Under the pieces are notes generated by a model. The model saw nothing but the letters and a program-made list of their open reading frames with translations, was not told the origin of the DNA and searched no databases. DNA of 42,345 nucleotides. Origin: Synergistaceae bacterium (lineage in GTDB: Bacteria; Synergistota; Synergistia; Synergistales; Aminobacteriaceae). Position numbers and translations under genes: made by a program. Positions 1-42,345 of this stretch are shown here, piece after piece; within the stretch, counting starts at the first letter, position 1, and each line of letters begins with the position of its first letter. The stretch is taken from assembly GCA_017448795.1 (NCBI GenBank), contig JAFSKV010000079.1, forward strand, positions 1 through 42,345. Reading direction: 5' to 3'.

Positions 1-36
1 AGAATCAGGATACGTGAGAAGTGAGACTCTAGCCAG

Positions 37-72
37 CAAAAAACGGGAGAAGCCATCACCGACTCCTCCCGT
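37..72 (-). terminator. Rho-independent terminator of hppA
   Basis: On the minus strand an ACGGGAG arm pairs with CTCCCGT across a loop and is followed by a run of six T. It begins about 20 bases after the hppA stop codon, so it most likely ends the hppA transcript. Confidence 0.8.
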
Positions 73-90
73 CAAACTTTCAGCTAATCC

Positions 91-2292
91 CTAGAACAAC
101 GGAGCAAGCACCAACGCTACAACCGTCATCAGCTTGATGAGAATGTTCAGCGCAGGCCCGGCCGTGTCCTTGAATGGGTCGCCGACTGTATCACCCACAA
201 CTGCCGCCGCATGATTGGGTGAACCTTTGCCGTTGAAGTGGCCTTCCTCGATGTACTTCTTCGCGTTGTCCCAAGCACCGCCAGAGTTCGCCATGAACAA
301 AGCCATCATAACGCCCGTAACGATTGCGCCGCCGAGAAGTCCGCCGAGAGCCTCTTTGCCCAGAAGGAATCCCACAAGCACAGGCACTGCGATTGCCATT
401 ACGCCCGGAACAATCATCTGCGTTAATGCCGCGTGGGTCGAAATCTCAACGCAACGATTCGAGTCAGGCTTGCCAGTCCCCTCCATGATGCCGGGGATTT
501 CACGGAACTGCCTGCGTACTTCCTCGATCATCGAGCCTGCCGCCTTGCTCACAGCGTCAATTGACAGCGAGCAGAAGATGAACGGTAACATGCCGCCGAT
601 TAGAAGTCCCACGATGACATAGGGATTCATGATGTCGATCTTGTCGATATGTGCCGCCTGCGAGTACGCCACGAACAGAGCCAGCGCAGTCAACGCCGCC
701 GAGCCTATCGCGAGTCCCTTGCCCATTGCCGCCGTTGTGTTGCCGATTGCGTCAAGGTGGTCGGTGATTTTGCGCACGCCTTCAGGAAGCTCGCTCATCT
801 CTGCAATTCCGCCGGCATTGTCCGCGATTGGTCCGTATGCGTCAACACTCAGCGAGATTCCCGTGATTGAGAGCATTCCGACTGCCGCAACTGCTACACC
901 GAACATTCCCGCAAGATAGTAGCTGATGAGGGTCGACAAGCAGATTAATAGCACCGGGATTCCCGTAGACATCATTCCGAGTGAGAGGCCTGACAGAATT
1001 ACCGTCGCCGCGCCCGTGTCAGATGAAGCCGAGACAGCCTGCACGAACTTGTAATCGCCCGACGTGTAGATCTCCGTTACTATGCCGATGATGATTCCCG
1101 CAAGAACTCCCGACGTAACCGACAGGAAAACGCCCATCGAGTTGGAGAAGAAGAAGAGGATGCTCAAGATGAACGTCCCGGCAATCATGAGGCCGCCTGC
1201 AACAAATGTCCCGGTCCTGAGAGCGAACGCAGCGTCCCCGTCCTCAATGCGCTTGACGACTCCGGCCATGCCCGGGAGCTTCGCGATTGCCGCCCTGATT
1301 TTCCCGGCAAAAGGAGCTTTCTGCGAAATCATCATGCATCCCACGATTGACGCGAAAACGCCCCAAGCCGCAAGGAACATCGGGAAGCCTACCCCCCACA
1401 GCCCCAGAGCCTCGCCGCCGTCCGTGAACTTGTAGACCAGGCCTATAGCCATAGCCGCAAGCACAGAGTTGACGTATGACTCGAACAAGTCTGCGCCCAT
1501 TCCTGCAATGTCGCCCACGTTGTCGCCCACGTTGTCAGCAATGACTGCCGGGTTGCGGGGGTCATCCTCAGGGATTCCGGCCTCGACTTTTCCGACAAGG
1601 TCAGCACCGACATCCGCAGCCTTCGTGTAGATACCGCCGCCTACACGTGCGAACAATGCGATTGAGCTTGCTCCCATTCCGAAAGCCGTCAAAGCTGTAA
1701 CGTCATTCAGGAACAGGTAAGCGACCGCCAAGCCAGCGAGACCGAGTCCTACAACTACCATTCCTACGATGCTTCCGCCTGAGAATGCTACCTCAAGGGC
1801 ATTGCCTGCCGCTGTCGATAATATGCCTTCTGACTTGGGGGCTTCTGGAGCGGGCGCGGGGGCTTCTTCGGGGGCTGCTTCGGACTTGTCGAGCTCAACT
1901 TTCTTTGCTGACTTCTTCGCGGGCGCGGGTGTCTCTGCGGGCATTCCTGCAAGTGCCGCGTAAGTTGTCCTGCCGTTGGAGTTGGTTGCTACGTACATTC
2001 CGATCCAGCCTGCTGTAGCCGAGCATAATGCTCCGAGTACGAACGCGAACGCAGAGCCGAGTCCGAGACCTGGCGCAGCTATGAGGAGAACCGCCACGAC
2101 TCCCACGAACGGAGCAAGCCATGAATATTCCTTCTTGAGGAACGCCATAGCTCCCTCGTGAATCGTTGTGGAGAGTTCAGCCACGCGGGGATGACCGATA
2201 GGAGCCTCTTCCAGCTTCTGGTACACGGTCCAGGCGTACCAGCCTGCAGCAGCTCCTGAAACTAGGGTGATGAAAACCAAGAAAAGCCACAT
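91..2292 (-). CDS. hppA: K+-stimulated membrane-bound ion-translocating pyrophosphatase
   Basis: This 733-residue integral membrane protein hydrolyses cytoplasmic pyrophosphate and pumps H+ or Na+ outward. The family signature with [19 protein letters not shown] (about residues 252-270), the C-terminal [17 protein letters not shown] and about 16 hydrophobic segments are all present. The GNTTAA motif, with alanine at the position where K+-independent enzymes carry lysine, points to the K+-stimulated class. H+ versus Na+ specificity cannot be decided here. Residues about 118-157 form an Ala/Pro/Lys/Glu-rich insertion absent from typical members, placed in a loop before the conserved ALEVAFSGG helix. 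The ATG follows a GGGAGG ribosome site, and a TATAAT lies 41 bases upstream. The gene is transcribed alone and ends at a clear terminator. Confidence 0.97.
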
Positions 2293-2332
2293 GAGATTAT
2301 TGCCTCCCTTATGTGAGTATGTGAATTGCTCA

Positions 2333-2338
2333 ATTATA
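2333..2338 (-). promoter_or_regulatory. -10 element of hppA promoter
   Basis: A perfect TATAAT on the minus strand lies 41 bases before the hppA ATG. No convincing TTGACA-like -35 lies 16-18 bases upstream. The spacing to the start codon matches that of the other promoters in this window. Confidence 0.5.
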
Positions 2339-2354
2339 GCCTAAAAGTTTATCG

Positions 2355-3194
2355 TCATGGGAGAAAATTACGGATTGTTTCAGCGATCTCCTCACAGCAC
2401 GACTCCAGCGCGAAATGCCCGCTGTCCACGAAATGAATCACAGCGTCCGGCACGTCCCGCCTGAATGCCTCAGCACCCGCCGGGATGAACGAGGGATCAT
2501 TCTTCCCCCACACCGCCAGCAATCTCGGCTTGTACGTCCTCAAGTACTCCTGAAATTTCGGGTACATTGCTACGTTGCTCCTGTAGTCGAGTATCAGGTC
2601 TGACTGAATTTCGTCATAGCCCGGCCGCCCCGTGTAGTGAATATCCAGCGTGTAGCCGTCTGGCGAGACACTGCCCGGCTTCGTCCCGAACGTGTACTGC
2701 CCGATTATCGTCTCAGGCGCGAACGCTGACTTGTACGACTCGCGGAGCTCAGGCGTTGGGTTCTTCCAGTATTCAGCGCGGGCTTCCCACTTCTTGCCGA
2801 GACCCTCTGCGTAGACGTTGCCGTTCTGGCTGATGATGGCCGTGATTCTGTCCGGGCACTTGAGGGCAACGCGGAATCCGACGGGCGCACCGTAATCGAA
2901 CACGTACATGCTGAAGCGTCCGAGTCCTATTGCCGCGATGAATCCGTCAACAACGTCCGCAATGTTGTCGAACGTGTAGGTGAACTCGTCGCGTGATGGC
3001 ATGTCTGACTGGCCGAAGCCGGGAAAATCCGGGGCGATGAGATGGAACTTGTCCTGTAGCATGGGCATCAAGTCCCTGAACATGTGGCTTGCTGACGGGA
3101 AGCCGTGAAGGAGGAGGATTGCGGGGCTGTCCGGGTCTCCTGCCTCGCGGTAAAAGATATTGAGGCCTGATACGCTGACTCTGCTATACTTCAT
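2355..3194 (-). CDS. Alpha/beta hydrolase, haloalkane dehalogenase/epoxide hydrolase-like
   Basis: This 279-residue protein has a complete alpha/beta hydrolase fold. The oxyanion loop HGFP is at residues 30-33, the nucleophile elbow reads VFDYGAP with Asp100 as the likely nucleophile, and the catalytic His is about 260 in DSGHFALE. The Asp nucleophile, rather than Ser, groups it with haloalkane dehalogenases and epoxide hydrolases, but the true substrate cannot be told. No signal peptide is visible, so it is cytoplasmic. The ATG follows GAGGTG, and a minus-strand TATAAT lies 32 bases upstream. It reads toward hppA, which has its own promoter, so the two are probably separate units. Confidence 0.88.
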   Translation of the reverse strand: MKYSRVSVSGLNIFYREAGDPDSPAILLLHGFPSASHMFRDLMPMLQDKFHLIAPDFPGFGQSDMPSRDEFTYTFDNIADVVDGFIAAIGLGRFSMYVFDYGAPVGFRVALKCPDRITAIISQNGNVYAEGLGKKWEARAEYWKNPTPELRESYKSAFAPETIIGQYTFGTKPGSVSPDGYTLDIHYTGRPGYDEIQSDLILDYRSNVAMYPKFQEYLRTYKPRLLAVWGKNDPSFIPAGAEAFRRDVPDAVIHFVDSGHFALESCCEEIAETIRNFLP

Positions 3195-3225
3195 GTTATC
3201 ACCTCAAATGCGTAAGGATGAGCCA

Positions 3226-3231
3226 ATTATA
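3226..3231 (-). promoter_or_regulatory. -10 element of the hydrolase promoter
   Basis: A minus-strand TATAAT lies 32 bases before the hydrolase ATG in the divergent intergenic region shared with the CGGC-domain gene. No good -35 is seen. Confidence 0.4.
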
Positions 3232-3299
3232 ATGTGGTTCGCGAAAAAGGTAACAATTGTTGACGATGATGCTGTCGGGAAACTGGGGAGGATGTAGCG

Positions 3300-3716
3300 A
3301 TGATTGATGACATGCCGGAGCTTGTTGTGATAATCCAGTGTGATGACGTGCTGAAGAGATGCTCAGGCTTTCTCTGCATGAACGACTTTTATGAGCGCGC
3401 CGGGAAGTTTGCGGGCTATCCTCCTGAGACGCGCTACATGGCCATGACCTGCGGGGGATGCTGCGGGAACATCACAACGAAGCTGGAGAATCTCGGAATG
3501 AGGCTGCGCAAGGCCGGTATCAGCAAGGACGACGTGGCGGTGCATTTCGCGTCGTGCATATGCTCGGAGAATGCTCACAGGTTACCCTGCCCGTTCATGA
3601 ACAGGATGAAGGCACTGTTACAGCACAAGGGCTTCGGGAATATCGTGCTTGGGACTCATATCTCGAAGAAGGCTCAGGCGAAAAGGGACGCTGGGATTTA
3701 TCGCAAGTGGGAGTGA
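3300..3716 (+). CDS. CGGC domain-containing protein
   Basis: A 138-residue cysteine-rich protein with the diagnostic CGGCCG motif at residues 51-56, further cysteines at 14, 21 and 26, and a C-terminal SCICSENAHRLPCP cluster. This pattern matches the CGGC domain family, proposed to bind metal or take part in redox chemistry; no reaction is established. It has no signal peptide. A GGGGAGG ribosome site precedes the ATG. It lies upstream of the antiporter gene in the same direction, separated by about 160 bases that seem to hold a promoter, so a shared function is not implied. The antiporter frame stays open inside this gene, but that overlap is a shadow. Confidence 0.85.
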   Translation: MIDDMPELVVIIQCDDVLKRCSGFLCMNDFYERAGKFAGYPPETRYMAMTCGGCCGNITTKLENLGMRLRKAGISKDDVAVHFASCICSENAHRLPCPFMNRMKALLQHKGFGNIVLGTHISKKAQAKRDAGIYRKWE

Positions 3717-3829
3717 AATTCATTCTTGCAATTTGGGGGAAATGCAGTAAACTTTGCGCGATTTTCCGAATTAAGCCGTCAAGACCAATAGGCAAAAGCA
3801 TTCCTCTCGCACTGGCGGACACTGTCGGG

Positions 3830-3835
3830 TATAGT
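3830..3835 (+). promoter_or_regulatory. Possible -10 element of the NhaC-type antiporter gene
   Basis: TATAGT lies about 42 bases before the TTG start of the antiporter gene, the same spacing as other promoters here. No strong -35 is seen. Confidence 0.3.
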
Positions 3836-3877
3836 CGGAAAAGGGTAACACCTACAATCTTTTGGGAGGAATGTTAT

Positions 3878-5464
3878 TTGTGCAAGCGTCCGTCTCTTTT
3901 GCTGTCGATTTCTGTACTCCTTGTTAGCGCGTTAATAGTTACGTTCGGCGTTGTTGATGTCGAACTCGAATCGGGATCACATTTCGGTCTCGGACTTCCT
4001 GCCCAAGTCCCCCTTCTTTTCGCGGCAATCTTCGCGGCACTCGTCGGGGCATTGTACCTCAAGCGTTCATGGTCTGACCTCGAAAAAGGTATGTCAGGCG
4101 CAATCCAGGTGTCAATTCAGGCAATAGTGATACTTGTACTCGTTGGCTGCCTCGTCGGCTCATGGATACAGAGCGGAGTTGTTGCCACGATGATTTATTA
4201 CGGCCTCGAAGTCATGACACCGCGATATTTCTACCTTGCCTCGCTGATTATCTCCGTTGTTGTCGCGATTGCTACAGGGTGCTGCTGGACGACAAGCTCA
4301 ACCGTAGGCGTCGCGTTAATCGGAATAAGCGCGGGACTCGGTCTTCCCCTGCCGATTACGGCGGGCTTCGTGATTTCGGGGGCGTATTTCGGCGACAAGA
4401 TTTCCCCCCTGTCAGACACAACCAACCTTGCGCCTGCTGTTGCGGGGAGCGAGCTTTTCGACCACGTGAAGGCAATGATGTGGTCAACAATTCCTACCCT
4501 CCTCATCACGGCAATAATCGCGTTCATGATGGGAGATTCTGCTCAAGGTTCTGACGGTGGAAGAATCGCTCTCATTCAGTCGATGATGCGGGCGGAGTTC
4601 AACATTTCGCTGTGGGCGTTCATTCCTCCGCTGGTGATAATCGTGATGGCGTTCCTGAAGATACCGGCGATACCCGGAATAGTCGCAGGAATCGCCGCAA
4701 GCATAGTGATTTCACTCGTACGCGGGTCAACGCCTCATGAGGCACTTGAAGTGTTATTCTCCGGCTACGTTCCTGAACACTTGGGGACGTTTGCGGCGGC
4801 GGCAACACCTGAAGCGATTTCGGGAATAGCGCAGTCATTCTCGCAGGCATTCACGGCGGGAAGCCCGGCACTCAGCGTAACGCCTGACGTTTTCGCGGGA
4901 GTCGGCGGCCTTCTCACTCAGCTTTTCACGAGGGGCGGAATGACATCAATGCTTGAGACTATATGCCTGATTGTCGTTGCGTTGTCTCTCGGCGGAATAA
5001 TGGAGGTCTGCGGATTCCTGGACGTGATACTTGACGCTCTCATGAGGCACGTGAAGAGTGTCGCGGGACTGATTGGGTCGGTGCTTGCGTCCGCGTTCAT
5101 GGCTAACGTGTTCCTGTCAGAGCAATATCTCTCAATCATCGTGCCCGGGAGGATGTTCAAGCGCGCTTTTGACGAGAGAACATGGCCGAACGGCAAGAAG
5201 CTAGCCCCCGTGATGCTGTCCCGTTCGCTTGAGGACTCAGGGACAATGACGAGCGTACTCGTTCCGTGGAACACTTGCGGGGTATATGTGAGTTCGGTGC
5301 TTGGGGTTGCGACTCTGGATTACCTGCCCTACTGCTTCATGAACTGGCTGAATCCTCTTGTGGCGTTCGCTATGACGGCGTTGGGACTGGGCATAATCTG
5401 GAAGAATGAGCCGCAGGAGGAAGGGCTGTTCATCGCGGAAGTCGCTCCTGCTGTTGTGGAATAG
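3878..5464 (+). CDS. nhaC: NhaC-family Na+/H+ antiporter
   Basis: A 528-residue polytopic membrane protein with about 11-12 hydrophobic helices that exchanges Na+ for H+ across the inner membrane. The NhaC signature around GDKISPLSDTTNLAPAVAG is present. The frame is open far upstream, to 3458, but that extension overlaps the CGGC gene and is not membrane-like. A GGGAGGA ribosome site at 3864-3870, seven bases before an in-frame TTG at 3878, decides the start; the protein then begins LCKRPSLLLSISVLL. The C-terminus has a conserved NVFLSEQYLSIIVPGRMF helix. Some NhaC relatives exchange organic acids such as malate and lactate, so the exact substrate pair is an inference. Confidence 0.9.
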   Translation: MCKRPSLLLSISVLLVSALIVTFGVVDVELESGSHFGLGLPAQVPLLFAAIFAALVGALYLKRSWSDLEKGMSGAIQVSIQAIVILVLVGCLVGSWIQSGVVATMIYYGLEVMTPRYFYLASLIISVVVAIATGCCWTTSSTVGVALIGISAGLGLPLPITAGFVISGAYFGDKISPLSDTTNLAPAVAGSELFDHVKAMMWSTIPTLLITAIIAFMMGDSAQGSDGGRIALIQSMMRAEFNISLWAFIPPLVIIVMAFLKIPAIPGIVAGIAASIVISLVRGSTPHEALEVLFSGYVPEHLGTFAAAATPEAISGIAQSFSQAFTAGSPALSVTPDVFAGVGGLLTQLFTRGGMTSMLETICLIVVALSLGGIMEVCGFLDVILDALMRHVKSVAGLIGSVLASAFMANVFLSEQYLSIIVPGRMFKRAFDERTWPNGKKLAPVMLSRSLEDSGTMTSVLVPWNTCGVYVSSVLGVATLDYLPYCFMNWLNPLVAFAMTALGLGIIWKNEPQEEGLFIAEVAPAVVE

Positions 5465-5560
5465 GCGGGGGATTTCTGATTTCGGCCATAACCCAAGGGG
5501 ACGCGGTCATGTGTATTGTGGATTTTTGCGGCAAAACAATTCATGACAGGAGGAGTTAGC

Positions 5561-5881
5561 ATGAAGAAGTATGCGGTGATGGTGCTGGCTGTGGTGTTGC
5601 TTGGGGTTCTCTGTGTCGTTTCTTTTGCTGATATGGAGAGATGCCCATATTGTAACGGGTCTGGTATAGAAATATGTGCGATATGCCGCGGGTCAGGAAC
5701 GTGCGTTACTTGCAACGGCAGAGGAACGGTAGGCTATGTTCCTGATTACACGGGGCGTGGCAGAGGACATGACGTAACATGTACCGCATGTAATGGTTCC
5801 AGAAGATGCTGGAGATGCGGCGGCAACCCAAGAGCAAGATGCAGCAATTGCGGAGGTTCTGGATACGTAGATACATACTGA
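5561..5881 (+). CDS. Small secreted DnaJ-type zinc-finger-like protein
   Basis: A 106-residue protein with an N-terminal signal peptide (MKK, hydrophobic core, likely cleavage after FA near residue 24). The mature part carries six CxxC pairs (CPYC, CAIC, CVTC, CTAC, CWRC, CSNC) linked by GSG/GRG turns, the pattern of the DnaJ central zinc-binding domain. A strong AGGAGG site just before the ATG at 5561 sets the start. DnaJ-like CxxCxGxG repeats normally occur in cytoplasmic chaperones; here no J domain is present and the protein appears exported. The function is unknown; metal binding or disulfide-stabilised structure are both possible. Confidence 0.75.
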   Translation: MKKYAVMVLAVVLLGVLCVVSFADMERCPYCNGSGIEICAICRGSGTCVTCNGRGTVGYVPDYTGRGRGHDVTCTACNGSRRCWRCGGNPRARCSNCGGSGYVDTY

Positions 5882-5981
5882 CGCACTGCAACGCAAGCGG
5901 AGGCTGTTCCTCATTCCCGGCAGTTCTCGCGCTCATCCTCGCGGCCCTAATCCCCCTCACGAAACCCAGACGCTGAATCAC

Positions 5982-6010
5982 AAAAAAAACCCCTTCCACG
6001 ACGGAGGGGG
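5982..6010 (-). terminator. Strong terminator of the transglycosylase-GNAT operon
   Basis: On the minus strand CCCCCTCC, a GTCGT loop and GGAAGGGG are followed by eight T. It begins about 15 bases after the GNAT gene stop. Read on the plus strand it is also a hairpin followed by TAAATTTT, so it may work in both directions. Confidence 0.9.
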
Positions 6011-6024
6011 TAAATTTTCGTCCG

Positions 6025-6774
6025 CTAGAATATATCCTCCACTGTCGAATACACTTCAACCGCCCCCCAGTCATCAAACCCGAACGCCTCATAGAACGGA
6101 ACTCCCTCCGGCGTTGACTGCAAGACAATCTTCTTACCGCCGGAAATCTCACATACCCCGCTCATCATGGCCGACGCGACTCCCTTCCTGCGAAATTCCG
6201 TCTTAACCCCGAAATAGTACACCCCCGTCAATCTCGGCTCATCAGTCAGCAAGAATCCCCCAGCGTCCCGGCCCTCAAGCTCCGCGACATACAGCGACAT
6301 TGCCGCGTCATCACACAGTGCCTCAACCAGCGCGCAATATTCCCGGCTCGGCTCACCGTCCCCGTAATCGAACGCTGACCACAAACACCCCGCCCATTCC
6401 CCGCAAGTCTCACGCGTTATCCTGCGCAGGGTTACAGCGTTGTTGCCTCTGTGTGTTACGGGACGGGACGAGTCAAAGCCCATAGCCTCAAGATGCCCCG
6501 CGTGAAGAAGCCCGGCCTCCCTGAGAATCTCGCCGCCCCCGTCATACACTGGCCACATGAAGGTCTCGTTACGTTCACGGAAGAAGCCAGCGGCCATGTC
6601 CACAGTGTCAGCTTCAGTTACTCGCTCCGGGAAATATACCCAGTTCTCGAACTCGTTGTTTGTCGACACACAGAAGCCCCCGGAATTTCCCAGCGTCAAA
6701 GCCTCACTCACCGGGAATTTCCGCAGGCGTTCAAGAAAAAACGTCAGCGAAGAAAGCGCGTCATTCATCACCAT
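6025..6774 (-). CDS. GNAT-family N-acetyltransferase
   Basis: About 249 residues. The C-terminal half has the GNAT core: VYYFGV strand, acetyl-CoA pyrophosphate loop RRKGVAS (about residues 195-201), a following helix, and FYEAFGF near the end, as in Gcn5-type acetyltransferases. The N-terminal half (FENWVYFPERVTEADT) resembles tandem-GNAT proteins with a degenerate first domain. Acceptor substrate is unknown. Its start overlaps the end of the SbcC-like gene by 14-17 bases; GTG at 6777 and ATG at 6774 both sit at good distances from AGGAGG. The gene is the last of the operon and is followed by a strong terminator. Confidence 0.85.
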   Translation of the reverse strand: MVMNDALSSLTFFLERLRKFPVSEALTLGNSGGFCVSTNNEFENWVYFPERVTEADTVDMAAGFFRERNETFMWPVYDGGGEILREAGLLHAGHLEAMGFDSSRPVTHRGNNAVTLRRITRETCGEWAGCLWSAFDYGDGEPSREYCALVEALCDDAAMSLYVAELEGRDAGGFLLTDEPRLTGVYYFGVKTEFRRKGVASAMMSGVCEISGGKKIVLQSTPEGVPFYEAFGFDDWGAVEVYSTVEDIF

Positions 6775-9250
6775 CACTAAAAGCCTCCTCTAATCCGCAT
6801 GTAAGCATCAAATCCTTAACGGCCGGGATGATTTCACCGTTAATCTTCTCGCGGTAAACGTCAGACTCAGAGTCATCACCGCCCGCGTTCTTCATGGCCT
6901 CCTTAAGCCCCCTCACAATCTCCGCAATCTCATCATTTGTCCGGCTCAACCCGTCAGCCTGAAGCTCAAGGATCTTTGCGCGTGTGTTCTCACGTTCTGC
7001 CTTGAGGTCAAGATCTGCCTGCGTAAGCTCGCGTAACCTGTTCTGCAAGTCCCGCCGTTCGTCAGCAGTAAGACAGGCCGCGGCGTAATCGTCTTCGTTC
7101 CTGAAACCAAGCGCAAGAAGCCTCTTGCTGAAGCTGATTTCATGCCGCTGCAATTCCTCGCGCCCTGTTGCCGTCTCTGTCTCAAGTGTGTGAATGGCCG
7201 TCTGTATCCTGTCCAGCGCAAGGGATTTCGCGTTCCTGTCCTCGCGGCGTTCGTTGAGCTGTGAGCGCAAAGACTCTACATCGGCATTCATCCTTGACAT
7301 CTCTTCATCAGGCTTCCTTGACGCGAAAAGTATTATCCTCTGCTGCTGCACTGTGTCCCTGTCAGCCTCAAGAGCTTTCACACGCCCTGCAAGCTCATCA
7401 CGTTTCACACGGAGGGACTCACGTTCCTTCTTTAGGGCGGTCATTCTGGTGTTTGCTACGGATAATTCCCGTTCCAGCTCATCACGTTTCAGCGAGCCTT
7501 CCTGCCAGTCATTGAGGCGTTTTGTGAGACTGTCGACAACATCGCCTGGATTCTTGTCGGGAAGGGTCTTGTAGCCGTACATCGTAATCTGTGAAATCAG
7601 CTCACGCTTGAGGCTTGTTACTATTTCGGCCTGAGTCTTTGTCTCTGTGTCAAGCTGTTCTTCTTCAGCGCGCGCGTTCTGGAGGGCAAATAATGCGTCC
7701 TGATGAATGCGTGTAATTTCCCCGCGTGTCTCACGGATCTTGTTCAGTTCATCCTGAGCTGCCTTCATGTCCCGTTCGGCTGACTCGGCTGTGTCGGCGG
7801 CGTTGCGTGCCAACTGCAACGTGTCCCGCGTCCTCTGTCGTTCACGGTCAAGCTCCTCAAACGGCGAAATCCCCGCGCTGATTTTGAGTCCCAAGAGTGA
7901 GACCTTCGTTGAGATTTCTGCGGTAAGCTCGTTGATTTGCCGACGTAAGTCTGACTCATCCTTCCCGACTGCTGTAATCTCATCGCTGAGTTTCCCGGCT
8001 CTTGTCCGTCTCGTAGTGAGAGCGTCCCGGAGTTCATCAAGCTCCTTCTGTGTCTCCTGTAACTGGCGGTGTACTTCCTCCGGGTCAGGGATTGCCGCGC
8101 CTGAAGTGTAGGGGTGAGTCATTGAGCCGCAGAGGGGGCAGGGTGTGTTGTCCTGCAAAAGCTCACGGACAGCATCAAGGTCTTCTATTCGTCTGAGGAG
8201 TGAGGCGCGTTTTTCGAGGCGTTCAACTTCCTGCTGTAACTCATGAATCTTCCCTGACTGCTCAACGTCCCGGATATTGAGGGTACGAGTCTCCTGCTGG
8301 ATTCGTAGGCGTATGTCCTGAAACTGTTTGAGCTTCTCCTCAAGGCTTCGTACTTCCTGAAATTTCCGGTAGAGTTCATCCAGATCAGCCAGCTTCTTTA
8401 TGCTTTTGTCGCATATCTCGCGCCATTCCCTTATAGTCTTACCCTTAAGCGTACTCTCAAAGAATGCCCGCGCCCTTGCGTAATTCTTCTCTATGACGGC
8501 GTAACGGTGATTAACGTCCGAGAACATGGCCGTCCTGTCGTTGAGGGTGCTTTGTGCCAGCAATTTGCGCTGTATTGCCTTAGACCACGAGGCCTTAAGG
8601 CTGGTGTGCCTCTCGTCAGCCTGCTCATACATGGCAAAACATTTCTGGATTCCCGCAAGCCCTGTCTGCAATTTCTCATCAATTGAATGCTGCTGAAGGA
8701 ACTTCCGGGCTTCACGCAGTGCCACTTCAACACGTTCAAGCGCGATTTGCTCCGTCTCAGCTTTTGCTGAACACTCCCTGTATTCACGTTCTGAGTCTTC
8801 GTACTCATTGCGCGCCTGTATTACTGCATCGGATCTGTCCGTGATCTGAGCGTCGAGAGCCTTTACCCTCTGAATCAGGTTCGACAGCTTCGACTGTTCC
8901 GCGAGCTTGTCCCGGTATTCCGCCTCGATGAGAGTCAATGCTTCCTCGGCGTTCTGGAGGGCGTTGCGGGCTTCTGTCAGGTCATCACGCAAAGAGTCTT
9001 GGTGAATCTTGTTTCTGCCGCGCTGTTCACGCAAATCCTTTATGGCCTCGTACTCCTCCCCAAGCTCAAGGGCTTTCCCGCCCCGTTCGAGTCTCTGACG
9101 TGCCGGGACAAACAAGGCTGTTTTGCGGTCAAGGTCTGCGCGTCTTGCGTCCAAGTCCCTCAACAATTCCTGCTGGTGCAATTCTTCCGCCCTGTGCTGT
9201 AATATCCTCCGTAATTCCTCGAACTGTGTCAAAATCTCCTGCATAGTCAT
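6761..9250 (-). CDS. SbcC-like zinc-hook coiled-coil protein lacking ATPase heads
   Basis: An 829-residue protein that is almost wholly heptad coiled coil. Near its middle is CPLCGSMTHPY (371-381), the rhombic zinc-hook motif of SbcC/Rad50, flanked by about 370 and 450 residues of coiled coil. Normal SbcC proteins begin with an ABC Walker A lobe and end with signature and Walker B motifs; neither is present. The start overlaps the tilS stop as ATGA and the end overlaps the GNAT gene, so both ends are fixed by operon structure rather than by breakage. No sbcD lies beside it. It may be a headless paralogue that dimerises through the hook, or a decayed sbcC whose coiled coil stayed open. Function in DNA repair is not assured. 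Confidence 0.7.
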   Translation of the reverse strand: MTMQEILTQFEELRRILQHRAEELHQQELLRDLDARRADLDRKTALFVPARQRLERGGKALELGEEYEAIKDLREQRGRNKIHQDSLRDDLTEARNALQNAEEALTLIEAEYRDKLAEQSKLSNLIQRVKALDAQITDRSDAVIQARNEYEDSEREYRECSAKAETEQIALERVEVALREARKFLQQHSIDEKLQTGLAGIQKCFAMYEQADERHTSLKASWSKAIQRKLLAQSTLNDRTAMFSDVNHRYAVIEKNYARARAFFESTLKGKTIREWREICDKSIKKLADLDELYRKFQEVRSLEEKLKQFQDIRLRIQQETRTLNIRDVEQSGKIHELQQEVERLEKRASLLRRIEDLDAVRELLQDNTPCPLCGSMTHPYTSGAAIPDPEEVHRQLQETQKELDELRDALTTRRTRAGKLSDEITAVGKDESDLRRQINELTAEISTKVSLLGLKISAGISPFEELDRERQRTRDTLQLARNAADTAESAERDMKAAQDELNKIRETRGEITRIHQDALFALQNARAEEEQLDTETKTQAEIVTSLKRELISQITMYGYKTLPDKNPGDVVDSLTKRLNDWQEGSLKRDELERELSVANTRMTALKKERESLRVKRDELAGRVKALEADRDTVQQQRIILFASRKPDEEMSRMNADVESLRSQLNERREDRNAKSLALDRIQTAIHTLETETATGREELQRHEISFSKRLLALGFRNEDDYAAACLTADERRDLQNRLRELTQADLDLKAERENTRAKILELQADGLSRTNDEIAEIVRGLKEAMKNAGGDDSESDVYREKINGEIIPAVKDLMLTCGLEEAFSDGDE

Positions 9251-10254
9251 TCGCGGTTTCCCCCCTCAAAGTATATTTTCCCGTCATGGCCTGAGACAGT
9301 GAAGCCCCCCTGCCACTGGAACGTGAACATTTCCCCCCTGCATATCAGCCGGGCAAGCTCATCACACCTTCGCCGGGACAGCGTAACGAGTCCCAGCCTC
9401 CTGCCGATTTCACGCACAGCAAGCCCCGCCCCGTCATGGCCGAATTTGCGGAGTTTACGGCGGTCGAGCGTCCTCCCGTCAGCCAGACATGACGCGACAA
9501 TCTCACGGCTTCTCTTGTCCTCGTCATCACGTACCTTCCTCATGTCCTCGCCGAATTGCGCTAAGTGCTCGACGGCTGACTTGTTGACGCTGGACTCGAT
9601 TTCCGGCAGGAGACGCAGGCGGATGAAGTTGCGCGTGTAAGTGTCATCGTCATTTGATGAGTCCTCGCGCCATGAATGCCCCCTCACACGGAGAATGTCC
9701 CGGAGAAATTCCCGCCTCAGTCCCAATAATGGCCGGAAGAATGTTACTCCCTCCCTCATGCTGGACTCTGTCATCCCAACACCGCCCCTGATTCCCGTCC
9801 CACGAAGGATGTTGAACAGCACGGTTTCCGCCAGGTCGTCGCGGTTGTGTCCCAGCATGATTCTTGTGATGCCGAGTTCTTTTGCTGCTGACGTGAGAGC
9901 CTGAAGCCTGAGTCTTCTTGCTGACGATTCGAGGGACTCGCCCTTCATTTTTGCTGACGGAACATCAACCCTAACCGCCAGGAATCTCACTCCGAGCCTC
10001 TCCGCGAACATGGCCGTGAAGTGTTCATCACCGTCCGACTCGCTGCCCCGTATGCTGTGGTTGACGTGGACGGCTGTAATTTCCCCCGCGTAGAATGCCC
10101 GGAACATCCACAGCATGGCCAGAGAATCCCCGCCTCCTGAGACCGCGAGAATGACGGGGGACTCAGACGGTAACCAGCCCTGACGCGTCCCAGTCTCACG
10201 GAAATATTTGCCGACCGCATGGTCCGACAGCTCATAAGGGATGCTACTTGCCAT
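9247..10254 (-). CDS. tilS: tRNA(Ile)-lysidine synthetase TilS
   Basis: A 335-residue enzyme that ligates lysine to C34 of the tRNA-Ile with CAU anticodon using ATP, making it read AUA. The N-type ATP pyrophosphatase loop SGGGDS is at residues 39-44, followed by HVNHSIRG, the LGHNRDDLAETVLFNILRGTG core and the RPLLGLRR motif. The open frame reaches 10350, but the extension lies inside the transglycosylase gene; ATG 10254 gives the usual N-terminus. It overlaps the transglycosylase end by 11 bases and its own stop overlaps the next start as ATGA, which suggests translational coupling. The C-terminal tRNA-binding region is short compared with E. coli TilS. Confidence 0.93.
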   Translation of the reverse strand: MASSIPYELSDHAVGKYFRETGTRQGWLPSESPVILAVSGGGDSLAMLWMFRAFYAGEITAVHVNHSIRGSESDGDEHFTAMFAERLGVRFLAVRVDVPSAKMKGESLESSARRLRLQALTSAAKELGITRIMLGHNRDDLAETVLFNILRGTGIRGGVGMTESSMREGVTFFRPLLGLRREFLRDILRVRGHSWREDSSNDDDTYTRNFIRLRLLPEIESSVNKSAVEHLAQFGEDMRKVRDDEDKRSREIVASCLADGRTLDRRKLRKFGHDGAGLAVREIGRRLGLVTLSRRRCDELARLICRGEMFTFQWQGGFTVSGHDGKIYFEGGNRE

Positions 10255-12208
10255 TGCCGTAAAGCAGCCTGTAGACTTCGAGGTTTGCGCTGACACGCTG
10301 GACGTAGCCGTTGGTCTCTGAGAACTTGACGGCCTCAATCCACCGCGCAAGGTCAGGATTAGCTCCCGCTTCCTTGAGCCACTTTCTTGCGTTCCCTGAA
10401 CCGGCGTTGTAGGCGGCCATGACGTATTCCTCGCGTCCGAGAGCCTTCTTCAGCGTCGACAGGTGGGATGCTCCGAGCCTTATGCTGTCGTTGGGGTTGT
10501 AGAGGTCATAATGAGCGAGCCCTGCACGCCGTGCTTCCTCCTTTGCTGTTGCCGGCATGAACTGCATCAGTCCCGCCGCGCCGACCCAGCTCCGGGCATT
10601 GGGCTTGAACGCGCTTTCCTGTCTCATTATCGCCCACACGAAATTTGTCTCAGTCCCGAACTGCTTGCACGCCGCATCAACGCTTGCCTTGTAGGGACGT
10701 GGGTATAGTGCCTCCAAATCCTGGCGGTACATTGTTGTGCTGGAAGTCATGAGAGTCTCAAGCCGTTTTGCCTCGCTGTAACTCTCCTCAAGCCCAAGCC
10801 ACCGCGACAGGTGCAATGCCCGGTAAAGCTCCCTTGTTGTTGCCTTAGGACGTGAGAGCCTCAGATACGCGTGGTAGACGAATCCCCACTGCTCAAGCTC
10901 AGTCTGCTTCATTGTGAGATTGGGATTCGAGCCGTTCACGATGTTGAGCTTCTGCCCGGTCAGGAACGCATAAACCGTGAGGGGGTACTTGCGCTTGAGG
11001 AGTGCCAGAGTGTTGGCGGCCTGCTGGTTCTGCCCTGCGAGTGCCTGAGCATGTGCCAGCCAGTAGAGTATTCTTGCCCTCTTGTACTGGTTGACACCTG
11101 GAGCATCACACTGACGGAAGAGTTTCACTGCCTCAGCGTAATTCCTCGCGTCGAGATTCCTCCATGCCCTCGCCCACAGCGTATTGAACGCGAACGTTGT
11201 ACCGGGAAATGACTTCAGGATTTGTGCCTCCAGTGCGTCCCGTCGTGCTGTGTTGGACTTCCCTGTGAGGTTGACGAGAGCCTGCAGCGCCCTGGCCTGA
11301 ACGTTGCCCCGTCTCTCACGCGCTATGCGGTCTAAGACTCTCATGCATGAGTCGCGCATCCCGTTATCTTTTGCGAGGTTGGCTATTCTTGTTACTGAGC
11401 TTGCCGCGTAGGAGTTGCCGCTGACTGCGAGGCTTCCCCACAAGTTGAGAGCGTCATTGTTGCGTTTGAGACGTGAAGAAGCCCACGCCCGGTAATATTG
11501 TGCCTTCCGTCCTGTTGCGCCTGTGAGGATGTTCAGTGCTGACTGGTTGTCGCCGACTGTGTGATAGTGGACTCCCAGTGCCACGCGGATATTGTTGCCG
11601 GGATTCTTGAGGCCTGCGAGGACTGAGGCGGCTTCCTTGCTCCCGGCCTGTAGTTCGAGGAGCTGTAATGCGTGGTCGGTCTTGTTCCTGTTCGCTGGGT
11701 GCTGGACGAGGCGGGTGAGGGTGTAGATTTTGCGCTCGTCAGTCCCGGCGTGTGAGAGCATTCGTGTCAACGCTGTGAGTGCTGCTGACGGGTTGCCCTG
11801 TGAGTCATTGATGCGGTACTGCGCGAGTGCCACGTAATATTTCAGGTCAGAAGGAGCGGACTTGTAGAGTGATTCCGCGAGGGACAAGGCGCGTTGTTTC
11901 TGGCCTGTGTTCTCGTAGCCAAGAAGAAGCGTCATGTCAGCATACGGCCTCACGGAAGCTGGGAAGTTCTTTGCTTGGGACTCAAGTATCCTGACGGCTT
12001 CGGGCCATTTCTCCTGGAATCTGTAGGCGTTGGCCATGAGTGAGTAATCGCGGGCGGATTTCTTCTTGATGGCGTTGAACTGCAGCTCCATTTCCGGCCA
12101 TGCTCTCCGCCAGAACAAGTCTTCAAGTTTCGACGCTCCCCATGAGAATGAAGCGGCTGAAACCGTGAGTATCAGTGCCAGAATAAACGCATGGATTTTT
12201 TTGCGCAT
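10244..12208 (-). CDS. slt: Soluble-type lytic murein transglycosylase (Slt70-like)
   Basis: A 654-residue exported enzyme that cleaves peptidoglycan glycan strands to 1,6-anhydromuramyl products. The start at ATG 12208 follows AAGGAG and gives the signal peptide MRKKIHAFILALILTVSAA. A long superhelical region of TPR-like helices (about 30-480) precedes the C-terminal SLT domain. Catalytic Glu is about 531 in MRQESAF, followed by GAAGLMQFMPATA and AAYNAGSGNARKW. Length and architecture match Slt70. It heads the operon with tilS, the SbcC-like gene and the GNAT gene. An open extension to 12259 lacks a ribosome site. Roles in wall growth, recycling or flagellar passage are all possible. Confidence 0.93.
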   Translation of the reverse strand: MRKKIHAFILALILTVSAASFSWGASKLEDLFWRRAWPEMELQFNAIKKKSARDYSLMANAYRFQEKWPEAVRILESQAKNFPASVRPYADMTLLLGYENTGQKQRALSLAESLYKSAPSDLKYYVALAQYRINDSQGNPSAALTALTRMLSHAGTDERKIYTLTRLVQHPANRNKTDHALQLLELQAGSKEAASVLAGLKNPGNNIRVALGVHYHTVGDNQSALNILTGATGRKAQYYRAWASSRLKRNNDALNLWGSLAVSGNSYAASSVTRIANLAKDNGMRDSCMRVLDRIARERRGNVQARALQALVNLTGKSNTARRDALEAQILKSFPGTTFAFNTLWARAWRNLDARNYAEAVKLFRQCDAPGVNQYKRARILYWLAHAQALAGQNQQAANTLALLKRKYPLTVYAFLTGQKLNIVNGSNPNLTMKQTELEQWGFVYHAYLRLSRPKATTRELYRALHLSRWLGLEESYSEAKRLETLMTSSTTMYRQDLEALYPRPYKASVDAACKQFGTETNFVWAIMRQESAFKPNARSWVGAAGLMQFMPATAKEEARRAGLAHYDLYNPNDSIRLGASHLSTLKKALGREEYVMAAYNAGSGNARKWLKEAGANPDLARWIEAVKFSETNGYVQRVSANLEVYRLLYGNGK

Positions 12209-12263
12209 GATAATCTCCTTGTGGGATAAATTTTGCGGTGAATCATAGCAGACTTTCACATGA

Positions 12264-12269
12264 TAGAAT
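12264..12269 (+). promoter_or_regulatory. Extended -10 promoter of the first sugar transferase
   Basis: TGATAGAAT: TG one base before the hexamer TAGAAT. It lies 54 bases before the ATG at 12323, somewhat further than in sister genes. No clear -35. The divergent slt operon must start in the same short intergenic region. Confidence 0.4.
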
Positions 12270-12322
12270 AATCACTCAAATCATCCCGCACATTTCACAG
12301 GAAGGAGCTTGACACAAGATTC

Positions 12323-13716
12323 ATGGCCGTGTATAATCGCACATCGCACATCGCCTGACCTATTGGCTGTTTTCCCTCACACAAATTCTCATTGACGCTT
12401 CACTCTGTCAGATATGCCTCCTCGTGATACCCTCGCCGCTAACTCATGAAGTCCGCGTATTCCTCACCGGCACAGCGCTTGCATGTCTCGCGTTCTACCG
12501 TCTCTACGGCTTCATGAACTGGACAGTCTGGGAAGAGACATCATCAGTCCTCAAATCCTGCCTCTTGACCCTCCTCATAGATATACTCTTCCTTTACGCC
12601 GGGAAATTCTCGCTCCCGTTATGGCGGGTGTCCGCGGCGGTCTCAGTCTTCGTGCCGCTGACACTTCTGACCCGGTACTTCCTGCGCGTGTCATTGTTCC
12701 GTCTGGGCTGGCTCATGAAGACGGTAATCATTCTCGGAGCGGGCGAGGCAGGGGAGCTTTTCGCCGGGAAAATATCCTCATCACCCTTCACGATTCGCAA
12801 GGCACTGTGCTTCCTTGACGATGACGAGTCGAAACAGGGCGCGGAGATTTCTGGCGTTCCTGTCGTGGGGAAGCTGTCAGATTTCGCGGACGTTCAGCGT
12901 GAGATTAGTGCTGACGAAGCAGTGATAGCAATTCCGACGGCATCACGTCAGGCACTCGCGGGAATCCTTAAGGCTGTCGAGGAGCATATAAGGACGGTGC
13001 TTTATGTGCCGGATATGTACATGCTTACGACTCTTGCGGCATCAATCGGGAATCTTGACGGTATGCCCGTGATCTCGTCGTCGCAGGGACTCCTGAATCC
13101 CGTGAATATCGCAGTGAAGACTGTAATCGACTACATAGGTGCGGCGGTAGCGTTCGCGTTTCTTTGGCCGTTAATGCTACTTGCGGTTCTTGCGATATGG
13201 ATTGAGGACGGGAGGCCGATATTCTTCGTTCAGGAAAGGGTTGGCTGGAAAGGTAAGCACTTCATGACGTACAAGTTCCGCTCGATGCACAAGAACGCTG
13301 ACGAAATCACCCGCGAGCTTTTCAGCGACCCGGAAATTTTCGCCGCCTACAAGCAGGGCGTGAAGCTCAAGGATGACCCCCGCCTCACCAAGACAGGAGC
13401 AATCCTCCGCAAGACCAGCATCGATGAGCTGCCCCAGCTGTTCAACGTCCTAAAGGGAGAAATGAGCCTAGTCGGACCGAGGCCGCTGATACAGAGTGAT
13501 GTAGATATGATTTACGGCGAGAGGTTCACGAAGAAGGTTTACGCCGCAAAGCCCGGGCTCACTGGGATATGGCAGGTCTCAGGACGGAGCGACCTTGACG
13601 CTGATTTCCGCCGGGAGATCAACTGCTACTACGTCCACAACTGGAGCGTCTGGCTCGACCTCGCAATCCTCATCAAGACTCCCCTCGCCGTAATCTCGCA
13701 CAAAGGCGCGTACTAG
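12323..13716 (+). CDS. Undecaprenyl-phosphate sugar phosphotransferase (WbaP-like), frame currently OFF
   Basis: The family transfers a sugar 1-phosphate to undecaprenyl phosphate to start surface-glycan synthesis. The main frame has hydrophobic N-terminal helices, a Rossmann-like part ([16 protein letters not shown]) and the C-terminal bacterial sugar transferase domain ([47 protein letters not shown]). Similarity to its downstream paralogue runs up to about 12355, well before the first in-frame GTG at 12424, which lacks a ribosome site. The natural ATG at 12323, after AGGAAGGAG, is in another frame and stops after 11 codons. A 7-nt repeat at 12336-12354 lies between; one more unit would give a 466-residue protein (paralogue 456). 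It is probably phase-variable and switched off here; a sequencing error is the alternative. Confidence 0.8.
12336..12354 (+). repeat. 7-nt tandem repeat, 2.7 copies, in the 5' coding end of the sugar transferase
   Basis: ATCGCAC is repeated twice plus ATCGC (19 bases). Unit length is not a multiple of three, so gain of one unit or loss of two joins the ATG at 12323 to the main coding frame. This is the usual arrangement of a slipped-strand contingency locus, though the copy number is low. Confidence 0.75.
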
Positions 13717-13728
13717 AAGGCAGTGTGA

Positions 13729-13734
13729 TACAAT
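13729..13734 (+). promoter_or_regulatory. Extended -10 promoter of the second sugar transferase
   Basis: TGATACAAT (TG, one base, TACAAT) starting only a few bases after the previous gene stops and 39 bases before the ATG at 13773. Same layout as the sister genes, so each gene in this cluster seems to be separately transcribed. Confidence 0.5.
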
Positions 13735-13772
13735 CTCCCTTATCCATCGCAGGAAGGGAGAAATTTTTTGTC

Positions 13773-15143
13773 ATGGCCGCTCTGAGACTCACATTTTCCG
13801 TTGTACAGTTCATCATTGACGCGGGGCTGTTCACGCTGTGCCTGTCAGTTTTCGGGGTAACGTCATCGTTCGAGACATGCGCGTTCCTCACGGGGACGGT
13901 CGCGGCGTTCTTCCTGTTCAGCTCAATGTACGGCTTCGGCAACTGGACGTTCTGGGACGAGACGAAGCAGTGTATGCGCTCGCTGCTCTATGCGTTCCTC
14001 GTGGGAGTCCTCTTCCTTTACGCCGGGAAAAACACGGTCTCGCTCTTCCGGGTGATGCTGGCGTTCGGGCTGTTCGTGCCGCTGTGCTTGGCGTTGCGGT
14101 GGGCGGTCAGGCGGGCATTGTTCGGTCTGGGCCTCTTGTCGACAAGCGTAATCATTCTCGGAGCTGGCGAGGCCGGGGAAATTTTCGCGCGCAACATCAC
14201 CGACTCCCCCTTCATTGCGCGTAAGGTGCTGGGATTCCTTGACGATGACGAGTCGAAACAGGGCATGACGATTTCGGGCGTTCCAGTTTTGGGGAGGCTG
14301 TCTGACTTCGAGCGCGTGCAGGGTGAGCTTGACGCTGACGAGGTGATTATCGCGATTCCCACAGCGTCGAGGCGTGAACTGTCGGGGATGCTTGACCGTG
14401 TCGAGGAGCTTTCACGGAGGGTGTTGTACGTGCCGGATATGTACATGCTTACGACTATGACGGCTGAAATGAGGAGCATTGACGGAATGCCAGTGATTAC
14501 GGCCTCGCAGGGCTTGCTGAATCCAGTCAACAGGGCGGTGAAGTCAGTTGTTGACTACGTCGGGGGACTGGCAGCGTTCCTTATTGCTTCTCCGCTGATG
14601 ATCTGGGCGACGTGGAAGATAAAGCGCGAGGACGGGGGAAGCATTTTGTTCCGTCATGGCCGTATCGGTCAGAATCTGCGTCCGTTCAAGCTGTTCAAGT
14701 TCCGTACTATGGTCGAGAACGCCGAGGAGATTCTCCGCGAGATGCTGAAGGATGATGAGAAGAGGCGAGAGTTTGAGGAGGCCTTCAAGTTCAAGGACGA
14801 CAAGAGGATAACCCAGATAGGCCACAAGCTGAGACGTACGAGCATTGACGAGCTTCCGCAGCTGTTCAACGTCTTCCGCGGGGAAATGAGCCTGGTCGGG
14901 CCGCGCCCGATTGTGCAGAAGGAGATTGAGCTGTATTACGGCTACAGGACAGCCCGGCAGATATTCCGGGTGAAGCCGGGGATGACGGGGTTCTGGCAGG
15001 TCTCCGGGCGCAACGACGTGAAGGACTACCAGACCCGGATCGATTTCGACCTGTACTACATCCACAACTGGAGCGTGTGGCTGGACATCATCATTATGAT
15101 TCGGACGGTCAGGGCGGTCTTCAGGGGGTCGGGGGCATATTAG
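13773..15143 (+). CDS. Undecaprenyl-phosphate sugar phosphotransferase (WbaP-like), intact paralogue
   Basis: A 456-residue membrane enzyme closely related to the gene just upstream. Four to five N-terminal membrane helices are followed by a Rossmann-like region ([16 protein letters not shown], about residues 125-140), a further helix near 270, and the catalytic PF02397-type domain with [43 protein letters not shown] and KPGMTGFWQVSGRND. It transfers a sugar phosphate (galactose, glucose or a related sugar) to undecaprenyl phosphate. The start is ATG 13773 after AGGAAGGGAG; a GTG at 13725 falls in the promoter and is rejected. Unlike its neighbour it has no repeat after the ATG and is in frame, so this copy should be expressed. 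Sugar specificity cannot be read from sequence. Confidence 0.92.
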   Translation: MAALRLTFSVVQFIIDAGLFTLCLSVFGVTSSFETCAFLTGTVAAFFLFSSMYGFGNWTFWDETKQCMRSLLYAFLVGVLFLYAGKNTVSLFRVMLAFGLFVPLCLALRWAVRRALFGLGLLSTSVIILGAGEAGEIFARNITDSPFIARKVLGFLDDDESKQGMTISGVPVLGRLSDFERVQGELDADEVIIAIPTASRRELSGMLDRVEELSRRVLYVPDMYMLTTMTAEMRSIDGMPVITASQGLLNPVNRAVKSVVDYVGGLAAFLIASPLMIWATWKIKREDGGSILFRHGRIGQNLRPFKLFKFRTMVENAEEILREMLKDDEKRREFEEAFKFKDDKRITQIGHKLRRTSIDELPQLFNVFRGEMSLVGPRPIVQKEIELYYGYRTARQIFRVKPGMTGFWQVSGRNDVKDYQTRIDFDLYYIHNWSVWLDIIIMIRTVRAVFRGSGAY

Positions 15144-15160
15144 GACGGGAGGGGCTGTGC

Positions 15161-15166
15161 TATAAT
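15161..15166 (+). promoter_or_regulatory. Extended -10 promoter of the first pyruvyl-transferase gene
   Basis: TGCTATAAT, with TG one base before a perfect TATAAT, 41 bases before the ATG at 15207. No -35 recognised. Confidence 0.6.
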
Positions 15167-15206
15167 CTCACGCAAATTCAGCAGGAAAGGGCTTGACAAA
15201 CGCGAA

Positions 15207-16396
15207 ATGACCGCCATAATTGACACGACACGACACCGCACCCTCATGCGCAAAATTCCCGCAAGCGAGCCTTAATCGTAACCATATACCCCGATGAAAA
15301 CAGCCGCAACTTAGGCAACACCCTCCAGCATTACGCCCTCCAAGAAGCAACTAAATCACTGGGCTATGACACCGCAAGCCTCATATGCCCCATGCTTGGC
15401 TTCAGCGCGCCAGCCCGTTTTGAGCAACGGATGAGACTGGCCGCAAAATTCATGCTGGCTGTTCTCGGCTCAAAGAAATACCGCCACATGTTGCGGAAAA
15501 AAGCCGCCCCCTCCAATGAGCATATACAGGCATGTGAGATGCGGGGAAAAATCTTCGCGGACTTCTATGATGAATACATTGACGGCATTATCCGCTCGAC
15601 TTACAGGGAGGTGCTTGGCAGCGGGGGGAAATTCTCAGCCGGTTTTGACCGCGTCATAGCCGGAAGCGACCAGATATGGAGCAAAGCTATCGTCATTGTC
15701 TCTGAGGCACTGCGCTTCTTCTACCTCATGTGGGCGGAAAAAGAGAAGCGGGTCTGCTACGCTCCGAGTTTCGGTGACAAAAGGCCGCTCAGGATTGAAT
15801 TTCCCCTGCACAGGAAAGGCCTCGGCGGATTCGCCCGCCTGTCTTGCCGGGAAAAGTCAGGATGCGGCTTCATCAGGGAGCTTGCCGGGCGTGACGCGGA
15901 GCTTGTGCTTGACCCTACGCTTCTGCTGACGGCGGAACAGTGGCGGGAAATTGCGCGGAAGCCTGAGTGTGGTGTGCCGGAACATTACGTCCTCCGTTAC
16001 TGCTGGGGGTCTGACTCGTGGCATGACGAACAGCGCGAGCTTGCGGGCGGAAGGGAGATCATCGACGTTCTGAGCCGCGGACAGGAATACTATTCTCATG
16101 TCGGGCCAAGAGAGTTCATCTGGCTGGTTGACCACGCGGATTTTGTGTTCTCCGAGTCATTTCACGGCACTGCCTTTGCGGTCAACTTGGGGAAAAACTT
16201 TGTCTCGTTCATGCGCGAGAGGAAGGACGACGGGCGGATAGGAAGCCTCCTGAGCTCGGCCGGGATTGCCGGGCATGTCTTCGGGCCGGGGATGAAGTCA
16301 GTGCCTGATGATGTGGACTATGACGGTGTCAGGCGGAAACTTGACGGCCTCCGCGCTGAGTCTATGCAGTATCTCCGTGAGTGCCTGAAGTGCTGA
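15207..16396 (+). CDS. Polysaccharide pyruvyl transferase family protein, frame currently OFF
   Basis: Family proteins add pyruvate ketals (or act as related transferases) to surface glycans. The main frame carries AGSDQIWS, VCYAPSFGD, RLSCREKS, LVLDPTLLLTAEQW and SESFHGTAFAVNLGKNF, all hallmarks of PF04230. In this frame, conserved sequence matching the N-terminus of the downstream paralogue (RKRALIVTIYPDENSRNLGN) lies upstream of the first in-frame ATG at 15392. The natural start, ATG 15207 after AGGAAAGG, is in another frame and stops after about 22 codons. Between them GACAC is repeated three times (15222-15236). Two copies would restore one frame of 394 residues. The gene is therefore probably phase-variable and off in this sequence; acceptor sugar unknown. 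Confidence 0.8.
15222..15236 (+). repeat. Pentanucleotide repeat (GACAC)3 in the 5' coding end
   Basis: Three perfect copies of GACAC, five codons after the ATG at 15207. With 2 or 5 copies the ATG is in frame with the pyruvyl-transferase domain; with 3 copies it is not. This fits a slipped-strand phase-variation switch. Confidence 0.8.
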
Positions 16397-16411
16397 GAGG
16401 GGGCGCAATGG

Positions 16412-16417
16412 TATAAT
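16412..16417 (+). promoter_or_regulatory. Extended -10 promoter of the second pyruvyl-transferase gene
   Basis: TGGTATAAT, with TG one base before a perfect TATAAT, 39 bases before the ATG at 16457 and just after the stop of the previous gene. Confidence 0.6.
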
Positions 16418-16456
16418 TTGGCGGAAATCCAAGCAGAGAAAGGACTCAATCCCGAC

Positions 16457-17584
16457 ATGACCGCCCAGCAATCCCGAAAACGCAGAATCCTCCTCGTAAC
16501 ACTATACGGCAGCTACAACTACGGCAACCTTCTCCAGAGATACGCACTCACACGGACACTTGAGGGTTTCAGCTTCGAAGTTGCGCACCTATGCTGTGAT
16601 GATGCCTCCCCGCTCGCTGCCAGGGTCAAAGCCTGCCTGAAGCTCCCGGTGAAATACGTCCTTGCGCTGTTGGGAGTCGGGAAATTCCGCAGGCAGTTCC
16701 AGCAAATGAAAGCTGACATTCCCCGCGCTCAACGCTTCACACAATGGCAGGACACCTTCACCCCCGCCAAAATCTTCATGTCATACTCAGGCGCGCTGAA
16801 ATCACAATGGGACGGGTACGCCCTCGCAGTAACCGGGAGCGACCAGGTCTGGCACAACTGGAGCAAATCCCCCGGCGAGCTGGCATATTACTACCTTGAG
16901 TTCATGCCACGCGGAAAACGGGTGTGTTACGCCCCCAGCTTCGGCTTCTCACAGTTCCCCCAGCGGGACATTGAGCTTCACCGCAAAGGCCTCGAAGGGT
17001 TCGGCCGCCTGTCTTGCCGCGAACAGGAAATGCAGGGGATGATACGCTCGCTCACAGGGCAGAACGCCGAGCTAGTCCTAGACCCCACACTCCTGCTCAC
17101 CCCCGAACAGTGGCGCGAAGCCTCGTCCAAGCCCGAATACCCCGTCCCGGAACGCTGCGTGCTGTGCTACTTCCTCGGCGAAATCACACCAGAGTACCAG
17201 CGGGCAATCCATGACATGGCCGGAGGGCTTCCCGTCATCAACATTAACGACATTGACGACATCACGCACTACGTCACGCACCCGGGCGAGTTCGTGTATC
17301 TTGTTGACCGGGCGGATTTCGTCTGCACCGACTCATTTCACGGGACTGCGTTCTCGGTGAATTTCGGGAAAAACTTCCTGGCGTTCAGGCGGTCTCAGGC
17401 GGGAATGGAGGACATGTTCGGGCGGATTGAGAGCATCCTGGACAGCACGGGAATCACTGGCCACGTCTACGAACACGGCATGACTGCGAGGCCGGATATG
17501 CCCGACTATGATTCTGTGGACGGGAAACTTGAGGCTTTGCGGGAAAAATCTATGAAGTATCTCCGCGAGTGCCTGAAGGTCTAG
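16457..17584 (+). CDS. Polysaccharide pyruvyl transferase family protein, intact paralogue
   Basis: A 375-residue soluble protein related to the gene upstream. It opens with RRILLVTLYGSYNYGNLLQRYAL, then has TGSDQVWHNW, VCYAPSFGF, RLSCREQEMQGMI, LVLDPTLLLTPEQW and CTDSFHGTAFSVNFGKNF, the PF04230 pattern. Members decorate exopolysaccharide or cell-wall glycans with ketal-linked pyruvate; some related proteins have other roles, so the exact reaction is inferred. The ATG at 16457 follows GAGAAAGGA; a TTG at 16418 overlaps the promoter and is rejected. There is no repeat after the ATG and the frame is whole, so this copy should be active while the upstream paralogue is off. It is the last gene of the plus-strand glycan cluster and converges on nrdJ. 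Confidence 0.9.
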   Translation: MTAQQSRKRRILLVTLYGSYNYGNLLQRYALTRTLEGFSFEVAHLCCDDASPLAARVKACLKLPVKYVLALLGVGKFRRQFQQMKADIPRAQRFTQWQDTFTPAKIFMSYSGALKSQWDGYALAVTGSDQVWHNWSKSPGELAYYYLEFMPRGKRVCYAPSFGFSQFPQRDIELHRKGLEGFGRLSCREQEMQGMIRSLTGQNAELVLDPTLLLTPEQWREASSKPEYPVPERCVLCYFLGEITPEYQRAIHDMAGGLPVININDIDDITHYVTHPGEFVYLVDRADFVCTDSFHGTAFSVNFGKNFLAFRRSQAGMEDMFGRIESILDSTGITGHVYEHGMTARPDMPDYDSVDGKLEALREKSMKYLRECLKV

Positions 17585-17591
17585 GGGAGGA

Positions 17592-17624
17592 AAGAAAATC
17601 CCCCTTCACTCAGGCGGGAGGGGG
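17592..17624 (-). terminator. Terminator of nrdJ
   Basis: CCCCCTCCC on the minus strand pairs with GAAGGGGG across a loop and is followed by ATTTTCTTT. It lies just past the nrdJ stop, between convergent genes. On the plus strand it lacks a T run. Confidence 0.75.
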
Positions 17625-17636
17625 AAAGTTAATCCA

Positions 17637-20147
17637 TCACTTGCAGGGCGAATATCCGCAGCTGAAGCAGTACTCGCACCCCGAAATCATCTCCAGAGGC
17701 GCGCCGCAGTCCGGGCATATAAGCGACTTGTCCGTCATCCGTGCCTCGTTTGTCTTGCGGTCTATCAGCTTGTCCAGAAGAAGCGCGATCGCGTCAGGTA
17801 TCGACCGTGCCACATGGTCATCATCGCAGTCAAGCATCCAGTACTGTTTGCCCGACAGCCCCTTGAGCGTGTCAATGAAGTCTTCCAGGACGCACCCGGA
17901 GCGCAGGCCTATCGATATTACGCGGGACAGTGCCTCAGTCATGGCCTTGAGCTCAGAGCCTGACTTGCCCACGTTGATGAATATCTCGAACGGGTCTTTG
18001 CCGTCAAGGTTCAGCGTGATGTAGATGCTTCCCCACGGGGTCGTGTCCTTTATCGTCTTCCCGAACACAACAGGCGCAGGGCGTTCCTTCACACGGCGGG
18101 GCTTTTCCTCCGGGACCGGGACGGGCTTCTTCTCTTCTTCCTTCTTGGCCTCGATGGGCTGGAATGAGCGCGAGCCGTCCCGGTATATCGTGATGCCCTT
18201 GCAACCCATGCTGTAGCAGTCCTGATACACCCGCCGAACGTCATCAACCGTTGCGCTGTTGGGCAGGTTGACGGTCTTGCTGATTCCGCTGTCGACAACC
18301 TGGGCGAAGATGCCTGTTACGTTCACATGCTGCTGCGTCGTGATGTCATAGGCCGTGACATAAGCCGGGTCCGAGATATGCCCGCCCGTTGAGCGGTATT
18401 CCGCCCTCAGCTCAGGGGTCAACAGCTTGTGCCAGAACTCCCTGTCCTCGAAGCCGCTTCCGTCAGTCTTCATGATCCTCCTGTTCCACGACCACGCGAA
18501 ATTAGGCTCAATCCCGGAGCTCGCGTCGAGAAGCATCGATATTGACCCGGTAGGAGCGATTGAGAGCCGCCGGCTGTTGCGCATGTTCCCGCGGAATAGA
18601 TTCGACAGGATGAACTTCGCGTCCTCAAAGTCGAACTCTTCCAGCGTGTTCACGAGGGTAGCAGGAATCTTCCCGGCTGACTTCATTTCGCGGAGCATCG
18701 CCCGGTATTCGCCGTTGGTGTCAGGAATCTTAACGCCCCCGAATAGCTCGCGCACCAAGCCATGTTCAGGGAAAGGATTTTTGCCCGCGTCCGTAACTAT
18801 CTGGATTGTTGCTGACAGTGCAGACCGCGCCATTGTCCCGCCGAGCTTCTTGCAGAAAGCGTTGAACTTGTCCGAGCCGTACGTTATCCCCCGCATTATC
18901 GACGCGTCAGCAAGCCCCATTATCCCCAGTCCGACGGGGCGGATTGACTTTGTCCGCAGGCCGATTTTCTCCAGCGGGTACGAGCATGCATCTATCACCA
19001 GGTCGAGATAGTATGTTGACCTGAACACCTGCGCGCTGAATCTCTCCCAGTCAAATTTGCGGTCATCGTTCACGAACATTTCGACGTTGATTGAGCCGAG
19101 GTTGCAGCTGGTGAAGTTGGGCAATGGCTGTTCACCGCATGGGTTGGTCGCCTCAATGTCCCATTCCTCGCCGCCCATCTTGAGGAGGTTATCCTGCCGG
19201 GCCCGGTCAATGAAGAATACGCCCGGGTCTCCTCGCTTCCAGGCTGACTCGCATATGTGGTTAATGAGATCTTTTGCCTTCACCGTCCGCACAATTCTCC
19301 CGTCAACACGCGAATGAAGGTCAAAATCCGTGTCATCACTTGCCGCCGTCATGAGCTGATCCGAGACCGCAACAGATATGTTGAAGTACGATAATTTGCC
19401 GTCCTCTGTCTTGCAGTCAATGAAGTCGTAAATGTCCGGGTGGTCGTCAAACAGCATCCCCATGAGTGCCGCCCGTCTCTTTCCGCCCTGAACGACAACC
19501 GCGCCCATTGTGTTCCATGTCTCCATGAATGACACAGGCCCGGACGCTTTGCCGCCTGTTCCGCCCGCAATCTCGGAGCTTTGTTCCCGGAGATGGCCGA
19601 AGTTCCCGCCGACTCCCCCGCCGAACTTGCTGATTATGCTGGCGTTCTTGACCGAGTCGAATATCCCCTCGATGCTGTCAGGCACGCTTATCACGAAACA
19701 CGCAAATAACTGCTGGTTCTTTGTGCGAGAGTCGTGGAGCTTCCTGTAGTCCTCAAGCGTCATGTCGTCAGGACTCTTGTAGATTATGGCTGACATTTCG
19801 GGAATTACAGTGAGTCCCGCCGCAGAGCTGAACAGGCACGGCGAGTTGAACAGAAACCGGCGGCCTAATATGTCGCTGGCAATGTTCTTCTCCACCGTCC
19901 GAATCCAGTCAGCATCGTCCGAGTAATTCACCTCTGCGCTTGCCACTGTCCTTGACACCCTCCGCGCGAACTCCTCAAACGTGCGTTCCTTCCTGAGTGA
20001 TTTTGTCTCAGCGTCATACCTCTGCACAAAGTAACGCTGTTCCAGAAGCCACACTGCATTTTCCGACAGCCTGGACGTTCCCGAAGGTTCAAGAGTCTTT
20101 GTGCTGATTTCCGCGCTGAAGTAATCCTTTATGTTTTGTCTGCCCAT
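17637..20147 (-). CDS. nrdJ: Adenosylcobalamin-dependent (class II) ribonucleoside-diphosphate reductase
   Basis: An 836-residue enzyme that reduces ribonucleotides to deoxyribonucleotides using a coenzyme B12 radical, with or without oxygen. Visible features are FNSPCLFSS (active-site Cys), the FACFVIS segment, GGGVGGNFGHLR, NPCGEQPLPNFTSCNLGSIN with catalytic Cys/Glu, and the APTGSISMLLDASSGIEP loop. A Lys/Glu/Pro-rich linker (about 670-700) leads to a C-terminal TSCPD-like part and a final zinc-ribbon CPDCGAPLEMISGCEYCFSCGY. No ATP-cone is evident. It implies a B12 supply. The ribosome site is weak (AGGGGA about 18 bases before ATG). It has its own terminator and is probably transcribed alone. 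Confidence 0.96.
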   Translation of the reverse strand: MGRQNIKDYFSAEISTKTLEPSGTSRLSENAVWLLEQRYFVQRYDAETKSLRKERTFEEFARRVSRTVASAEVNYSDDADWIRTVEKNIASDILGRRFLFNSPCLFSSAAGLTVIPEMSAIIYKSPDDMTLEDYRKLHDSRTKNQQLFACFVISVPDSIEGIFDSVKNASIISKFGGGVGGNFGHLREQSSEIAGGTGGKASGPVSFMETWNTMGAVVVQGGKRRAALMGMLFDDHPDIYDFIDCKTEDGKLSYFNISVAVSDQLMTAASDDTDFDLHSRVDGRIVRTVKAKDLINHICESAWKRGDPGVFFIDRARQDNLLKMGGEEWDIEATNPCGEQPLPNFTSCNLGSINVEMFVNDDRKFDWERFSAQVFRSTYYLDLVIDACSYPLEKIGLRTKSIRPVGLGIMGLADASIMRGITYGSDKFNAFCKKLGGTMARSALSATIQIVTDAGKNPFPEHGLVRELFGGVKIPDTNGEYRAMLREMKSAGKIPATLVNTLEEFDFEDAKFILSNLFRGNMRNSRRLSIAPTGSISMLLDASSGIEPNFAWSWNRRIMKTDGSGFEDREFWHKLLTPELRAEYRSTGGHISDPAYVTAYDITTQQHVNVTGIFAQVVDSGISKTVNLPNSATVDDVRRVYQDCYSMGCKGITIYRDGSRSFQPIEAKKEEEKKPVPVPEEKPRRVKERPAPVVFGKTIKDTTPWGSIYITLNLDGKDPFEIFINVGKSGSELKAMTEALSRVISIGLRSGCVLEDFIDTLKGLSGKQYWMLDCDDDHVARSIPDAIALLLDKLIDRKTNEARMTDKSLICPDCGAPLEMISGCEYCFSCGYSPCK

Positions 20148-20175
20148 TTCGCTGTAATACTAGTTCCCCTTCCGC

Positions 20176-20216
20176 AAAAAATTACCCCCAGACCCCCATT
20201 CAAGAGAGTCTGAGGG
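20176..20216 (-). terminator. Terminator of the large secreted protein gene
   Basis: Minus-strand CCCTCAGAC pairs with GTCTGGGGG over nine pairs including one G-T wobble, followed by TAATTTTTT. It separates the secreted-protein gene from nrdJ. Confidence 0.8.
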
Positions 20217-20252
20217 CGGTTTATGGTGCTGTATGTTGTTGTTACTGCTGCG

Positions 20253-21953
20253 TTACTTGCTGAATTTCTGGTAGATCTTCACGAGGCGCGCAAAGAGTCC
20301 GTTCTTCGGGTCAATCTTGGCGTTGCCGAACTCAAAGCGGAATGTCTCCGGGTCTTCTGCCCTGAACGAGAACGACGGCACAGAATATTCAGCCGTGAGA
20401 ACGTCATTCACAGCGTCGGCGATTTCCCCGAAGCCGAGCATCTTCGCCATCGGAAGAAGCATCGCAAGGACTCCGTTCTCGTCATCCGTTATCCAGCCAC
20501 GTATTGCCTCGAAGTCAATCCATAATGCCGCGATTCCTTTCTCTTTCACGAGGGACTCCAGCGCGGGCTTAAGGACAGGTTTACCGCCGAGATTCTGGAG
20601 CTCCGCAAAGTTTATGCTGAGAGTCCCGCCCCTGTCCTGAATGAAGCATGATACAGGGCTGAGTGATGAGTCGAGCTGTAACACTCCTTCCTGTACTTTC
20701 TGGAAATGGGGGGATTTCGTGAGGCGGGCAAAAATTTTTCCGGCAGCATCCTTCATCCCTGTCTGAGATATATACAGCGCGGGAATCTTGAAGCCCTCGT
20801 ACGTTACGCTGTCATTCACGGTTACAGAGAAAGGCCCGGTGAAGAATGATGAAAACTCGTCTTCATTTATCCCGAAACGAACACGCATCTGCCTGACGAG
20901 TTCCTTCCAGAAATCCGCGCCGTCCTTCTGGTTCTTTATGGCCGAAAGCGTCATATACCCGCCCAGCGCGAAAAGAGGGCTCTTTGACCCGCCGGGATTC
21001 ATGTATGACCCCTTTACCGGGACTCTTTTGTCGGAAATATTCGCCGAGTATTCCGCCTTCATGGCCTCCTTGAGGTTCACGTGGACTGACATCGCGAACT
21101 TGTCCGGCTCGCTCGTGAAGCCAAGCTCAAAGTTAAGCGGCTTGTCGAAAATCTCAGCTATCTTGTCGGCTGAATCAAGGGCGTTTTCCGTGTCGAGCTT
21201 GTCAAGCGTCTTGTAGTCAAGGTGAATGTAGGCAAAATTCTTGTCGCTGAATTTCCGTGCCTCCTTTGCGAAAAGCCGGGCTTCCTCGACGTTAAGGGCG
21301 TTGCGCGAAGCTATAAGCTGTTCTGCTGACATGGCAGCGACGATCATGCCGCCTTCAGTCTTCAGGAATAATTCATTGTCTATGCGGTAAGAGCCGTCTT
21401 TGAGCTTTTCGGCCTTTATCATGGTCTGCGCGATGGCTGTTAATGGGTTGTCATTGCCGAGAATCAATTTCGCGAAGTCCGTATCTTCTGCCGTTCCGTC
21501 AGCAATCTTCCTCACAGTCCCGGCCATGCTTGAATCAACCGTGAATGCCATCTGGAAGAACGGAGGCCGCTTCTTGTCCGGGTCTTCCGTGCCGATTATG
21601 ACTGCCGCTGACTTGATGGGAGTTTTTTCCGCGAACGCCCGGATGAACTCGACAGCCCCCATGATGTCGCTTGAGTGTTTCGACTTGAGTATCAGGGGCA
21701 TGAAGATGTCGATGTTTTCCTCCGACACAAGCCATCTCAGGAACGCGCCCGTGTCCTCAAGCCTCAGCACGCCGTAAACAGAATCTTCCGCCCGTGACAC
21801 AAGAGCGTTTTCCGGGAGAAGCCCGGACTCTGAAGTCTGCGGTGAAGGAAGCAGCTTCGACGGGAGCAGATCCCCCAGGCTGAGCGCCGAGGCCGCGGAC
21901 GATGAGAGCATTGCCGCTATAACCGCGAGGCACAAAACTTTTCTCATTCTCAC
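20253..21953 (-). CDS. Large exported protein of unknown function
   Basis: A 566-residue protein with a clear signal peptide (RMRKVLCLAVIAAMLSSSAASA). The start chosen is GTG 21953, ten bases after AGGAGG; ATG 21947 is the alternative, and the longer open frame to 22013 runs through a terminator. The mature protein alternates beta-rich stretches and helices and has no motif I recognise; phrases such as LVSRAEDSVYGVLRLEDTGAFLRWL, GFTSEPDKFAMSVHVNL and a C-terminal FRFEFGNAKIDPKNGLF suggest a multi-domain periplasmic or surface protein. No transmembrane anchor or lipobox is evident. It sits alone between tpiA and nrdJ with terminators on both sides, so context gives no function. Confidence 0.8.
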   Translation of the reverse strand: MRMRKVLCLAVIAAMLSSSAASALSLGDLLPSKLLPSPQTSESGLLPENALVSRAEDSVYGVLRLEDTGAFLRWLVSEENIDIFMPLILKSKHSSDIMGAVEFIRAFAEKTPIKSAAVIIGTEDPDKKRPPFFQMAFTVDSSMAGTVRKIADGTAEDTDFAKLILGNDNPLTAIAQTMIKAEKLKDGSYRIDNELFLKTEGGMIVAAMSAEQLIASRNALNVEEARLFAKEARKFSDKNFAYIHLDYKTLDKLDTENALDSADKIAEIFDKPLNFELGFTSEPDKFAMSVHVNLKEAMKAEYSANISDKRVPVKGSYMNPGGSKSPLFALGGYMTLSAIKNQKDGADFWKELVRQMRVRFGINEDEFSSFFTGPFSVTVNDSVTYEGFKIPALYISQTGMKDAAGKIFARLTKSPHFQKVQEGVLQLDSSLSPVSCFIQDRGGTLSINFAELQNLGGKPVLKPALESLVKEKGIAALWIDFEAIRGWITDDENGVLAMLLPMAKMLGFGEIADAVNDVLTAEYSVPSFSFRAEDPETFRFEFGNAKIDPKNGLFARLVKIYQKFSK

Positions 21954-21979
21954 TGTGAATATTCCTCCTTTGGTCGACA

Positions 21980-22010
21980 AAAATACCCCCCCGCGTTCAC
22001 AGCAGGAGGG
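21980..22010 (-). terminator. Terminator of tpiA
   Basis: Minus-strand CCCTCCTGC pairs with GCGGGGGGG (two G-T wobbles) and is followed by TATTTTTG, ten bases after the tpiA stop. Confidence 0.75.
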
Positions 22011-22019
22011 CATGACAAA

Positions 22020-22769
22020 TTAGCCTTTGTACGCCGTGTAAATCTCGATGAACGGGGCGGGCTTGAGTGACGCTCCTCCGACTAATGCCCCGTCAATGTC
22101 GGGCTGTGAGAGAAGCTCCTTGGCGTTTGAGCCTTTGACGCTTCCGCCGTAGAGTATCACCGCTTCTTTCTGGCCGATAAGCTCGCGACTCCACTTGCAG
22201 ACTTCCTCAGCCTGCGCTGGCGTGGCGGTCTTGCCTGTACCGATTGCCCAGACCGGCTCGTAAGCGTAGATGATTTTTGCGGTTTCAGCGGGGGTTAATC
22301 CTGCAATCGCGCTCTTTATCTGGCGTTCCATGACGGTGAATGTATTTCCTGACTCGCGTTCCTCCAGCGTCTCACCGTAGCAGAAAACAGGAGTCATTCC
22401 AGCGTCGAGGAGAGCCTTGACCTTCTTTGCGATCATCTCGTCTGGCTCAAAGAATATGTGCCTGCGCTCGCTGTGTCCGATTATGACGTGGGTGACTCCG
22501 TATTCCTTCAGCATGGGGATTGAGATTTCGCCGGTGAACGCGCCGCTTGCCTCGTAGTAGACATTCTGCGCGCCGAAGATGAAGCCTTCCTTCTTGGCGG
22601 CCTGTGAGAGAGGCCACAATGACGTGAACGGGGCGAAGATTCCGACTTCGAGGTCAGGAGCGTCCTTCACGGGATTGTACACCGCGGGGAAGTCCTTGAA
22701 GAATGCTTCCGTCTCGGCGTATGTGTTGTTCATCTTCCAGTTGCCATACAGGTAAATTTTCTTGCTCAT
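22020..22769 (-). CDS. tpiA: Triosephosphate isomerase
   Basis: A 249-residue TIM-barrel enzyme interconverting dihydroxyacetone phosphate and glyceraldehyde 3-phosphate in glycolysis. GNWKMN near residue 10 holds the substrate-binding Asn/Lys, IIGHSERR the catalytic His, and YEPVWAIGTGKTA the catalytic Glu and the mobile loop; GGSVKGSNA and GALVGGASLK bind phosphate. Full family length. It lies about 100 bases downstream of pgk on the same strand, with a GGAGGTAAC ribosome site, and is followed by a terminator, so pgk-tpiA is likely one transcript. Confidence 0.98.
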   Translation of the reverse strand: MSKKIYLYGNWKMNNTYAETEAFFKDFPAVYNPVKDAPDLEVGIFAPFTSLWPLSQAAKKEGFIFGAQNVYYEASGAFTGEISIPMLKEYGVTHVIIGHSERRHIFFEPDEMIAKKVKALLDAGMTPVFCYGETLEERESGNTFTVMERQIKSAIAGLTPAETAKIIYAYEPVWAIGTGKTATPAQAEEVCKWSRELIGQKEAVILYGGSVKGSNAKELLSQPDIDGALVGGASLKPAPFIEIYTAYKG

Positions 22770-22871
22770 GATGTTACCTCCTTAGTGCCTGCTGTGATGT
22801 GCCTGCTGTTGCTGACAAATGCCCGGGCCGTCAAAAGAAACCGCAACGCCCCAAGCTGGACAGAGGCCTCA

Positions 22872-24059
22872 CTAGATCTTGAACGGTGCCATTCCGGGAA
22901 GCTCTTTGCCCTCGCAGAATTCAAGGCTCGCCCCTCCGCCTGTCGACACGTGCGAAACCTTGTCGGCAACCTTGAACTGACGCACCGCGCTGGCCGTGTC
23001 TCCTCCGCCGATTACCGTTGTCGCTCCCTTGGCTGTTACCGCCGCGACTGCCTCAGCGAGCTTCTTTGTGCCTTCCGCAAATTTCTCATCCTCGAACACG
23101 CCCATGGGTCCGTTCCACAGCACTGACTTCGCTCCGTCAAGAGCCGCAACAAACAGCTTCACAGTCTCCGGGCCGATGTCCAGCCCCATCTTGCCGGCGG
23201 GCATGGCATCACTGCTTACGACTTCCGTATCACTGGCATCAATCGCTGACGCAACGACGCTGTCAACAGGAAGCAGAATCTTCACGCCCATATCAGCGGC
23301 CTTCTTGAGGGTGTCCTTAGCGAAGTCGAGCCGCTCAGTGTCGCAAAGGGACTTGCCGATTTCCTTGCCCTGGGCCTTGAGGAACGTGTAGGCCATTCCG
23401 CCGCCGATGAGGATTGTTGTTGCCTTGTTGAGGAGGTTGCCGACGATTGCGATTTTGTCTGAGACTTTAGCTCCGCCCAGTATGAGGACGTAAGGCTTGG
23501 CCGGGTTCTCGCTGACCGCGCCGAGCATGTCGCCCTCACGCATGAGGAGATCGCCAGCAAACGCCGCCTTCACGAACGGGATAACGCCGCTTGTTGAGCA
23601 GTCCGCCCTGTGGGATGCGCTGAAAGCGTCCATCACGAACACGTCAAAGGGAGCGGCCATCTTCTTGCTGAACTCAGGATCATTCTTCTGCTCTTCCGGG
23701 TGGTAGCGGGAGTTCTCAAGCATGACAATCTCGCCGGGCTTCAGAGCGTCAACAGCCGCCGCAACCTTGTCGCCCACGCAGTCATCAACGAAAACGACCT
23801 TGAGTCCGTAAGCCTTCTCGACATCGGGGACTATCTGAGACAGCGAGAATGCCGGGTCGACTTTTCCCTTTGGCCTGCCGAAGTGTGAGACAAGAGCGAC
23901 CTTCGCGCCTGCGTCGAGAAGTTTCTTGAGTGTGCTTGTGTGTGCGAGGATGCGGGCATTGTCCGTTACTTTTCCGTTCTTGAAGGGGACGTTGAAGTCT
24001 ACGCGCATGAGTACTTTCTTCCCTGCGACATCAGCGGGGGTAAAAGTTTTGAGCTTCAT
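22872..24059 (-). CDS. pgk: Phosphoglycerate kinase
   Basis: A 395-residue glycolytic kinase making ATP from 1,3-bisphosphoglycerate. Conserved elements are [10 protein letters not shown] (about 15-24), VSHFGRPKG, the [11 protein letters not shown] stretch, [31 protein letters not shown] and the C-terminal [19 protein letters not shown] nucleotide loops. One family feature is slightly changed: [10 protein letters not shown] where LENVRFYPEE is usual. The ATG follows ACGGAGGAAA. It lies downstream of whiA with a 100-base gap and upstream of tpiA. Confidence 0.98.
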
Positions 24060-24163
24060 GGTGAATTTCCTCCGTATTAAATTTTGTCTGTGGATTTGGT
24101 GTTTACCTGCTGACTATTTTACAGCAAATTTCCGTTTGAGGGAGAATGTGAATGACCAGCCCG

Positions 24164-25030
24164 CTAACCATGCCGATTTTCCACTAGTGAGCGCAGTCTG
24201 TTCCACCTGTAATTGACGGTGCTTTTGCTGACGGGTGGCGACAGTCTCATGCCCAGCTCCTCAAGAGATATGTCGGGATTCTCAAGCCTTGCGTCAACAA
24301 CTTCACGCAGCTTTTCCGGGAGGGTATCAAGCATTCCTGATGACATGATTTCTTCCGCGAGCCTTCGTTGTTCGTGGGCGGCTCTGACTGACCGGGCAAT
24401 ATTCGCCGCGTCATAGTTGCGTTCAAGGTTGGCTTTGTTTCTTGCTGACCTGATGAGAGTCATTCCCTCGAAGTCCAATGCGCCCGCCTCAATCCCTATG
24501 TTGTAGAGGAACGTTGTAATGTCGTCATGATTGCGGAGGGAAAATTCATTCCTGTGTCCGCTCCAGGCAAGCCCGGTTTTGTCGATGATGGTGCGTGTGA
24601 GGGCTGAAGTTTCCGGGTCTGAGATTATGAGCGTGAGATAGTAGCCTGATTTCGGGAAGTAGAGCCCGCCTGCTGTCCCCCATAAACCTTTGAGCCAAGG
24701 CCATATATCGCTGACTTTTTCCGGGACTGTGAGCTTTACGGGAGGGAGTGTGAATTTCACGGAAGGTTTGTGATTTGGGCGTGTGATCATTGAGACAGAG
24801 AGGGGGAATTTCCGTGAGTATGACGTGAGAGGCCAGAGGGGGAATTTTGCCGGGCCTGAGAGTCTCCTTGCTGCTCTGAGTCTGTTTGTGGTGAAGGTGC
24901 CGGAGTGACGGCGCATTCCTGTGAGGAGGCCGGATGCCTCAGCGTCAGCGTTCCGGCGTGAGGTTACGGGGGACGTGAGCCATTCGTCCCAGATTTTCGC
25001 GAGCCATAAATCCCTGTCCATTCCCGGCAA
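24164..25030 (-). CDS. whiA: WhiA-like DNA-binding regulator
   Basis: A 288-residue protein. The N-terminal two thirds resemble the LAGLIDADG-derived domain of WhiA (EASGLLTGMRRHSG, LTLIISDPETSALTRTII, AGALDFEGMTLIRSARNKANLERNYDAANIARS). The C-terminus is the WhiA helix-turn-helix: LPEKLREVVDARLENPDISLEELG followed by PPVSKSTVNYRWNRLRSL. WhiA binds DNA and affects sporulation in actinomycetes and cell division in Firmicutes; here it stands upstream of pgk-tpiA. The start is either TTG 25030, close to AAGGGGG, or ATG 25021. Homing-endonuclease activity is not expected, as in other WhiA proteins. Target genes in this organism are unknown. Confidence 0.85.
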   Translation of the reverse strand: MPGMDRDLWLAKIWDEWLTSPVTSRRNADAEASGLLTGMRRHSGTFTTNRLRAARRLSGPAKFPLWPLTSYSRKFPLSVSMITRPNHKPSVKFTLPPVKLTVPEKVSDIWPWLKGLWGTAGGLYFPKSGYYLTLIISDPETSALTRTIIDKTGLAWSGHRNEFSLRNHDDITTFLYNIGIEAGALDFEGMTLIRSARNKANLERNYDAANIARSVRAAHEQRRLAEEIMSSGMLDTLPEKLREVVDARLENPDISLEELGMRLSPPVSKSTVNYRWNRLRSLVENRHG

Positions 25031-25072
25031 GAAGCCCCCTTCTGACTGTTCGGAGTGAGTATATTCTACCAG

Positions 25073-26206
25073 CTAGGAGCGCCTCACCTCGTCAATCACC
25101 TTCAGCCACTTTTCCGACCATTTCGCGAACGAGAAGCCTTCCTTGACTGTCTGATACGCGTTGTCAGAAAGTTTGTCCCTGAGTTCCCGGGACGTTATGA
25201 GCCTCTCCATGGCTTCCTCCAGCTCGCTCTGAACCGGGCTGATCATGAGTCCGTTGTAGCCGTCGATTATAGCGTTGGTTATCCCGCCTATGTTCGTAGC
25301 GATGACCGCGCACCCTGCCGCCATGGCCTCAAGGAGGGACAGCGAGATTGCCTCGTGCTTGATTGTCGGGATGACCGCGATGTGATACTTGCTGTGGAAA
25401 TTCACGCTGTCTTCCGCGCTGTAGGACGTGAATGTTACGTTGGGGAACTCTCCGAGCCTGCCGCGCATGTAGCCTTCATCCGGGCCTGTTCCTGCTACTG
25501 TGACGCTGAGTCCGGGATATTTGCGCAGGATGTTAGCCGCCGCGTCTGCGAATAGCCTTGTCCCCCTGTAACTCACTAGCCTTCTGGCAAACACGACTGA
25601 TATATTGCAGCTGTCTTTCTTAGGCTTGGAGCTTGGTATTTCTGAATAGTTAGGGATGCAGTGAAAGTTTTGCGAGATTGTTTTGACTTGTGTCCTGTAC
25701 CAGTTGATGAAGTTGTAATCCACGCAGACCAAGTTGTTGCTGTATGAATAGCGGCGTGTCTTGACGATAGCCCGGAGCGCGCATTTCAGGGCTTGGGCGT
25801 AATTCACCAGGGCGGGGGCTTTGCCGAAAACCGCATCATCCCACGCTACCCCGTGGTCAATGGATATTACACGCTTGAACCTGCTGGGGGTTATGATTAT
25901 GTCCGTCGCGAATATGAGGATGTCCTCTAAGTAATTTGCCCCCCCCCCCCCCTCGTCAGTATTTCGGCCTATCCAGTCGAGAAGCCCCCCGACCTTTCCG
26001 CCGCTTTTGACTCCTGCCACAGTGAACCCGCGGAAGCCTGCGGTGAAATTCTCCCTTGAGTGCTGGCAGACGACAACCTCATAGCCCGCTCCTGCGAGAA
26101 GCCCGCCCAAGTCAGCTATGTACTTTTCGAGGCCGCCGATAACCAGCTTCATGTTCTCATCTAGAAGGCGGGGGCAGATGATGAAGCACTTTACCTTTTT
26201 CGGCAA
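25073..26206 (-). CDS. GT4-type glycosyltransferase with in-frame G14 tract
   Basis: A 377-residue GT-B fold glycosyltransferase, probably acting in surface-glycan assembly. N-terminal GGLEKYIADLGGLLAGAGYEV is the acceptor-side Rossmann motif; the C-terminal half has VVFARRLVSYRGTRLFADA, VTVAGTGPDEGYM and HEAISLSLLEAMAAGCAVIATNIGG, the GT4 donor site with its EX7E-type motif. A run of 14 G (C14 at 25939-25952) encodes GGGG in a loop near residues 86-89; at this length the frame is continuous, so the gene is on, but loss or gain of one G would shift it. The TTG start at 26206 follows AGGAG and a TGATATAAT promoter 40 bases upstream. Donor and acceptor are unknown. Confidence 0.9.
   Translation of the reverse strand: MPKKVKCFIICPRLLDENMKLVIGGLEKYIADLGGLLAGAGYEVVVCQHSRENFTAGFRGFTVAGVKSGGKVGGLLDWIGRNTDEGGGGANYLEDILIFATDIIITPSRFKRVISIDHGVAWDDAVFGKAPALVNYAQALKCALRAIVKTRRYSYSNNLVCVDYNFINWYRTQVKTISQNFHCIPNYSEIPSSKPKKDSCNISVVFARRLVSYRGTRLFADAAANILRKYPGLSVTVAGTGPDEGYMRGRLGEFPNVTFTSYSAEDSVNFHSKYHIAVIPTIKHEAISLSLLEAMAAGCAVIATNIGGITNAIIDGYNGLMISPVQSELEEAMERLITSRELRDKLSDNAYQTVKEGFSFAKWSEKWLKVIDEVRRS
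25939..25952 (-). repeat. Homopolymeric G14 tract (C14 on plus strand) inside a glycosyltransferase
   Basis: Fourteen consecutive C on the plus strand, read as G14 in the coding direction. Long poly-G tracts in glycosyltransferase genes are classic slipped-strand phase-variation sites. The length given keeps the frame open. Confidence 0.85.
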
Positions 26207-26245
26207 AATAAAGCTCTCCTTTCTTCAATTGCTGGATTCGCTGGG

Positions 26246-26251
26246 ATTATA
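26246..26251 (-). promoter_or_regulatory. Extended -10 promoter of the GT4 gene
   Basis: Minus-strand TGATATAAT, with TG one base before a perfect TATAAT, 40 bases before the TTG start. Same geometry as the plus-strand glycan genes at 13729, 15161 and 16412. Confidence 0.6.
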
Positions 26252-26273
26252 TCACGCCGGGAGATGCTCCGTG

Positions 26274-26984
26274 TCAGTACGGCCTGTAGAACCTCATAGC
26301 TTCCGCCTCATCAGGACTCCAACAATACCTGTCGCCATACTCAGGAAACATCTTGACCGACAAATATTCTTCATCATCAGGAACGTAATATACCCGCTGG
26401 ATTTCAGAATAAGCCTTGCACCTAACACAAGGAAAATTCCTGAAGTAGAAATGCTCCCTAACCGCTATGCTGAATTTCTTCGCCAGCGAGCTCACCCTGC
26501 TGATCAACGCCGAGGATGTCACGCACATAGCACTGACTATCGTTGAAGGATTGTCCCTCTTGCACTCCATGGCCGCGCCGAGAAGGGCCTGCATCGCGCT
26601 CAGGTCAACTGTCATTATTGCCTCAGAAATTGTCACTATGAGCTTGTTGTCCTTCCTGCTGATCAAGTTTCTCCCGCCTGAGTAGTCGACCTGCCAGCCC
26701 ATCCTCTCATACAGGTAGCCTATGTATATCCTGTAGCGTTTGTTGAGCCCCAGGTTGCTTGAGGCGAAATTCTTCCACAGCTCATCAGTGTCATATGTCC
26801 TGACGTGGGAATGTCTTTCATCTGACGGCATGAAGCCCTTTGAGAGCGGAGAGAGCTCGATTGCCCCCGGCCTTACCCCGCTTTCAACCTGCTGCCTTAA
26901 TGCCGCGTTAAGATGCCTCAGCCTCATTCTCTCAGCCTCAGCCCTGGCGTATCTCCTCTGCAAATCAACAATGTTATCGGCCAT
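26274..26984 (-). CDS. Mrr-fold (restriction endonuclease-like) protein without the usual active site
   Basis: A 236-residue protein. Residues about 1-40 form a charged coiled coil. The rest follows the Mrr-type PD-(D/E)XK layout: a YIGYLYERMGWQVDYSGG opening, a central helix with MQALLGAAMECK, VSAMCVTSSALISRVSSLAKK, then NFPCVRCKAYSEIQRVYYVP and YCWSPDEAEAMRFYRPY at the end. Where active members have D-G-G-I-D and Q-C-K, this protein reads GGRNLISRKDNKLIVTIS, so the catalytic Asp and Lys appear lost. It may be a non-catalytic membrane-independent scaffold or decayed. ATG 26984 after AGGAGGGG sets the start; the longer open frame is rejected. The gene sits among glycosyltransferase genes. Confidence 0.7.
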   Translation of the reverse strand: MADNIVDLQRRYARAEAERMRLRHLNAALRQQVESGVRPGAIELSPLSKGFMPSDERHSHVRTYDTDELWKNFASSNLGLNKRYRIYIGYLYERMGWQVDYSGGRNLISRKDNKLIVTISEAIMTVDLSAMQALLGAAMECKRDNPSTIVSAMCVTSSALISRVSSLAKKFSIAVREHFYFRNFPCVRCKAYSEIQRVYYVPDDEEYLSVKMFPEYGDRYCWSPDEAEAMRFYRPY

Positions 26985-27059
26985 GCCATCCCCTCCTAGA
27001 GTATTCTGGCAGGGAAATTTCCCCCCGCATTCCTTGCTAATCATACTCCATATCCGGGT

Positions 27060-27881
27060 CTAATACACGCCCAAATCGAACACGTAATCCTCGGCGTACT
27101 TTCCGTTGTTCACGAGGCGCGCGAATGTTGAGCCTGCTGTACTTGAGGCTATGAGGCACCTGCACCGGGCGAGGCACAGCATCTTCACGAGGTAGTCGAG
27201 GCCGAACTTGTACATGTTATCCGCGTGAAGCTGGCCTGCTATGTAGTCGTTGGGCGAGTAATTGCTGATGAGGTTTCTGTCTGTCGTGAATATGAGCGGG
27301 TCGTATCTCTGAGTGAAGTAATCGTGAATGTCAGCGTCTTCTGTAGCGAGGAAGATTTTGCGTCTGCGATGTCGAGGATGTATTTCTTGACGGGGACAAT
27401 GCCCATCATGTCATGAGTGGTTTTACCTAATTGGGTGGGGGGAATTACGCAAAGTCCATCCTGACAGCCGGACGTTCCTGCTCTGGTAGACCTCATCGAG
27501 CGTGTGGCTTGAGGGCTGCTCGAAGTAGTACTCCCATGCGTTGCGTGTTCCGCTGACGGGGGAGTCGATGTTGTACTGAGTCCTGTAGTTCTGCCAGTCT
27601 ATCACGGGGATGTAGCCGCCATGAATGAGTCTGTGGACGCTGCGGACGATGCCGAGGTACATTGAGAGGAGTCCTTCGGCGGTTCCGCTTGGGCGCAATA
27701 CGCAGAACCTGAGTCCTGGGTTGAGGGGGCCGAATGATTTATCATGCTGTCTCAAGTCCCAGTGGAAGATGATGTTGTTGATTTTGTCTGCGACTCCGCT
27801 GATCAGCTTGTGGCGATAAATCCGCAAGCCCAATGCCCGCTTCGCTTTCAAGAGTGATGCCGGTAGCAATTTGCGCGTCAA
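27060..27881 (-). pseudogene. Fucosyltransferase-like glycosyltransferase with two compensating frameshifts
   Basis: Read across three frames the stretch encodes about 273 residues. The first part (27881 to about 27440) contains GLRFCVLRPSGTAEGLLSMY and NAWEYYFEQPSSHTLDEVY; the middle frame holds QLGKTTHDMMGIVPVKKYILDIADA; the last part, back in the first frame, holds KIFLATEDADIHDYF, DYLVKMLCLARCRCLIAS and STAGSTFARLVNN. The order matches NodZ/fucosyltransferase-like enzymes. The frame breaks near a C6 run (27437-27442) as if one base were added, and near an A4 run (27356-27359) as if one were lost; net shift is zero. Either a real double mutation, sequencing or assembly errors, or hypervariation. 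The family is inferred from motif order only. Confidence 0.6.
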
Positions 27882-28155
27882 TCCTTTCCGTGTGTTCCGT
27901 GCTGTATGTCAATAATATACACCGGCTATGTGCAAACCGAAAACGAATGTGGAGGCTGCGAACGGCAACAGGATGGTGCTTCGGAAGCCGGGTGATGATT
28001 TCCTGGTGTTCATGCTGTACAGCAGGAGGGGCAATGCTAATATGAGAGATATATTCGGTATGCAGCTTCTGTTCTCCATGTTGATTCCTGACGGCAGGGA
28101 AAGGAACAGGGGGCAGACAATGCTGGTTGTGTGGAACGTGCAGCCAGTCTCAACC
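27882..28155. other. Gap of about 270 bases with no confident gene
   Basis: The region lies between the frameshifted glycosyltransferase and the end of the flagellar operon. Both strands stay open in the same codon register over about 85 codons (27928-28188 on plus; the mirror on minus). The plus reading begins MCKPKTNVEAANGN and has plausible third-position GC but no ribosome site. The minus reading would extend the tiny ORF at 28156-28239 if its G6 run had five G. I cannot choose between them. No terminator for the flagellar operon was found here. Confidence 0.4.
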
Positions 28156-28188
28156 CTAGCCCCCCTTCTTCGTGACAGTCTCCGCTAG
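27928..28188 (+). CDS. Possible small protein, unknown function
   Basis: An 86-codon open frame with GC-rich third positions typical of this genome (many CTG, GTG, AGG). It contains FLVFMLYSRRGN and MLVVWNVQPV but no recognisable domain. No Shine-Dalgarno sequence precedes the ATG, and no promoter at the usual 40-base spacing. It could be a fragment of a lost gene or the antisense shadow of a minus-strand frame. Confidence 0.22.
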   Translation: MCKPKTNVEAANGNRMVLRKPGDDFLVFMLYSRRGNANMRDIFGMQLLFSMLIPDGRERNRGQTMLVVWNVQPVSTLAPLLRDSLR

Positions 28189-28239
28189 GCTGAACACACA
28201 GCACAGGAAGCACAGTGTCATCGAGAATATCAGGCTCAC
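28156..28239 (-). CDS. Possible 27-residue membrane peptide at the end of the flagellar operon
   Basis: A GTG start overlaps the TGA stop of the upstream gene as GTGA, the coupling seen elsewhere in this window. The peptide is a single hydrophobic helix (SLIFSMTLCFLCCVFSLAE) followed by TVTKKGG and a stop right after a G6 run. With one G fewer the frame would run on for about 80 codons with a second hydrophobic stretch (ISLILALPLLLY). It may be a truncated gene of the operon or chance. Confidence 0.33.
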   Translation of the reverse strand: MSLIFSMTLCFLCCVFSLAETVTKKGG

Positions 28240-28574
28240 GCGAGGAAACTGACTCTCTTTTTTGTCCTGGCATTTTCCCTCATCAGCGGCGTGTTGTTCT
28301 CTTCATGGCCGCCCTTCTTCTCCTCAGACTTCACGAAAGAGTCCCCGGAATTATTCCTGTCCTGTCCTTCGCGTTCGTCATTCTCAGTTTTGCGGTGGAC
28401 TCTCTGCATCTCTGCGGCGGCGTTGCTGGCCTGCACTCTCTGCACTGTCCTTATACCCTCGCGCACGATTTCCTGAGACTGCCCCGTGTCCTGAGCGGCG
28501 GCCAATGCGTTGGGGGCGTGGTGAGTCATCGCTTCAACATTCATGTTTGACATTATCATACTCACTGGCTGCAT
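28236..28574 (-). CDS. Small hydrophilic protein downstream of fapA
   Basis: A 112-residue protein with no signal peptide or membrane helix. It begins MQPVSMIMSNMNVEAM, has a helical centre (QEIVREGIRTVQRVQASNAAAEMQ) and a very charged C-terminal half rich in Glu, Lys, Asn and Arg that looks disordered. I do not recognise the family. A perfect GGAGG site precedes the ATG, and it starts four bases after the fapA stop, so it is a genuine operon member. Flagellar operons in several phyla carry small unassigned genes at this place; a link to flagellar function is inferred from position only. Confidence 0.65.
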   Translation of the reverse strand: MQPVSMIMSNMNVEAMTHHAPNALAAAQDTGQSQEIVREGIRTVQRVQASNAAAEMQRVHRKTENDEREGQDRNNSGDSFVKSEEKKGGHEENNTPLMRENARTKKRVSFLA

Positions 28575-28577
28575 GTT

Positions 28578-30206
28578 TTATCCTCCTACTTTCCCGGCCA
28601 TGTAGTCATAAGGCACAAGGACTATTGCCCTCTTCTCGTCGTCCGCGATGAAGGCGGTGAACTTGCAGGTTTCGTGGACTATGTACGTGAGGCCCCTGAC
28701 TGTTACGACTGTTCCGGGATAGCAAATCTCTTTGACCCTGACAATGCCCTTGTCCTTCACTAGAGCCAGCTGTTCTTCGAGAGCGTCAAGCTCCTTCTGC
28801 ATTCCTGTTCTCGCTGCCTGAAGCTGGAATTTCATCTTGGTCAGATCCATCATCATGGCGCGCTTCTTGTCGTCAAGCTGTCCTGCTGCCTCAAGTTTCT
28901 TCAGGAGATTCATGTTCGGCTCCAGGCGTTCGAGATTCTCATCACAGCGTTTTATTTCCGTCGTGAAAATCTTGCGTTTCTCCAGCTGTTCCGGGGGCAG
29001 CCCTACAATGACTTCCGTTTTCGTCCCCATTTCAGAACCGAGTACGTTGCAGGCCACTTCAAGCCCGGCTTCAATTCTTCCGCCCGCAATCTGCGAGTGC
29101 TTCCCGCTTCCGAGTGCGATAACTGCTGTCTGCGCGTAAAGGTGGCTGTGAAGCATGGCGTTCTTCACGAGGATAGTCCCCCCGCTCCTGATTGTTGCGT
29201 TGTCGCCGAAGCTGAGTGATATATCTCCGTTCGCCCTCACTGTTCCCTTGCCCATGCCTCGCACGCCGCCCTGAATCACAATCACGCCCTGACTGTCAAT
29301 GTCCGCGCCCTCGACAGGGCCGTTTATGGTGATGTTCCCCTGCGCCACAACATGGAAGCCGTCCCTGACCGCCCCGGTGATCTTTACCGCCCCGGTGAAG
29401 TCGATGCTTCCGACAGCGAAATCTATATCCCTGTGAATGTCAAGCTCAGGAAGAACAACGAGCCTTCCCCTGTCATTCTTGAGCTGTCCTTCAGCCGTCG
29501 CGATAAGGAGAAGGGGATTCATTTCGTCGCGCTTGAGTCCTTCACCGAACGAGAAATCCACATTTCTCACGGGCATTGCTTTTGCGACCCCGCCGGTTAT
29601 GTCGACCCCGTTCTTGCCGTTGACCAAGGGATGCTTCACGGCGATTTCCTGCCCGGGATGAACGGTAACGATTGTGCTTCTTGACCAGAAGTCTATCTTT
29701 TCGTCATCACGAACGTCAAAAGGCTTGTCAGGATCCTTGATGAGCTCGATTTCCGCGTCTTTTCCCTCGACGGGGGGCGTTCCTGTTGCGACTATGACGG
29801 GTTCATTCGCCAGCTTCCGAGCAAGCAGTGACTGTATAGCGTCGTCATTTATGCCTACTTTCACGTAATGCGCGGCAAGTGTCTTCTTTACGTCCTCAAC
29901 AGTCGGCCAAGGCTTGGTGAAAAAAGGCGGCTCTATAGCCACTGAGGCATTCATCTTGTCTTTGTCTAAGGTAACGAGAATCTTAGCGTCCTTCTCGAAA
30001 GCCGAGCTTCTTCCGCAGACCTTGCATGTCTCTCCGTCCTTGACGAATTTGCGTACGGCCTTGAAGTCATAGCGTACAATCCCCCACTCTTTCAGGAACG
30101 CGTAAACGTCATTCTCCTTGAAGTCTTTTGCGTAACATGAGAGATATATTCCGTCCGGCTGTGCTTCGAGATAAAATTTATCCTTGTCGAACAATGCGCA
30201 CTTCAC
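28578..30206 (-). CDS. fapA: FapA (DUF342) family polymerising protein
   Basis: A 542-residue DUF342/FapA protein. Residues about 150-200 hold the conserved PGQEIAVKHPLVNGKNGVDI-type beta domain; about 250-390 form a right-handed beta-helix with repeated G-x-I/V patterns (VGSIDFTGAVKITGAVRDGF, GVIVIQGGVRGMGKGTVRANG); the end is a coiled coil (LEKRKIFTTEIKRCDENLERL) and a short beta tail. Family members occur in flagellar operons and are thought to polymerise or assist regulation; the precise role is not settled. The N-terminus includes a CKVC pair. GTG 30206 begins just after GAGGGG; TTG 30194 has better spacing and is an alternative. It follows fliA by about seven bases. Confidence 0.85.
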   Translation of the reverse strand: MKCALFDKDKFYLEAQPDGIYLSCYAKDFKENDVYAFLKEWGIVRYDFKAVRKFVKDGETCKVCGRSSAFEKDAKILVTLDKDKMNASVAIEPPFFTKPWPTVEDVKKTLAAHYVKVGINDDAIQSLLARKLANEPVIVATGTPPVEGKDAEIELIKDPDKPFDVRDDEKIDFWSRSTIVTVHPGQEIAVKHPLVNGKNGVDITGGVAKAMPVRNVDFSFGEGLKRDEMNPLLLIATAEGQLKNDRGRLVVLPELDIHRDIDFAVGSIDFTGAVKITGAVRDGFHVVAQGNITINGPVEGADIDSQGVIVIQGGVRGMGKGTVRANGDISLSFGDNATIRSGGTILVKNAMLHSHLYAQTAVIALGSGKHSQIAGGRIEAGLEVACNVLGSEMGTKTEVIVGLPPEQLEKRKIFTTEIKRCDENLERLEPNMNLLKKLEAAGQLDDKKRAMMMDLTKMKFQLQAARTGMQKELDALEEQLALVKDKGIVRVKEICYPGTVVTVRGLTYIVHETCKFTAFIADDEKRAIVLVPYDYMAGKVGG

Positions 30207-30212
30207 CCCCTC

Positions 30213-30965
30213 TTATAGCTCGTTCATCTTCCTGCGCAGTATTGCCCTCAGCATTCCGAGTCCCTTGCCGTGAATCTGTGAGACCCTGCTCTCTGACACT
30301 CCCATTACCGCGCCTATCTCCTTAAGCGTGAGACCCTCATAGTAATACAGGCTCAGCATCTGGCGTTCGCGTTCAGGAAGCTCGCCAAGCGCCTCCGCAA
30401 GCTGTTGCTTCTCGCTCTCATCGTCAAGCCTGTCTGAAGCCGTTTCCCTGTCGTCAGCAAGAGTAGCCTCAACAGCAACATCACCGTCATCAAGCGGCGT
30501 TGTGTCATCAAGGGATGTTACATACCCCCGCGAAGCAAGATCCTGAATCTCGTAGTACTCATCCTCGCTGACTCCCATTTCCTGCATGATAAGAGAGTCG
30601 TCCATTTCGCCTTTGTCGCGGAGTACTTTCTCCATTGCGCGGTTGAACTTCTGGACTTTCTCTCTTCCTGTGCGCGAAAACCAGTCGCATTTTCTCAGCT
30701 CGTCAAGAATTGCCCCTCTTATGCGCGGGATTGCGTAGGTCTGGAACACGTAGCCCTTTGTCGGGTCGAACTTGTCTACAGCGTCCATCAGCCCGAAGAC
30801 CCCGAACGATAATATGTCCTCATAGTCCAGACCCTGCGGAGGAGTTACGGCCATTCTTCCGACAACGTACTTTATCAGCGGCAGATAGCGCATAATCAGA
30901 TCATCTCGTCCCTGCCCAGTGCGGGAATATTCCTGCCACAATACTTTTTCTTCTGCTGTCGTCAT
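30213..30965 (-). CDS. fliA: Flagellar sigma factor FliA/WhiG (sigma-28)
   Basis: A 250-residue sigma-70 family factor directing RNA polymerase to late flagellar and chemotaxis promoters. Region 2 contains DLIMRYLPLIKYVVGRM, GLDYEDILSFGVFGLMDAVDKFDP and the FQTYAIPRIRGAILDELR core; region 3 covers LIMQEMGVSEDEYYEI; region 4 ends with ERERQMLSLYYYEGLTLKEIG and VSESRVSQIHGKGL, the -35-binding helix-turn-helix. ATG 30965 is preferred over an in-frame TTG at 30995, which lies inside cheD with no ribosome site. The start overlaps the cheD stop region, so translation is probably coupled. No flgM is in the window. Confidence 0.95.
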   Translation of the reverse strand: MTTAEEKVLWQEYSRTGQGRDDLIMRYLPLIKYVVGRMAVTPPQGLDYEDILSFGVFGLMDAVDKFDPTKGYVFQTYAIPRIRGAILDELRKCDWFSRTGREKVQKFNRAMEKVLRDKGEMDDSLIMQEMGVSEDEYYEIQDLASRGYVTSLDDTTPLDDGDVAVEATLADDRETASDRLDDESEKQQLAEALGELPERERQMLSLYYYEGLTLKEIGAVMGVSESRVSQIHGKGLGMLRAILRRKMNEL

Positions 30966-30969
30966 GTCC

Positions 30970-31461
30970 TCAAATCTCGCTGACTCCTTTCCCAAGAGTC
31001 TTTACTTTAAGCATCCAGTTGCTTGTGGAAAATTCAATTGTCCTTCCCTTGTTGCCTCCTGTGTCTGCCGCTACTAGGGCTATTCCCATTCTGGCAAGAC
31101 GTTTCTTTGTCTCACTCACATTCTTCGCGCCTACTGTGAGAAATTCCGCCGACGCTCCGGGCAACGAAAACATTTGCGCCCCTCCTGCAATTTTCGCTTT
31201 GATGCGGGGACGGGTCGCGCCTTTCTTGAGCATTTCCTCTATCAGCGCGGGAACTGCCGTATCAGCGAATTTCCCGACTTTCTCGGACGCATGAAGCCCC
31301 CTGCTGTCCGGGAGCATTATGTGAGCCATGCCGGCAATTTTCGCGAAAGAGTCATAGACCACAAGGCCTATGCATGACCCAAGCCCCAGCGTAATCAGCT
31401 TTATAGGCGCGGCAACAACCATCAGATCAGCCATTCCCAAGACTATACTGTTTTCTGCCAT
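30970..31461 (-). CDS. cheD: Chemoreceptor glutamine deamidase CheD
   Basis: A 163-residue enzyme that deamidates glutamines of chemoreceptors and, in CheC-containing systems, partners with CheC. The catalytic Cys lies in TLGLGSCIGLVVYD (about residue 30), the His in GMAHIMLPDS, and the Thr in KAKIAGGAQMF-adjacent core. Its ATG overlaps the cheC stop as TGATG, so the two are translated together, in line with formation of a CheC-CheD complex. Confidence 0.95.
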   Translation of the reverse strand: MAENSIVLGMADLMVVAAPIKLITLGLGSCIGLVVYDSFAKIAGMAHIMLPDSRGLHASEKVGKFADTAVPALIEEMLKKGATRPRIKAKIAGGAQMFSLPGASAEFLTVGAKNVSETKKRLARMGIALVAADTGGNKGRTIEFSTSNWMLKVKTLGKGVSEI

Positions 31462-32096
31462 CAAACCACCTTCAGCTTTCTCAGAAGAAGCTCAAGCGAG
31501 TCAGGATCAGGAATGAGGATTATATGACCTGAGATTTTATGCCCCTCTTCCAGACCCTCAACTTTAAGCTCAGTGTTGACGAGAAGAGCAGTCTCCCCCA
31601 TCTGGCCGTAAATCGACGCTACAACGTCAAGTATAGAACTCAGCATGTCATGAGCCACGCCGGGAACGCTTATCTGATGCTGGGTGCCAAGAAGCATGTT
31701 TATCGCGTTCAGGAACGAGGACAGCACGATATTTCCGACTTCGGTCAATGCACTGTCTGTCATTTCCTGGGGGACTTCTCCGGCCGGAATGAACGTGCCG
31801 AACTGCTGCTTTAGGAGAAGCTCAACCATAAGCTGCGCGTCTTCTTCCGGCTGAATGAATATCAGGCTGCACTGGAAGCCCCCTGTCGAGCGCACAAAAA
31901 CCGCCCCCACAATCTGGAGGGGGTCTCCGTAATGCTCGCCGAGTTCATATATAGATACAAGCTCCGTTTTCGGCACGTCCATATGAATCATCCGGGACAA
32001 AAGCCCGCTCAGTGCCGTAGCAGCGTTGCCTGTTCCTATGTTGCCTACCTCGCGTATCGCGTCAAGCTGTCTGTCGCTGAATGCTATATCAGGCAT
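31461..32096 (-). CDS. cheC: CheY-P phosphatase CheC
   Basis: A 211-residue protein that removes phosphate from CheY-P and binds CheD. Both active-site copies typical of CheC are seen: D-x3-E-x2-N in LDAIREVGNIGTGNAATALSGLL (about 12-34) and the second in DSALTEVGNIVLSSFLNAIN (about 110-129). Length is normal. A GAGGT site precedes the ATG. Gene order cheA-cheC-cheD matches Thermotoga and Bacillus-like chemotaxis rather than the CheZ-based enteric system. Confidence 0.95.
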   Translation of the reverse strand: MPDIAFSDRQLDAIREVGNIGTGNAATALSGLLSRMIHMDVPKTELVSIYELGEHYGDPLQIVGAVFVRSTGGFQCSLIFIQPEEDAQLMVELLLKQQFGTFIPAGEVPQEMTDSALTEVGNIVLSSFLNAINMLLGTQHQISVPGVAHDMLSSILDVVASIYGQMGETALLVNTELKVEGLEEGHKISGHIILIPDPDSLELLLRKLKVV

Positions 32097-32110
32097 TTTA
32101 CCTCACTCCC

Positions 32111-34198
32111 TTAACCCTTAGTACTGTAGAACGAGGCGACATCAAGTATCAATGCCACGTTGCCGTCTCCGAGTATTGTACCGCCCGTTATGCCGTCAAT
32201 TTTCGACAGGAAGCGACCCAATGACTTTATGACGATTTCCTGCTGGCCTATAAGCTCGCTGACAATGAAGCCGATTTTGTTTTTGCCGATTTTCACGACT
32301 ACAACAGGGTACTCGTTGCGGTCATGCTCGACACCCTCGCTTCCCAGTATGTCCCCGAGTATGTTGAGCGACAGGACTTCACCGCGCAGCAGCGTCGTGG
32401 GCTCGCCGTGCACTGTCTTGATGTCGTCGCGCCTGACCATAATGGTCTCCTCGACGTTCTCAAGCGAGATCGCGTAGGTCTCCTTGCCGACTTTGATCAG
32501 CAGCGACAGGACTATTGCCAGCGTCAGGGGCAGGCGGATGTAAACGTGGGTGCCCTCGTTCTTCTTGCTGACAAGGTCAAACTGTCCGCCGAGCTGCTCA
32601 ACTTTTGTCTTGACCGCGTCCATTCCCACACCGCGCCCGGACAAGTCTGTTATCTGCTTGGCCATGCTGAAGCCCGGCAATAACACAATCTGTGTGGCCT
32701 CGTCATCGCTCATGATGGCGGCCCGGTCCTCCGTGATAATTCCGCGCTCTATGGCCTTCTTCTTGACTTTCTCCGGGTCAATCCCTGCTCCGTCGTCGCT
32801 TACCTCGATAACGACTCCTGAACCTTCCTGATAAGCGGCAATCTTGAGGATTCCTTTTTCGGGCTTGCCGAGTGCCTTGCGTTCGTCGGGATGCTCGATG
32901 CCGTGATCCATTGAGTTACGTATCAAGTGAACCATAGGGTCGCCTATTTCGTCTATCACTGTGCGGTCAAGCTCCGTGTCCTCACCCTCAAGGACAAGCT
33001 CAACGTTCTTGTTGAGAGTCTTGCAAAGGTCGCGGATTAGGCGGGGGAATCTGTCGAATGTGAAACTCACCGGGACCATTCTCAATTTCGTAACGAGTTC
33101 CTGAATGTCGCCGGAAATCCGTCCAAGCTGTGACAGCGTGTCGTCAAACTGGCGCAGTCTTGCTTCCTGCACGAGGCGTTCAATTCTTGCGCGTGAAATC
33201 ACCAGCTCACCTACAAGGTTCATGAGTTTGTCGAGACGGCCTATATCTACCCTGACGGTCTGACTGCCTTTCTTCGCGGTATCTTTCTTTGCTGGGGCGG
33301 CTGGTTTTGCAGGAGCAGGAGCGGCGGGGGCTGGAGCAGGAGCGGCGGCTTCCTGGACTGGTGCAGGTGAGGGGGCAGGAGCCGGGGCGGGCTGTGCAGG
33401 TGCCTGGGCGGGTGCGGGGGCTGAGGGTGCGGCTTCATCGGCTTTGACCTCGACAACATCCGCTGTCTGCACGTCACCTATCTTCTCTATCGCGGCCTTG
33501 ACTTCCTCGGCTGAGGCGGGAGTCGCGACATAGACGTTGAAGTCAAACTCGAACTCTTCCTTCTCCAGCGCGTCAGTGGGAGGCTCGGCGCGGAAAATCT
33601 CGCCCATCTCCTCAAGCCTGTTCACCACCATGTAGGCGCGGGCGGCCTTCAGCAGGCATGACTGGCTCAGGGTAACGTGGACGTTGTAGGCGTTTGCCCC
33701 CTGTTCGTTGGCTTTCTTCGCCCATTCTGCGTCCTGTGATGAGACCATCGTACCGCCGCCGTCAGCAGGAGCAGAGGCAGCAGATGCCGCAGAAGCCGCG
33801 GGAGCTGGAGCCGGGCCTTCGTTGCGCAGGTCGTGAACCATCTCGGACACGTCAATATGTGCGTCATTCCCGCCGCCGCGGATAGCGTCCGCCATCTCCT
33901 GGAGCGTGTCCAGTCCCTGAAACAGCCTGTTCATGTCGGCCTCAGTGAGGGGACGTGTACCTTTCCTCGCCGCGTCTAACCTGTCCTCCATCGCGTGGGT
34001 AAGACCCATCATGTTGGTGAAGCCCATTGTCCCGGCCATGCCCTTTAACGTATGAGCCGCACGGAAAATTTCGTTGATTACGTCCATGTCGGTCATATTC
34101 TTTTCGAGGGCAAGAAGCAAGTCGTCTAATCTCTGTACGTTGTCGTCAGTCTCATCGAGGAATGCCCCCAAGTACTGACTCATATCCATATCTGCCAA
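32111..34198 (-). CDS. cheA: Chemotaxis histidine kinase CheA
   Basis: A 695-residue sensor kinase that passes receptor signals to CheY and CheB. Domains in order: HPt with His49 in IFRAAHTLKGMAG; a P2-like domain (about 165-255); a long Ala/Pro-rich linker (about 258-308); the dimerisation domain (VRVDIGRLDKLMNLVGELVISRARI); the ATPase with N box HLIRNSMDHGIEHP, G boxes EVSDDGAGID and GFSMAKQITDLSGRGVGMDAV; and a CheW-like domain from about 560. The TTG start at 34198 is nine bases after AAGGGGGA, while ATG 34189 is further away, so TTG is preferred. The gene lies between cheB and cheC; cheY and cheW are not in the window. Confidence 0.97.
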   Translation of the reverse strand: MADMDMSQYLGAFLDETDDNVQRLDDLLLALEKNMTDMDVINEIFRAAHTLKGMAGTMGFTNMMGLTHAMEDRLDAARKGTRPLTEADMNRLFQGLDTLQEMADAIRGGGNDAHIDVSEMVHDLRNEGPAPAPAASAASAASAPADGGGTMVSSQDAEWAKKANEQGANAYNVHVTLSQSCLLKAARAYMVVNRLEEMGEIFRAEPPTDALEKEEFEFDFNVYVATPASAEEVKAAIEKIGDVQTADVVEVKADEAAPSAPAPAQAPAQPAPAPAPSPAPVQEAAAPAPAPAAPAPAKPAAPAKKDTAKKGSQTVRVDIGRLDKLMNLVGELVISRARIERLVQEARLRQFDDTLSQLGRISGDIQELVTKLRMVPVSFTFDRFPRLIRDLCKTLNKNVELVLEGEDTELDRTVIDEIGDPMVHLIRNSMDHGIEHPDERKALGKPEKGILKIAAYQEGSGVVIEVSDDGAGIDPEKVKKKAIERGIITEDRAAIMSDDEATQIVLLPGFSMAKQITDLSGRGVGMDAVKTKVEQLGGQFDLVSKKNEGTHVYIRLPLTLAIVLSLLIKVGKETYAISLENVEETIMVRRDDIKTVHGEPTTLLRGEVLSLNILGDILGSEGVEHDRNEYPVVVVKIGKNKIGFIVSELIGQQEIVIKSLGRFLSKIDGITGGTILGDGNVALILDVASFYSTKG

Positions 34199-34224
34199 AG
34201 TCTTTATTCCCCCTTAAGTGTTTG

Positions 34225-35295
34225 TCATTTCACTAGTCTTACCATTGCGTCGGGTATTTCGTTGAGCGGCAGAATCTCGTCAACAATCCCTGCGTCAGCG
34301 GCGGCTTTGGGCATTCCGTAGACAACACATGTCTTCTGGCTTTCCGCCAAAACGTAAGCACCCCGCCTCTTGAGCGCAATAGCTCCGTCAGTGCCGTCCC
34401 TGCCCATTCCCGTAAGTATCACGCAGAGTACATTTCCGCCGTATTCGTCCGCGACGCTCAGGAACATGATATTTGCCGCCGGTTTCACGGACAATACAGG
34501 GGGAGCGTCAGACAGTCCGCAGACCGCTGTACCTGCCCTGCGCCTGACTATGAGGTGGCTTCCTCCGGGAGCGATAACAGCCCGGCCAGGCTTGAGCGAG
34601 AGTCCTTCAAAGCCTTCGACAACCTCAATCTGTGATGCCTCGTTGAGCCTCTTGGCGAATGAGCCTGTGAACTCTTTGGGCATGTGCTGGGTTATGACGA
34701 TCGGAACGGGGAATTTCTTGGGGAGCTTGGGGAGCAGTTCGCTTAATGCCATAGGCCCGCCTGTTGATGACGCTATCGCCACAATGTCGCGCCGTCCCAT
34801 GCTGACAGGGGGAGTCATTCGGCGGAACTCGGAGGCTTTCGCGCCTGCCTGAGATGCTCCGAAAATCCCGCCTCTTGGCCTGACTTTGGCGGTTGACGCT
34901 GCTATTATCTTGTCGATTATCTCGCGGCCTATGTCCTTTATGTTGAGTGAGATAGACCCGGAAGGCTTCCCGATAAAGTCAACACAGCCCAGCGCAAGAG
35001 CCTTAAGGGTTGTTTCCGCGCCTTCCTGTGTCATTGTGCTTACCATTATTACGGGCATGGGGTTAGTCTTCATGATTTCGTCGAGTGCTTGAAGGCCGTC
35101 CATAACGGGCATCTCAACATCCATTGTAACTATGTCGGGATTCAGTGCCTTGATCTGGGCGAGTGCGTCGCGTCCGTCCCTAGCTGTTCCTGCAACTTCG
35201 AGCCTAGGATCTGTCCTGATTATGTCGCTGATGAACTGCCTCATCAATGCGCTGTCATCTACCACGAGTACCCTTATCCTACCTTTTGGGGGCAT
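34225..35295 (-). CDS. cheB: Chemotaxis protein-glutamate methylesterase CheB
   Basis: A 356-residue response regulator with methylesterase output, which removes methyl groups from receptors and can deamidate glutamines. The receiver domain has LVVDDSALMRQ (acid pocket), phosphoacceptor Asp in IVTMDVEMPVMDG (about 59), and VSTMTQEGAE. The catalytic domain has Ser in IASSTGGPMAL, His in ITQHMPKEFT and Asp in LTGMGRDGTDG. Full length. AAGGAGG lies 11 bases before the ATG. With CheD also present, two enzymes for receptor deamidation are encoded side by side. Confidence 0.97.
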   Translation of the reverse strand: MPPKGRIRVLVVDDSALMRQFISDIIRTDPRLEVAGTARDGRDALAQIKALNPDIVTMDVEMPVMDGLQALDEIMKTNPMPVIMVSTMTQEGAETTLKALALGCVDFIGKPSGSISLNIKDIGREIIDKIIAASTAKVRPRGGIFGASQAGAKASEFRRMTPPVSMGRRDIVAIASSTGGPMALSELLPKLPKKFPVPIVITQHMPKEFTGSFAKRLNEASQIEVVEGFEGLSLKPGRAVIAPGGSHLIVRRRAGTAVCGLSDAPPVLSVKPAANIMFLSVADEYGGNVLCVILTGMGRDGTDGAIALKRRGAYVLAESQKTCVVYGMPKAAADAGIVDEILPLNEIPDAMVRLVK

Positions 35296-35354
35296 TTAGT
35301 GTGTGTCCTCCTTTCCTTAAACGCACGAATAATTATAGCTTTATATTCAGATTT

Positions 35355-36356
35355 TCACGCGCCCTGTTTCTTGTCGCTGAACAGCGTTTGGGCAAGCCTC
35401 GAAAGAAATCCGCGCATACCTTTCTTCTTCTTGGGCGGGATTTCCTCGTGTTCTATCTTTGTTCCCTCACAGAGTCTCAGCAAGTCTCCCGCAAGATTCC
35501 TGACGCATATTCCGGCGTTGGAGTCAGGGTCTGAACGGTAGAATATCCGGCAGTTCTTCACGGAGCGTTCTATGACATCATCCTTCAGGACGTAGCCGAG
35601 ATACATGGGTGCGTTCCCAAGAAACTGCATAGAGGCAAGCCGGATTCTCTCCGCCACTTCCTGGGCCTCGCGGCTTGAGCTTGCCATATTCACCACGAGC
35701 ATAAGGCCTGTGGCGGCATCTTGGCTGTCCTGCCACGCGGCGGCACCTAGGGACTTTATGACACCGTAAGCGTCCCGTATGCTTGTAGGCTCAGGCGTGG
35801 TTATAAGGAGGGTCATCTCTGACGCGTAAGCAAAAGACAGCGCGCCCTTGTGTATTCCTGCCCCTGCGTCCATGATGAGATAGTCCGCCATGTCCTCAAG
35901 CTCAGACAACGCGCCGAAAAGCCTCTCCATAGCGTATTCGTCAAGGTCAGCAATCTCCTTTATCCCGTAACCGCCCGGCAGCAGGCTCACAGCTCCGTTG
36001 AGATTCGTAGCGCGCTCTGATGTCTTGAAGTGAACCAGAATCTCGTTGAGAGTGCGCGAGCCTTCTATGAGATGGGCTATGTTGTAGCGGGCATTCCTCA
36101 CACCGCATAGTATATCGAGATTGGCCAGCCCTAAATCAGCGTCAATGAGGACGACTCTTTTCCCGAAATCCGCAAGCGCGAAGGACAATGCCGCGGCGAT
36201 ATTGCTTTTGCCGACCCCTCCTTTCCCGCTCAGAACCGAAAGGGTATGCAGTCTGGGTGCGGTTGTCTCAGCTTTCTTCTTTTCTCTGTTGTCTGTTACC
36301 ATTCGCCTCAGTTCTCCAGCCTGGTCAAGATTGTAGCCTTCATGATAGCGGGACAT
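35355..36356 (-). CDS. flhG: MinD/ParA-type ATPase FlhG (YlxH)
   Basis: A 333-residue ATPase controlling flagellar number and placement, working with FlhF. The deviant Walker A SGKGGVGKSNIAAAL is near residues 43-57, followed by VLIDADLGLANLDILCG, YLIMDAGAGIHKGAL and TTPEPTSIRDAYGVIKSL. An N-terminal DQAGELRRMV segment matches the FlhF-activating DQAxxLR motif. The C-terminus ends in a basic tail with KKKKG. The gene starts four bases after flhF stops. Confidence 0.95.
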   Translation of the reverse strand: MSRYHEGYNLDQAGELRRMVTDNREKKKAETTAPRLHTLSVLSGKGGVGKSNIAAALSFALADFGKRVVLIDADLGLANLDILCGVRNARYNIAHLIEGSRTLNEILVHFKTSERATNLNGAVSLLPGGYGIKEIADLDEYAMERLFGALSELEDMADYLIMDAGAGIHKGALSFAYASEMTLLITTPEPTSIRDAYGVIKSLGAAAWQDSQDAATGLMLVVNMASSSREAQEVAERIRLASMQFLGNAPMYLGYVLKDDVIERSVKNCRIFYRSDPDSNAGICVRNLAGDLLRLCEGTKIEHEEIPPKKKKGMRGFLSRLAQTLFSDKKQGA

Positions 36357-36359
36357 AGC

Positions 36360-37823
36360 CTAACGCTTCCGTTCTTCTTCGGGCTTCATGAGGAAATCCG
36401 CTATCCTCGCGCCTGAAGCCGTCTCAATATCCTTTGGGACGTTCTGCCCCACTGTCAGAAAAGACATAGGACAGCCCATTACCTGATGAATGTTGAAGAT
36501 TGATCCGTAGCTCACTGTCTCGTCAAGTTTCGTGAAAAGAAGGTGTGTTACTGGTATGTTGGGGATATGTTCCACAACGTCGAGCATGTCCTTGTACTTC
36601 ATGTTTGCCGCCAGAACAAGATGGACAGCATCCGGCATGAATGAATTGTAGATGCTCTCGAAAAGCTCCATGTTCTTTTTGTCGCGCTGTGAACGCCCGG
36701 CTGTATCAAGAAGGATAATGTCAGCGTTCTCGTGCTCGTCAACAACTCCCTGTATCGCTGAGATGTCAAATATAATCTCGATGGGAACGCCCAGAATCTT
36801 GGCGTAAGTCTTGAGCTGTTCAACGGCGGCTATCCTGTAAGTGTCAGCAGTCAGCAACAACACGCGTTTATGTTCCCACAGTGCTTTGATGGCGGCGAGC
36901 TTGGCTATTGTGGTGGTCTTGCCGACTCCTGTGGGGCCTAAGAGCATGACCTTGCGCCCTCCTGCCGCGTCTCCTCCGTTGTCGCCCGCGCATTCTATCT
37001 GTGTCGCAAGCCATTTCGTGAACGGGAGCTTCTTTGTCTTGTCCTTGCGGCTGGCTATAGTGTAATCGGCCATGAGCTTGCGTATATATTTCTCGTCGAC
37101 ATCAGACGCTCTCAGCCTGCCTTCGACTCCCGCGTCATCGCCCGTAAGCTGGTGCATCCCCGCCTGGAACGGGGGCTGGGCCTGGGGGCGCTGGATTGCT
37201 GTTGCGACTCCGTTCTCGACCGCCGTCAAACGCTGTAGCAGCACGTCTATTCTGTCCGCCAAAGCTCCGACCTGATCCTTGAGGATTCTTGCGTCATCGT
37301 TGGACATGGCCGGGGGAGCAGGTGGCTGCTGTGATTGCTGAGGCGGCATTACGGGCGCGGGCTGAACAGGGGGCGTAACGGGGGTCGGCCTTGTGGTGAG
37401 TCCGTATGCATTGCGGAGGCCTTCGGGGGAAATCCTCACGTTGTCGGAAGGAAGACGGTAACCTTCCTCGCCTAGTTCTGACGACGGGAGGGGAGGGGCT
37501 GACGGCGACATACTTCCGCGCTCCTTGAACTCCATCAATTTCTGGAAGGCAATCAAGTTTTCCCGGCGGGTATCCTCGTCCATTGTTGACGCTGAGGACG
37601 CTACACTTGTTGTGCGGGATTTGAGGGCCGGCTTGGGGTCGTCATCCTCAAGAATCCCGGCTGTAACCTTCAGCACTGACCGCTGAAACAGTCCAAGCAC
37701 TCCGCCTTCTTTCACCATCTGCGTTGAGAGGATGACAGCGTCCCGGCCTAACCTTTCAGCCGCAAGCCTCAAAGCCTCCGCGTCATCCTTAGCTGTAAAT
37801 GTAATCTGATTCGTAACCCTCAT
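36360..37823 (-). CDS. flhF: Flagellar SRP-like GTPase FlhF
   Basis: A 487-residue SRP-family GTPase that recruits flagellar parts and sets assembly place. The basic N-terminal B domain (FTAKDDAEALRLAAERLGRDAVILSTQ) is followed by a Pro/Gln-rich disordered linker (about 125-190), an N domain, and the G domain with GPTGVGKTTTIAKLAA, TADTYRIAAVEQLKTYA, LLDTAGRSQRDK and LFTKLDETVSYG. It lies directly downstream of flhA with no gap and upstream of flhG, the usual trio. Confidence 0.97.
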   Translation of the reverse strand: MRVTNQITFTAKDDAEALRLAAERLGRDAVILSTQMVKEGGVLGLFQRSVLKVTAGILEDDDPKPALKSRTTSVASSASTMDEDTRRENLIAFQKLMEFKERGSMSPSAPPLPSSELGEEGYRLPSDNVRISPEGLRNAYGLTTRPTPVTPPVQPAPVMPPQQSQQPPAPPAMSNDDARILKDQVGALADRIDVLLQRLTAVENGVATAIQRPQAQPPFQAGMHQLTGDDAGVEGRLRASDVDEKYIRKLMADYTIASRKDKTKKLPFTKWLATQIECAGDNGGDAAGGRKVMLLGPTGVGKTTTIAKLAAIKALWEHKRVLLLTADTYRIAAVEQLKTYAKILGVPIEIIFDISAIQGVVDEHENADIILLDTAGRSQRDKKNMELFESIYNSFMPDAVHLVLAANMKYKDMLDVVEHIPNIPVTHLLFTKLDETVSYGSIFNIHQVMGCPMSFLTVGQNVPKDIETASGARIADFLMKPEEERKR

Positions 37824-39986
37824 TTATTCCACCATTCCAACGGTCTTGACCTGAACGCCGCGCACAATCTCGTTGTAGGACACGACAAATATATTCGTGA
37901 TTGACCCCTCTATGAGCCTGCGGACAATCAGCCTCACATCAGGGTGGACGAGCAGGACAGGCGGAAGGTTCTTCACTATCATCTCATCCATTGCCCGCGA
38001 AATCGCCGAAATCATCCTCTGCACCTCCCTGGGGTCAAGGTTGAGCTGCCATCCGCGAGTCAAATCACCGTCAACCCCGGCCATGATCTTTTGCTCCCAG
38101 TTTGGCGACAACGTGGCGGCTGTGATTACTCCGTCCGGGCCCTGTATCTTGAGCGATATTAACCGGGACAATGACTCTCTTGCGCGCTCAGTGAGGAAGT
38201 CGACGCTCCGGGACATTTTCCCGAAATCGGCCAGTGCCTCGAATATCGTAACAAGGTCGCGTATCGGTATCTGCTCGCGTATGAGGTTCTGCAGCACCTT
38301 CTGTATCTCACCGAGCGACAATGACGCAAGCAGCTCATCTATTACAGCGGGGGCAGTCTCCTTGACCATGTCGGTCAGCTTCTGGACTTCTTGGCGTGTG
38401 AGCAACTCTGCGCCGTTCTTCTTGATGACTTCCGACAGGTGGGTCGCGAGGACTGAAGGAGCGTCAACCACCGTGTAGCCCATAGCCTCGGCCTTGTCGC
38501 GCAAATCGGGGGAAATCCACAATGCCGGGAGTCCGAAGGCGGGCTCTTTCGTTGGGACTCCGATAAGGTCTTCCTCGGCGGCTCCCGTGTTCATGGCTAG
38601 GTAGTGGTCGGGCAGCAATTCACCGCGCCCGGCTTCTGCACCTTTGACACGCAAAATATATTCAGTCGGCTTAATCTGTATGTTGTCGCGTATCCTTATG
38701 GGAGGCACTACTATACCCATCTCAAGGGCCATCTGCTTGCGTATTGTGCCGATTCTGTCGAGCATGTCGCCGCCCTGTCCCGGGTCAATCAGCGGGATAA
38801 TCGCGTACCCTATTTCTGCCTCCATAGGCTCAACGGTCAGGAGCTTCATCACGTCTTCGGGTGAAACCGGCTCGGCTTTGGGCACTTCCTGCTGACCTGC
38901 CGGGGCTTGCGCTCCGGGAGCACCGGGCTGGCCTGCGGGGGCTTGGGCTCCGGGCACTGAGGCGGCCTGCTCCTCGGCGGCGATTTCCTGCATGGCCGCT
39001 TCACGGCTCACAGTGTAACCAAGAAAACCCGTCAGAATTGCGAGGCTCACGAACGGCACAGTAGGCAGTCCGGGAATGAGTCCCATCGACAAAAGCATAC
39101 CTGACGCGATATAGAGGGGGCGGGGATATTTGGTGAACGAGTTGATGAGGTCGGGGCCTAACTCCGAGCTTGCCGCCGCGCGTGTAACGATAACGCCCAT
39201 AGCTGTTGACATGAGCAGTGCCGGAATCTGCCCCACGAGTCCGTCGCCGACCGTCAAGAGGCTGTAATGACCCGCCGCCTGTGCTGCGTCCATCCCCCTC
39301 ATGAAGATGCCTATGCTGAGTCCGCCGACTATGTTTATCGTTGTGATGATGAGTCCGGCTATTGCGTCGCCTTTCACGAACTTGCTGGCACCGTCCATAG
39401 CCCCGTAAAAATCTGCCTCGCGCTGTATGTCCTGCCTTCGCTGCTTTGCTCCCTGCTCATCGATTAGGCCTGAGTTCAGGTCAGCGTCAATCGACATCTG
39501 CTTTCCTGGCATTGCGTCCAGCGTGAATCTTGCGGCGACCTCAGCGACTCTTTCCGCGCCCTTGGTGATGACGAGCATCTGTATGATGACGAGAATCAGG
39601 AACATGATGATACCGACAACATAATTTCCGCCGACAACGAAATTCCCGAAAGCGTTAATCAGCTCGCCCGCGTTCCCGTAAAGCAGTATGAGCCTCGTTG
39701 TTGAGACGTTGAGGGACAGACGGAACAGTGTCGAAATCAGAAGGAGTGTCGGGAAAATGGACAGGTCTAGTGCCCGCTTCACATAGAACGTAACCAGAAG
39801 AGTAACGACCCCCAATGTGATATTCATTGAGAGCAAAATATCTATGAGCCACGTGGGAAGAGGTACGACCATCATAATGATGATAAGCACCATAAGCAGA
39901 GCCACGCCAATATCGGAATAGCTCTGCACCTTTTTGCGCATGGAAGGAATTGCCGCGCCCGCAGCTTCTGGCAATGTGAAACTCAT
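37824..39986 (-). CDS. flhA: Flagellar type III export protein FlhA
   Basis: A membrane protein of the flagellar export gate, about 720 residues from the start used. About eight membrane helices (VALLMVLIIIMMVVPLPTWL onward) contain the FHIPEP-type cytoplasmic loop MPGKQMSIDADLNSGLIDEQGAKQRRQ; the C-terminal cytoplasmic half includes the SD domains with VVDAPSVLATHLSEVIKK and PVLLVHPDVRLIVRRL. An Ala/Pro/Gly/Gln-rich segment of about 40 residues separates the two halves. The open frame reaches 40166, but ATG 39986 lies 30 bases after a possible -10 and ATG 39941 is the other choice. First gene of the operon. Confidence 0.96.
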   Translation of the reverse strand: MSFTLPEAAGAAIPSMRKKVQSYSDIGVALLMVLIIIMMVVPLPTWLIDILLSMNITLGVVTLLVTFYVKRALDLSIFPTLLLISTLFRLSLNVSTTRLILLYGNAGELINAFGNFVVGGNYVVGIIMFLILVIIQMLVITKGAERVAEVAARFTLDAMPGKQMSIDADLNSGLIDEQGAKQRRQDIQREADFYGAMDGASKFVKGDAIAGLIITTINIVGGLSIGIFMRGMDAAQAAGHYSLLTVGDGLVGQIPALLMSTAMGVIVTRAAASSELGPDLINSFTKYPRPLYIASGMLLSMGLIPGLPTVPFVSLAILTGFLGYTVSREAAMQEIAAEEQAASVPGAQAPAGQPGAPGAQAPAGQQEVPKAEPVSPEDVMKLLTVEPMEAEIGYAIIPLIDPGQGGDMLDRIGTIRKQMALEMGIVVPPIRIRDNIQIKPTEYILRVKGAEAGRGELLPDHYLAMNTGAAEEDLIGVPTKEPAFGLPALWISPDLRDKAEAMGYTVVDAPSVLATHLSEVIKKNGAELLTRQEVQKLTDMVKETAPAVIDELLASLSLGEIQKVLQNLIREQIPIRDLVTIFEALADFGKMSRSVDFLTERARESLSRLISLKIQGPDGVITAATLSPNWEQKIMAGVDGDLTRGWQLNLDPREVQRMISAISRAMDEMIVKNLPPVLLVHPDVRLIVRRLIEGSITNIFVVSYNEIVRGVQVKTVGMVE

Positions 39987-40015
39987 CCCTTTACTGTCTG
40001 GAAAATTTGACCAGT

Positions 40016-40021
40016 ATTTTA
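40016..40021 (-). promoter_or_regulatory. Possible -10 element of the flhA operon
   Basis: Minus-strand TGTAAAAT, about 30 bases before ATG 39986. Weak support; no -35 and no clear sigma-28 or sigma-54 motif seen. Confidence 0.25.
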
Positions 40022-40045
40022 CACGAAAAGGGAGAAAACAGAAAA

Positions 40046-40186
40046 CCCCGCAAAATCCCGCACCAATCACAGAGAAATTCACACGCAAAGAACGCGCCAT
40101 CCCCCGCGAAAATCCCCCGTCAAGTCCCGCACATGCCGCAAAGGAATCTTCACGCAAGGAACGCACTTATCCCCGCGAAATTCCGG
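40046..40186 (+). repeat. Imperfect direct repeats upstream of a secreted-protein gene
   Basis: CCCCGC(G)AAAATCC occurs at 40046, 40102 and, with one change, 40171. Around the last two, 56-base blocks beginning at 40061 and 40130 match at about two thirds of positions, sharing CACGCAA-GAACGC and CCCCGCGAAA. They fill the space between flhA and the divergent gene. Confidence 0.55.
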
Positions 40187-40192
40187 CACTGC

Positions 40193-40198
40193 TATAAT
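40193..40198 (+). promoter_or_regulatory. Extended -10 promoter of the small exported protein gene
   Basis: TGCTATAAT (TG, one base, TATAAT), 36 bases before the ATG at 40235, directly after the third direct repeat. Confidence 0.6.
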
Positions 40199-40234
40199 TT
40201 CCTCATCCACAAAATCACAAGGAGGACTCACATC

Positions 40235-40828
40235 ATGAGACGCAAAACTTTCACCGCCCTTCTCATTCTCGCGCTGGCACTTCTCACCATCAACGCCGCC
40301 AAGAAGAACGATGAAATCCACCGCATGGGAATCTTCATCAGCAACTTCACCGAGCAGGGCATGTTCGAGATTGACATCAACAGCATCGGCAACGCTGACC
40401 TGGTGAGATTCGGCATAGCCCACAACGTCATCAACAACCCGAAATCCACCGTCAGGAAATGCGCCCTGCCTGACTGCGAATACGGCCCCTCACTCATGTC
40501 AGGGTCATCAGTCGCCCAGAGCGTGAGGAAATACTTTGACCTCGACGTGAGCAACAGGACGGTAACAGGACAGCCCGAAGCGATTTATGACGGGGACAAC
40601 TACCATTTTGACGCGAGGCAGTGGAAGGACGACACGGTGTATTACGCTGAGGTTCAGGACGTGAGGCGCGAGAAGGGGCTCGTTCACATGGAAGGCGAGC
40701 TCTACAATGTCAACAAGAAATCTGACCGCCCGGCATATTTCACGGCGATTGCGAGACCCTACAAGTGGCAGGGAAAAAATACTTGGTCTATATTGAGATT
40801 GAGTGTGGAATGGAAGGAAGGGGAATAA
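40235..40828 (+). CDS. Small exported protein of unknown function
   Basis: A 197-residue protein with a signal peptide (MRRKTFTALLILALALLTINAA). AAGGAGG ten bases before ATG 40235 and a promoter upstream set the start; the open frame back to 40007 runs through repeats and is rejected. The mature part starts KKNDEIHRMGIFISNFTEQGM and contains VQDVRREKGLVHMEGELYNVN and a final WSILRLSVEWKEGE, giving an impression of a compact beta-rich periplasmic protein. Two Cys (CALPDCEYGPS) could form a disulfide. I do not recognise the family. It is divergent from the flagellar operon and has its own promoter. Confidence 0.72.
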   Translation: MRRKTFTALLILALALLTINAAKKNDEIHRMGIFISNFTEQGMFEIDINSIGNADLVRFGIAHNVINNPKSTVRKCALPDCEYGPSLMSGSSVAQSVRKYFDLDVSNRTVTGQPEAIYDGDNYHFDARQWKDDTVYYAEVQDVRREKGLVHMEGELYNVNKKSDRPAYFTAIARPYKWQGKNTWSILRLSVEWKEGE

Positions 40829-40929
40829 GTGAGTGGGCAATACTGATACCGAATAGAATACACAAAGCCTTGCTGTACAGGAATTTTGCTGAATTATTCC
40901 GCGTCATTCTTGTACGGTTCTTTGTACGG

Positions 40930-41778
40930 TCATGCGCTTAGTTTGTCATCTATCATCCTGTAAACCAGAGCCGTGATTATGTCATTCTTGCCAGCGTACT
41001 TATGAACGCTCACGCCGACATATTCCGCAAATTTTCTCAGCTCTACGGCTGTAAGCCTCAGCTTTTCCAGCGAACGAAACGCATTCTTCACTGACTTGCA
41101 ACCGTAAAGCTGAGTCCTCCATTCCGCGAACGTTTCACATGTTATGCGCTTGGGCTTCCTAACCGAGCATGCCTTGAACGTTTTGCTGAAATCCTCCAGA
41201 GCTCCATAATTTCGCAGGGCTTCTTCCTGTAATCTTTCGTAGATGAGCTGAGTTGCTATACAGTCTCCGATTGCCCTGTGCCTGCCTTCAACTTCCAGCC
41301 CGAAATGCTCAAGCACCGAGTCAATATCACGCGAAGGCAATTCCGCGCAAAGCCTCCGGGAGATTCTCAGAACATCAATAAAATTATTGGTCAGCGGGCG
41401 TTTCAGGTGCTTCATGAAGCTGTCATACAGAAAATTAACGTCAAAGCTCACGTTGTAGCCAACTATCACGCTGTCGCCGAGAAAGTCCGCGAAACCTTTT
41501 ATTGCGCTGGACGTTCGGGGTGCGTCAGAAAGCATTTCATTTGTGATCCCGGTCAAGCCCACAATAAATTCGTCAACAAACACACCATCACGGCGCGGAG
41601 GCTGTATCAACGTCTGAAATTGCCCGGCGGGTTTGCCCCCTGAATATTTCACCGCTCCGATCTCTATTATGTCGCTGTCATACAGACCAAGCCCGGTAGT
41701 TTCTATGTCCACAAGGCAGTAATCAGACGGGAAGTCTACATAGCTTAGGCCGCGAAATTCACGGATTACTTCAGCCAT
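40930..41778 (-). CDS. DnaQ-like 3'-5' exonuclease (DEDDh family)
   Basis: A 282-residue exonuclease. Exo I is VDIETTGL with Asp24 and Glu26; Exo II is VIVGYNVSFDVNFLYD; Exo III is EGRHRAIGDCIATQLIY with the His and Asp of the DEDDh class. This core (about 18-190) resembles the epsilon subunit or the exonuclease part of PolC. The C-terminal 90 residues (about 195-282, with ITCETFAEWRTQLYGCKS and VSVHKYAGKNDIITALVYRM) are an extra, helical part I do not recognise, so this may not be the replicative proofreader. The ATG overlaps the end of the upstream gene by 13 bases. Confidence 0.85.
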   Translation of the reverse strand: MAEVIREFRGLSYVDFPSDYCLVDIETTGLGLYDSDIIEIGAVKYSGGKPAGQFQTLIQPPRRDGVFVDEFIVGLTGITNEMLSDAPRTSSAIKGFADFLGDSVIVGYNVSFDVNFLYDSFMKHLKRPLTNNFIDVLRISRRLCAELPSRDIDSVLEHFGLEVEGRHRAIGDCIATQLIYERLQEEALRNYGALEDFSKTFKACSVRKPKRITCETFAEWRTQLYGCKSVKNAFRSLEKLRLTAVELRKFAEYVGVSVHKYAGKNDIITALVYRMIDDKLSA

Positions 41779-42345
41779 TCCACACCTGACAAGATTACTC
41801 CGTGTACCCAGTATGTGCAGTTTTTGCCGTCATTTATCTTCAGCAGGTATTTGCACAGGTCAACAGCATTCGCTTTGTCCCAGGGGATATTTTGAGCAAG
41901 CTCACGTTTCATAAACAGCTTGGTGATAATGTCCTCAGTGATATTCCCGCCATGACTCATTGGCATAGAACCATACAGGCGGAACTCATCAATCCCGCTG
42001 AGTTTTTCCGATGACAGTAATTTGGGCATCAGCTTGCACACACTTTGTAGACAATTGATGATAGTCATTGCATACGTGTTCGGCGAGTCAATACGCACCC
42101 TCATATCAAGCGCGGACGTTTTATCGGCCTGCGGAATTATTCTGACTGACACAACGCGCCCGGTCTGCAATGACTTGTCCAGACGCGCCCAGTCATTTTC
42201 AGCTCCCCACACATCGCGGATAATATCTTCGGCGGCTCGTTCGGGAGCGTCGGCTGAAGTTACGTACGGTGTATCATCGCTCCACCACCACGAATCAGCA
42301 CGAACACACCCGGCAAACACAAGAACACAGCAAAGCGCAAATCCG
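41766..42345 (-). CDS. Exported protein of unknown function, 5' end outside the window
   Basis: The frame is open to the window edge. The first visible residues GFALCCVLVFAGCVRADSW look like the hydrophobic core and cleavage region of a signal peptide, so the true start lies beyond 42345 and the in-frame GTG at 42320 is not it. Mature part: about 180 residues with DDTPYVTSADAPERAAEDIIRDVW and a central RVRIDSPNTYAMTIINCLQS. I do not recognise the family. A lipobox is doubtful (FAGC). It is coupled by overlap to the exonuclease gene downstream. Confidence 0.65.
   Translation of the reverse strand, partial: GFALCCVLVFAGCVRADSWWWSDDTPYVTSADAPERAAEDIIRDVWGAENDWARLDKSLQTGRVVSVRIIPQADKTSALDMRVRIDSPNTYAMTIINCLQSVCKLMPKLLSSEKLSGIDEFRLYGSMPMSHGGNITEDIITKLFMKRELAQNIPWDKANAVDLCKYLLKINDGKNCTYWVHGVILSGVEWLK

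Follow-up and report, generated by a model that had tools for sequence, protein, structure and literature searches.

A probably phase-variable initiating sugar transferase gene of a Synergistaceae bacterium and the genus-wide family of repeat arrays, nearly all beside a putative promoter, to which it belongs

Analysis of a 42,345-nucleotide stretch of a Synergistaceae genome (referred to as the window; its own assembly comprises 2.54 Mb in 86 contigs and is 98% complete) indicates that the gene at 12323–13716, encoding an initiating sugar transferase, is very probably a phase-variable (contingency) gene and one of many members of a genus-wide phasome. In this assembly it is found in its OFF form, a short array of heptamers separating the start codon from a coding body in another frame. 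The array abuts P2, a putative promoter that accompanies nearly every array of the family. The original prediction of a switch at this one locus holds; what it missed is the family of many such loci, nearly each with an embedded P2.

Two switch loci within the window

The elements of the first locus are listed below; at both loci of the window, P1 and the Shine-Dalgarno sequence were read by eye at base level.

12261–12269, plus strand: P1, ordinary upstream promoter with an extended -10 (TGA-TAGAAT), read by eye from the sequence
12299–12307, plus strand: Shine-Dalgarno sequence AGGAAGGAG, read by eye from the sequence
12309–12337, plus strand: P2, predicted consensus sigma-70 element TTGACA-N17-TATAAT (12/12 match), which spans the start codon and borders directly on the array
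12323–12325, plus strand: start codon ATG (ATGGCC), a start common to array-less homologues, opening 11 codons in the assembly
12336–12354, plus strand: switch array ATCGCAC x2.7, perfect, 7-nt unit, without stops in all three frames
12355–13716, plus strand: body of the initiating sugar transferase, out of frame, CoA_binding_3 and Bac_transf (Pfam), WbaP/WcaJ-like
13773–15143, plus strand: transferase paralogue with an ordinary ATG start, without array and without P2, 456 aa

The ATG at 12323 sits in the spacer of P2, and the final two bases of the P2 -10 box already belong to the array. As had been proposed, AGGAAGGAG and this ATG open a frame of only 11 codons, and the array at 12336–12354, a perfect one, stands between the start and the main frame. 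Similarity to orthologues begins, by tblastn, at 12355, which is the first residue tested. The frame of the Bac_transf domain is open from 12337 to 13716. Its first ATG, GTG or TTG is the GTG at 12424, which has no Shine-Dalgarno sequence and lies within the conserved region; a conserved alternative start in the main frame was looked for and none was found. A programmed frameshift or an alternative start was rejected as an explanation, the main frame having no start equipped with a Shine-Dalgarno sequence and conservation beginning upstream of the GTG at 12424. One extra unit would join the start to the body in a frame of (13716-12323+1+7)/3 = 467 codons, in agreement with the 466 residues calculated earlier, the downstream paralogue counting 456. 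The body, open for 459 codons and 67–77% identical to orthologues in several species, matches PF02397 (E=2.8e-62) and PF13727 (E=7.7e-9), both above cut-off, with the Bac_transf domain C-terminal and the CoA_binding_3-type domain N-terminal, as in initiating transferases of the WbaP/WcaJ type.

The reading of the locus as an OFF phase-variation switch of an initiating glycan transferase is supported by comparison with a paralogue on contig C55 of the same genome (L016), which is 73% identical, carries exactly one more unit (ATCGCAC x3.7) and is in frame over 464 aa, that is, predicted to be ON. A copy number fixed among related genomes was looked for too, and the copy number was found to vary between species: the orthologues, one genome per species being compared, differ by whole units or have no array. 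ATCGCAC is present in 8.7 copies in G022 and G011 and in 5.7 copies in G028, other units are found in G015 (CAATCGC x8.1) and G010 (CGCTCAA x6.4), and a plain in-frame ATG without array in G040, G041, G014 and G002; these copy numbers come from assembled metagenome genomes and may be off. Named records matching these loci are Synergistaceae genomes, mostly of goat gut, plus uncultured Fretibacterium. Taken alone, the heptamer in 2.7 copies is weak, TRF listing several two-copy repeats of similar score within the window, and it becomes significant because of the 3.7-copy paralogue, the orthologues and the genus-wide family. This comparison across species and paralogues leads us to infer that the gene switches between ON and OFF; at 2.7 units the array is short and its switching may be rare.

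According to the mechanism that we propose, P1 and the Shine-Dalgarno sequence would load ribosomes on the ATG at 12323, and these would read through the 7-nt array, stop-free in every frame. Slippage adding or removing a unit would change the reading frame, so that one copy number in three would join the start to the transferase body (ON) and the other two would end early (OFF). This assembly would thus represent the OFF form and the C55 paralogue the ON form.

A second locus of like build, 2.9 kb downstream of the first, has three copies of GACAC ahead of a polysaccharide pyruvyl transferase and is likewise OFF. It consists of the following elements.

15158–15166, plus strand: P1, TGCTATAAT, extended -10, read by eye
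15183–15191, plus strand: Shine-Dalgarno sequence AGGAAAGGG, read by eye
15193–15220, plus strand: P2, TTGACA-N16-CATAAT, 11/12 match
15207–15209, plus strand: start ATG (ATGACCGCC), opening 22 codons only
15222–15236, plus strand: switch array GACAC x3, tandem repeat
15275–16396, plus strand: body of the polysaccharide pyruvyl transferase, out of frame, PF04230 (E=7.7e-23)
16457–17584, plus strand: array-less pyruvyl transferase paralogue, PF04230 (E=5.7e-24)

The ATGACCGCC start is the same as that of the array-less paralogue at 16457, and in G011 the orthologue of this locus (L076), with 4.6 copies, reads in frame. Elsewhere in the window, a 586-aa ORF on the minus strand (20253–22013), adjoining triosephosphate isomerase, is without any Pfam match. 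There was no Rfam match and no tRNA within the window.

Arrays throughout the genus

We collected 111 promoter-like sites, 71 of which are directly followed by an array, as compared with 2 of 95 when the position 200 nt further on is considered. The 71 distinct array sites come from about 22 species of the genus. Their periods are 7 nt (n=37), 5 nt (n=32), 8 nt (n=1) and 13 nt (n=1); no array of period 4, 6, 9, 10, 11 or 12 is found among them, and no unit length is a multiple of 3. None of the 32 units of 5–8 nt contains a stop in any of the three sense frames, whereas after shuffling of their letters a mean of 28.0 units are free of stops and all 32 are so in 0.5% of cases. Automatic frame scoring called 15 sites ON and 45 OFF, some sites with leader peptides being scored OFF. 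The tandem repeats are located in the 5' coding end, and their copy numbers give both in-frame and out-of-frame genes.

In the genome to which the window belongs, the pattern TTGACA-N15-18-ATAAT has 24 matches against one for the reversed pattern, about 15 of these matches being directly followed by tandem units. When 427 kb of its contigs were scanned without bias, L098, L104 and L116 were added, whose hexamers are slightly weaker; since the scan covered these 427 kb, the locus count is a minimum, and at least a dozen such switches can be attributed to this genome. Of 43 genomes of the genus, 21 have the module pattern AAAGGANNTTGACA-N-ATAAT. Among 38 genomes of the family from outside the genus it was found in only one, as an ordinary-looking promoter without array.

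The genes behind the arrays encode, among others, glycosyltransferases (GT2, GT4, GT61), acyltransferase, methyltransferase, sugar-associated ATP-grasp, UDP-sugar dehydrogenase, Stealth and sulfotransferase proteins, together with several proteins without Pfam match; those that could be identified mostly make or modify surface glycans. In 7 of the 71 sites (L010, L024, L130, L145, L155, L184, L079) the contig ends inside the array or at most 15 nt from it, which is suggestive of mixed lengths in the sampled population but also fits repeats shared between loci.

At L116 (8980–9110, G000:C41) and at L153 the array lies inside a short leader peptide. Reading of L116 by hand places the leader stop, at 3.7 copies, over the ATG of the next glycosyltransferase (ATGA), an arrangement suggestive of switching by translational coupling. 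At L120 (G002:C9:150542) a consensus promoter is directly followed by about 5 copies of a 13-nt unit, with a separate Shine-Dalgarno sequence behind them, possibly as a leader-type switch. The heptamer arrays of L104 (15758–15782, AGTGGCT) and L111 (3107–3146, CACTACC/CACTAAC) are intergenic and have no promoter element; they look like one repeat family on opposite strands. A long array, GTTCGCA x9.3, is found at L022 (G000:C81:17272–17300), about 0.25 kb downstream of a match to the MutS domain of mutS (G000:C81:16482–17036).

The putative promoter P2 and its possible role

The array starts at most 4 nt from the end of the -10 box in 70 of the 71 sites, with TTGACA 16–18 nt upstream. In order to avoid circularity, we also considered loci chosen only by protein similarity: sufficient sequence upstream was available for 21 array-bearing 5' ends, and in 17 of them a hexamer pair with a spacing of 16–18 nt scores at least 10/12. 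Repeat-less homologues score at most 9/12, the three exceptions being the window locus itself or short or remnant arrays. Moreover, within the 427 kb of contigs scanned, six of nine non-triplet arrays abut such a pair, as against 0.2% of random positions. A chance match to TTGACA/TATAAT was rejected, in view of the 24 matches against one for the reversed pattern, about 15 of them with arrays, and of the agreement with the similarity-chosen loci.

In the similarity-chosen set the information content amounts to 1.2–2.0 bits per position for TTGACA and 0.5–2.0 bits for the -10 box, where A2 and T6 are invariant as in the sigma-70 pattern; all hexamer positions except position 3 of the -10 box carry at least 1.1 bits, and the spacer 0.1–0.8 bits. 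The offset of the start codon after TTGACA varies from 0 to about 20 nt, so that it is the hexamer spacing that is conserved and not a peptide; the motif as by-product of a conserved N-terminal peptide was rejected on this ground. The same hexamers precede tRNA and rRNA genes of this genome. P2, with -35 and -10 hexamers at 16–18 nt and the usual base pattern, is accordingly a predicted sigma-70 promoter. In 48 of 71 sites the module is preceded, at a distance of about 25–60 nt, by a P1-type extended -10 (TGn followed by at least 5/6 of TATAAT), as against 1.1% of random positions, and a sequence resembling a Shine-Dalgarno lies at most 9 nt upstream of TTGACA in 67 of 71. With P1 and these sequences upstream of P2, the gene does not depend on P2 for start signals of its own. 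Transcripts from P2 would be predicted to begin about 7 nt after its -10 box and hence within the abutting array. Since P2 is found with arrays but not in homologues that lack repeats, a role connected with the array is the most likely one.

Our leading guess on this role, a tentative one, is that P2 acts as a mutation engine, in which initiation, melting and Mfd-type repair would drive the gain and loss of units. An active P2 would keep the array melted and transcribed and would thereby raise slippage, such that even very short arrays (3–9 units, of repair-resistant length) might switch at useful rates and units might change frequently within a strain. Mfd and MutS are both encoded in this genome. 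Slippage loops of 5 nt or more exceed what MutS corrects well, which would explain the absence of 4-nt units; units of a length divisible by 3 would leave the frame unchanged, and their absence would be explained as well.

An action of P2 on expression instead of mutation, bound RNA polymerase blocking or tuning transcription from P1, is unlikely. Perfect consensus promoters can release polymerase slowly, and P1 and P2 are found together in 48 of 71 sites, both of which points speak for such a roadblock; however, it leaves unexplained why homologues of these genes without repeats lack P2 and why the array starts so close to the -10 box. We consider it quite unlikely that P2 is functionless and its hexamers shared by descent, the whole block from Shine-Dalgarno sequence to array being a cassette copied between genes. 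Such copying of 5' blocks does happen, as is shown by L116 and L153, where ATCGCAC arrays whose flanks are similar stand before different genes, but common descent does not account for hexamers that are nearly invariant around an almost random spacer, for start codons at such different offsets, or for the many different units found behind one and the same element. That TTGACA-N17-TATAAT only looks like a promoter and is the site of another DNA-binding protein, for example a duplication-provoking enzyme, is very unlikely: TTGACA is indeed more invariant than in most promoters, but the -10 box is of the usual sigma-70 kind, with invariant A2 and T6 and a free position 3, the spacing is 16–18 nt, and tRNA and rRNA genes of this genome use the same pair.

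Two further explanations question the frame switch itself. If P2 were the gene's real promoter and the repeats its 5' leader, translation would begin at a downstream start and the frame would be irrelevant. P2 is the strongest consensus in the region and the 13-nt array of L120 lies between a consensus promoter and a separate Shine-Dalgarno sequence, yet the explanation is highly improbable, given that the units are stop-free in all sense frames, that in 67 of 71 sites the start codon and the Shine-Dalgarno sequence precede P2 or fall within it, that the frame of several ON cases runs unbroken from the ATG upstream, and that in the present gene conservation starts before the first GTG, in a main frame without an equipped start. 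Least probable is a decaying pseudogene, broken by a one-off duplication and incapable of switching, as might be suspected from the OFF state with only 2.7 units and the related array-less paralogue directly downstream, but not from a body open for 459 codons and well conserved in several species; moreover, sister species have long whole-unit arrays at the corresponding position, and some of the relatives are in frame.

Known contingency loci and biological meaning

The frame switch preferred here resembles the contingency loci of Haemophilus, Neisseria and Campylobacter, in which short tandem units of a length not divisible by 3 are located in the 5' coding end of surface-glycan genes and the copy number sets ON and OFF. 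It differs from them in its host, Synergistaceae of the ruminant gut, in its units of 5 and 7 nt, not 1 or 4, and in the combination of many units in one architecture with a consensus promoter abutting nearly each array. Units of 5 and 7 nt are also found in H. influenzae hsdM, hmg and hmw1A/hmw2A, where low-copy arrays can switch; indeed, hsdM, with four pentamer units, (GACGA)4, switches at a high rate (PMC2651432). Of these, hsdM and hmg are frame switches, as proposed for the present loci, and are described without an array-tied promoter, whereas the hmw heptamers sit in the promoter region and tune transcription (PMC2651432). Another very short tandem repeat, the 9-bp direct repeat of gudB in B. 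subtilis, disappears at a high apparent frequency, which is largely due to selection, and Mfd takes part in the loss; unlike the present arrays, it concerns one locus, a unit that is a multiple of 3 and no embedded promoter (PMC3681913). Both gudB and hsdM may be regarded as partial precedents for slippage driven by P2.

Literature searches combining phase variation with Fretibacterium found nothing, and those with Synergistetes or Synergistes nothing describing such switches. The arrays point to an extensive set of phase-variable genes in a gut lineage that is little studied and mostly uncultured, and for which no such set is described in the literature found. If P2 controls the mutation rate of the arrays, the role of transcription initiation in contingency-locus switching would be directly testable. 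The implication for these rumen bacteria is that their sugar coats would not be uniform within a population, with consequences for phage attack and for contact with the host.

Follow-up and report, generated by a model that had tools for sequence, protein, structure and literature searches.

Frame-displacing repeat arrays behind a shared start cassette point to phase variation of surface-glycan genes in a rumen genus of Synergistaceae

The stretch of DNA analysed here (the window) comprises the 42,345 nt of contig JAFSKV010000079.1 from the Synergistaceae bacterium assembly GCA_017448795.1, and carries two genes whose frames are displaced from an upstream start codon by a short tandem repeat (Table 1). 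At the first of these loci, an exact (GACAC)3 array separates ATG 15207 from an otherwise intact PF04230 ORF. Translation from this ATG yields MTAIIDTTRHRTLMRKIPASEP and then a stop, and the pyruvyl-transferase frame stays open between the end of the array (15239) and its stop at 16394-16396. The PF04230 match of this frame starts at profile position 1 (residue 24; E 8.5e-23; 82.1 bits for a gathering cut-off of 25.3), so that its product is predicted to be a polysaccharide pyruvyl transferase, with a putative activity on polysaccharide. An ORF begun at the first in-frame ATG (15392) misses the first 58 profile positions. Compared with the homologous locus L110, the ORF showed a pN of 0.257 for a pS of 0.685 (ratio ~0.37), and the stretch preceding ATG 15392 is also under purifying selection (pN 0.276, pS 0.870). 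One GACAC fewer joins ATG 15207 to the pyruvyl-transferase frame (1187 nt - 5 = 394 codons), the disruption at the array being the sole lesion of the ORF. The first-pass annotation of this DNA is thus borne out on the repeat that puts the gene out of frame, the 22-codon frame opened by ATG 15207, the family-conserved N-terminus lying before ATG 15392 and the continuous 394-residue protein obtained by removal of one unit. Next door, a paralogue with an intact frame (ATG 16457) has a leader resembling that of the array-bearing gene. The GACAC homologue is present at L110 and L111 (G028:C70; JAFSRQ010000124.1), the relative carrying JAFSRQ010000124.1 being the Synergistaceae MAG RGIG3411 from goat reticulum.

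The same annotation had pointed to a second contingency-like repeat of another unit length in this cluster, and we indeed found that (ATCGCAC)2.7 displaces the frame of a bacterial sugar transferase (pN 0.152 / pS 0.821 against L088). Judged by frame, both genes are predicted to be OFF. Elsewhere in the window, positions 20253-22013 of the reverse strand hold a 586-residue ORF without Pfam match at E 0.001.

Table 1. Repeat arrays, cassette elements and reading frames of the two switch-like loci in the window.
Feature	Position	Strand	Basis
Ribosome-binding site GGAAGGAG, second cassette	12300..12307	+	motif position
TTGACA, -35-like box, second cassette	12309..12314	+	motif position
ATG 12323 and short frame currently read, 11 codons and TGA (predicted OFF state)	12323..12358	+	translation
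TATAAT, -10-like box, second cassette, spacer 17	12332..12337	+	motif position
(ATCGCAC)2.7 array	12336..12354	+	direct repeat reading
PF02397 and CoA_binding_3 ORF of fused type, predicted bacterial sugar transferase, frame displaced from ATG 12323	12355..13716	+	Pfam; pN/pS
P1, extended -10 promoter element TGCTATAAT	15158..15166	+	motif position
Ribosome-binding site AGGAAAGG	15183..15190	+	motif position
TTGACA, -35-like box of nested P2	15193..15198	+	motif position
ATG 15207 and short frame currently read, 22 codons and TAA (predicted OFF state)	15207..15275	+	translation
CATAAT, -10-like box of nested P2, spacer 16	15215..15220	+	motif position
(GACAC)3 array	15222..15236	+	direct repeat reading
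PF04230 ORF of fused type, predicted polysaccharide pyruvyl transferase, frame displaced from ATG 15207	15239..16396	+	PF04230 match; pN/pS
Pyruvyl transferase paralogue next door, fixed counterpart, frame intact	16457..17584	+	P1-like box and ribosome-binding site; no TTGACA box, no array

Arrays of this kind were then sought in 43 genomes of the uncultured rumen genus of Synergistaceae to which the window belongs. The loci collected are enriched in three unit types and a single cassette string, which makes the counts given here lower bounds and no census. GACAC, GCACA and CGCACAT arrays recurred among these genomes, and the GACAC array was found in none of 24 genomes outside the genus. The merged set amounted to 116 array loci with periods of 5 (61 loci), 7 (54) and 8 (1), corresponding to about 31 unit types whose sequence was free but whose length was never a multiple of 3. 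No stop codon occurred in any frame of 32 distinct units, for a shuffled-unit null of 3.9 (P 0.007) and a flank null of 10.4, bearing in mind that the cassettes are related and hence non-independent, and that shuffle nulls throughout this study overstate significance by an unquantified degree. Wherever the gene side was readable (96/96 loci), the reading from the start codon remained open through the array. The predicted frame states, 30 ON and 55 OFF, are near the one third ON expected under free frame drift. Orthologues differed between species in copy number, with GACAC x4, 5, 9 and 10 in a single gene family, and also in the unit itself, one MBOAT group having GACAC, CGCACAT or TGTCC. Among the 93 target proteins submitted to Pfam, 16 were MBOAT proteins, 7 pyruvyl transferases, 4 sugar transferases and 3 acyltransferases, alongside glycosyltransferases of several families; the targets with Pfam matches would mostly have envelope-glycan functions.

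Within the 2.54-Mb host genome, the 13-base (GACAC)n core occurred at 6 places, versus 1 match for a reversed control. Four of these six places are exact contig ends, as are two ATCGCAC arrays, and assembly breaks thus account for 6 of the 13 array places of this genome. In this assembly (G000), the contig ends inside arrays are the end of C2, the starts of C7 and C41, the end of C49, the start of C81 and the end of C85, with loci L009, L010, L015, L128, L012 and L013. Three of the GACAC ends share an array length of exactly 28 bases, which looks like truncation at a single assembly word length, so that the true arrays are probably longer there. MAG annotation will label many such genes as truncated, and the contigs of this genome are interrupted at the arrays. 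That the third GACAC of the window is itself an assembly mistake, or the dead frameshift of a decaying pseudogene, might be suspected from a single metagenome assembly of 86 contigs with contig ends inside arrays, but we give this reading almost no credit: pure arrays stand at one cassette position throughout the genus, the pyruvyl-transferase ORF has no other lesion and a pN/pS of ~0.37, and its homologue L110, with (GACAC)4, is predicted in frame. The first-pass annotation had already argued against random error, and the 116 loci, the restriction to lengths of 5, 7 and 8, the stop-free units, the copy differences between orthologues and the purifying selection make random error or a lone pseudogene a very unlikely source of the window repeats. 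Two observations go beyond that annotation: the arrays belong to a family of cassettes spread over the genus, each array being preceded by a conserved pair of promoter-like boxes, and about half of the arrays sit in leader ORFs, outside the gene proper.

The shared cassette follows a fixed order, namely an extended -10 promoter (TGnTATAAT), a ribosome-binding site (AAAGGAG), TTGACA, a spacer of 16 or 17 nt, a TATAAT-like box and the array. Of 113 cassettes, 103 had a TGnTATAAT-like box at the P1 position, and 48 had one in a control window taken upstream. In the 79 loci selected solely by their array and used for motif counts, TTGACA was exact in 61, the -35/-10 box pair scored at least 10/12 in 66 (shuffle null 0.3), a Shine-Dalgarno-like ribosome-binding motif was present in 63 (shuffle null 3.2) and ATG in 69 (null 42.5). 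The association also held from the opposite direction: of 76 distinct AAAGGAGCTTGACA sites chosen without reference to repeats, 63 had an exact array 21-33 nt further on, with a period of 7 (35), 5 (27) or 8 (1), and none had an array of period 3, 4, 6 or 9-12. The sites without array were mostly apparent degenerate arrays, contig-end cuts and chance matches in other genes. The AAAGGAGCTTGACA string had about 77 matches in the 43 genus genomes versus 8 in 140 other Synergistales genomes, the array being absent at both of the outside matches inspected (2 of 8), and two scans of viral contigs for the cassette with an array gave no match. Four loci of one genome (L016, L018, L020 and L021) bear near-identical cassettes, TTGACACAAGAATCATGGCCGTGTA[T/C]AATCGCACAT, before different genes, a likeness that suggests that the start cassette itself has been copied between loci. 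Other cassettes (L155, L168, L181, L185, L202 and L204) have degenerate or single-unit arrays, and may be switches at birth, at death or in a locked state.

Two gene layouts accompany this cassette: among the 116 loci, 46 are fused, 50 separate and 20 truncated at contig ends. In the fused loci, the gene frame extends back into the array, with a median distance to the stop of 25 nt in the two other frames. In several fused genes, such as the glycosyltransferases of L023 and L144, the conserved domain follows the array immediately and no other start codon is available, so that their translation can begin solely at the one preceding the array. Of the 96 readable loci, 50 carry the repeat instead in a short leader ORF that precedes a separate gene, both window loci being of the fused type. 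For 38 leader loci with a near gene start (taken from an earlier de-duplication than the 116-locus set), 34 have a frame ending -8 to +15 nt from the gene start, where 1000 shuffles gave a mean of 14.0 and a maximum of 21. ATGA overlaps occur in 12 of these 34 loci, and the coincidence of leader end and gene start points to a putative translational coupling; 11 separate loci have no clear coupling. Leader-peptide attenuation as in Streptococcus gallolyticus pil1, in which copy number would set the leader end relative to a terminator, would suit the half of the arrays that share the layout of the GCAGA leader (PMC3894217). We nevertheless regard it as a remote prospect, because a terminator-like hairpin with a T run lies between array and gene in just 2/42 leader loci, the leader frames terminate at the gene start instead of a hairpin, and a leader is missing altogether from 46 loci. 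Terminator attenuation was accordingly rejected for most loci on the rarity of the hairpin.

The nested box pair calls for a separate discussion. Its frame with respect to the start codon takes all three values (45/8/36), so that the box pair is conserved as DNA and not as peptide, and a peptide-level conservation of the TATAAT box was rejected on this ground. The array start also tracks the -10 box (sd 1.9, a lower estimate because the search itself restricted the distance to this box) more closely than it tracks the ATG (sd 4.0). These properties, together with the strength of the conservation itself and the promoter SSRs known from the H. influenzae hmw genes (PMC2651432), would be in keeping with TTGACA-N16/17-TATAAT as a working promoter with its start inside the array, copy number altering transcription or mRNA stability through the 5'-UTR. 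Such a transcriptional switch appears improbable to us. Transcripts initiated in the array would contain neither the conserved ribosome-binding site nor the start codon, and a promoter at the nested box could not express the many fused genes, L023 and L144 among them, whose conserved domain adjoins the array without any other start. It would also leave unaccounted the unit lengths indivisible by three, the stop-free units and the leader stops at gene starts.

Alternatively, the nested box could be a built-in mutator promoter, retained for holding the array start melted rather than for expressing the gene, so that arrays of any sequence would be born there repeatedly and slip at a high rate. 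This proposal would add to a frame switch and not replace it. The anchoring of the array on the -10 box, the unrelated unit sequences found at the same spot, as if arrays arose there again and again, and the lack of any other evident use of the box pair in fused genes speak for it; common ancestry of all cassettes could also keep the array in position, and we hold it to be rather unlikely, if less so than the transcriptional switch. If true, the genus would carry a portable phase-variation cassette turning the gene behind it into a random switch.

The best explanation of these arrays, and one that we consider highly probable, is slipped-strand phase variation of surface-glycan genes. Transcription from the upstream P1 would give an mRNA carrying the ribosome-binding site and start codon, on which the ribosome would translate a short N-terminal segment before entering the array. 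As the units are of 5, 7 or 8 nt and free of stops in all frames, any gain or loss of a unit, by replication slippage in living cells, would shift the exit frame. In one frame of three, the ribosome would pass straight into the gene (fused type), or would meet a stop overlapping the gene's start codon and re-initiate there (leader type); in the remaining two, translation would terminate early. Expression would thus depend on frame, with the pyruvyl transferase predicted ON at 2, 5, 8... GACAC units and the sugar transferase at 3.7, 6.7... ATCGCAC units, and surface variation would be the benefit. The arrays have the hallmarks of translational contingency loci: they are pure, their units are not of 3n length, they lie in the 5' coding region or a leader ORF and add no stops, the out-of-frame gene is intact and under purifying selection, and copy number differs between homologues, in this case between species only. 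Overall, the genus probably flips its surface-sugar genes ON and OFF at random through these arrays.

Some features fit this frame switch less well. The window array has just 3 units, which is short for fast slippage, although H. influenzae hsdM with (GACGA)4 is reported to switch at a high rate (PMC2651432), and the start codon lies ~15 nt from the ribosome-binding site in many cassettes, longer than usual. A frame switch moreover needs no strict adjacency of the array to the nested -10 box. A lack of mismatch repair as driver was rejected, MutS_V being present in 42/43 genomes. Loops of 5-8 nt may exceed the reach of mismatch repair, which would fit the absence of 4-mers.

Known systems offer several parallels. 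SSR contingency loci of H. influenzae include hsdM (GACGA), an LPS flippase (TCAGC) and the tetranucleotide lic genes (PMC2651432). The Synergistaceae arrays share with them pure, short, early-coding repeats with units other than 3n, surface-glycan targets and a frame set by copy number; for TCAGC as for the window pyruvyl-transferase gene, two units are in frame and three are out (PMC2651432). In contrast, H. influenzae uses mostly tetranucleotides in locus-specific contexts, whereas the Synergistaceae genus has 5-, 7- and 8-mers only, with many unit sequences, and all of its arrays follow one common start cassette that places a pair of promoter-like boxes ahead of them. The S. gallolyticus pil1/pil3 GCAGA repeat is likewise a pentanucleotide array that lies in a short leader ORF; this ORF has a ribosome-binding site of its own and precedes a separate gene (PMC3894217). 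However, pil1 acts via a terminator hairpin, while 40/42 Synergistaceae leader loci have none and the frames end at the gene start codon. The seven-base units near the promoters of hmw1A and hmw2A are comparable in length (PMC2651432), yet these repeats are reported to modulate a promoter ~100 bp upstream of the gene, unlike the Synergistaceae arrays, through which the reading frame of a preceding start codon runs.

Our literature search returned no report linking Synergistota with phase variation by SSRs of this kind. Translational repeat switches have been described mostly from host-adapted pathogens. The novelty lies in the taxon and the scale, in a standard cassette whose repeat unit is free, and in the conserved pair of promoter-like boxes that adjoins each array. 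A large set of switches on surface-glycan genes, built from one cassette, suggests a strong pressure on the cell surface, be it from phage, host or neighbours. The combination of a strict cassette, a free unit and an adjoining promoter-like box moreover constitutes a natural experiment on the birth and placement of contingency repeats. At a few loci (L057, L082, L119, L126 and L199), the gene behind the array encodes a putative secreted or repeat-rich surface protein and not a glycan enzyme.

Follow-up and report, generated by a model that had tools for sequence, protein, structure and literature searches.

We found that a run of 14 guanines inside a glycosyltransferase gene is well supported, judged from its own sequence and that of its relatives, as a poly-G phase-variation locus, and that runs of this kind in its clade carry a strand-oriented DNA signal directly beside them. 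The run lies in a stretch of 42,345 nucleotides, in the following called the window, from a Synergistaceae-type MAG (G000, 2.54 Mb in 86 contigs, 98% complete). Taken as a whole, we consider it very probable that the locus switches at the level of translation and that its tract is a composite of homopolymer and signal. The switch itself would be of the kind already known from Campylobacter, Helicobacter and Neisseria, and what appears to be new is the conserved flank signal. The features of the locus, all on the reverse strand, are the following:

25073 to 26206, reverse strand: GT-B glycosyltransferase gene, 377 amino acids, TTG start, open at tract length 14
25939 to 25952, reverse strand: G14 homopolymer on the coding strand (C14 on the forward strand), within the GT-B gene
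25953 to 25971, reverse strand: 5' flank of the run, TAGGCCGAAATACTGACGA, a partial match to the TASGNAAWWTTAC...Gn signal
25927 to 25938, reverse strand: 3' flank of the run, CAAATTACTTAG, containing a stop at 25927 to 25929
26207 to 26224, reverse strand: AGAAAGGAGAGC..., a GGAG-type sequence resembling a ribosome binding site, upstream of the TTG start

The earlier note on this DNA had placed a G14 run inside a glycosyltransferase, and we found it at exactly this position within an intact open reading frame of 377 amino acids, where it encodes the four glycines that had been predicted (...NTDE-GGGG-ANYLED...). The frame is indeed open at length 14 and the other two frames reach stops 3 and about 26 codons downstream, the nearer one being the stop at 25927 to 25929. 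According to the frame analysis, a change of one or two bases in the length of the run, which lies 84 codons into the reading frame, would give a truncated product. The C-terminal half of the protein matches the Pfam families PF00534 (8.4e-25) and PF13692 (4e-22), and in a profile search against solved structures this domain was the only part matched, namely to group-1 glycosyltransferases. Of the neighbours that were scanned, those on one flank are WhiA-type, PGK and TIM genes, and those on the opposite flank are FapA, sigma-70, CheC and CheA-type genes. The closest ortholog, from genome G049 (58% identity), has no run at this place and is six residues shorter, which fits the proposed location of the glycines in a loop. 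It has instead a G10 run close to the enzyme's N-terminus, where it continues in frame from an upstream transferase, and a length comparison at the window tract is thus confined to this single close ortholog, tract-less there and with its G10 elsewhere in the gene.

The G14 run exceeds the length expected by chance. The window contains fourteen G/C runs of length 6, one of 7 and the one of 14. A 2.54-Mb sequence generated with an order-3 Markov model of the window contained 24 runs of at least 9, none of them longer than 11. G000 itself has 31 such runs, with lengths from 9 to 14 being represented 5, 4, 6, 9, 4 and 3 times, a peak at 11–12 and 16 of the 31 at 12–14. In each of 25 genomes of the genus between 0 and 33 runs of at least 10 were counted, and in 16 genomes from other families of the order 0 to 5, all of these counts being lower bounds as the search pattern misses part of the runs. 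A search of the GTDB collection for GTAATTCAC followed by nine Gs returned eight stretches, all of them from Synergistaceae or 'uncultured Fretibacterium' MAGs and several from goat rumen or abomasum; the same pattern matched no IMG/VR contig. By their Pfam matches the tract genes of G000 include capsule synthesis (PF05704), CotH, an EcoRI-type adenine methylase, a GDSL hydrolase, an aldo/keto reductase, a radical SAM/SPASM protein, two TPP enzymes, two DUF6625 proteins, two group-1 glycosyltransferases (one of them in the window) and one of group 2 (GT4 and GT2), MBOAT, SDR, a sugar epimerase, a permease and an LRR protein, the remaining ones being lipoprotein-like or without family. The paralogous lipoprotein-like proteins at L041, L042 and L045 carry their tracts just after the signal peptide; they also show weak Pfam matches to a pore-forming family (24–33 bits), which are probably distant or spurious.

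For the following comparisons we compiled 125 tracts from the fetched loci (runs of at least 9 that have 30 nt of sequence on either side, after removal of duplicates), 31 of them from G000, 25 from G021, 23 from G016, 20 from G004 and 26 from G047; the loci of G021, G016 and G004 were chosen among the matches listed, so these genomes have at least these numbers of tracts. The coding strand carries G in 93 of the 125 tracts and C in 12, and 20 are unclear. The frame was analyzed for 106 tracts from five genomes (G000 31, G021 25, G016 24, G004 20, G003 6) by taking the longest open half on each side of the run, a rule that can misjudge short or non-coding cases. It is open across 37 of them and, within G000, across 8 of 31. 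This is close to one third, as expected if the lengths drift freely. Between G000 and G047 the lengths of orthologous tracts differ in eight of the nine alignable pairs (12/13, 10/14, 12/9, 12/10, 14/13, 11/12, 10/11, 11/12 and 13/13), and in the 12/13 and 12/10 pairs the flanks are near-identical. The 13/13 pair is located inside a 2.3-kb stretch of 99.9% identity (L185/L187; G000:C36 and G047:C136), which would indicate either recent transfer or shared binning; other tract regions of the two genomes differ clearly more. Fast substitution in the flanks, suspected from one pair, was rejected as the nine pairs give 0.103 near the tracts and 0.158 elsewhere. Among the matches listed, tracts stand within about 10 bases of the contig start in G016:C18, G016:C77, G021:C23 and G003:C207, which looks as if the assembly broke at runs of mixed length.

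A history of gain and decay can be followed in the DUF6625 genes, where 13 stretches show six whole runs (8–12), three interrupted ones (GGGT+G7, GGGA+G6 and G6TG4) and three without a run, the last one (G051) being unaligned there. A similar form is found in the window itself, in a second glycosyltransferase-type gene:

27060 to 27881, reverse strand: decayed gene of glycosyltransferase type, spread over three frames and about 50 residues shorter than the G049 homologue
27433 to 27442, forward strand: interrupted (fossil) tract GGGTGGGGGG, 10 bases, with the tract-type flanks TTTTACCTAATT and AATTACGC

The fossil tract, which resembles the interrupted DUF6625 runs, carries its Gs on the non-coding strand of the decayed gene. 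In G049 the homologue of this gene is located directly upstream of the same glycosyltransferase and in frame with it. It reads as a decayed gene and not as one in the OFF state, since about 50 residues are also missing in comparison to the G049 homologue. This bears on the claim that two other repeat loci of the window read as OFF, which we could not uphold as no further G/C run above 7 is present; the likely candidates for these loci are the interrupted tract and the C6 at 28160 to 28165. The latter (G6 on the reverse strand) lies at the point where the frame of a small membrane-type ORF is broken, and it is too short for a contingency tract. The reading of the G14 run as a slipped-strand contingency site holds with respect to the tract, its frames, the genome-wide set and the lengths between species, and fails with respect to the two companions. 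Neither the genome-wide set nor the conserved DNA beside the tracts is mentioned in the note.

The bases 5' of the runs are alike in unrelated genes. They form a signal at the DNA level that adjoins the G run on its 5' side and is close to TACGTAAWWTTAC(GTA), with a consensus of about TASGTAAWWTTAC and the palindromic full form TACGTAAWWTTACGTA. Within the 24 nt 5' of the 125 tracts TACGTA was observed 36 times compared to 0.33 expected from the same loci. Most often TAC starts at position -7, in a second group at about -17 and never at -13 or -14, and when 75 tracts are aligned on TAC, 57 of them have a further T ten bases upstream of the one in TAC. As all three codon phases are used by TACGTA (12/14/8) and the signal precedes the Gs in 8 of the 12 C-coding as well as 55 of the 93 G-coding tracts, it belongs to the DNA strand bearing the Gs and not to the protein or the message. 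Of 7641 gene pairs without detected homology, 208 agree in at least 10 of the 14 nt adjoining the run, whereas positions -30 to -17 give six such pairs and shuffled flanks 5.75 on average. When a motif was trained on four genomes and, after removal of homologues of the test genome, used to separate the tracts of the fifth from random positions, the AUC was 0.905 for G000 and 0.975, 0.917, 0.859 and 0.899 for the others. In a separate comparison, 317 flanks of G5 to G7 runs gave an AUC of 0.518. In addition, TTAC 3–6 bases before G9 is common in the genus and near zero elsewhere in 185 genomes of the phylum with the exception of a few, counting overlapping matches at one tract repeatedly. Together these comparisons show, at the level of the DNA sequence, that a strand-oriented signal exists beside the tracts. 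It varies in strength, being below the 95% control quantile in 7 of the 31 G000 tracts and above the 99% quantile in only 8 of 31 when the stricter held-out motif is used. The window's own copy is a moderate match only: one motif places its flank among the highest-scoring 0.7% of control positions, the stricter motif only among the highest 10%.

TACGTA is not an avoided restriction site, as its observed/expected ratio is near 1 (rank 34–58 of 64 palindromes). A TTAC target of IS200/IS605 elements (Y1 HUH) was dismissed since the Y1 transposase is present in 15 of 43 genomes and absent from G000, G016, G021, G023 and G045, and a diversity-generating retroelement since RVT_1 occurs in 21 of 43 genomes and none was found in the tract-rich G016, G045 and G004. 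Both enzymes were also considered as the factor acting at the tracts and rejected, since over the 43 genomes neither the Y1 transposase nor reverse transcriptase presence matches the tract number.

The same palindrome is also found at promoters. We searched 43 genomes for the full form with up to two mismatches and chose 20 places among the matches listed. Apart from the tracts it occupies two conserved intergenic positions, 289–325 bp before an SLH-domain porin gene in at least ten loci, G000 included, and 91–113 bp before groES in at least six:

Palindrome promoter loci: L274 (G000:C8:31746), L277, L281 to L283, L285 to L289; L278 to L280, L290, L291, L293

In both places a -10-like TAATAT or TATCAT follows about 23 bases after its end, and GTAA..TTA belongs to the blocks with the highest conservation. 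The porin site is also present in tract-poor species, e.g. G012, G006 and G046. This recurrence is the best sign that the palindrome may be a protein-binding site independent of the tracts.

From these results a model of the switch can be proposed. If the G14 run slipped by one or two bases in replication, the frame would change after about codon 85 and translation would terminate 3 or about 26 codons later. The glycosyltransferase, which presumably acts on surface glycans, a role that we infer, would in this way switch randomly between ON (11, 14 or 17 Gs) and OFF. Slippage in living cells is something we infer from this architecture. The window tract would then be one of about 30 in its genome, within a phasome that extends across a rumen-type Synergistaceae genus. 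MutS is present in 43 of 43 genomes (in 37 above the family cut-off), which rules out its loss as the cause of the many tracts; because it is present in all of them, the tracts must mutate with MutS around. We tentatively suggest, as the leading possibility, that the signal is the putative site of a clade-specific DNA-binding protein, also acting at the groES and SLH-porin promoters, which would tune or raise slippage in cells that retain MutS. Bound 5' of the Gs, such a protein would sit just behind the run for a polymerase copying the G strand, and a stall at this place could favour slippage or the loop could be hidden from repair. The more specific proposal that a Synergistaceae-specific protein at TACGTAAWWTTACGTA, shared with groES and the SLH porin, jointly sets the slippage of about 30 surface genes through polymerase stalling or MutS shielding is more doubtful.

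We regard it as rather unlikely that the window tract is an ordinary poly-G contingency locus whose flank signal plays no part in switching but has another origin, such as local mutation bias or the spread of sites from tract to tract by template switching between G runs. Some observations fit such an origin. Over the nine G000/G047 pairs the density of indel events within 20 columns of a tract is five times that elsewhere (8/310 compared to 25/4948 columns), a count in which one alignment (L046/L239) runs out on the 3' side and its end gap falls into the near class. Among pairs of unrelated genes, sharing of at least 10 of 14 flank bases is also about twice as frequent within a genome (72/1505) as across genomes (136/6136). 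We know of no need for a cis signal in poly-G switching elsewhere, and the phasomes of Campylobacter and Neisseria are not known to carry flank signals. Against this, the signal is palindromic, keeps its inner spacing (57/75) and follows the G strand, and it is conserved at two promoters without tracts, which bias alone would not produce.

Still less probable is an internal promoter of the porA type, in which the signal, the G run as a length-dependent spacer and a YAnnA behind it would make the switching partly transcriptional. Here the evidence consists of a -10-like hexamer whose frequency peaks exactly at +1 downstream of the run (at least four matches to TATAAT in 26 of 125, controls 3.6%), a correlation of r = -0.31 between run length and the TAC-to-run distance (n = 75) and the position of the signal just 5' of the groES and SLH porin promoters. 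However, the runs are located anywhere in genes and are antisense in 12 of 125, with runs of typical length the -10-like box stands a few bases too close to TTAC, and the base at +1 is mostly C (62/125). Switching through a promoter spacer as in porA, opc or NadA was rejected for the window gene, as its run lies 84 codons into the reading frame and the promoter-like features behind the runs are weak. Very improbable is also that a run moves together with its flanks as a small mobile insertion, even if up to 14 of 14 flank bases are common to unrelated genes: the run-less DUF6625 orthologs align straight through, the run stands in place of a GGAGAAC-type sequence and adds about 5 nt net, and a duplicated target was not seen, so that this series offers no clean empty site in a relative, and the 18 nt gained by the window gene compared to G049 lie in a divergent stretch where clean borders were not seen. 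Finally, homopolymer lengths in a MAG assembly are error-prone and some tracts stand at contig starts, but an assembly or calling artefact or an inert glycine linker is the least probable of all in view of 31 tracts of 9–14 with a length peak at 11–12 in one genome, of position and flanks conserved in other species' MAGs and of two thirds of the tracts being out of frame.

The preferred reading, a translational switch with a signal at its tract, has its closest relatives in known phasomes. Simple-repeat switches are held to depend on the repeat and on general repair alone. In Campylobacter and Helicobacter, with H. canadensis as example, runs of about 9–16 G are found in methyltransferase, epimerase and other genes, dozens per genome, with ON and OFF frames mixed as in the Synergistaceae set; the portions of that report available to us describe no shared flank, whereas the Synergistaceae runs are preceded by the strand-oriented palindromic signal (PMC2823697). 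The meningococcal phasome has similar poly-G/C tracts and switches more slowly than that of C. jejuni, which is attributed to mismatch repair, and a genome-wide flank signal is likewise not described in the accessible parts of the source (PMC4235727). C. jejuni is without mismatch repair according to the same excerpts (PMC4235727), in contrast to the MutS of the Synergistaceae genomes. The nearest case that we found of protein sites beside a repeat is the phase-variable nadA promoter, where, as far as the excerpted source goes, operators of NadR flank a TAAA tract (PMC2791445). Alike are the sites of a DNA-binding protein beside a variable repeat, the protein being only putative in our case; nadA differs as it is one promoter with tetranucleotide repeats and a transcriptional effect through spacing (PMC2791445), whereas the Synergistaceae tracts are homopolymers in many unrelated coding regions, with the site on the G strand whatever the direction of the gene. 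In the literature excerpts covered we found no report of phase variation in Synergistaceae or Fretibacterium and none of a shared flank signal at poly-G tracts. If the model is true, a conserved strand-oriented site would allow the cell to address its mutable loci via one protein, and large poly-G phasomes would extend to an uncultured gut phylum.

Some of the tracts touch on DNA modification. The EcoRI-type methylase gene (Pfam) at L029 has its tract near the 3' end, and three of the 12 C-coding tracts (L098, L131 and L235) look homologous and belong, as judged by eye, to HsdS-type specificity genes. From these tracts methylation may be switched as well. In the window and the loci of five genomes the hexamer palindromes GATATC, AAGCTT, GACGTC and CTCGAG are almost missing in at least one of the genomes, which points to restriction pressure.
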